From: a virus
Length of the DNA: 29,776 bases
Virus record (IMG/VR): IMGVR_UViG_3300025860_000056
Span: 1-29,776 of that record
Strand: one strand, 5' to 3'
Every line of letters starts with the position of its first letter. Positions within the stretch are counted from its first letter, which is position 1. Below are positions 1 to 29,776 of the stretch, piece by piece. Made by a program: the position numbers and the translations under genes. The notes beneath the pieces are model-generated. The model saw only the letters and a program-made list of their open reading frames with translations. It did not search any database and was not told the origin of the DNA.

Positions 1-300
1 AATAATGAAGTTATTGATGTTAGTGATAAGGACTCGAACAGATGGGCTGACAAGCTTAACGCAGGTCAAAGAAGTCTAGCCATATCTTTCAACGGTTGGG
101 TTAATGATGGCGCTCAATTTGCATTGATGGAAGCGGCGGCTGAAGGCGATACTTTAGTAGACCTTCAATTAGCTTATGGTAACGGCAAGACAGTTACATG
201 TGATTTTCATATTGACAACTTTGAGTACACTGGAGAATATAATAACGCTCAAGCGTTTAGCTGTACTTTAAGCAATGACGGTGAGCCAACCTTTGCCTAA
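1..300 (+). CDS. major tail tube protein, C-terminal part (5' end outside window)
   Basis: The frame is open from base 1 and stops with TAA at 298-300, giving 99 residues of a C-terminus. It starts NNEVIDVSDKDSNRWADKL and continues into a beta-rich region ending SNDGEPTFA. The valine-aspartate-valine-serine stretch followed by Asp-Ser-Asn and a Trp resembles the TP901-1/GTA-type major tail proteins that polymerise into the non-contractile tail tube. The position just before the tail-assembly chaperones and tape measure is the standard siphovirus order and supports the call. The first residues are missing, so domain completeness cannot be judged. An alternative is another Ig-like virion protein, but gene order makes the tube most likely. 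Confidence 0.75.
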   Translation, partial: NNEVIDVSDKDSNRWADKLNAGQRSLAISFNGWVNDGAQFALMEAAAEGDTLVDLQLAYGNGKTVTCDFHIDNFEYTGEYNNAQAFSCTLSNDGEPTFA

Positions 301-313
301 ATAGATTAAAAAT

Positions 314-670
314 ATGCCCAACCCTGCTAGAGCTTCATTCGAGATAGAACTCAACGGGACTAAGTACACGCTTAGACCAACTTTTGAATCGGTTATGGAG
401 TTTCAAGATAAAGCAGGGTTGGATATATTTGAAGCAATAAACGAAGGTCTAAATACTAAAAGAACAGTCGCCGCTTTATGGTCTGGAATCAGAGGCGAAG
501 AGATATTTCAAAAGTCTGGTAACACAACATTTGAAGAAGTTGGTAAAGAATGTCAGGCTCATGGATTTCCTAAATGTGTTTCTCTAGCGGTTGAATACAT
601 CTCAAAAGCAGTAGCAAGTGATAACCAAATAAAAAAGGAAAACGAGGAAAAGGAAGCCCCTCAAGCATAA
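314..670 (+). CDS. tail assembly chaperone, first frame (GTA gp10-like)
   Basis: This 118-residue protein has the shape of the gene transfer agent gp10-like tail chaperone family (Phage_TAC_11 as remembered). An N-terminal ELNGTKYTLRPTFESVMEFQ segment is followed by a helical core and a Lys/Glu-rich C-terminus. Such proteins bind the tape measure and help nucleate tail tube assembly; they are not usually in the mature virion. It lies between tail tube and tape measure, as lambda gpG does. Near its 3' end is the heptamer A AAA AAG (631-637) in the correct phase for -1 slippage. The -1 frame is open from 625 to 930 and encodes a second chaperone-like domain. The ATG at 314 has only a weak ribosome site. 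Confidence 0.82.
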   Translation: MPNPARASFEIELNGTKYTLRPTFESVMEFQDKAGLDIFEAINEGLNTKRTVAALWSGIRGEEIFQKSGNTTFEEVGKECQAHGFPKCVSLAVEYISKAVASDNQIKKENEEKEAPQA

Positions 671-930
671 AGGCTAATGAGGTTGAATGGTGGCGCTTTC
701 CCTCCCAACTAATTAAACATTTCCATATATCACCTACTGATGCTTGGAACATGACTTTGACCGAGTACCTCAATATAGTAAAATGTGATGATGAACACCA
801 GCCTAAAATTGACGAGTCTAAAATGAGTAGTGAATGGATGGCAAACTTTGAAGACCGTCACGAACAGAATAAAGCAAAACGATTAGCCAAGAAAGAAACT
901 GCTGATGTAAAGGAGTTTATTAATGGCTAA
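625..930 (+). CDS. tail assembly chaperone, second frame made by -1 frameshift
   Basis: This frame is open from 625 (after a TAA at 622-624) to TAA at 928-930 and has no plausible own start: no ATG before residue ~40 and no ribosome site. Its product includes EWWRFPSQLIKHF and SPTDAWNMTLTEYLNIV, with the Trp-x-x-Thr-x-x-Glu signature of the second tail chaperone domain seen after GTA gp10. It is expected only as the tail of a fusion, join(314..637,637..930), analogous to lambda gpGT. The last 8 bases overlap the tape measure start. The alternative, an independently translated or decayed gene, is less likely because the slippery site is in exactly the right phase. Confidence 0.78.
   Translation, partial: PNKKGKRGKGSPSSIKANEVEWWRFPSQLIKHFHISPTDAWNMTLTEYLNIVKCDDEHQPKIDESKMSSEWMANFEDRHEQNKAKRLAKKETADVKEFING
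631..637 (+). promoter_or_regulatory. -1 ribosomal frameshift slippery heptamer
   Basis: The bases are A AAA AAG in the zero frame of the upstream chaperone gene (codons AAA 632-634 and AAG 635-637). This is the strongest known class of bacterial slippery heptamer. Slipping one base back leads into the open frame that ends at 930. Purine-rich sequence follows, but I see no convincing stimulatory stem-loop. Confidence 0.8.
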
Positions 931-2677
931 AAATAAGGTTGATGAATTAGTCGTTGATATCAAAGGCGATGTAAGCGATTTATTAAAAAAGCTCGATCAA
1001 GCTTCAGATGCTACGGCCACTACTGGTAAGAGGATGCAAGCTTCATTTGGCGCGGTCGCGTCAGGTGTTGGTGCACTTACTAAGTCTTTAGGTACTTTCG
1101 GCCTTGCGGTTGAAGGGGCTCAGGCCGCTCTAGCTCCTTTCGGCGCGGCAATGGAGCATATAAACTCTAAGGTCGGTTTAGCTAGAATGGCTGATAGGGT
1201 TGGTGTTAATGTTAAGCAGTTTCAAAAGTTAGCTTTCGCGGCTCAGTCCGTAGGCAGTGACGCTGAAGGAATGTCCGATGCTATCAAGGATTTAGGGGTC
1301 AAAGTAACCGATACGGCAAAACATGGAGGAGCCTTAACTGACGCTTTAGAGGGCATAGGGCTCAACGCTAAAGAGCTAGCGGCATTGGCTCCAGAACAGC
1401 AATTCTTAGCATTTGCAGACGCTATAGCAAAGGCCGATAAAAAAGCGGGTGATTTTGCCGCTGATGAAGTTAATGATGCGATGTATCAGCTGATACCTTT
1501 ATTGCGTCAAGGCGCTGAGGGTTTTGAGAAGATAGGAGAAAAAGCAGAAGAGGCGGGCGCTATCCTCAGTGAAAGCGACTTAAACGAATTAAAGAAAGCT
1601 AAGAAGTCTACAGAAGAATTAAAAATAGCATGGGACGGTGTTAAGACTCAGATGCTACTTGTAGTAGACGGGCCTCTCAAATCCTTTTTAGACGGATTGA
1701 AAGAAGGGCTAAAGATCACGAAGGCAATTTTTGAAGAACAGAAAAAAGCGACAGAAGAGGCCGCAAAGCAAGCGACTGTTTCTGGAGCCACTTCGTCGGG
1801 TACGGCTCAGATAGGTGAAGGACAAGGCTTTGAAGAGTTTGGTATTAAGCCACCTCTAAAAGGGGGAGAGAGGCAATTTGACCCAGAGAATAAGAGTGGC
1901 CTAAACGCGCTTGATAACTTAATGAACCGACCTCTTGAAGAATCGCTAGGTCAGGTTAGCGGCCTGCCAAGTGGCGAGGAACTAGAAGCTCCAGAGTATG
2001 AAAGGGGAGGCGGTAGCGGTAGCTTCTTAAAGCAGTTTTACGGTGTAGATGACGACCTTATAGCTGAGGATATGGAAAAGGCTATGGCGGCGGCTGAAGA
2101 GCTACAGGCGAATGTTGAGGAATCGCAAAGACTGGCGGCAGAGCTTGGCACACGAATAAAGCTAGAGGCTATAAATGAAGAGCTAAAGAATGCAAAAGAT
2201 GCCGCTGACGCAGAAATAAAACTAGAGAAGATGAAGCAAAAGGCTAAGGCCGATATATTGCGAAACTTATCTAGCTTAATGAATACCGAGAATAGAAAGA
2301 TGTTTGAGGTTGGTAAGGCCGCCGCTATCGGTCAATCTATTATGAACACCTACCAAGGAGCTACCAAAGCACTAGCTGAAGTTCCTTATCCTTATAACTT
2401 TGTGGCCGCCGCTTCTGTAGTAGCCGCAGGACTAAACAACGTAAACAACATTAGAAGTCAAAGTTTTGGAGGTGCTGGAGCTGGCGCGGCCTCAACTGGT
2501 GGAGCTGAAGGCGTTGGCGCTGGTGGTGATGTCTCTGGACAACAACAGGGACCGACCAACGTAACCGAGGCAACTATTAACATAACGGGCGACAATATAA
2601 GCGGTGACAGTGCTAGGGCTTTAGTGGCTCAATTGAAAGAATATCAAGAGGACGGCGGGGAGCTGTTAATTAAGTAA
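923..2677 (+). CDS. tail tape measure protein
   Basis: This 584-residue protein has the features of a short tape measure: alternating helical and Ala/Gly-rich segments, a weakly hydrophobic stretch around residues 45-80, long Lys/Glu-rich coiled-coil helices around 215-285 and 385-450, and a hydrophobic Ala/Val segment near 505-520. A Gly-rich tail follows. Tape measures set tail length and thread through the tube. At about 1.5 angstrom per residue the tail would be roughly 90 nm (inference). The ATG at 923 overlaps the frameshifted chaperone by 8 bases, and the GGAG at 912-915 is a fair ribosome site. The next gene begins at the last base of this gene. No lysozyme or peptidase domain is recognised. 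Confidence 0.88.
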   Translation: MAKNKVDELVVDIKGDVSDLLKKLDQASDATATTGKRMQASFGAVASGVGALTKSLGTFGLAVEGAQAALAPFGAAMEHINSKVGLARMADRVGVNVKQFQKLAFAAQSVGSDAEGMSDAIKDLGVKVTDTAKHGGALTDALEGIGLNAKELAALAPEQQFLAFADAIAKADKKAGDFAADEVNDAMYQLIPLLRQGAEGFEKIGEKAEEAGAILSESDLNELKKAKKSTEELKIAWDGVKTQMLLVVDGPLKSFLDGLKEGLKITKAIFEEQKKATEEAAKQATVSGATSSGTAQIGEGQGFEEFGIKPPLKGGERQFDPENKSGLNALDNLMNRPLEESLGQVSGLPSGEELEAPEYERGGGSGSFLKQFYGVDDDLIAEDMEKAMAAAEELQANVEESQRLAAELGTRIKLEAINEELKNAKDAADAEIKLEKMKQKAKADILRNLSSLMNTENRKMFEVGKAAAIGQSIMNTYQGATKALAEVPYPYNFVAAASVVAAGLNNVNNIRSQSFGGAGAGAASTGGAEGVGAGGDVSGQQQGPTNVTEATINITGDNISGDSARALVAQLKEYQEDGGELLIK

Positions 2678-3462
2678 TGGCTAATTTATCAGACGTACTC
2701 TATGAAAATAACTTAACGTCTAGCGTTTCGGCTGTGTCATATAGTGGCACAGAGATTGACGGTTTTAACAAAGAGAACCTTTACGATTATAAAGACTTCT
2801 CTACTTTCAAGCCAGAAGTAAGCGCAACAACAACAATGGATTTTACTGTAAGCGGTAGTCAATCCATTAATACTATATGTATCTACGCTTCAAAGATTGG
2901 CGCTAGTGGTCTTGATATAAAACTATATTATGAATCGTCACCAGCTACCTATACATTATTGGAAACGATTAACGATTGTGACGGTGATTTGTCTTGGAAT
3001 GAGTTTTCTCAAGTAACTGTTTCAAGTGGCAGAAATATTAGACTAGAATTTACTTCTGACGCTACACAGTACGAGATAAAACAAATATTCGTAGGCCCAA
3101 GAATGGCAATGGAGCGAGGGCAATACGCAGGGGTTAACCCTCCTACTCTCACACAGGGAATAGTACAGAGTAATAATATATCTGAAAACGGTGCTATACT
3201 TGGGACAAGTGTAAAGCGTATCGATGCTAAGAGCTCAATTGACTTGATGTATTTAACAGAAAGCTGGGTTCGTTCTACTTGGGAATTATTCGCCTTACAT
3301 GCTTCTAAGGGTCGTTCATTCTTCTATAGTTGGAATAATACCGAATACCCTGATGAGATTGTATTTTGTGTAGCCTCTAAGATTAACCCTCCTAAGAACA
3401 TCACGCCTACCCCGTTAATGTCGGTTTCTATGCCTATTATCTGTAGACAGCCTGACTTATGA
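2677..3462 (+). CDS. distal tail / tail tip protein, galactose-binding-like domain
   Basis: This 261-residue protein directly follows the tape measure, in the position of the distal tail protein or first baseplate component. The central part (about residues 50-145) alternates beta strands, including a DFTVSGSQSINTICIYASK segment. That looks like a discoidin/galactose-binding jelly roll, a fold often carried by such proteins. The C-terminal third is rich in Trp and Tyr and ends MSVSMPIICRQPDL. The ATG at 2677 shares one base with the preceding stop, and the end overlaps the next gene by 4 bases (ATGA). Assignment rests on position and predicted beta content, since no named family was recognised. 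Confidence 0.6.
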   Translation: MANLSDVLYENNLTSSVSAVSYSGTEIDGFNKENLYDYKDFSTFKPEVSATTTMDFTVSGSQSINTICIYASKIGASGLDIKLYYESSPATYTLLETINDCDGDLSWNEFSQVTVSSGRNIRLEFTSDATQYEIKQIFVGPRMAMERGQYAGVNPPTLTQGIVQSNNISENGAILGTSVKRIDAKSSIDLMYLTESWVRSTWELFALHASKGRSFFYSWNNTEYPDEIVFCVASKINPPKNITPTPLMSVSMPIICRQPDL

Positions 3463-5270
3463 GTTATGCGGATCAAAAGGTTAAAGTAGGCAAGGAAGCC
3501 GTAACCATCCTAGAGCTAGACTTAGATGCTTGCTCTTTGACGTATGGCAATTCACCTTGTACCGCTTCAGGTTCAGCGCCTCTAAAGTGCTTTAATACGT
3601 TCGGTACTTGCCAAGATACCGCTAACTTTGCTAAGGCGACTAAGACCTTTAGATTTAGCGACCATATTATTGACGGTATTCAAGCCACTGGAGACGCCCC
3701 AACCTTCCCAACTATCACAGGCGTAAGCCATAGTCCAACGGTTCTGACACCATCTAAAGGTCTAGGTATTAGAGCAAAAGCAACTGTTCAATTGACCGAT
3801 ATGCCTTGGAGTGATGTAGGTGTAGATCCTTATTTAAGTGACCGAGACTATGACCCAAGTGAACGCTCAACCTTCTGGGGCAAGTTAATCGCTAGACAGA
3901 AATATTATGAAGGGCGAGTTATGAGGATTAAGCAAGGCTACCTTGCAGATGATGGAACTTATGACGCCTCAAACTTCTCAACTCGTCAATATATTATTGA
4001 TAAAATAAGTGGGCCTACTCCTGACGGTAAAATTACGGTGACAGGTAAAGATCCTTTGAAGTTTGCGGATAATAACCGCGTTCAATTCCCTGCTCCAAGT
4101 AGAGCTGAGTTAGTTGGTGATATTACAGCGGCGGCAACTTCGATTAATATTACAGATACTTATGACGAGGTTAAGGACGCTTATGACGCGGGCCAACCTT
4201 GGATTCGTATTGATGATGAAACTATGGAGATTACTAATATTACAGGATCAAACCCTAGTTATGCGTTAACAGTCACTAGAGGCGTTGCTCCTAGTTTTTA
4301 CTCTCACCCAAGCCCAGCAGAAGAGCACGAAGGCGAGGCAACTGTTCAGAATTGTTATTTATATAATGCGCAAGAAATAGATGATGTTTTATATCACCTT
4401 CTAGTTACTGTAGTGGGCCTAGACGCTTCGTTTATAGACACAACGGCGTGGCAAGAAAAGATAGACGACGGGTATCAATCGTATTTATTAAGTACCTTAT
4501 TGACTGAGCCTGTAGGGGTTCAAGATTTATTAAAAGAGATAACCGAATTGACGGTTTTGCTATGGTGGGATGAACGCGACCAGCTTATAAAGCTTGATAC
4601 TTTATTGCCTAATGCGCCACAGTATGGGCTATTTACAGATGAGAACACTTTTATATCTGGCTCAACTTCAGTCACTAGGGATAGTTCAGGAAGATTGAGC
4701 AGGGTTTATTTTTATTATAGCCACCGTAACCCAGTTAAGGAACTAGACAAGGCTGAACACTTTAACCGAATTGAAATTGATATTGATGCCGATAAAGAAA
4801 GCGCGGACGAATACGATAGCTCCAGAATTAGGAATATATTTTCTAGGTGGATAGCCTTACCCCAAAGGTCTGTAGCTGGTGAAATAGTTACCAGAACATT
4901 GAACGAATACAAAGTTACTAAGGACATAATCACATACTCGATAGACCCTAAAGATGATGATGCTTGGACAGGCAACACCGTCCAGCTCAAGACTCGACAG
5001 CTAGTTGATGAGTTTGGTCTAGAGATTGAGAAAGACTTCAGAGTATTGCAGGTAAAAGAAAAGCATAGCTCCAAGGGTGTTATTTATTCTTATGTCGCTC
5101 AATCAATTAATGATATTGGAAGACTTGGCGGAATAACCGAGACGCTTTACTTGGGAAGTGCGTTTCCTGATTATAGTGCTTCCAGTGATGACTTAAAAGC
5201 GGTGAACGCTTATATATGCCTTGATACAGGGCTTTTTGCAGACGGTACAGAAGGATATGTTATAAGATAA
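3459..5270 (+). CDS. central tail hub / baseplate protein with four-Cys Fe-S-like motif
   Basis: This 603-residue protein follows the distal tail protein and precedes the adhesins, so it probably forms the tail hub. Residues 20-60 contain four cysteines, C25, C34, C44 and C51, spaced Cx8C-x9-Cx6C. The Cx8C and Cx6C pairs match my memory of lambda gpL-type tail tip proteins that bind a [4Fe-4S] cluster. Here the motif is N-terminal, with a long beta-rich hub-like region after it. Residues ~70-220 and 330-560 look like the two barrel domains of T4 gp27-type hubs, with a small inserted beta domain near 215-295. The start overlaps the upstream gene by ATGA, and the next gene's ATG begins at its last base. 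Confidence 0.65.
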   Translation: MSYADQKVKVGKEAVTILELDLDACSLTYGNSPCTASGSAPLKCFNTFGTCQDTANFAKATKTFRFSDHIIDGIQATGDAPTFPTITGVSHSPTVLTPSKGLGIRAKATVQLTDMPWSDVGVDPYLSDRDYDPSERSTFWGKLIARQKYYEGRVMRIKQGYLADDGTYDASNFSTRQYIIDKISGPTPDGKITVTGKDPLKFADNNRVQFPAPSRAELVGDITAAATSINITDTYDEVKDAYDAGQPWIRIDDETMEITNITGSNPSYALTVTRGVAPSFYSHPSPAEEHEGEATVQNCYLYNAQEIDDVLYHLLVTVVGLDASFIDTTAWQEKIDDGYQSYLLSTLLTEPVGVQDLLKEITELTVLLWWDERDQLIKLDTLLPNAPQYGLFTDENTFISGSTSVTRDSSGRLSRVYFYYSHRNPVKELDKAEHFNRIEIDIDADKESADEYDSSRIRNIFSRWIALPQRSVAGEIVTRTLNEYKVTKDIITYSIDPKDDDAWTGNTVQLKTRQLVDEFGLEIEKDFRVLQVKEKHSSKGVIYSYVAQSINDIGRLGGITETLYLGSAFPDYSASSDDLKAVNAYICLDTGLFADGTEGYVIR

Positions 5271-6145
5271 TGGCTGAACAACCAATAGCGGCAAATGAAT
5301 ACGATGCTGGGTCACCTATAACCGAGTCGTTAATGACTAGGATTATTGAGAATATTCAAGACCTATATATAGTATCGTCCGTTGAGCCCACTTTGTTTTT
5401 AGATGGAACAACTGCGGATGAATCCTATTCTCAAGTAACAACTGCGGGAACCTATGTTGTTCCTGCTGGGGTTACTCAATTAAAAGTTGCTCTTATAAGT
5501 GGCGGGAGTGGAGGTGAAGCGGGAACTGGAAATAGTAACCCAGTAGGGGGCGCAGGTGGGTGCGGAGGAAATATAAATATAGACATTTTAGATGTCACAC
5601 CTGCGGCCTCACTGACTTATACGGTCGGCGCAGGTGGCGCGGGTGGGCTCAACGGTGGGACTGGCGCGGGGAATATAGGAAGCAATGGAGCGGCATCAAC
5701 CTTCGATTCTTTGAGTTCTGGTGAGTCTATTGGCGGCGGTTTTTCTTCCTCAGATACTACAGCCTCTACGTTTGGAAGTTATGGAGTAGGGGGCGCAGGT
5801 GGGGCTCTATCGTCTGACGGAGAATACCCATCGCCTTCTGGTGTTGCGGGATTTAAGGGAGTTTCTGGATCTGTTGGAACTGCCCAAGCAACAGCTGGAG
5901 GAGGTGGCGGCGGCGCTTGCTTTACATACCCAGACGCTTTTGACATATTTGGAGCTCAGAGCGGATACGCTGGTGGAGATGGTGGCACGAGGCTGGGATC
6001 TGAGGCTCCGCAAGCTGGGACGGCAGGAACAACGGCATCTGGTGGTGGTGGGGGCTCTGGGTCTAACGCTGGAGGAGGTGGCGGAATTGGCGGCGACGGT
6101 GGCGACGGCGGCGACGGTTTCATTCTTATTTGGGAGCTAGGCTAA
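5270..6145 (+). CDS. glycine-rich tail fibre / adhesin
   Basis: This 291-residue protein has a short N-terminal attachment region (1-50), then a strand-rich piece (AGTYVVPAGVTQLKVALISG) and a very Gly-rich body with runs such as GGAGGCGG and GGGGGIGGDGGDGGDG. It ends in GFILIWELG. This is the common glycine-rich adhesin pattern, like the sandwich of polyglycine-II helices in T4-like gp38 adhesins, used for receptor recognition. It follows the hub gene, as receptor-binding proteins usually do. The Gly-rich region is locally more GC-rich than its neighbours because of GGN codons. Receptor specificity cannot be inferred. Confidence 0.72.
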   Translation: MAEQPIAANEYDAGSPITESLMTRIIENIQDLYIVSSVEPTLFLDGTTADESYSQVTTAGTYVVPAGVTQLKVALISGGSGGEAGTGNSNPVGGAGGCGGNINIDILDVTPAASLTYTVGAGGAGGLNGGTGAGNIGSNGAASTFDSLSSGESIGGGFSSSDTTASTFGSYGVGGAGGALSSDGEYPSPSGVAGFKGVSGSVGTAQATAGGGGGGACFTYPDAFDIFGAQSGYAGGDGGTRLGSEAPQAGTAGTTASGGGGGSGSNAGGGGGIGGDGGDGGDGFILIWELG

Positions 6146-6146
6146 T

Positions 6147-6434
6147 ATGGGATACTTTGCAAAAGTAGAGAATGGAATTGTTAAAAATGTTGTCGTAGCT
6201 AATGAAGCACTAGACGAGACTTATATTGAGACTTTTAGAGATAGGTCACAGCGTAAGAACTACGCAGGCATTGGGATGTCTTATAATTCTGAGTTAGATA
6301 TGTTTATTGCTCCTAGCCCTTTCCCTTCGTGGGCTCTTGACGAGGCTGGAGACTGGCAAGCGCCAGAACCTAAACCAGAGGGTAATTATTCGTGGGATGA
6401 AGAAACTTTGACTTGGATTAACAATGAATTATAA
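6147..6434 (+). CDS. small fibre-associated protein with Trp-rich C-terminus
   Basis: This 95-residue protein starts one base after the adhesin stop. Its sequence has two parts: a beta-like N-terminus (MGYFAKVENGIVKNVVVANE) and a Trp/Pro-rich C-terminus with PSWALDEAGDWQAP and YSWDEETLTWINNE. The repeated Trp-x-x-Asp-Glu segments resemble small proteins found beside tail fibre genes in many cyanophage and vibriophage genomes. A structural or fibre-assembly role is inferred from position only. The gene overlaps the next one by 11 bases. Confidence 0.65.
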   Translation: MGYFAKVENGIVKNVVVANEALDETYIETFRDRSQRKNYAGIGMSYNSELDMFIAPSPFPSWALDEAGDWQAPEPKPEGNYSWDEETLTWINNEL

Positions 6435-6633
6435 ACTAGCTTTTGAGACTTATTGGCCTGTAATTGAGGCGTGTAAAAGCCTAAAAGGTGAGATGATTCT
6501 ACCTGAGACAGGCGAAATCATAGATTGTGATGACTGCGTTAAAGGCGTGGTTGAGGCCTTATCTACAGCAGAGAAAAGGCTTCTAGTGACTAAAGAGGTC
6601 GAGACTGTAGAAGTATCGACTTTCAAGATTTGA
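6424..6633 (+). CDS. hypothetical protein in the tail fibre cluster
   Basis: This 69-residue protein overlaps the previous gene by 11 bases. It is acidic, with a mixed helical start (MNYKLAFETYWPVIEACKSL) and two cysteines in the motif DCDDC. I recognise no family. Its position in an unbroken late operon suggests a virion-associated or accessory tail role. Confidence 0.55.
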   Translation: MNYKLAFETYWPVIEACKSLKGEMILPETGEIIDCDDCVKGVVEALSTAEKRLLVTKEVETVEVSTFKI

Positions 6634-6663
6634 TTGATGACTTAGACGGTATAAAATAGACCT

Positions 6664-6939
6664 ATGACTGATATTTTGACAAACAGAACAACTGACGGTT
6701 CAGGATTTGCCGTTAATGTTAGTAGTGGCGGGTATAAAATTATTCGATTTAGAGGAACCTTTGACGGCGCAACTTGCGTTATTGATTGTGACTTTGGGGA
6801 TGATAATTGGATTCCTGCTGATGATTCAGGCATAACAGCCGAGGGAGTTCTCTATCTATCCTTGATGCAAGGGATGAGGATAAGGGGCACAGTTTCTAAT
6901 GCTGGTGCATCTACTGATATTACTGTGGATACTATATAA
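6664..6939 (+). CDS. small beta-rich virion-associated protein
   Basis: This 91-residue protein is predicted to be nearly all beta strand (for example SSGGYKIIRFRGTFDGATCV and GMRIRGTVSNAGASTDITV), resembling a single fibre or decoration domain. The 30-base gap before it is one of few in the late operon and contains TATAAA at 6650-6655 just upstream of the ATG. That could be a weak internal promoter -10, although no good -35 is visible. No clear Shine-Dalgarno precedes the ATG. Its last base is the first base of the kelch-like fibre ATG, so the two are probably co-translated and may work together. Confidence 0.6.
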   Translation: MTDILTNRTTDGSGFAVNVSSGGYKIIRFRGTFDGATCVIDCDFGDDNWIPADDSGITAEGVLYLSLMQGMRIRGTVSNAGASTDITVDTI

Positions 6940-7961
6940 TGGGTATTGTTGGAAGTCCTATTTTAAGGTCAGGGACTCCTGCTGTGGAGTCAACGTCAGA
7001 CCCTTTAAACTCTGATGATAGCTACCAACTCGGTCAAATATGGGTTAATACAACAAGCAAAGCCTCTTTCATAATGGTTGGGAATACAGCTTCCTCCGCA
7101 GAATGGGAGACAGTAAGTAACGGTGATATAGTTGGAGGTGCTGGGGCTAATACTGGCTTTGTCGGTGGTGGCTCAGCAACTCTAGATATTATTGAATCTT
7201 ATGACTTAACAACTAGCGCCAACAGCGTAGATCATGGAGATTTAACCGCAGGAAGGAGAGACGTTTCAGGCTGTAGTTCTTCTACTGATGGATTTGTCAA
7301 CGGTGGATACACCACAGTTGACGTAAATACTATCGATACTTTTGTGTTTGCCACTACTGGCAACGCAACTGATCATGGAGACTTGACGGTTGCCCGTAGG
7401 CAATTAGCTGGAGCATCTTCTTCAACTGACGGCTTTGCTATGGGCGGCCAGTCTAGCGCTACAGTGATTGATAAATATACATTTTCGTCTGCTAGTAACG
7501 CGGCAGATCATGGAGACTTGCTTAATGGAAACAGAAAGCAGTCTGGTCACAATTCTGCAACTGACGGTTTTACTGCTGGTGGAGATACCACGGCAACAAA
7601 CGTTATAAATAAATTTGCATTTTCAAGTAACACAACGGCGGCAGATCATGGCGACTTATTAGCTAACAACAATTGGATGGCGGGAACTTCTACCTCTACT
7701 CAAGGCTTTGTTGCTGGCGGTGCTTCGTCAAATGTCATACAAGTTTTTAATTTCTCTAGTAATGTTACCGCAACAGATCATGGAGATTTAACTGTCGCTA
7801 GAGGTGCTTCCGCTGGATCTTATAGCGCCACTCAAGGCTTTACTGCTGGAGGCACATCTTCAGATGTTATTGACGTTTTTACTTTTGCGACAGCGGCAAA
7901 CGCAACTGATCACGGAGACTTGACCGCTACTAGATCTCAAATGTCTGGTCATCAAGGTTGA
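6939..7961 (+). CDS. kelch-like beta-propeller tail fibre protein
   Basis: This 340-residue protein has an N-terminal attachment segment (about 1-65, including YQLGQIWVNTTSKASFIMVG, typical of phage fibre linkers) followed by six repeats of about 44-47 residues. Each repeat carries a GG turn (GFVGGG, GFVNGG, GFAMGG, GFTAGG, GFVAGG, GFTAGG) and a DHGDL turn (six copies). This is the kelch/galactose-oxidase-like pattern common in marine phage fibres and predicts a six-bladed propeller. Such domains usually bind surface glycans or proteins. DNA identity between repeats is high around the GATCATGGAGA turn, suggesting duplication or recombination. It ends in a TTGA overlap with the next frame. Confidence 0.78.
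   Translation: MGIVGSPILRSGTPAVESTSDPLNSDDSYQLGQIWVNTTSKASFIMVGNTASSAEWETVSNGDIVGGAGANTGFVGGGSATLDIIESYDLTTSANSVDHGDLTAGRRDVSGCSSSTDGFVNGGYTTVDVNTIDTFVFATTGNATDHGDLTVARRQLAGASSSTDGFAMGGQSSATVIDKYTFSSASNAADHGDLLNGNRKQSGHNSATDGFTAGGDTTATNVINKFAFSSNTTAADHGDLLANNNWMAGTSTSTQGFVAGGASSNVIQVFNFSSNVTATDHGDLTVARGASAGSYSATQGFTAGGTSSDVIDVFTFATAANATDHGDLTATRSQMSGHQG
7230..7919 (+). repeat. six kelch-type coding repeats, period 132-141 bp
   Basis: Copies of the turn sequence GATCATGGAGA (with small changes) begin at 7230, 7371, 7506, 7644, 7776 and 7908. Spacing varies by whole codons. They encode the DHGDL turns of the fibre protein and are the strongest internal DNA repeats in the late operon. Confidence 0.8.
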
Positions 7962-8773
7962 TATTAGCCAAGATAGATAGCTCCTCTCTATACCCTGTAG
8001 GGTCTTCTGAGGTTGCCCCTATGCTCGATAAGGCTATGAAGTCAATCGAGGTGATGTCTGAGTCTTGTGCTATATGGAACCGATCACACTCAGAACTGAC
8101 GTGGGGCGCTATGGTTCTTGATGAAGAAAGCGAGACTAGGAACTTGCGACAAGTCAGCGCAGAAATGAAAAGAAAAAGGGACGCTCTAGTTGAGGTTAAT
8201 TTTAAATACAGAAAAAGTTTAGTTCAATCTGAAATACACGCTAGAAACGCAAATAATCTAGGCGACTCGTTAGAGGCAGACCTAGAAAATATATGTCATC
8301 AAGAGGAAGCGGCCAAGGCTCAGATGCTACATGAGGCAATACTAGGAGCTTCTAAAGATATTGAGGCATTGCGCTCTTCTTATGATAAGATAAAGTCCAG
8401 AATCCTAGATAAGCATGGAAAGCTAGACGAGGAGGTGTTTGAGCTTGAGGAAAAATCGTACTGGATTAAACGCGGTTTTAAGCAGTCTATGCAGGATGTA
8501 AGGGAACGAGGTCACATAACCAAGGGTGAGCAGATGCTTCTTGAACAGATAGGCCTAGAGCCAAACGAAGTTTTTAAGGACATAAGATCATATTTAGAGT
8601 TCATAGGTCAAGAGCTAGAAAAAGGTAGCACTATTGACCAAGAAGCTAGGCAGGACTTTTTTAGTCAGATGGAACAAAAATATCTATCTAAGGTTGAGAA
8701 GAAACTATCTGTTATGGGCGATTCTAAAAAGCACCTATTTATTACAGGGACTAGTGATGATTCTAGAGTATAA
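7958..8773 (+). CDS. coiled-coil protein of unknown function, upstream of receiver protein
   Basis: This product of up to 271 residues is highly charged and almost wholly helical, with long coiled-coil segments around residues 75-160 and 200-260. I recognise no family. Two starts compete. TTG at 7958 overlaps the fibre stop (TTGA) but has its purine stretch directly against the codon. ATG at 8021 has a TGAGG site 8 bases upstream and would remove 21 residues. The gene overlaps the next by 17 bases and belongs to a run of three unknown genes that includes a CheY-like protein. A signalling, scaffold or injected-protein role is possible, but nothing decides it. No membrane segment is seen. Confidence 0.62.
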   Translation: MILAKIDSSSLYPVGSSEVAPMLDKAMKSIEVMSESCAIWNRSHSELTWGAMVLDEESETRNLRQVSAEMKRKRDALVEVNFKYRKSLVQSEIHARNANNLGDSLEADLENICHQEEAAKAQMLHEAILGASKDIEALRSSYDKIKSRILDKHGKLDEEVFELEEKSYWIKRGFKQSMQDVRERGHITKGEQMLLEQIGLEPNEVFKDIRSYLEFIGQELEKGSTIDQEARQDFFSQMEQKYLSKVEKKLSVMGDSKKHLFITGTSDDSRV

Positions 8774-9053
8774 GTTAGATATTGATTTTGACGGTAAATT
8801 AAGAACACCCGCTTGGATTTCCTGTGGTGGGTTCTTTAAAAACTCGTCAAATACTTTGGTCGGTTTTAATCCTTCTAATGTAGAGTATAAAGTACCTGAT
8901 AATGTTGTAGTTTTATCTGTAGCCCAATTAAAAACAAGGGTGCTGGGTCTCCACTCAATAACGCCTTATTTAGATGATGAAGGCGAGGCGCTAGATAATG
9001 CCAGCGTTGAAAGTATGGTAGATGATATACTTAGTAAAAACGACTTTTCTTAG
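8757..9053 (+). CDS. hypothetical 98-residue protein in the receiver cassette
   Basis: The start is placed at the ATG at 8757, which has AGGGA six bases upstream. The longer frame back to 8634 would lie inside the preceding gene and have a basic, non-matching N-terminus. The product begins MILEYKLDIDFDGKLRTPAW and looks like a small mixed alpha/beta domain with an acidic helical tail ending VDDILSKNDFS. No family is recognised. It abuts the receiver-like gene with no gap (TAG then ATG), so the two proteins are probably made in step. Confidence 0.6.
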   Translation: MILEYKLDIDFDGKLRTPAWISCGGFFKNSSNTLVGFNPSNVEYKVPDNVVVLSVAQLKTRVLGLHSITPYLDDEGEALDNASVESMVDDILSKNDFS

Positions 9054-9500
9054 ATGAAAATTAGAGTCGCCGCTTTAGATGATCAGCAGAGTATGCTTGA
9101 TGTTCTGAAGATGCACGTCAAGAGTTATAATAAAAAGACTGAAGACGGCATTACTATAGAGCTAGATACTTTTACAAGCTATGAAGAGTTTTTGAAATGC
9201 TATAACCATGACTTGGCAGTATTAGATATTGATTTAAAAGAAGAGGTTGATGGTTTTGATGTTGCTAGATTAGCTTACAAGATACACCCTAAAGGTAATT
9301 TTGTTATGAGGAGCTCAAGCATAACCGAGGAAGACGCAGAGAATTACGAATGCTTAATGCCTAAAATCTTAGCTAGTAATTTTGTTAGTGAGTTAGTCAA
9401 AAGATACTTAGACATGTCTATAAGCTTAAAGACAAGAATGTCTAATAAGTTAGAAGTTTTTGACCAAGCTAGATTCTTTAGCCATGCACAGTCTTACTGA
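9054..9500 (+). CDS. CheY-like receiver domain protein (putative response regulator)
   Basis: This 148-residue protein has the layout of a response-regulator receiver. Residues 3-8 form the first strand, followed by the acidic pair D9-D10. The strand LAVLDIDL carries D58 as the likely phosphoacceptor. The strand NFVMRSS places S87 at the switch Thr/Ser position, and K104 in CLMPKIL is the candidate conserved lysine. A region of about 20 residues follows, with no DNA-binding output domain. No histidine kinase is present, so a phosphodonor would have to come from the host. Receiver proteins are rare in phage late operons. Motif spacing supports the fold better than any single residue, and phosphorylation is inference. 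Confidence 0.6.
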   Translation: MKIRVAALDDQQSMLDVLKMHVKSYNKKTEDGITIELDTFTSYEEFLKCYNHDLAVLDIDLKEEVDGFDVARLAYKIHPKGNFVMRSSSITEEDAENYECLMPKILASNFVSELVKRYLDMSISLKTRMSNKLEVFDQARFFSHAQSY

Positions 9501-9912
9501 CGACGAGGAAACGAAGGTCTACACAATGTTTGAGGGTAAGACAAACGATCAAATAGCTGAAGAGGCAAAACTTGAAAACCACATAAAGAAGGTTATCAAT
9601 AAATTACCATTGCCTTCTAAGTACCGTGAGATGATTTGTGAAATCGTCGCGGGTTTAATCGGTGAAACTCTAGACGACAAGTTTGTAAGAGTTGGCGAGA
9701 GACTAGGCCATTTAGAAGGTGAGATAACTAGAATTGACCACCGTATGGAAATGAGAGACTTGGGCCATGATACAAAAGATGGTGAGCATGACAAAGAGAT
9801 TCAGGATATCAAGCAGTTAATAAAAGAGTCTAAAGAAGATAACGAGAAGTTTATTAAAGGCGTTGGCGCTGTCATATTAATTATAGTGGCTGTTCTTGAG
9901 TTGTGGCAATGA
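9484..9912 (+). CDS. holin-like membrane protein with coiled coil and C-terminal TM (XhlA-like)
   Basis: The product of about 142 residues has a helical N-terminal half, a charged coiled coil (about residues 75-125) and a C-terminal membrane segment FIKGVGAVILIIVAVLELWQ at the extreme end. Coiled coil plus a terminal TM recalls XhlA-type holin or holin-associated proteins. It precedes a tiny membrane protein and a lipoprotein, which together look like a lysis cluster. The start is uncertain: ATG 9484 is chosen because it overlaps the upstream gene slightly. ATG 9526, with AAGG eight bases upstream, and TTG 9460 are alternatives. A tail-associated membrane role is also possible. Confidence 0.55.
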   Translation: MHSLTDDEETKVYTMFEGKTNDQIAEEAKLENHIKKVINKLPLPSKYREMICEIVAGLIGETLDDKFVRVGERLGHLEGEITRIDHRMEMRDLGHDTKDGEHDKEIQDIKQLIKESKEDNEKFIKGVGAVILIIVAVLELWQ

Positions 9913-10001
9913 TTACCCGCAAAGCTGAGAATATCATCCTATTCAGCACGATTGCTTTGTGTGCTGTGTGTGTTGCTATTATTATTTGGGCGGTTCTATG
10001 A
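9909..10001 (+). CDS. 30-residue single-pass membrane peptide (putative holin/antiholin accessory)
   Basis: The small frame reads MITRKAENIILFSTIALCAV and then VAIIIWAVL, so almost all of it is one transmembrane helix after a short basic N-terminus. Both ends are ATGA overlaps: its ATG overlaps the TGA of the gene before, and its TGA overlaps the ATG of the lipoprotein gene after. Such double coupling argues that it is really translated. Position inside the putative lysis cluster suggests a holin or antiholin-type role (inference). Confidence 0.6.
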   Translation: MITRKAENIILFSTIALCAVCVAIIIWAVL

Positions 10002-10486
10002 AATATCTATGTGTGTTAGCTTTTCTACTTTGTGGATGTAAAGCTGTTGAATATTTTGGCGCTGTTTCAATGGAGACATTTAACGATAGCCAAGAGGAGC
10101 AGGAAGAATTTGCTCATGATATAAGCACTAATCAAGCGTCTGCTGGAAAGGTTATTTATGCTCTTACTCACGAAAATATACTTGAAGCAAAGCACAATGA
10201 AGATGACCAGAAGTTAGACCGATCTTATCAAGCTAAAGCCAACGCTGAGGCAGTAATTAAAGAAGCTGATAAACTTGCGGATACATCATTTTTAAGAGCC
10301 GAAAACCCTACCGATTGGGCAGGGATAATCGACTCTGTAGTAAAGACTCTCATGGGTGCGGTTCTGGCTTATTTTGGTGTCTCTATTCCTATGGGTAAGA
10401 AGGTAGAGAGGCTTAAAGAGAAAGCCAGAAACTACGCAAAAAGCACAGATGAGAATGATATTAAGGATGACAAGGACTTATCTTAG
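9998..10486 (+). CDS. lipoprotein with C-terminal hydrophobic segment (candidate unimolecular spanin)
   Basis: The start is the ATG at 9998, in ATGA overlap with the preceding peptide. From it the protein (162 residues) begins MKYLCVLAFLLCGCKAVEYF, a lipoprotein signal with lipobox Leu-Cys-Gly-Cys and C14 as likely lipidation site. The middle is a charged helical region (about 25-100). A moderately hydrophobic stretch follows around 107-130 (WAGIIDSVVKTLMGAVLAYF), then a charged tail. A lipid-anchored N-terminus plus a C-terminal membrane helix is the plan of u-spanins such as T1 gp11, which fuse inner and outer membranes at lysis. The hydrophobic segment is not strongly ideal, so a plain lipoprotein is possible. 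The 3' end overlaps a leftward gene by 26 bases. Confidence 0.6.
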   Translation: MKYLCVLAFLLCGCKAVEYFGAVSMETFNDSQEEQEEFAHDISTNQASAGKVIYALTHENILEAKHNEDDQKLDRSYQAKANAEAVIKEADKLADTSFLRAENPTDWAGIIDSVVKTLMGAVLAYFGVSIPMGKKVERLKEKARNYAKSTDENDIKDDKDLS

Positions 10487-10859
10487 AGCGTTCCTCCCTA
10501 AAGTGATGCCAAAGCGCAATCAATAACCGCGCACTAGCATTAGCTAAATGCGGTTCATTAGTATCACCGTCAATTTCCTCAACATCTAAGTACTGCAAGA
10601 TGTGACTGATTGCCTTGTTTGCATGGTATTCAACGTCTGCGTCTTCCTTCCATTGCATTCTATAGCGTCCTTCCTTCTGTAGTCCTTGGGCTAGTATTGA
10701 TTCTATTGAGTCTAATACTTCGCCTTTGAAGTCTTGGATAAGTTCGTGGTCTTCTTCGCCAAGAGTATCAAGGTCAACTTTAATAGTTTTATCGCCTTTT
10801 CTCTCCTCAACAATCTTAGAGAAATAAGCGTCTTCTTCTTCGTCGGTTATGTCAATCAT
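10461..10859 (-). CDS. MazG-fold dATP/dGTP diphosphohydrolase-like domain protein
   Basis: This 132-residue protein has a C-terminal half with helices carrying EYHANKAISHILQYLD, then an acidic loop EIDGDTNEPHLANASARL. The Asp/Glu-rich loop followed by PHLANA and a helix matches the all-alpha N-terminal dATP/dGTP diphosphohydrolase domain (PF18909 from memory, formerly DUF5664). That domain is frequent in phages and related in fold to MazG-type nucleotide pyrophosphohydrolases. A role in trimming the host dNTP pool is plausible but the substrate is unknown. It is the last gene of the leftward block. Its stop lies inside the 3' end of the rightward lipoprotein gene, and its start overlaps the upstream gene by ATGA. 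Confidence 0.65.
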   Translation of the reverse strand: MIDITDEEEDAYFSKIVEERKGDKTIKVDLDTLGEEDHELIQDFKGEVLDSIESILAQGLQKEGRYRMQWKEDADVEYHANKAISHILQYLDVEEIDGDTNEPHLANASARLLIALWHHFREERSKISPCHP

Positions 10860-11113
10860 CTATTCAATCTCTCTTCTCTGGCTTTATCTAAATACTCTTG
10901 TGGAACAACACTAATCAATATATCTAAATCTATCAATACATTCTCTAAATCGGTCCTAGCAATTTTAAGAAGCATGCTGTCTTTTTTGTAGTAATCAAGT
11001 TCAGATTGAAGTGTATTTCTTTCTGCGTCACATTTCTTGCATAAACTCTTTTTAAAATGAGACTCACAAGATACATCTTTTTCACATATATAACAATCAA
11101 CTTTTAAAGTCAT
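10856..11113 (-). CDS. small zinc-ribbon and coiled-coil protein
   Basis: This 85-residue protein has an N-terminal Cys cluster CYICEKDVSCESHFKKSLCKKC, with CxxC at 7-10 and CxxC at 25-28, likely binding one zinc ion. A coiled-coil helix of Lys/Glu/Leu follows to the end. GAGAGG lies about six bases before the ATG. It is coupled by ATGA to the MazG-fold gene after it. Function unknown; small zinc ribbons of this kind are often host-takeover or regulatory proteins. Confidence 0.62.
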   Translation of the reverse strand: MTLKVDCYICEKDVSCESHFKKSLCKKCDAERNTLQSELDYYKKDSMLLKIARTDLENVLIDLDILISVVPQEYLDKAREERLNR

Positions 11114-11115
11114 TA

Positions 11116-11364
11116 TTAGCCCTCTCCTAAATACCCATCAAACTCTGGCCATTCTTTCTTTACCATTTCCCACTCGCCCTGATTCCATTCCTCCCAGAAA
11201 TAAAAAGGTTGGTCTTGTTCCATAGCGAAGCTTATAGCGTACATAATATGCTCTTGCGATTTCCTAAACTCATCACGTTCTTTCTTCAAATCTCTTATAA
11301 CATCTCTCTGATAAATAGCAAACGCGCCCAAGTCCTCTATTGTTTTGCAGTCTTCTAGCCTCAT
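11116..11364 (-). CDS. hypothetical acidic protein
   Basis: The product begins MRLEDCKTIEDLGAFAIYQR and is helical and acidic, with a Trp-rich stretch (YFWEEWNQGEWEMVKKEW) near the C-terminus. The ATG at 11364 lies in a TGATG junction with the preceding stop and has a G-rich site four bases upstream. A GTG one codon earlier (11367) is the alternative. No family recognised. Confidence 0.58.
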   Translation of the reverse strand: MRLEDCKTIEDLGAFAIYQRDVIRDLKKERDEFRKSQEHIMYAISFAMEQDQPFYFWEEWNQGEWEMVKKEWPEFDGYLGEG

Positions 11365-11564
11365 CACGCCCCCCTAACACAAGGGTCAGGGTAAGCATAG
11401 CCAGCTCTAGCGCCAATATACTGATAGGATAGAGTACACTGTGCGCATATTCTTTGCTCTGGTGTTGAGTCTCTAAGCTCTCCACATTTCAAACAGGGGC
11501 GCTTATGTCCATTTGCTTTTTTAAAAGGCTTTATTAAGCTGTAAAAGTATTCTTCTTTATCCAT
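11364..11564 (-). CDS. small zinc-ribbon protein
   Basis: This 66-residue protein has an N-terminal helix, then CLKCGELRDSTPEQRICAQC, a two-knuckle CxxC...CxxC zinc ribbon (about residues 24-43), and a short Tyr/Gly tail. It overlaps the upstream 55-residue gene by 31 bases and touches the downstream gene at TGATG. Function unknown; a nucleic-acid or protein-binding role is inferred from the ribbon. Confidence 0.6.
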   Translation of the reverse strand: MDKEEYFYSLIKPFKKANGHKRPCLKCGELRDSTPEQRICAQCTLSYQYIGARAGYAYPDPCVRGA

Positions 11565-11701
11565 GTTTTGGCTCTCTCTAGTGTGTGTTCAAATTCTTGT
11601 GGACTCATATTATTAGTATGAAAACGGGCGCTATGATAATCAAAGCCATGAGCTTTGAATAGGTAATACCATATCTTTCTCTTCTTCTTTGCTCTGGTCA
11701 T
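11534..11701 (-). CDS. small basic hypothetical protein (55 residues)
   Basis: The ATG at 11701 opens a 55-residue frame beginning MTRAKKKRKIWYYLFKAHGF and ending IKKNTFTA. It is basic and aromatic-rich at the start, with one amphipathic helix after (SPQEFEHTLERAKTWIKK). Its ATG overlaps the TGA of the gene upstream (ATGA), which supports translation. The 31-base overlap with the downstream gene is larger than usual here. No family recognised. Confidence 0.55.
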   Translation of the reverse strand: MTRAKKKRKIWYYLFKAHGFDYHSARFHTNNMSPQEFEHTLERAKTWIKKNTFTA

Positions 11702-11865
11702 CTTATGTCTAGATCCCTTATTGCTTGGTTTAGTTCCTCGGTGAATTGCTTTTTAGTCTTAATCAACTCGTACCGCATGGATGATTTTTGTCTTATATCC
11801 AAGTCAGTCTTACCTATTGGCTCGACTATTCTTAGGATGTCGTGGCATAGTGTTCTTAATTTCAT
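11698..11865 (-). CDS. small hypothetical protein (55 residues)
   Basis: The frame from ATG 11865 to TGA 11698 gives MKLRTLCHDILRIVEPIGKT and a helical charged remainder ending AIRDLDIR. It overlaps the genes on both sides by four bases (ATGA), part of a chain of translationally coupled tiny genes. The upstream gene ends in AAAAAGAAATGA, which gives only a weak ribosome site, so coupling is probably how it is translated. Function unknown. Confidence 0.58.
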   Translation of the reverse strand: MKLRTLCHDILRIVEPIGKTDLDIRQKSSMRYELIKTKKQFTEELNQAIRDLDIR

Positions 11866-12041
11866 TTCTTTTTAACTGCTCGTTCAAGTTCTGTTATTCG
11901 TTTATATAGATTACAATACAACTCTATCGGTATAGTGATTGAGTTATTGTCTTCGCTGACTGGCGTTTCACCAGATACGATTTTCTTTAGTGACTTCGCG
12001 TTTAGGTGACGCAAAAAACTTTCTTTTGATCGCGAACTCAT
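11862..12041 (-). CDS. small hypothetical protein (59 residues)
   Basis: The frame runs from ATG 12041 to TGA 11862 and gives MSSRSKESFLRHLNAKSLKK, a central Ser/Thr/Glu segment and a C-terminal helix ending ELERAVKKK. Both ends are ATGA overlaps. A basic N-terminal helix could bind nucleic acid, but there is no recognised family. Confidence 0.58.
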   Translation of the reverse strand: MSSRSKESFLRHLNAKSLKKIVSGETPVSEDNNSITIPIELYCNLYKRITELERAVKKK

Positions 12042-12313
12042 AACCCCATCCTAGAAACATGATTACTCCAAGCCTTTCTAAAATAACTCAACCCTTGGCA
12101 TTCAGTATGAAGCCACTTAATTGAGCTCTCTAGCCTCTTTAACTTCCCAGTCAAGACTTTATTTTGAGTCACAACAAACTCTTTGTCATGACTAAAGCTA
12201 CGCTTGAGAACATCTATCTCACTCTCAAGCTGTTTAATGTACTTCTCTTGTCTCTCTGTATCGCTCATTAACTGAGCGATGACAGGATTTAATATAGCTT
12301 CCTTTAAACCCAT
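12038..12313 (-). CDS. coiled-coil hypothetical protein
   Basis: This 91-residue protein is predicted to be mostly coiled coil (about 20-70: EKYIKQLESEIDVLKRSF onward), ending in a Trp-containing tail WSNHVSRMGL. It overlaps the upstream gene by 10 bases and the downstream one by ATGA. No family recognised. Confidence 0.6.
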   Translation of the reverse strand: MGLKEAILNPVIAQLMSDTERQEKYIKQLESEIDVLKRSFSHDKEFVVTQNKVLTGKLKRLESSIKWLHTECQGLSYFRKAWSNHVSRMGL

Positions 12314-12552
12314 TTGCTGATGACCTCGTTTTCAATGTTAAAGCGCTCTTCATCGTGGGCCTTCATTAGATAAGCTTCAGAAGCTATGAATTTACTCGGT
12401 GCTGTTATTCCATAAGTAAATAATGGATAACCTATAACCTTCTGAATATCATTAGAGCTTATCTTGATAGCGGCTAAAGTTGCCTCTACTTCAGTTGTAG
12501 ACTCTAAGTCTATGAAGGCTGGGCTGTTTGGTGTTTTTAAATAGTATTTCAT
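12304..12552 (-). CDS. hypothetical protein
   Basis: This 82-residue protein begins MKYYLKTPNSPAFIDLESTT and appears to be a small mixed alpha/beta domain. It has a strong ribosome site, AAGGAG five bases before the ATG. The 61-base gap upstream holds a TATA-like box and a GAGCCC element (see 12579-12592), so this gene may start its own leftward transcript. Confidence 0.62.
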   Translation of the reverse strand: MKYYLKTPNSPAFIDLESTTEVEATLAAIKISSNDIQKVIGYPLFTYGITAPSKFIASEAYLMKAHDEERFNIENEVISKWV

Positions 12553-12578
12553 GTCATCTCCTTAATTACGACTTAAAT

Positions 12579-12592
12579 ATTATATAGGGCTC
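12579..12592 (-). promoter_or_regulatory. candidate leftward promoter/operator element
   Basis: Read leftward, GAGCCCT is followed one base on by TATAAT (12584-12579), a perfect -10 match. TTTAAC at 12605-12600 is a weak -35 at 15 bases. The element lies 27-40 bases before the ATG at 12552. A similar G/C block next to a TATA-like box occurs before other leftward genes. Confidence 0.45.
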
Positions 12593-12613
12593 TGTAATAG
12601 TTAAAGGCCTATA

Positions 12614-12775
12614 TTATTTTATTTTAATCTCATACTCTTTTTCGTACATTTTAAGAGCTTCATAAAACTGCTCGTCTGTTAGTGGGTCCACGTCTCCCCT
12701 TTCATATTCTACAAAGTCAAGGTATTCCCTAATAACAGACCTTAGTGCCTTTCTTAGCTTCTCCTCTTCGCTCAT
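12614..12775 (-). CDS. small acidic hypothetical protein (53 residues)
   Basis: The frame from ATG 12775 to TAA 12614 gives MSEEEKLRKALRSVIREYLD, an acidic middle and the tail EKEYEIKIK. It is helical and strongly charged. Its ATG overlaps the TGA of the exonuclease gene (ATGA), so the two are probably made together. It could be a small partner of the nuclease, but this is inference from position only. Confidence 0.6.
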   Translation of the reverse strand: MSEEEKLRKALRSVIREYLDFVEYERGDVDPLTDEQFYEALKMYEKEYEIKIK

Positions 12776-13554
12776 ATCTCTATACTTTCCCCATATGTGC
12801 TAATATCACTAGGCCTATCACTCATAGCCTCAAGCATCTCAACCGTAACAAGGCTATGAATATACTCACGGCAAAGATGTACGCGTTCCTGTACTTCTTT
12901 CATACAGTCTCTATCACGTTCAAAAGGGAAGCTCTTGACTCTTAGCGGTCTGCCTAAGTGCTTATAGGTTAATGAGTCATCGTCGGGAGTATCCATTAGC
13001 ATATAGTCAACTGAGTAGTGCTCTTTGCCTGCAAGCTCCATATATCCCTGACCTTGCCACCAATAGTCCTTGGTCGGTAGCTTATCCTCAAAGAGTGGAA
13101 AGGTCGTATAATCCCACGAGTTCTTCACGTCTCTAATCATATCCTCGTCATGGAGAATAATATCGGGCGTTCCAGTTAAGAAATCATTCTCAAAGTTAAT
13201 GATATTCTTGCTGTATTCTTCGTTCAGATACTTAATAGACTCATCCTCTACGTCCCAGCCTTTCTTGGTGTATTTGTTACTATACTCTATTCGCTGGCCG
13301 TATAATTCTTGCTTGAGCAACTCTTGGCAGTAGGTCTTGGCTCCTTCTGGTAGCTCTTTATCTTTAGACTTCTCTTCAAGCTCTTGCTTTTCCTTCACCA
13401 TGTTTGCGGTGAGTGGCTTACACTTACCAGATGGCGCTAACTCTTCACGGTCAACTAGGTACTTGAGTCTAGTCTTCTGTGTATCGGTTAATCCAATCTT
13501 GCCAGCCATTATTCTACCGAGTGCTGACGCTCTACATTTGAAGGGTTTTAACAT
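12772..13554 (-). CDS. lambda-exonuclease/YqaJ-type recombination nuclease
   Basis: This 260-residue protein carries the PD-(D/E)XK catalytic core of phage 5'-3' exonucleases. A helix with E103/E105 (KGWDVEDESIKYL) comes first, then GTPDII with D131, the D-x-K strand IRDVKNSW (D142, K144), and a helix with WWQGQGYMEL (Q167/Q169). Residues 1-90 are a Lys-rich helical region. Such enzymes chew one strand of dsDNA ends to expose ssDNA for annealing. The nearby Sak4-like ATPase and SSB-like protein complete a typical recombination set. It overlaps the upstream gene by 7 bases and the downstream one by 4. Confidence 0.82.
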   Translation of the reverse strand: MLKPFKCRASALGRIMAGKIGLTDTQKTRLKYLVDREELAPSGKCKPLTANMVKEKQELEEKSKDKELPEGAKTYCQELLKQELYGQRIEYSNKYTKKGWDVEDESIKYLNEEYSKNIINFENDFLTGTPDIILHDEDMIRDVKNSWDYTTFPLFEDKLPTKDYWWQGQGYMELAGKEHYSVDYMLMDTPDDDSLTYKHLGRPLRVKSFPFERDRDCMKEVQERVHLCREYIHSLVTVEMLEAMSDRPSDISTYGESIEI

Positions 13555-13838
13555 GCCATCGACTCCATAAATTTAACCTCATCCTGACTGTATAGTTCTA
13601 TATCATAAAAGAAAGTCATAATAGACCGACTCTTCAAGCCCTTGGGGTTCATGTCTCTTATCACTTCGTTGCGTTTCTCTATCACATAAGATAAGTCAAA
13701 CTCTTCTAGTGTTAGGTAATTTATAAAGGTCAAGACTGCTTGCATGACCTCGTGCTTCTCTTCTCTTGTGAACTCTGCGCCCACTTCAAGGTCTTGGTCT
13801 AGCTCACTGGCTAGCGTGTAAAGGGCTTCTATTCGCAT
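13548..13838 (-). CDS. hypothetical helical protein upstream of the exonuclease
   Basis: From ATG 13838 the product has 96 residues and begins MRIEALYTLASELDQDLEVG. A TTG at 13856 would add METHKK but lacks a good ribosome site. A GGAG lies 12 bases before the ATG, which is long but usable. The protein is acidic and helical, with repeated aromatic/Leu positions. Its 3' end overlaps the exonuclease gene, suggesting co-expression. No family recognised. Confidence 0.55.
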   Translation of the reverse strand: MRIEALYTLASELDQDLEVGAEFTREEKHEVMQAVLTFINYLTLEEFDLSYVIEKRNEVIRDMNPKGLKSRSIMTFFYDIELYSQDEVKFMESMAC

Positions 13839-14218
13839 TTTCTTATGTGTCTCCAAGATAGTTCATTGTCTCCTAATTCATTCAATACTATATGAACTCC
13901 TTTATATTGACATACATATTCTCTTTTCATCCATGGCTCTTCTTTATAGTCCGATACTTCAACCATCTCACCCTGCTTAAATTCAAGTTCGTCTTTTACT
14001 TTCTTGCACATCCATTTAGAAAATGTATATATACCTATGTTATAAGAATCACATTCTTTAAAATCATGATAAAACTCTCGTCCTATTAAGTGACTCATTT
14101 TGCCTACAACAAAATTCCAGTGATTCTTTTTGTTTATGTCTCCCTCGTAGTCTACCTTAGCACCCTTAGTAGCCCTCAACTCCTCAAGAGTCTTTACTCT
14201 CCATTTCTTTTTACTCAT
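13829..14218 (-). CDS. hypothetical Trp-rich protein
   Basis: This 129-residue protein has a basic start (MSKKKWRVKTLEELRATKGA), a central helical part and a C-terminal beta-rich part (YVCQYKGVHIVLNELGDNEL) ending SWRHIRKCE. Six Trp residues in 129 is notable. AAGGAG lies upstream with longer than usual spacing to the ATG. No named family; the C-terminal part may be a small barrel. Confidence 0.58.
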   Translation of the reverse strand: MSKKKWRVKTLEELRATKGAKVDYEGDINKKNHWNFVVGKMSHLIGREFYHDFKECDSYNIGIYTFSKWMCKKVKDELEFKQGEMVEVSDYKEEPWMKREYVCQYKGVHIVLNELGDNELSWRHIRKCE

Positions 14219-14220
14219 GT

Positions 14221-14391
14221 TTAATTAATCTCCTTATATAAATGAAGTATATATTTAGGGCTATACCAGAAATTCCCCTCTGTCTTTTGTACAGGACCAT
14301 CTGGTTTATATCCTTCTTTTATCCAGAAATCTCTTGTGAAATTGAAGTCAGATAAACTAGACTCTTCTATCGTGTGGTATAATTTACTCAC
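14221..14391 (-). CDS. small hypothetical protein with GTG start (56 residues)
   Basis: The GTG at 14391 follows GGGAGG with about six bases of spacing and overlaps the TGA of the upstream regulator gene (GTGA). The product runs MSKLYHTIEESSLSDFNFTR and DFWIKEGYKPDG, ending LHLYKEIN. Its last codons contain the AAGGAG used by the next gene. The recurring AGCCCT/TATA element (14246-14262) also lies inside it. No family recognised. Confidence 0.6.
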   Translation of the reverse strand: MSKLYHTIEESSLSDFNFTRDFWIKEGYKPDGPVQKTEGNFWYSPKYILHLYKEIN

Positions 14392-14546
14392 AGTATCCTC
14401 CCACGAATATAATCCATAACCGATTTAGACCCCTTAGCATACTCTCTAATTTGCTTGGCCTCGTCCTTTGTTACCCTTAACTTTATCTCTACGTTAGAAG
14501 GTGACCCAGCTCTATATGCTGGGCCTGTTCTCTTTTTAAATTCCAT
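14388..14546 (-). CDS. small ribbon-helix-helix-type DNA-binding protein
   Basis: This 52-residue protein begins MEFKKRTGPAYRAGSPS and continues NVEIKLRVTKDEAKQIREYA and then SKSVMDYIRGRIL. A short beta strand (VEIKLRV) followed by two helices with hydrophobic Ile/Tyr/Val/Ile positions is the Arc/CopG/MetJ pattern. Such dimers bind operators through the paired strands. It sits in the middle of the leftward block and could regulate it. The start overlaps the ATPase gene by 11 bases. Confidence 0.62.
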   Translation of the reverse strand: MEFKKRTGPAYRAGSPSNVEIKLRVTKDEAKQIREYAKGSKSVMDYIRGRIL

Positions 14547-15192
14547 AGTATTCTCTTATCTTCTTATCAATTTCGTAAAGTTCGTTATCCATCTCATTAT
14601 CTAGCATTCCTCTAGGTGCCTTAACTACTTGCTGACCTGTTAGAGAAGAGTATATTTTATAAACCTCATCAACTCTTTTAGCCAGCAAACATATTGTAAA
14701 ACGTCCCTCAATACATCCCTTGTCATCTAACATCTTGCCAATAGTCTTAGGCTTGATGTTTCCTACATCGTCTGTATCTGTATGGTGTAACATGTACACA
14801 GTTACGTTTTCGGGCAAGCTTCTAAGGTAGTCAATAAACAACCAGAAGTGTTGACCTAATTCGTTGAACTTATCAAAGCCCTTTTCATGAGCTCTTGCAA
14901 AGAATTGATTAGCTAACACATACTGACTATCATCAATTATGATTTTATCTTTACCTGAATCAAGAGCTAAATTGATAGCTCCTTTAATTGATCCATAAAC
15001 ATTCTCACGCTTAGGAATATAAAAAGAACCGTCAGGTCTATCCTTCTCTAATTTAGGCCAATTCTTCAAGCTAAACGGCGGCTTCTTTCCATCTACGCTA
15101 ACTATTAGAGTTTCCTTTGGTGGTAGCTTTTCTAAACTACTACTCTTTCCACCGCCAGAACCTCCTAACAGCATTATTAATTCACTCATCAT
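14536..15192 (-). CDS. Sak4-like RecA-fold recombination ATPase
   Basis: This 218-residue protein has Walker A GGSGGGKS (residues 10-17), Walker B KIIIDDS (D87-D88) and a following VTVYMLHHTD strand, which fits the AAA_24/Sak4 family of phage RecA-like single-strand annealing ATPases. These are usually encoded near an SSB-like protein and an exonuclease, exactly as here. The likely job is annealing or strand invasion in recombination-dependent replication. The N-terminus has two consecutive ATG codons; the second (15189) has the better six-base spacing from AAGGAG. A G/C hairpin lies just upstream. A kinase-like ATPase is the alternative. Confidence 0.75.
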   Translation of the reverse strand: MMSELIMLLGGSGGGKSSSLEKLPPKETLIVSVDGKKPPFSLKNWPKLEKDRPDGSFYIPKRENVYGSIKGAINLALDSGKDKIIIDDSQYVLANQFFARAHEKGFDKFNELGQHFWLFIDYLRSLPENVTVYMLHHTDTDDVGNIKPKTIGKMLDDKGCIEGRFTICLLAKRVDEVYKIYSSLTGQQVVKAPRGMLDNEMDNELYEIDKKIREYYGI

Positions 15193-15203
15193 TATCTCCT
15201 TAA

Positions 15204-15220
15204 TGTATAAAATGGGGCTC
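15204..15220 (-). promoter_or_regulatory. candidate leftward promoter/operator element
   Basis: Read leftward the bases are GAGCCCC, then ATTT, then TATACA, then the AAGGAG of the ATPase gene. This is one of the repeated GAGCCCY plus TATA arrangements. No convincing -35 is present because the upstream region is occupied by a hairpin. Confidence 0.4.
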
Positions 15221-15235
15221 TATGATACGAGCCCC
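15214..15235 (-). terminator. G/C hairpin between membrane protein and ATPase genes
   Basis: A perfect 7-bp stem GGGGCTC/GAGCCCC surrounds an 8-base loop (15221-15228). On the leftward strand it is followed by ATTTTATA, a weak U-tract. It may terminate or attenuate leftward transcripts coming from the SSB and membrane protein genes, or be an operator, because one arm is the GAGCCCC of the promoter-like element. Confidence 0.4.
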
Positions 15236-15251
15236 TGTGATTGTTAAAGCT

Positions 15252-15701
15252 CTATCTCTTGCCAGCTTCCATTATTGGCAAACCTGCTTCGGTTGGGATG
15301 TAAATAACTTCACTACTTCCATCATTTAGACCTTGAACCCATAGATAACGTAAGTATTCATCATTACCTTTTAAGGAAGAACCTATGATTTCATTAGCTT
15401 GAGCTACGCCTTCGGCTCTAATGACTTCCCTTTCAGCTTCAGCTTGTGCGCTTATCTTTAAAGCTCTTGCTTCAGCTTCAGCTAGTTTAACTTTAGCTTC
15501 ACCTTGCATAATAGCAGACTCGTTTTTTGAACGAGCCTCTTCAATCATTATCTGCTTAGTGAATGTGGCTTCAGCTAGTTCAGCCTTACCCGCCATCTCT
15601 CTAGACCATATAGAGAATAGTTTTGTCGTGTACCATATCCCAACTATAGCGAATAGTATTACAGATATGCCGATACAGATGTTTTTGATTTCTTTACTCA
15701 T
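15252..15701 (-). CDS. prohibitin/SPFH-like membrane protein with truncated SPFH region
   Basis: This 149-residue protein has a cytoplasmic start, one transmembrane helix (ICIGISVILFAIVGIWYTT, about residues 8-27) and a long Ala/Glu-rich coiled coil (about 35-110, with EAEARALKISAQAEAEREVI). It ends with YLWVQGLNDGSSEVIYIP and PIMEAGKR. This is the C-terminal half of HflK/HflC/prohibitin proteins, joined directly to the TM helix with the SPFH domain missing. Phage proteins of this type may form membrane rings and influence FtsH-type proteases or superinfection. AGGA lies before the ATG. The role is inferred. Confidence 0.65.
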   Translation of the reverse strand: MSKEIKNICIGISVILFAIVGIWYTTKLFSIWSREMAGKAELAEATFTKQIMIEEARSKNESAIMQGEAKVKLAEAEARALKISAQAEAEREVIRAEGVAQANEIIGSSLKGNDEYLRYLWVQGLNDGSSEVIYIPTEAGLPIMEAGKR

Positions 15702-15710
15702 GGTCTTATC

Positions 15711-16238
15711 CTAAAAAGGCATTGAATCCGAATCGTCTTCTGTAGGCTTTGGAGCCTCAATCTTAGCAACTGGCAACTCAACCGCCTTCTGAAGTAAAGC
15801 AAGCATCTTTTCACCTTCCTTTTTACCGTCTTCAATCTCACCAGCACTCAAGCCAGCTTCTGAGAAGTAACCCATCTCAAATACTCGATAAGCTTTGCCT
15901 TGGTCGCCGTTGGCTTTAGTGTACGGTTCTGGGTTTACGACTGCTTTAAGTTTGCGTCCTTTCACATCGTTTCCATTCTTAGCACCTGACACAATTAGGA
16001 AGTTCTTCCATAGTTGCGCCCCTTGTGGTGATTTCTCAGGGTTGAAGTTTTGAAAGCGTAAATAACGCCACTCCCCATCGTCCCCTTTGTAAGCTAGGTC
16101 AAGACTAATATAGTCATCACCTGCCTTTGACTTCTTAATTTCTGGTGCTCCTACGGTACAGTCTAAAACCGTTGCCGTCATTGAACCGCTTGAATCTGAC
16201 CCTTTAACTTGGTCGTAAGAGTTATCTAATAAACCCAT
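15711..16238 (-). CDS. single-stranded DNA-binding protein (OB-fold, acidic DxxPF-type tail)
   Basis: This 175-residue protein has a beta-rich N-terminal region (SMTATVLDCTVGAPEIKKSK through YRVFEMGYF) consistent with an OB fold. A helical linker is followed by the tail PTEDDSDSMPF. The acidic tip ending MPF is like the DDDIPF tail by which bacterial SSBs recruit partners. With the exonuclease and Sak4-like ATPase it forms a recombination/replication set. AAGGA lies seven bases before the ATG. It is the second gene after the XG-repeat protein. Similarity is judged by fold pattern and tail, not by a named close relative. Confidence 0.72.
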   Translation of the reverse strand: MGLLDNSYDQVKGSDSSGSMTATVLDCTVGAPEIKKSKAGDDYISLDLAYKGDDGEWRYLRFQNFNPEKSPQGAQLWKNFLIVSGAKNGNDVKGRKLKAVVNPEPYTKANGDQGKAYRVFEMGYFSEAGLSAGEIEDGKKEGEKMLALLQKAVELPVAKIEAPKPTEDDSDSMPF

Positions 16239-16253
16239 TTATTTTCCTTTTTA

Positions 16254-16559
16254 TTATTGTTGTAAAATTGTTGTGTATTTTTCATCGCCATAGCCATCGC
16301 CAGAGCCATAGCCATCGCCATAGCCATAGCCAGAGCCAGAGCCATCGCCATCGCCATAGCCAGAGCCAGAGCCACCGCCATCGCCAGAGCCATAGCCATC
16401 GCCATCGCCATCGCCATAGCCAGAGCCATAGCCATCGCCATAGCCATCGCCATAGCCAGAGCCAGAGCCATAGCCATCGCCATAGCCATAGCCAGAGCCA
16501 TAGCCAGAGCCATAGCCATCGCCATAGCCATAGCCAGAGCCATAGCTAGAGCTACTCAT
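16254..16559 (-). CDS. low-complexity (Tyr/Ser/Asp)-Gly dipeptide-repeat protein
   Basis: This 101-residue product starts MSSSSYG and ends with the unique tail DEKYTTILQQ. Residues 6-92 are 43 X-Gly pairs plus a final Asp, where X is Tyr (18), Ser (12), Asp (12) or Gly (1). Its ATG overlaps the stop of the gene upstream by 8 bases, and the next gene starts 15 bases after its stop, as expected for an operon member. The other frames of this DNA are also open but lack this context. The Tyr-Gly/Ser-Gly composition resembles disordered, phase-separating segments of RNA-binding proteins. Function unknown; the SSB gene follows directly. Confidence 0.6.
   Translation of the reverse strand: MSSSSYGSGYGYGDGYGSGYGSGYGYGDGYGSGSGYGDGYGDGYGSGYGDGDGDGYGSGDGGGSGSGYGDGDGSGSGYGYGDGYGSGDGYGDEKYTTILQQ
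16284..16544. repeat. hexanucleotide tandem array, about 43 units
   Basis: On the plus strand the array is made of six-base units GCCATA, GCCATC or GCCAGA (one GCCACC), about 261 bp long. The glycine codon is always GGC on the coding strand while the first codon alternates among TAT, GAT and TCT. Because the period is six, slippage adds or removes whole dipeptides without frameshift. It borders degenerate units (AGC for GGC) at the 5' end of the gene. Confidence 0.92.
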
Positions 16560-16914
16560 TCCACTCTCCCACAGAATTAATAGACTCCACCGCCTTATCT
16601 GTCATATCTATAATTTCTATTGCATCTAAAACCTTCATCCTGCTTATTGCAACAGGAAATTTACAGTTTTCAGGTTTGCTGGTTCCTTCTTTTGCAAGCT
16701 GACTAATACTAGCGGCTCCATCCCAATACCATATCCTTCGGCAATTCTCTATAGTTACTTCTCTACCATTTTGTTCTAGTAGTTTACCGACAAATACGCC
16801 TGACCTGTCACCTCTAATAAGTACACTTCCACTGCTACATTTAGTAGTTTCAACGGAGTCCTTTCGGACATAATCTACCCCATTGATTTTAATTTCGTTT
16901 ACTTCTGTATTCAC
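16552..16914 (-). CDS. DUF6948-like hypothetical protein
   Basis: This 120-residue protein has a beta-rich core with VLIRGDRSGVFVGKLLEQNG, then RRIWYWDGAASISQLAKEGT and KPENCKFPVAI. From memory this closely follows the phage-enriched DUF6948 family (Arg-Arg-Ile-Trp-Tyr-Trp...Ala-Ala-Ser...Ala...Gly signature). No function is established. The start is GTG at 16914, preceded by AGGAG at about nine bases. It shares 8 bases with the XG-repeat gene. Confidence 0.7.
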   Translation of the reverse strand: MNTEVNEIKINGVDYVRKDSVETTKCSSGSVLIRGDRSGVFVGKLLEQNGREVTIENCRRIWYWDGAASISQLAKEGTSKPENCKFPVAISRMKVLDAIEIIDMTDKAVESINSVGEWNE

Positions 16915-16952
16915 TTGTTGTCTCCTAATTGTAAGACGTTGAAAAATCGTTG

Positions 16953-17120
16953 CTAAATTCTATTTTTGGGTGTTACGGTCTGACTGCATTTACTGCAACG
17001 TCTATGACCGATATCACCGCTAAACTCTTTACCGCAACGGAGGCAAGAAGTTCGTTTCTTTTTATGCGGTTGCCTTATCAGAGACTTATGGTAAGGATTA
17101 ATAATGTCTCTGAAGTCCAT
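16953..17120 (-). CDS. small zinc-ribbon protein (55 residues)
   Basis: The frame from ATG 17120 to TAG 16953 gives MDFRDIINPYHKSLIRQPHK and a basic KKKRTS. Two knuckles follow, CLRCGKEFSGDIGHRRCSKC, ending TVTPKNRI. The CxxC...CxxC with an intervening Gly-His is a classical zinc ribbon, likely DNA- or RNA-binding. There is no strong ribosome site, and a 30-base gap separates it from the gene upstream. Confidence 0.62.
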   Translation of the reverse strand: MDFRDIINPYHKSLIRQPHKKKRTSCLRCGKEFSGDIGHRRCSKCSQTVTPKNRI

Positions 17121-17150
17121 AGGGACATTAAAGGCCCCTGAACTTTTTGT

Positions 17151-17339
17151 CTAGAAGTCGTCACCGTACTCTTTGATGAATCGTTCGTAGTTGTATTTAC
17201 CTTGGCATTCTTCAGTAGCGGCGCGCCATAACGCTATAAAAACTTCTTTGTCTGTGTCTGCGAATCCATTAAACTCAAAGTCATGACCTTCTAAGACTTC
17301 TACTTCTAGTTCAATTTCTATTTTTACTGTGGTTTTCAT
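17151..17339 (-). CDS. small acidic hypothetical protein
   Basis: The start is placed at ATG 17339, which overlaps the upstream stop by ATGA and has GGAG eight bases before it. A longer frame would add ten residues of another context. The 62-residue product begins MKTTVKIEIELEVEVLEG and ends FIKEYGDDF: one or two beta strands, then a helix. Very acidic. No family recognised. Confidence 0.58.
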   Translation of the reverse strand: MKTTVKIEIELEVEVLEGHDFEFNGFADTDKEVFIALWRAATEECQGKYNYERFIKEYGDDF

Positions 17340-17560
17340 GTTGTTACTCCTAAATAAATCAATTCCCACTTCTGCCTCTCATCCTCATCTAACTTTCTAG
17401 CGTAGTCAATTACTCCATACCTAGATCGATCATCGTCGGCCTTGTAGCTACCCAAAATACAGCCGAGTTTTGGATGGGTGTTGATATCTAACGGCCTCAA
17501 TACAAAGCCGTAGGTATGTCTTAGCCCAGTATATTGATCGTCGTAAATGTAGTCTTGCAT
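17336..17560 (-). CDS. hypothetical protein
   Basis: This 74-residue protein begins MQDYIYDDQYTGLRHTYGFV and ends KWELIYLGVTT. It is a mixed alpha/beta, Tyr-rich domain with no recognised family. AAGGAG lies just upstream, and the strongest leftward promoter-like sequence of the window (17584-17611) precedes it, so it likely opens a transcript. Confidence 0.6.
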   Translation of the reverse strand: MQDYIYDDQYTGLRHTYGFVLRPLDINTHPKLGCILGSYKADDDRSRYGVIDYARKLDEDERQKWELIYLGVTT

Positions 17561-17576
17561 TCTTATCTCCTTATGA

Positions 17577-17777
17577 CTAGGTTAGTATATTATGGGGCCC
17601 CGAGTTGTCAAGCAATAGTTTACTAGCTTCTTCAATCCCCTGAAGTCTAGCTTCTAGTCTGGCGATATTCCATCTATGACTTTCACGTCCTAGCCCTTCA
17701 CTGCGGTTCATTCCGTGGCGCTCTTTGTTTAGGTCGTCGTGAATGGATTGGATTAGGGTTCTTAGTTTTTGGGTCAT
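17577..17777 (-). CDS. hypothetical helical protein
   Basis: This 66-residue protein is helical and charged (MTQKLRTLIQSIHDDLNKER and later IARLEARLQGIEEASKLL). Its start overlaps the stop of the upstream gene by ATGA. The promoter-like element for the next gene lies inside its 3' end. No family recognised. Confidence 0.58.
   Translation of the reverse strand: MTQKLRTLIQSIHDDLNKERHGMNRSEGLGRESHRWNIARLEARLQGIEEASKLLLDNSGPHNILT
17584..17611 (-). promoter_or_regulatory. leftward sigma70-type promoter with GGGGCCCC spacer
   Basis: Read leftward there is TTGACA (17611-17606), a 16-base spacer and TATACT (17589-17584), about 24 bases before the ATG at 17560. The -35 is a full match to sigma70 and the -10 has one change. 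The spacer contains the palindrome GGGGCCCC (17594-17601), matching the G/C element repeated before other leftward genes. Confidence 0.6.
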
Positions 17778-18100
17778 TTTGTTAACTTCCTAAGTTCATG
17801 TCTTACATTAATTAGATCATTTCTAAGGTGTTCGCTTATCTTATCTGGCTCAATGCTCTGAAGCACTGCCTTCAACTCATCCCCTTTTAAGGTGTATTCG
17901 ATTGGTTTGTCTATAATGTATCTCCATCTCATCAATGAAATGCCAACTTCACATTTATTAAACCTTTCTTCATGGTCATCACAAACACAGTAATTAAGTC
18001 CATCACGTTCATATACGAAAATTCTCTCTTCTGCATCCTCGTAACTAATGTCGATATTGTTGCTAACTCGTACCTTGTCGCCTGTTTTGTATTGTTTCAT
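17774..18100 (-). CDS. hypothetical protein, first gene of the leftward block
   Basis: This 108-residue protein begins MKQYKTGDKVRVSNNIDISY, consistent with a small SH3-like or barrel N-terminus, and has a helical C-terminal half ending VRHELRKLTK. Three cysteines (CVCDDHEERFNKC) in the middle may bind metal. AAGGAG lies about six bases before the ATG. It is the first leftward gene next to the divergent control region, so it is likely expressed early. Confidence 0.6.
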   Translation of the reverse strand: MKQYKTGDKVRVSNNIDISYEDAEERIFVYERDGLNYCVCDDHEERFNKCEVGISLMRWRYIIDKPIEYTLKGDELKAVLQSIEPDKISEHLRNDLINVRHELRKLTK

Positions 18101-18238
18101 GCTTATCTCCTTAAAACATCATCTTAGGGGTTGGGGGTGGGTGTAAAGCATTAGTTTCTATTTTTTTCCGTTATTTTCTGTTTTTAGCTTTTAAAAAACG
18201 TTTGCTCTGTATACTTAACAAAAACTTAGAGGTTAAAA
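18101..18238. promoter_or_regulatory. divergent intergenic control region
   Basis: This 138-bp gap separates the leftward block from the rightward replication genes. Leftward, TTTACA (18147-18142) and TAAGAT (18126-18121) could be a weak promoter with a short 15-base spacer. Rightward, TATACT (18210-18215) lies before the HTH gene but lacks a clear -35. A G-rich tract with three G-runs on the plus strand (18127-18141) sits inside the leftward promoter. Both outer edges hold ribosome sites (AAGGAG leftward, AGAGG rightward). Confidence 0.5.
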
Positions 18239-18409
18239 ATGGTTTTATTAACAGTGGAAGAAGTAGCCCTTCTTCTAAAAAGAAGCAAGAGCACTATATA
18301 TAAATGGGTTTCTTCTGGAGAATACATGGGTAAGTATTTTAAAAAGATAGGTGGCAAGCCGATGATATCACAAGAAGATTTTAATAAGTATTGCAGGGAG
18401 TGTAAATAG
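18239..18409 (+). CDS. small helix-turn-helix protein (excisionase/MerR-like HTH)
   Basis: This 56-residue protein begins MVLLTVEEVALLLKRSKSTI, then YKWVSSGEYMGKYFKKIGG and PMISQEDFNKYCRECK. The helix, turn, helix with Ser-Thr-Ile-Tyr-Lys-Trp and a short wing is the HTH_17/Xis-like domain found in phage excisionases and small regulators. AGAGG lies six bases before the ATG. Placed directly at the divergent region and in front of the primase-helicase, it likely regulates early transcription or helps replication. No integrase is seen, so an excisionase role is unsupported. Confidence 0.72.
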   Translation: MVLLTVEEVALLLKRSKSTIYKWVSSGEYMGKYFKKIGGKPMISQEDFNKYCRECK

Positions 18410-18410
18410 A

Positions 18411-20816
18411 ATGACTAAAGAAATACCCTTCGCAACAAGAGAGGAAGCTCTCAACCAAATGCAGGACTTTGGTTTAAATATAAATCACCTAGATATAGAT
18501 ACGCCTCAAATAAGAAGATGCAAGATAGGTCAAAAAAGAAACTCAAACGGCTTTTATAGAGCTTGGTCACAAATTGGAACAGACTTAATATCTGGTTTTT
18601 ATGGTAGTTATACCCCAGTCTATGAGCTCGTTAAATTCACTAGTAGTCGAGAAGCGCCAAAATTCAACGAAGCCGAGAGGTTTCAATTAGCTAAGAAGCT
18701 AGAAGAGTCTAAAGCCGATATTGTAAAGGAATTTGAACCAGACCTAAGTATATGGGATTGTGCTATTGATGCAGAAGATCATGACTATTTAACTAAAAAG
18801 AATGTCAAAGCTCATGGCTTAAAGATATTTAAAGGAGCTTATGGGCCTGAACTATTAATACCAATTAGAAATCACGCTGAAGAATTAGTTGGTATTCAGA
18901 GAATCATGCCAGACGGTAAAAAGTTAATCGTCAAAGGTTCTAAAAAGAAAGGTGGCTATCATAAAATAGAAGGCAATAAAATAATAGCTATTTGTGAAGG
19001 TTACTCTACAGGCGCAACTATTCACGAGGCCACAGGTTGGACCGTTATAGTAGCTTTTGATTGTGGAAATATGCGCAATGTTGCTAGGTATTTCAGAACA
19101 GAAGCAATGATTATTTGCGCAGATGATGACTATAAAAACGAAGAAAATGCAGGGATATTAAAAGCTAATGAAATAGCTAAATCATATCACTGTCCTGTAG
19201 CTATCCCTAGATTTGATGACCAAGAAAATAGAGGAACAGACTTCAATGATTTAGGAGTTCAGAACACAACCAAGCAATTAGTTGGAAAAGAGCCCAAGAC
19301 AATACTAGACCAATTAGTAGCTTTAGACGATACAGACTCAAGAGAAAATTTGATCCTAGATAGGCGTGAACTACTTGCGCAGTTTCCGAAGCATTTATTT
19401 AGTAAGCTGAAAAATGACATAAAAGTAAAATGTGATATAGCAAAAGGGTTTTTAGATGATGCCATAGCTGGTATTGTTTCGGACGAAGATATTCAAGCAA
19501 TGGAAGACGCAGAGGAAGACTTAAAGAAAGTTAGGTACGATGGAAAGAGTTATTTTAAACTAGCGCTAAGTCATGAAGGTGATAAATATTATTCAACCTC
19601 TCAGCAAGAAGTGACTATCTTAGTCAAGCTAGCCTCTGGTGATGATGACGTTAAGAAACAAAAGTTTCTAGATGAAATTCATCGAGATAGGGTCGTTTCA
19701 GAAGTAAGCGCTCACCCCATGCCTATGGGACGTTCTCACATCAAGGAATATTTGGCTCCAGATGGAACAAGCGCAATAAAGAAAATGGTATCTACTGAGA
19801 AGTGCATTCAATCTAGACTTGCTGAATTAGATGATGTAAAAGTAGATGAGAAATTCATTCAATACATAATAGATAATTATGGAGAAGTCATAGATATAAT
19901 TGAGGCCTCACTATCTAGAAAGTTTTGTGAGTCTAAGAAAGCTTTTGTTTACATAAAATGCCCAACTCATTATGGAAAAACCTTTTTCTTTGGCTTGGAA
20001 TCTCTAGGCAGGTCATTTACTAAAAAGTATTCAAAGGACGAATTTAGAGGAAATTCACCAGATGATTTCATTAAGCCATTGTATCTATTTATTGATGAAG
20101 CCGATTGCTTCCCAAGTGAATACAAAACCAATGAGCCAGAATATAAAAGACTCTATGGAGGGTTTGCAAAGGTTAAGCTTGGCATGCGAATCATGGCCTG
20201 TGCCAATAGCGTTGAGGATATTGAACGAGGACTAGACCCACAAATACAAGAGAGAATTGTATGTATTAAGCCTAATTCAATCAGGCTAAACCATTGTGGA
20301 ATAGAAAAGAATGCCTCTCGACTTATGTTTGAAAAGTGGATTCTAAATAGGTTAGGAAATCTACTTTTGAAGTGGTCACAAGATGGTGATATTTTAACTT
20401 CTTGTGAAAATCATTTCAATAGTTTCTTGGAAAAATACGACAATGTTGATGAATTTGTAAGCCTTGGAGATATCCTAAAAGAGCACATTGAAGAGCTACT
20501 TACTTTAGACACAACTAGACTAAAAACTCAATTCGATTTCTCAGGACATATATTTAAGATAAAATCTGGTAATTTATTAATCACTAGTCCCATGAAGTTT
20601 TTCAAGGAACTTTTCAAGTATTTAGATGAAAGTAGATCGAAGGCATTTTTTAGCCAGTATAAAAAAGTCGAAGAGCTCGAAAAATTGCCTTTTCTAGATG
20701 TTTCTAAAGTGTATAAAATTGGCGAAGAAACAAAAAGAGGTCTGGCAATTATGTATAATCAAGACAAGGACGGTATTAAATTACAAGATATTGTGTTAGA
20801 GAAACATGAAAAGTAA
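18411..20816 (+). CDS. TOPRIM primase - SF3-like helicase fusion
   Basis: This 801-residue replication protein joins two enzymes. Around residues 140-280 a TOPRIM domain shows E196 in AICEGYSTG, the acidic triplet D238-D240 in ICADDDY and the later GTDFNDL, matching phage primases that work on imported DNA tracts. Around 510-640 an ATPase domain shows CPTHYGKT (K523), LFIDEAD (D562-E563), an Asn in ACANS like sensor motif C, and QERI, as in superfamily 3 helicases. No N-terminal zinc finger is evident. It begins one base after the HTH gene, with AGGGAG upstream. A strong terminator follows. Confidence 0.82.
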   Translation: MTKEIPFATREEALNQMQDFGLNINHLDIDTPQIRRCKIGQKRNSNGFYRAWSQIGTDLISGFYGSYTPVYELVKFTSSREAPKFNEAERFQLAKKLEESKADIVKEFEPDLSIWDCAIDAEDHDYLTKKNVKAHGLKIFKGAYGPELLIPIRNHAEELVGIQRIMPDGKKLIVKGSKKKGGYHKIEGNKIIAICEGYSTGATIHEATGWTVIVAFDCGNMRNVARYFRTEAMIICADDDYKNEENAGILKANEIAKSYHCPVAIPRFDDQENRGTDFNDLGVQNTTKQLVGKEPKTILDQLVALDDTDSRENLILDRRELLAQFPKHLFSKLKNDIKVKCDIAKGFLDDAIAGIVSDEDIQAMEDAEEDLKKVRYDGKSYFKLALSHEGDKYYSTSQQEVTILVKLASGDDDVKKQKFLDEIHRDRVVSEVSAHPMPMGRSHIKEYLAPDGTSAIKKMVSTEKCIQSRLAELDDVKVDEKFIQYIIDNYGEVIDIIEASLSRKFCESKKAFVYIKCPTHYGKTFFFGLESLGRSFTKKYSKDEFRGNSPDDFIKPLYLFIDEADCFPSEYKTNEPEYKRLYGGFAKVKLGMRIMACANSVEDIERGLDPQIQERIVCIKPNSIRLNHCGIEKNASRLMFEKWILNRLGNLLLKWSQDGDILTSCENHFNSFLEKYDNVDEFVSLGDILKEHIEELLTLDTTRLKTQFDFSGHIFKIKSGNLLITSPMKFFKELFKYLDESRSKAFFSQYKKVEELEKLPFLDVSKVYKIGEETKRGLAIMYNQDKDGIKLQDIVLEKHEK

Positions 20817-21000
20817 CCGATTTTGTAACCTAAAAAATCCCTTAGTTATTGGGATTTTTACTATTAGTTACTTTTTTTTCTATAATATATAATATATATA
20901 TAAAGAAAAAAAAAGAAAGAGAAGAGGGTATATATACCTTTTTTCTCACTATAGAAAACAGATATTAAAAAACATGTAACTTTGTAACTGAACAGAAAAA
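20817..21000. other. AT-rich intergenic region with GTAAC sites, origin candidate
   Basis: The gap between the two replication genes is extremely AT-rich. It contains GTAACC at 20813-20818 (overlapping the stop) and 20825-20830, an inverted GTTAC at 20867-20871, and GTAACT at 20976-20981 and 20984-20989. It also holds a terminator hairpin, a run of TA repeats (20880-20902), a purine block and the palindrome GGTATATATACC at 20927-20938. AT-rich DNA with repeated short sites beside primase and helicase genes suggests an origin. CTCACTATAG at 20945-20954 resembles a T7-type promoter core. Confidence 0.5.
20833..20859 (+). terminator. intrinsic terminator after primase-helicase
   Basis: A perfect 9-bp stem AAAAATCCC/GGGATTTTT flanks a 9-base loop at 20842-20850, with T-rich sequence following. 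The symmetric A and T tracts mean it could work in both directions. It lies 17 bases after the primase-helicase stop. Confidence 0.75.
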
Positions 21001-22491
21001 ATGAAACTTAGACCGATACAAGAAAAAGCAAAGCAAGATATATTAAAATCTTTTAGTTCTGGTGGGACTTATCACCTGTGTGAGGCAGTCGTTTCCTTTG
21101 GCAAGACAATCCTGTCTAGTTCGCTGATGGAAACGGCCCTTCTCGAACATGGTGCAAAATGCCTTTTTTTGGCACATTTACAGGAGTTAGTCTCACAGAC
21201 TTATGAAAAGTTTGTTATGGTAGCTCCACAGCTTCGCGATAGAGTGGGCATATTTAGCTCAGGACACGATCGAAAGGAGGTAGCTGATATAACTATCGGG
21301 TCAAGGCAATCGGTAGCCTTAGGATTGAAAAAATTCAGTAAGATAAATCTAATTGTGATTGATGAAGCGCATCTTATGAGCGATGATGGTCAGTTTGACC
21401 ATATAATATCTTACTTTTTGGCGCTTAATCCAAGGCTTAGGGTTTTGGGTATAACTGGAACGCCTTATAGACTCAAGGGTGGTTTTATTTATGGTGAGGG
21501 AAAAAGGTTTCCAAAATTAGCACATAGGACAGGTATGAAAGAGATGATTGAAGCTGGCTTTTTATCGCCGTTTAAATACAAGATGAAAGTGGACCAGAAG
21601 ATGAAAGACGACTTGGAAAAAATCGCCTTAGTAAGTGGTGAATACAATCAAGGCTCTTTAGGTGAAACTATGCAAGATTCTATTCACATGAACAGCGTAA
21701 GAATTGCAATTGAAGAACATGCACAAGATAGAAAACACATCATAGCATTTGCAACAAATATTAAGCATGCTGAAGCTTTGGCTTTTGTACTTAAATGTAA
21801 ATGCGTTCATTCACAGATGCACAAGGATGATGTTAGGAAAAATATAGATGATTTTAAGAATGGAGTCTCTAGAATTTTGGTCAATGTTGGCATTCTTAGT
21901 ATTGGCTTTGATGCTCCGATAACTGATTGCGCTGTTTTGGCACGTCCAACAATGAGCCCAGCAATGTACACCCAAATGATAGGGCGGGCTCTGCGTATAT
22001 CAGAAGGAAAGAAAGACGCGTTAATATTGGATTTGGTAGGTAATTATTCTAAGCATGGATCGCCTATGGACCCTTACGTTAAGGAGGCAAAGAAAAAGGA
22101 GCCTGAGCCTAATGTATGTCCTGAATGTTTTGATGTGGTCCCGCCTGAGCTCTCAATATGTCCCGAATGTGGATATAATTTAAAAGAAATTGTGGAGGCT
22201 AGAGAGAAGAAAGAAAAGAAGTTGGAACAAGAAAGAATATTAATGGAAGAAATTGACGTTAAAAAGTCCTTAGTGGTCAAGAAGTGGGCTAAAGATCCCC
22301 ATATAACAGGTAAAGGCAACTATGGTATATTATTTTGCATCAAGGTAAGGGGTAAGTCAAAGCCATTATTTAAATTTGCTGGTCATAATTCTAAATGGAT
22401 GGATGGCGTTGTAGATAATTTTAACAAAATAGAGGTAGGTGAATATTATGAAATTCAAGAAAATAGTTATGGAGGATGGATAACGGTATGA
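21001..22491 (+). CDS. SF2 (DEAH-type) helicase with C-terminal zinc ribbon
   Basis: This 496-residue protein contains helicase motifs in order: Q-like start RPIQEKAK, Walker A-type VSFGKT (G34-T36), LAHLQELV (motif Ia), DEAH (121-124), TGTPYR (from 152), GFDAP and QMIGRALR (325-332, motif VI). Its motif I lacks the usual second Gly-Ser, which is uncommon. C373/C376 and C387/C390 form a CPEC-CPEC zinc ribbon. A basic helix and a small domain follow to the end. SF2 helicases of this kind are common in phage replication modules. The ATG lies just past the GTAACT repeats, and no clear Shine-Dalgarno is seen. Confidence 0.82.
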   Translation: MKLRPIQEKAKQDILKSFSSGGTYHLCEAVVSFGKTILSSSLMETALLEHGAKCLFLAHLQELVSQTYEKFVMVAPQLRDRVGIFSSGHDRKEVADITIGSRQSVALGLKKFSKINLIVIDEAHLMSDDGQFDHIISYFLALNPRLRVLGITGTPYRLKGGFIYGEGKRFPKLAHRTGMKEMIEAGFLSPFKYKMKVDQKMKDDLEKIALVSGEYNQGSLGETMQDSIHMNSVRIAIEEHAQDRKHIIAFATNIKHAEALAFVLKCKCVHSQMHKDDVRKNIDDFKNGVSRILVNVGILSIGFDAPITDCAVLARPTMSPAMYTQMIGRALRISEGKKDALILDLVGNYSKHGSPMDPYVKEAKKKEPEPNVCPECFDVVPPELSICPECGYNLKEIVEAREKKEKKLEQERILMEEIDVKKSLVVKKWAKDPHITGKGNYGILFCIKVRGKSKPLFKFAGHNSKWMDGVVDNFNKIEVGEYYEIQENSYGGWITV

Positions 22492-22799
22492 AAACACCCA
22501 AGGAAAACAAAGAACAAAGAGCCGTCCTAACATGGTTTAGAAATCGCGGTTATTTTATTTACGCAATACCGAACCACAAAGGACAGAGAGAATATGACGG
22601 CGCAATCTCAGGAATGCCAGACCTTCAAGTGGTATTACAAGGCGGTAAAGTTATTTGGATAGAGATGAAACGCACTAAAGGCGGTGTATTAAGCGACAAG
22701 CAGAAACTAGTTCATGCTCACCTTAGACGGTTGGGGCATGTGGTTATAGTTGGGTTAGGTGGGAAGGACGCAGTAGAACAATTTAAGGAGATGATATGA
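22488..22799 (+). CDS. VRR-NUC domain nuclease
   Basis: The product of 103 residues follows the VRR-NUC pattern: an N-terminal helix with EQRAVLTWFRNRGYFIYAIP, then GMPDLQVV with the catalytic Asp, IWIEMKRTKGGVLSDKQ with Glu-x-Lys, and VVIVGLGG near the end. These enzymes are structure-specific endonucleases or Holliday-junction-type resolvases. The start is placed at ATG 22488, overlapping the helicase stop (ATGA). An ATG at 22476 exists but its ribosome site would be too close. It probably works with the SF2 helicase. Confidence 0.82.
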   Translation: MKTPKENKEQRAVLTWFRNRGYFIYAIPNHKGQREYDGAISGMPDLQVVLQGGKVIWIEMKRTKGGVLSDKQKLVHAHLRRLGHVVIVGLGGKDAVEQFKEMI

Positions 22800-22933
22800 A
22801 ATTACTAATATACAAACTAAAGAAACGCTTCATTTATGATAAGTGCCCTCATGCTGAGGCTCATAGATGGGTTACTAGGTGCCATAAGTGTAAATACTAT
22901 AATCCTATTGTTTTGAATGGGTATTATGATTAG
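22796..22933 (+). CDS. small zinc-binding protein (45 residues)
   Basis: ATG 22796 overlaps the TGA of the nuclease and has AAGGAG five bases upstream. The product is MKLLIYKLKKRFIYDKCPHA, then HRWVTRCHKCKYYNPIVLNG and YYD. CPH and CHKC form a compact zinc-knuckle-like arrangement. No family recognised. Confidence 0.6.
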   Translation: MKLLIYKLKKRFIYDKCPHAEAHRWVTRCHKCKYYNPIVLNGYYD

Positions 22934-23052
22934 AGGGTTTACAACTTTAGAGCACGACTAGAATTAGAACTGTTGTCTCCTTATCACAACACGGGGTTGG
23001 ATCGCTTCCAACCCTTTAAGGAGAAACGACAATTTACTATAGGAGACATAAA
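22934..23052. other. intergenic region with hairpin
   Basis: This 119-base gap holds the hairpin at 22994-23014 and then TTTACTATAGGAGA just before the next ATG, where AGGAGA serves as ribosome site. The element ACTATAG also occurs before the SF2 helicase. No coding frame with a start and ribosome site was seen in the gap. Confidence 0.45.
22994..23014 (+). terminator. strong hairpin, possible terminator or leader structure
   Basis: A perfect 8-bp stem GGGTTGGA/TCCAACCC closes a 5-base loop TCGCT, followed only by TTT and then AAGGAG. The T-tract is short, so it may be a processing or attenuation structure in the leader of the next operon rather than a full terminator. Confidence 0.5.
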
Positions 23053-23223
23053 ATGACAAGAGACGAAAAAATAGACGCCATTATTGATATTGGTGAGTCT
23101 ATTGATTATTTGCATTATAGCGGAGATTGCCCTCATTTTATTATATGGCAATTTGATAGCGTTAGTGATGCTATTAAGAAACAAAAAGAAATTGCACTTA
23201 GTTTGTTTGAGGAGAAAGCATGA
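23053..23223 (+). CDS. small acidic hypothetical protein (56 residues)
   Basis: ATG 23053 follows AGGAGA by a normal spacing, and the TGA at 23221-23223 overlaps the next ATG (ATGA). The product begins MTRDEKIDAIIDIGESIDYL and ends IALSLFEEKA. It is helical and acidic with an aromatic middle. No family recognised. Confidence 0.62.
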   Translation: MTRDEKIDAIIDIGESIDYLHYSGDCPHFIIWQFDSVSDAIKKQKEIALSLFEEKA

Positions 23224-23651
23224 ATACAAACGAATTAAGAGCCTTCGCTGGGGAGTACTTGGGGAAGGAGGTAGAGTATGAGACAATTTTTCATGGTTTT
23301 AGAGTTGGTTTATTGGATGAAATCTCTATTTCTGGGAAGCCTTTTCATATAAAAGATTATGGTTGGTCTAATAATGCAAGACCCCCACAACCCAAACAAA
23401 TGCGGGACTTGACAGCGAAGGAATTGGCTGGGAAGTGGTTGGTTTGTCAATATTGGACGTGTGGAGAGATATGCAGAGAGACTAAAGTTTATAAAAGCTT
23501 AGTTACTAATATTGATGAGAATACTATTCACATGCCTCACATCGACAATAAATGGTTTCCTGTTTCTGAACTTATAAAGCTTGGCTGGAAAGTAAACGAC
23601 AAACCAAGCTTAGAAGGTGCGACTGATCTGAGGGTGGAGGTTTCGGAATGA
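23220..23651 (+). CDS. hypothetical protein with Trp/Cys-rich middle
   Basis: This 143-residue protein has an N-terminal segment MNTNELRAFAGEYLGKEVEY, a Pro/Asn-rich stretch with RPPQPKQMRDLTAKELAGKW, then WLVCQYWTCGEICRETKVYK, and ends LRVEVSE. The Cys/Trp cluster may bind metal. It overlaps the genes on both sides by four bases. A small beta-rich phage accessory protein; no named family. Confidence 0.6.
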   Translation: MNTNELRAFAGEYLGKEVEYETIFHGFRVGLLDEISISGKPFHIKDYGWSNNARPPQPKQMRDLTAKELAGKWLVCQYWTCGEICRETKVYKSLVTNIDENTIHMPHIDNKWFPVSELIKLGWKVNDKPSLEGATDLRVEVSE

Positions 23652-23968
23652 GTGAATGTGAACACAGATTTGTCGGACACATATATGATGCTGGATTAGG
23701 TATAGAGTTTTATTACTGCCAGAGTTGCAAGAAGACATCGGAGGAAGTGAAGCTTGAGGAAGAACGCGATGAGCTTATGAAGCAGAACGCAGACTATGAT
23801 GAGTTGGGTTTGAAGCATCTGGCTTTATTGAAAGAGCGCGATGAGCTGAAAGCAAAGATAGATAAGATGGAGGATGATATGGATAGAGATTATCTAGCGG
23901 ATCACCAGATGACATCTGAGCAAAAACGTAAATATGAGCAGAGGAAGGAAGTGAGGGCGAGTAGATGA
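23648..23968 (+). CDS. zinc-ribbon plus coiled-coil hypothetical protein
   Basis: This 106-residue protein starts MSECEHRFVGHIYDAGLGIE and carries CEH...CQSC (C4, H6, C24, C27), likely a zinc site. The rest is one long charged coiled coil from about residue 33 to the end, with KLEEERDELMKQ and LKERDELKAKIDKMEDDM. Such proteins often scaffold or bridge other factors. ATGA coupling on both sides. Confidence 0.6.
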   Translation: MSECEHRFVGHIYDAGLGIEFYYCQSCKKTSEEVKLEEERDELMKQNADYDELGLKHLALLKERDELKAKIDKMEDDMDRDYLADHQMTSEQKRKYEQRKEVRASR

Positions 23969-24174
23969 GTGATATATTTTTCAACGCAGGTATAACTTGT
24001 GTGGTTGGTGTTGTGTTTACTTTTGTCTACACCGCTATGTGCATGCTGAACAATAAAGACTTTGATGCTAAGGAGGAAATCAAAAATAGTTGGTTTCTTT
24101 ACTGTATGAATATTTTATCTAAGATTTCATTCTATGGGATGTTTATCTGCTTTGTTGGGTGGGTTTGGGCGTGA
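23965..24174 (+). CDS. small two-pass membrane protein
   Basis: This 69-residue protein has two hydrophobic segments, ITCVVGVVFTFVYTAMCML (about 10-28) and FLYCMNILSKISFYGMFICF with VGWVWA (about 44-69). A charged loop NNKDFDAKEEIKN separates them. Size and topology match a class II holin, but it sits with replication genes, so a host-membrane accessory role is equally possible. Coupled by ATGA to the gene before. Confidence 0.58.
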   Translation: MSDIFFNAGITCVVGVVFTFVYTAMCMLNNKDFDAKEEIKNSWFLYCMNILSKISFYGMFICFVGWVWA

Positions 24175-24205
24175 AGGAATGAGCCCCTCATCTTGTCAGC
24201 TCTTG

Positions 24206-24252
24206 CAATTGTTTGCGCTAATTTACAATTGATTAACTATTGCGCAACAATT
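24206..24252. promoter_or_regulatory. operator-like inverted repeat before methyltransferase gene
   Basis: The arms CAATTGTTTGCGC (24206-24218) and GCGCAACAATT (24242-24252) are inverted copies with one extra T, and a third CAATTG lies between them. This 47-base symmetric element directly precedes the ATG at 24257, where no Shine-Dalgarno is visible, so it could control transcription or translation of the methyltransferase. Confidence 0.45.
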
Positions 24253-24256
24253 AGAA

Positions 24257-25402
24257 ATGCTTAAAAAGATAAAGTTAAAAGACCTTGTACCCTTTGATAA
24301 GAACCCAAGGATTAATGATAAGGCCGTTGATAGAGTTCTTGAGTCGCTAAAGGCTAATGGCTATGTGTCGCCTATTGTTGTAAATGAAATAGGTCACCCT
24401 TTTAAAGAGCACGTTATAGCGGCAGGACATACAAGGTGGAAAGCTCTAGATAAATTCGGTTCTAAAGAGGTGGAGGTTTTCGTTTATAAGTTTGATTCTG
24501 AAAAGCATTTTGTTAGATATAACATCGAGGACAATAAGACGGCTGAGTTTGCTGAATGGGATGAAACTGTCTTGGCTGAATTATCTGCTGAGTTTGATAT
24601 TGATTTAGATGCTATGGAGTTTGAGTTTGACGTTGAGGAAGAACCTGCAGAAGGATTAACAGATGAGGATGAAGTTCCAGATGTTCCTGATGTTCCAGTG
24701 GCTAAGTTGGGTCAGATTTGGAAGTTGGGAGAACATCGGTTGATGTGTGGGGATTCGACCGACAAGGCAACGGTTGAGGCATTGATGGATGGGGAAAAAA
24801 TAGACCTATTGCTGACAGACCCACCTTATGGGATCGACTATGGTGGGATGCTCAAGGGGAAAGGGGATGGCAAGGGTGGCGCTGACAAGAACGGATGGAA
24901 AAGCCACGATGCCCCAGAATGGGATAGAGTTAGGCCAGAACCTGCAGTCTTTGACTGCATGCTGACCTTAGCTACGAACAGTATAATATGGGGTGGAAAT
25001 TATTTTGCTGACATTATTCCAGCAACAATGGGATGGCTGATATGGGATAAAGGGCAGAGGGGATTTTCCTTGGCTGATGGAGAGATGGCATGGACAAGCT
25101 TCAATAATGCGCTTAGAATAAAATCTTATGCGAGGGCAACGGCAAACAAAGAGGAAAAGCATCATCCAACTCAAAAGCCAGTAGAGATAATGGAGTGGTG
25201 CGTTAAATATGCAGATAGGCACTCAAAAAAGGAGGTAGTGACGATCATGGATGTTTACACTGGTTCTGGGACTACTTTGCTGACTTGCGAAAAGATGAAA
25301 AGAAAGGCGTTCTGCATAGAACTAGACCCAAAATACTGCGATGTAATAATTAAGCGATGGGAAGATTTTACGGGCCTCAAAAGTGAGTTGATCAATGCCT
25401 AA
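24257..25402 (+). CDS. ParB-domain - DNA methyltransferase fusion (beta class)
   Basis: This 381-residue protein has an N-terminal ParB/sulfiredoxin-like domain (about 5-110; NPRINDKAVDRVL, then AGHTRWKALDKF with the conserved GHTR). An acidic linker of about 40 residues follows, then a methyltransferase (about 150-375). DPPY is at 188-191 and the AdoMet motif DVYTGSGTT at 332-340, so motif IV precedes motif I as in beta-class N4-cytosine/N6-adenine enzymes. Such fusions are common in phages and modify DNA against restriction; no matching restriction enzyme is here. It overlaps the small terminase gene by 8 bases. The ATG has no ribosome site. Confidence 0.86.
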   Translation: MLKKIKLKDLVPFDKNPRINDKAVDRVLESLKANGYVSPIVVNEIGHPFKEHVIAAGHTRWKALDKFGSKEVEVFVYKFDSEKHFVRYNIEDNKTAEFAEWDETVLAELSAEFDIDLDAMEFEFDVEEEPAEGLTDEDEVPDVPDVPVAKLGQIWKLGEHRLMCGDSTDKATVEALMDGEKIDLLLTDPPYGIDYGGMLKGKGDGKGGADKNGWKSHDAPEWDRVRPEPAVFDCMLTLATNSIIWGGNYFADIIPATMGWLIWDKGQRGFSLADGEMAWTSFNNALRIKSYARATANKEEKHHPTQKPVEIMEWCVKYADRHSKKEVVTIMDVYTGSGTTLLTCEKMKRKAFCIELDPKYCDVIIKRWEDFTGLKSELINA

Positions 25403-25700
25403 AGGTGTAAAAGGTTTTCAAAAAGGCGATCCCAATATAAACAGAAAGGGAAGACCAGAGAAGGGCGAGAGTTTTGCCGAGGCTTTGGAACGTGAGTCTG
25501 AATTATTGGTTGCTGGCAGTGATATAACCAGAAGAGAAGCACTTGCTAAAGTCTTATATGGTAAGGCCGCTAAGGGTGATTTAAAGGCGATTGAGATGAT
25601 TATAGATCGTTTGGATGGTCGCCCTCGGCAAAGTATTGACCAGACTAATAAAAACTTATCGGTTATCATATCCCAAGAGGACGTAGATAACGTTACCTAA
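25395..25700 (+). CDS. terminase small subunit-like protein
   Basis: This 101-residue protein begins MPKGVKGFQKGDPNINRKGR, with the Gly-x-Pro-Asn-x-x-Arg-Lys-Gly-Arg-Pro motif of DUF5681/small-terminase-like proteins. A helical region with REALAKVLYGKAAKGDLKAI follows. Its last base is the first of the large terminase ATG, the usual small-large order. Small terminases recognise the packaging site on phage DNA. An alternative is a conserved DNA-binding protein of unknown role, but position favours terminase. Confidence 0.72.
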   Translation: MPKGVKGFQKGDPNINRKGRPEKGESFAEALERESELLVAGSDITRREALAKVLYGKAAKGDLKAIEMIIDRLDGRPRQSIDQTNKNLSVIISQEDVDNVT

Positions 25701-26926
25701 TGCCAGCTAATTGGCTCAAAATCCATAGCGATATAGGACGAGTCTTTAGAAATAACGAAGAGGTTATGCTTTTCGGTGGTGCTGGTTCTTCTAAGACTTG
25801 GACGATATTAAGGGCAATAGTTCAACGGGCTATGGTTCTTGATGGGTCTAGACATATTTGCTTTAGACAAAGATTTGAACATGTTAAGAATACCTTATGG
25901 CCTTCAGCTAAAGAATTAATTATTGCCGAATGGGGTCAAGACTTCTGGGATGGGATAGAAACTAATAAGTCAGGCGGTGGTTGGAAAATGCACATAGGGA
26001 ACTCTGAAATAATATTTGGAGGTCTTGACGATAAGGAAAGAATTGAAAAGCATCTTGGGGCAGAGTATGCTTCTGTTTATATAAATGAGTGTTCAGAAAT
26101 CTTAGATGTTAATGGAGTTGATTTAATAAGCTCTAGACTTAGGCAAAAAATAGATGGTCGGCACATGTTGTTCCTTGACCAAAATCCTCCTTCCAAGAAT
26201 CATTGGAGCTATAAAAGATACATAGAGCAGGAAGCAGAAGGCAGGGCATCATTCAAAATTAACCCTCGTGATGTCGAGGAAAACCTCCCAGCCTCATATA
26301 TTGAAAGACTTAAAGCATTACCTGAACGACTAAGGAAACGATTCTGGGATGGTGAGTTTTTATCTGATATTGAGGGTGCTATGTGGACTTATGAGATGAT
26401 TATGTCTACAAGAGAAGTAAGGCATGGTGAACTAGGTCGAATCGTGGTTGGTGTTGACCCTGCTGTAACTGCGAATCCAAATAGTGATAAAACAGGTATT
26501 GTTGGAGTAGGTGAAAAAGGTACTGGGTATAAGGTTTTAGCTGATAGGTCACTAAGGGCAAACCCTAGCACTTGGGCGGCTGAGGCTGTTAAGTTGTATC
26601 ATGAATTAGGGGCTGATTGCATTGTAGTTGAGGTAAATCAAGGCGGTGATTTAGTTGAAACTGTCATTCGTTCAATTGATGCCAATGTTAAAATAGTGAA
26701 GGTCAGAGCGACTAGAGGAAAGCATATAAGAGCTGAACCAGTAGCTTCTTTATATGAACAGGGATTAGTTGAGCACGCTGAAGGACTGACTCACTTAGAA
26801 GACCAGATGCAAAGTTGGGTTCCAAATAGCGGTTTAGATTCACCTGACGAAATGGACGCTTTAGTTTGGGCCTTCCATGAATTGGCTTTGACTGAAAAGA
26901 AAGTTGTTAGCGTTGACTTCTTTTAG
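25700..26926 (+). CDS. terminase large subunit
   Basis: This 408-residue packaging motor has Walker A GGAGSSKT (26-33), Walker B SVYINE (125-130, catalytic E130), LDQNPP (motif III-like) and a C-terminal RNase H-like nuclease with D253 in VVGVDPAV. An acidic strand VVEVNQGG and the late acidic pair in SPDEMDALVWAFHE complete the active site. It is complete but on the short side for TerL. The gene is coupled to the small subunit and ends before a terminator. Confidence 0.9.
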   Translation: MPANWLKIHSDIGRVFRNNEEVMLFGGAGSSKTWTILRAIVQRAMVLDGSRHICFRQRFEHVKNTLWPSAKELIIAEWGQDFWDGIETNKSGGGWKMHIGNSEIIFGGLDDKERIEKHLGAEYASVYINECSEILDVNGVDLISSRLRQKIDGRHMLFLDQNPPSKNHWSYKRYIEQEAEGRASFKINPRDVEENLPASYIERLKALPERLRKRFWDGEFLSDIEGAMWTYEMIMSTREVRHGELGRIVVGVDPAVTANPNSDKTGIVGVGEKGTGYKVLADRSLRANPSTWAAEAVKLYHELGADCIVVEVNQGGDLVETVIRSIDANVKIVKVRATRGKHIRAEPVASLYEQGLVEHAEGLTHLEDQMQSWVPNSGLDSPDEMDALVWAFHELALTEKKVVSVDFF

Positions 26927-26972
26927 TGCATTTTAGAATCCCTTCTCCCTAGGGTCTCAAACTTAGGAAAAG

Positions 26973-27007
26973 AGATCTGGTTAGCTTTTTGCGCTGGATC
27001 TTTTTTT
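26973..27007 (+). terminator. intrinsic terminator after large terminase
   Basis: AGATCTGGT (26973-26981) pairs with GCTGGATCT-type sequence (26993-27001), 9 bp including three G-U pairs, and a run of seven T residues follows at 27001-27007. It sits 47 bases after the TerL stop. A second short palindrome CCCTAGGG lies at 26948-26955. Confidence 0.6.
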
Positions 27008-27063
27008 ATGCGACACTTTAAACGCTTATTTGTCTAAAGACCATCACCATATAAAATAAGGCT

Positions 27064-28287
27064 ATGTGGAATCCCTTCAAACCTCAAAAGTTACCTGAAC
27101 AGAAGCAAAGTCTAGGTCAACATATTCACAACAAAGAGCATGAATATATATCGACCGACTTAAAAGCTTACGCGCGCGAGGGTTATGCAGGGAATTCCAC
27201 CATGTATGCCTGCATTAGCCTAGTCGCTGATGCTTTCGGTGCGATTCCTTTACACGTCAAAGTTAATGACGAAATAAAGGAAGACCACCCACTTAAACAA
27301 CTATTAGACAAACCAAACCCTGATGAATCAGGCGTAGAGTTTAGAACTGCCGCTTGTTCTTGGGAACTCTTGGCAGGTAATAACTTCGCGGAAAAGGTGA
27401 AAGGCCTTAGTGAAGTTCAAGAGCTTTGGAACTGGCAACCTTATGAAATGTCAGTAGGACGAAGCAAGGGCTCGTTTATGCCTTCCATGTACACGTTCGG
27501 TAAAGGTACAGCTAATCAGAAGCATTGGCAAGTTGACCCGATTACAGGCGAGTGCGACATGTTGCACTGGAGAACATTCAATCCAAGTCCTGAAAATCCA
27601 AGTATGGGAATGGCTCCAATTGAAGCGGGTGCTTCTGAAGTAGATCAAGCTAACGCCGCTAGTAAATGGCGCTACAATACATTAAAGAATAACGCTAAAC
27701 CGTCAGGTGTTATTAGCGGTGAGTCAATCGACCCAACGAATAAAAAGACTATTCAAGAAAGTATTATACGTAAGCAACAAGGGGCTAATGGTGCTCATGA
27801 AGTCATGGTCTTGAGTGGTGATTTGAAGTGGCAACAATTAGCAATGTCGCCAAGTGATATGGATTGGCTTGCGGGTTCTAAAATGTTATCACAAGAAATT
27901 GCTTCTGTGTTTAGAGTCCCAACTCAATTACTAGGCATTGAAGGCAGTCAAACTTATGCTAATTTTGAAGAGGCTAAACTTGCTTTATATACTCAAGCGG
28001 TACTGCCTAAACTAGAGCTTTATATTTCAGAATTGAATAGGTGGTTATCTCCAGAGTATGGGGAGAATGTTAAAATCTGCTATGAGGAAGAAGAGATTCT
28101 AGCACTTGAACCTTTAAGACGTGAGAAAAGAGCTGAATTATTATCAACTGATGTTCTGACTATTAACGAGAAAAGAGCGATATTAGGTTACGAAGAAAGA
28201 GACGAAGAAGAGGCGAATAAGTTATTTGTTCAGCCAAATGATATACCACTCGACGACATTATGTTAGATGATGATGGCGAAGATTGA
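27064..28287 (+). CDS. portal protein (HK97-like)
   Basis: This 407-residue protein matches the HK97-type portal family: an N-terminal YAGNSTMYACISLVADAFGA segment, IPLHVKV, then HPLKQLLDKPNP. A central region follows with WNWQPYEM and MSPSDMDWLAGSKMLSQEIA, then SVFRVPTQLLGI and YANFEEAKLALY. These are recognisable portal signatures. The portal dodecamer forms the DNA entry vertex and binds TerL. A terminator and TATAAA (27051-27056) precede it, so it may start a new transcript. Its stop overlaps a TTG-initiated methyltransferase gene. Confidence 0.9.
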   Translation: MWNPFKPQKLPEQKQSLGQHIHNKEHEYISTDLKAYAREGYAGNSTMYACISLVADAFGAIPLHVKVNDEIKEDHPLKQLLDKPNPDESGVEFRTAACSWELLAGNNFAEKVKGLSEVQELWNWQPYEMSVGRSKGSFMPSMYTFGKGTANQKHWQVDPITGECDMLHWRTFNPSPENPSMGMAPIEAGASEVDQANAASKWRYNTLKNNAKPSGVISGESIDPTNKKTIQESIIRKQQGANGAHEVMVLSGDLKWQQLAMSPSDMDWLAGSKMLSQEIASVFRVPTQLLGIEGSQTYANFEEAKLALYTQAVLPKLELYISELNRWLSPEYGENVKICYEEEEILALEPLRREKRAELLSTDVLTINEKRAILGYEERDEEEANKLFVQPNDIPLDDIMLDDDGED

Positions 28288-28988
28288 TTGATCTAATACA
28301 TGGCGATTGTCTTGAGAAGATGCAAGACATTGAAAGCGGTTCTGTTGATATGGTTTTGACCGATCCACCTTATGGAACTACGGCTTGCAAGTGGGATTCA
28401 ATTATACCTTTGGAGCCTATGTGGGAGCAGTTAAAGAGGGTTATTAAACCGAATGGGGCTATTGTTTTGATGGCTCAAACTCCTTTTGATAAGGTTTTAG
28501 GTGCATCTAATATAAGATCTATGAAATACGAATGGATATGGGCAAAGCCTCAAGGAACAGGACACTTAAATGCAAAGAAAATGCCTCTAAAGTGTACGGA
28601 GAATGCCCTAGTATTTTATGATAGACCGCCAACATATAACCCGCAAATGAGAAAAGGCTTTAAGCCTTACAGATGCAAAAGTGGAAGGCAGTCAGAGAAT
28701 TATGGGGATCAAGTTAGTGTTGAAACAGTAAGCGATGGAGAGAGATATCCATTAAACTTAATAGAATTTAATAAAGATAAAGACAAAGAGCACCCCACCC
28801 AAAAACCAGTAGCACTAATGGAATACCTAATCAAGACCTACACCAACGAAGGCGAAACCGTCTTAGATTTCACAATGGGAAGCGGTACAACAGGCGTAGC
28901 TTGCAAGAACTTAAACCGATCATTCATTGGAATTGAGATGGACGATAAGTATTTTGAGATTGCTAAGAATCGTATTGAGTCAGCCTAA
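28284..28988 (+). CDS. beta-class DNA methyltransferase inserted in head gene cluster
   Basis: This 234-residue enzyme starts with TTG (28284) in TTGA overlap with the portal stop. The early segment LIHGDCLEKM is needed by the fold and no ATG occurs before residue 13. DPPYG is at 27-31 and the AdoMet motif FTMGSGTT at 196-203, so it is beta-class like the other methyltransferase; HPTQKP lies between them. It probably methylates phage DNA at a second sequence. No restriction partner is present. Its place between portal and MuF-like head genes is unusual and suggests insertion by homologous or illegitimate recombination. Confidence 0.86.
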   Translation: MIDLIHGDCLEKMQDIESGSVDMVLTDPPYGTTACKWDSIIPLEPMWEQLKRVIKPNGAIVLMAQTPFDKVLGASNIRSMKYEWIWAKPQGTGHLNAKKMPLKCTENALVFYDRPPTYNPQMRKGFKPYRCKSGRQSENYGDQVSVETVSDGERYPLNLIEFNKDKDKEHPTQKPVALMEYLIKTYTNEGETVLDFTMGSGTTGVACKNLNRSFIGIEMDDKYFEIAKNRIESA

Positions 28989-28990
28989 GA

Positions 28991-29761
28991 ATGGCGAAGA
29001 GAACACAGGCGAGGAATAGAAGACGACAACTTCGTGAAATCAATCAGATAGATGCGATGGAACGAAGACTTGAACGTGCGGCAATGCCTAAAATTAGGCG
29101 TGAGTTAAATATTATTGCTCGTGATGCTTTGAGCGCCTACCGTATTGGAGGCCAAAGAAATGCAGAGCTGACGATTGATGGAAGCGAACAGAAACTAAGT
29201 GAAGTATTAGAAGCGGTTTATAAGCGCACTATTAAAGAGACTGAGAAAGTCCTCAAGCAGAACTACCCTAAAGATACTAAGAAAGTCGAGCAGGTTAGAC
29301 GAGAGCTAGAGCGTAACTTTAAAAGACAGGCTCAAGTGGCATCAAAGCAAATCAGCGCAAGCACTAAAAGACAAATTGATAAAGTAGTCAAGAAAGGTTA
29401 TGAGGACAAGCTTAGCGATGCCGATATTCAAAAGAAGCTAGAAAAGAAAATAGGGAAGAACGGATATAGAGGCAAGATAATCAGTGAAGTTGAGATTGGG
29501 TCTGTCACTGCTGAAGGTCGAGACAAGTTAAGTAAAAAAGTATATGATAAAGACTCTAGAAAAATGTGGGTGACTTATCGAGACAGTAAGGTGAGAGATG
29601 CGCACCAGCACGCTGAAGGCCAGACCGTTGATATTAATGAACGCTTTGTATTGCGTGGCAAAAGAACAGAACGAACACCTTACCCAAGATGGCGAGGGTT
29701 AAGTGCGGCTCAAAGAGTGAACTGCCGATGTAAAATGATATTCTTAAAGGATGGGGAATAA
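28991..29761 (+). CDS. head morphogenesis protein (SPP1 gp7 / Mu F-like)
   Basis: This 256-residue protein has a long basic helical N-terminal region and a C-terminal Mu F domain: MWVTYRDSKVRDAHQHAEG, a later PRWRGLSAAQRVNCRCKMIF. The conserved Arg-Asp-x-His and the Cys-Arg-Cys end are the hallmarks of minor head proteins that enter the capsid with the portal. It follows the portal except for the inserted methyltransferase. The ATG lies two bases after the methyltransferase stop. Confidence 0.85.
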   Translation: MAKRTQARNRRRQLREINQIDAMERRLERAAMPKIRRELNIIARDALSAYRIGGQRNAELTIDGSEQKLSEVLEAVYKRTIKETEKVLKQNYPKDTKKVEQVRRELERNFKRQAQVASKQISASTKRQIDKVVKKGYEDKLSDADIQKKLEKKIGKNGYRGKIISEVEIGSVTAEGRDKLSKKVYDKDSRKMWVTYRDSKVRDAHQHAEGQTVDINERFVLRGKRTERTPYPRWRGLSAAQRVNCRCKMIFLKDGE

Positions 29762-29762
29762 T

Positions 29763-29776
29763 TGGCGGCAACAATC
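29763..29776 (+). CDS. possible start of next gene (cut by window end)
   Basis: After the MuF-like stop, TTG at 29763 begins the frame Met-Ala-Ala-Thr-Ile with GGATGGGG about seven bases upstream, resembling other TTG starts here. Only five codons are visible, so product and even coding status are uncertain; a capsid-cluster gene would be expected. Confidence 0.25.

Follow-up and report, generated by a model that had tools for sequence, protein, structure and literature searches.

The pairing of an Sm-type fold with a low-complexity segment has precedents in Hfq and Lsm4. Hfq can carry a disordered, glycine-rich C-terminal tail, as in Acinetobacter, where it contains GGFGGQ repeats whose number matters in A. 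baumannii (PMC11617691), and the acidic C-terminal tail of E. coli Hfq mimics nucleic acid (PMC5606850). In yeast, the Sm-fold protein Lsm4 has a prion-like low-complexity domain that promotes granules (PMC4522596). Here we describe a phage locus in which a gene of the DUF6948 family overlaps a gene encoding a long array of X-Gly (XG) dipeptides, found in a 29,776-base virus record (the window, meaning the whole stretch of DNA that was analysed). We propose, at a probability of roughly 0.4, that the two genes form an accessory phage module consisting of an Sm-like, nucleic-acid-binding core and a sticker-and-spacer polymer made from the overlapping gene.

The XG gene of the window (16254-16559, minus strand) encodes 101 amino acids laid out as MSSSS-(XG)43-DEKYTTILQQ. 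By codon count, its array (16287-16544, minus strand) consists of 43 hexamers encoding (Y/S/D)G, with GGC as the glycine codon in 43/43 units and TAT, TCT, GAT and GGT as the X codon in 18, 12, 12 and 1 of them, respectively; the first-pass annotation, which had reported 43 in-frame hexamers with these codons, was thus exact on recount. Tandem Repeats Finder (TRF) reported a single array in the window, of period 6 and 44 copies (16283-16546). Chance origin of the repeat could be ruled out, as the longest run of GG at every sixth base reached 43 in the window, and none of 200 first-order Markov sequences modelled on it exceeded 5.

Directly upstream, with an 8-nt overlap, lies the DUF6948 gene (16914-16552, minus strand), whose 120-aa product passes the Pfam profile PF22253 with 87.2 bits against a curated cut-off of 27 (E 8e-25) and is therefore a member of a family to which Pfam gives no function. 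On the other side, a gene on the same strand (16238-15711) starts 15 nt past the XG stop codon, so the coding array does sit in an operon-like gene run, as had been proposed. That downstream gene had been called SSB-like, and its C-terminal DDSDSMPF resembles SSB tails; Pfam, PHROGs and NCBIfam profiles gave it no SSB assignment. The suggested link of the array to an SSB gene did not hold up, since downstream genes differ among relatives, with recombination genes recurring and none constant, and it is DUF6948, on the array's opposite side, that serves as the constant partner. The recombination neighbourhood, outside the module, includes a Sak4-like annealing protein gene (14536-15192, minus strand; phrog_2872, E 7e-60), and an exonuclease gene is also among the further genes of the window. 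A small protein matching DarA_C, involved in defence against restriction (E 5e-8), is encoded at 17336-17560. This genomic setting bears on the idea that the XG protein is a virion or adhesion tail, serving as a flexible anchor or particle decoration. Tail-fibre and membrane-associated genes do adjoin the pair in Pectobacterium phages, but recombination and replication genes neighbour it in the window and many relatives and the copy in the Rheinheimera Barba phages lies near an exodeoxyribonuclease gene, and we regard this idea as very unlikely.

The association of the two genes is seen in both search directions. Among 77 viral-contig loci retrieved with the window's DUF6948 protein, 75 have an XG array downstream of DUF6948, mostly less than 160 nt away, which contradicts the outcome that the first-pass annotation had named as speaking against its proposal, namely an array missing or frameshifted in most relatives. 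Bacterial and archaeal assemblies carry the array at 26 of 28 DUF6948 loci, a few of the arrays being short or degenerate, and DUF6948 occurs in just 4 of 201 genomes of one bacterial family, as mobile elements would predict. Conversely, a search for the array DNA pattern alone returned to DUF6948, which a custom HMM detected at 96 of 124 loci (nearly all of these from the array-only pattern search, five being phage records obtained via DUF6948). Of the 28 other loci, 20 have less than 300 nt of upstream DNA, and among the remaining eight, five match PF22253, two above the Pfam cut-off and three below it; a search for DUF6948 at array loci L150 and L187 (L numbers denote our loci and contigs) found none. 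DUF6948 and the XG array are thus a two-gene phage module, and with more than 150 contigs carrying an XG array, the earlier view that such repeats are rare in phages finds no support. No paper naming DUF6948 was found in the open-access literature and none on XG arrays was identified there, a term search of the Barba genome paper found no mention of repeats or proteomics, and PADLOC, NCBIfam and PHROGs held no match to the XG pair, together pointing to an association that appears undescribed in the open-access literature.

The junction of the two genes is itself patterned. In 51 of 76 array ORFs (window included), the XG start codon lies close to the DUF6948 stop codon at an offset of exactly 10 nt upstream, within the codon for the invariant C-terminal Trp of DUF6948; in the window and its sister contig, the XG ATG is found 5 nt, not 10 nt, before that stop codon, in a different frame. 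In one case, contig L010, the DUF6948 and XG proteins are fused in frame, which agrees with joint action and may equally be a one-base sequencing error. In Iodobacter phage PhiPLPE (L202, 1157 onward) the XG ORF is without annotation, and in CV-1-33 (L200, 1843-2088) annotation has placed the gene in a frame other than that of XG (MAMAMALALA). Five tandem XG genes occur on one contig (L086:1681-2968), with differing arrays and common ends (MGLKAFLKF... and EPNLTSAGATVVEE), and a further low-complexity protein with KA.SDYG-type repeats is encoded near XG genes at L157:2720-3175. In elements of gut Bacteroidota and Clostridia, a conserved domain extends the XG protein beyond its array, with 42 instances among the loci examined (L058:3558-4016 and 41 others) bearing the motifs FAHG.TL..A and LTGSC..GR. 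The AlphaFold model of this domain has a pLDDT of 94; the domain had no match in Pfam, PHROGs or NCBIfam, and fold searches gave no clear match either (best Foldseek E 0.33; VIA Z not above 4.1).

The AlphaFold model of DUF6948 (pLDDT 90.5) is a small beta-barrel, and Sm/LSm chains predominate among its PDB matches, with a few other chains further down; the best match was 6ppn_H (E 3.7e-3, prob 1.00). VIA gave a Z of 6.8, in a range below 8 where scores can reflect a common arrangement. Among the structures nearest to the model is the ocean-metagenome Sm-like protein of PDB 3by7, at about 14-17% identity, for which we know of no XG partner. At the sequence level, DUF6948 had no LSM match in Pfam, the best E in a PDB sequence search was near 1, and hhalign against archaeal LSm placed the Sm1 region in register without significance (prob 2.6, P 0.018, 34 columns). 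We therefore call the predicted fold of DUF6948 Sm-like without assigning the protein to the Sm family, as sequence homology to LSm was undetected. The predicted Sm/LSm/Hfq-like fold would suggest that DUF6948 probably oligomerises and binds nucleic acid, although its charge is close to neutral (-3 for the window's protein, median of +1 for the family), so that nucleic-acid binding is not evident.

The arrays seem to be preserved as protein. Anchoring on DUF6948 gave a set of 55 arrays, in which diversity inside an array was 0.42 and 0.50 at unit positions 1 and 2 (the first two bases of the X codon) and 0.07 at each of the silent positions 3 and 6. Neutral homogenisation would give equal silent and replacement diversity, and residue classes thus appear to be maintained. 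In the same set, six synonymous frameworks are used between loci (NNC-GGC, NNT-GGC, NNC-GGT, NNC-GGG, NNT-GGT and NNT-GGA), and Ser, Tyr and Asp account for 40%, 28% and 23% of X residues. Across loci, X falls into the classes aromatic, Ser/Asn and Asp, with Tyr replaced by Phe throughout in some arrays (L019, L047, L075). None of the 165 arrays from all searches, a set skewed by the pattern search towards GGC and Y/S/D, is without an aromatic or without an acidic residue; aromatics (Y/F/H) occupy a mean of 32% of X positions, with some in every array. The arrays are acidic, with a median charge of -9.8 per 100 aa. The arrays thus combine multivalent aromatic stickers with Gly/Ser spacers, a feature of phase-separating low-complexity proteins, and the kept composition of aromatics, Gly, Ser and Asp, which a multivalent low-complexity polymer would need, supports the first-pass annotation on this point. 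Taken together, the frame and composition of the array appear to be held by selection, with residue order free.

Two readings in which the protein is of no consequence fare poorly against these data. A DNA or RNA element, such as a recombination hotspot, an RNA structure or a repeat-binding site, would suit a simple repeat whose DNA is homogeneous within each locus; yet the glycine codon (GGC, GGT, GGG or GGA) and the last base of the X codon (T or C) change with the locus, so that the XG reading frame alone is common to the loci, and we find such an element scarcely credible. Conservation of the other frames of the array was likewise rejected, since these vary with the glycine codon between loci. 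A microsatellite that is open by chance, whether neutral or selfish (the first-pass annotation had listed a selfish repeat as an alternative), would account for rapid, slippage-like change in whole units. It is disfavoured by the retained frame, the almost constant association with DUF6948 in many lineages of phages, the residue classes kept in 165 arrays and the six synonymous frameworks, and is in our view highly improbable.

Such change is fast and proceeds in whole units. The window and a contig of the same species (L002/L119) share an identical stretch of 250 nt upstream, but their arrays have 43 and 63 X positions, respectively, and two further contigs with 98.8% identical flanks have unlike arrays (L029 and L030, subject to the caveat of metagenome assembly of repeats). 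Cultured phages dispel much of this assembly doubt. In the Rheinheimera Barba phages compared, 0-1 of 315 nt differ in DUF6948 and 0-2 in the 489-nt stretch downstream, with many array alleles that include single-unit insertions at various sites and one reordered array. In the Pectobacterium phages Ymer and Amona, DUF6948 differs at 0 of 399 positions and the compared flanks are identical, and the arrays, of 30 and 27 units, are unlike. The expectation that length would change by dipeptides is therefore borne out, as unit number differs between close relatives in whole units. Within the Pectobacterium phage group, DUF6948 differences are mainly synonymous; in L254-L258 and L203, which have matching near flanks, the gene differs by 23-38 nt, mostly synonymous, and divergence between matching flanks suggests local exchange.

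Turnover of this kind could mean that a host defence sensor or target recognises the array, new order or length allowing escape. Identical flanks with unlike arrays in two isolate sets from one or few hosts, together with frozen silent and varying replacement positions, are compatible with such a diversifying locus. Order and length change, however, and the classes of residue are kept; slippage by itself accounts for the rate, and PADLOC returned 0 defence-system profile matches, so we judge this explanation to be quite unlikely. The array was also considered as the target of a diversity-generating retroelement, a system characterised by adenine-directed substitutions, fixed length, a template repeat and a reverse transcriptase, and this was rejected, as the array varies by whole-unit insertions, deletions and reordering.

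Returning to the proposed module, the first gene would supply a conserved small beta-barrel folded like Sm/LSm/Hfq subunits and the second a flexible, acidic (X-Gly)n polymer in which aromatics would act as stickers, Gly and Ser as spacers, and Asp would provide solubility. Translational coupling of the two overlapping genes may keep their products in step, and the polymer would work with the core either as a multivalent scaffold gathering core-RNA or core-DNA complexes or as an exchange brush resembling the tail of Hfq. Replication slippage or unequal recombination would rewrite the array quickly, and selection would retain its frame and composition, not its order. Oligomerisation, nucleic-acid binding, mutual binding of DUF6948 and the XG protein, and any condensate are what we infer. 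A further step, in which the Sm-like core and a separate, hypervariable polymer selected for composition rather than order constitute a phage-encoded, RNP-like condensate system, is tentative and somewhat unlikely, and the strong acidity of the array, which need not favour droplets, counts against it. The same acidity, beside a predicted Sm-like fold, fits an XG protein acting in trans as a soluble acidic brush that competes with nucleic acid on the core and speeds release without any condensate, in line with the nucleic-acid mimicry of the acidic Hfq tail (PMC5606850) and the importance of Gly-rich repeat number in A. baumannii Hfq (PMC11617691). Such a brush has no need for aromatics at about one third of the X positions of an average array, and the acids of Hfq sit at the tail tip whereas those of the XG array are spread throughout; we hold it to be unlikely.

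If it were confirmed, a phage condensate system would constitute a natural experiment in the evolution of disordered proteins, for which alleles differing in the array alone already exist in cultured isolates. A nearly frozen partner next to an array rewritten between otherwise identical isolates offers a test of selection on disordered proteins, and cultured phages such as the Rheinheimera Barba phages and Iodobacter phage PhiPLPE allow direct testing. In its turnover, the array resembles the variable-number tandem repeat (contingency) loci of bacteria, in which unit number likewise differs between close relatives by whole units; contingency loci can switch a gene off, whereas the six-base unit never shifts the frame, so that the XG array tunes length and order instead. 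Like Hfq, the phage pair places an Sm-type fold, here a predicted one, beside acidic low-complexity sequence rich in glycine and aromatics; unlike in Hfq, the counterpart of the tail is as a rule encoded by an overlapping gene of its own, with a strict XG repeat, and the core has no detectable Sm sequence homology. With Lsm4 it shares the pairing of an Sm fold (predicted in the phage) with a low-complexity segment, although Lsm4 is eukaryotic, a single polypeptide and built of other residues. The phage pair would extend the design of an Sm core with a low-complexity tail to phages.
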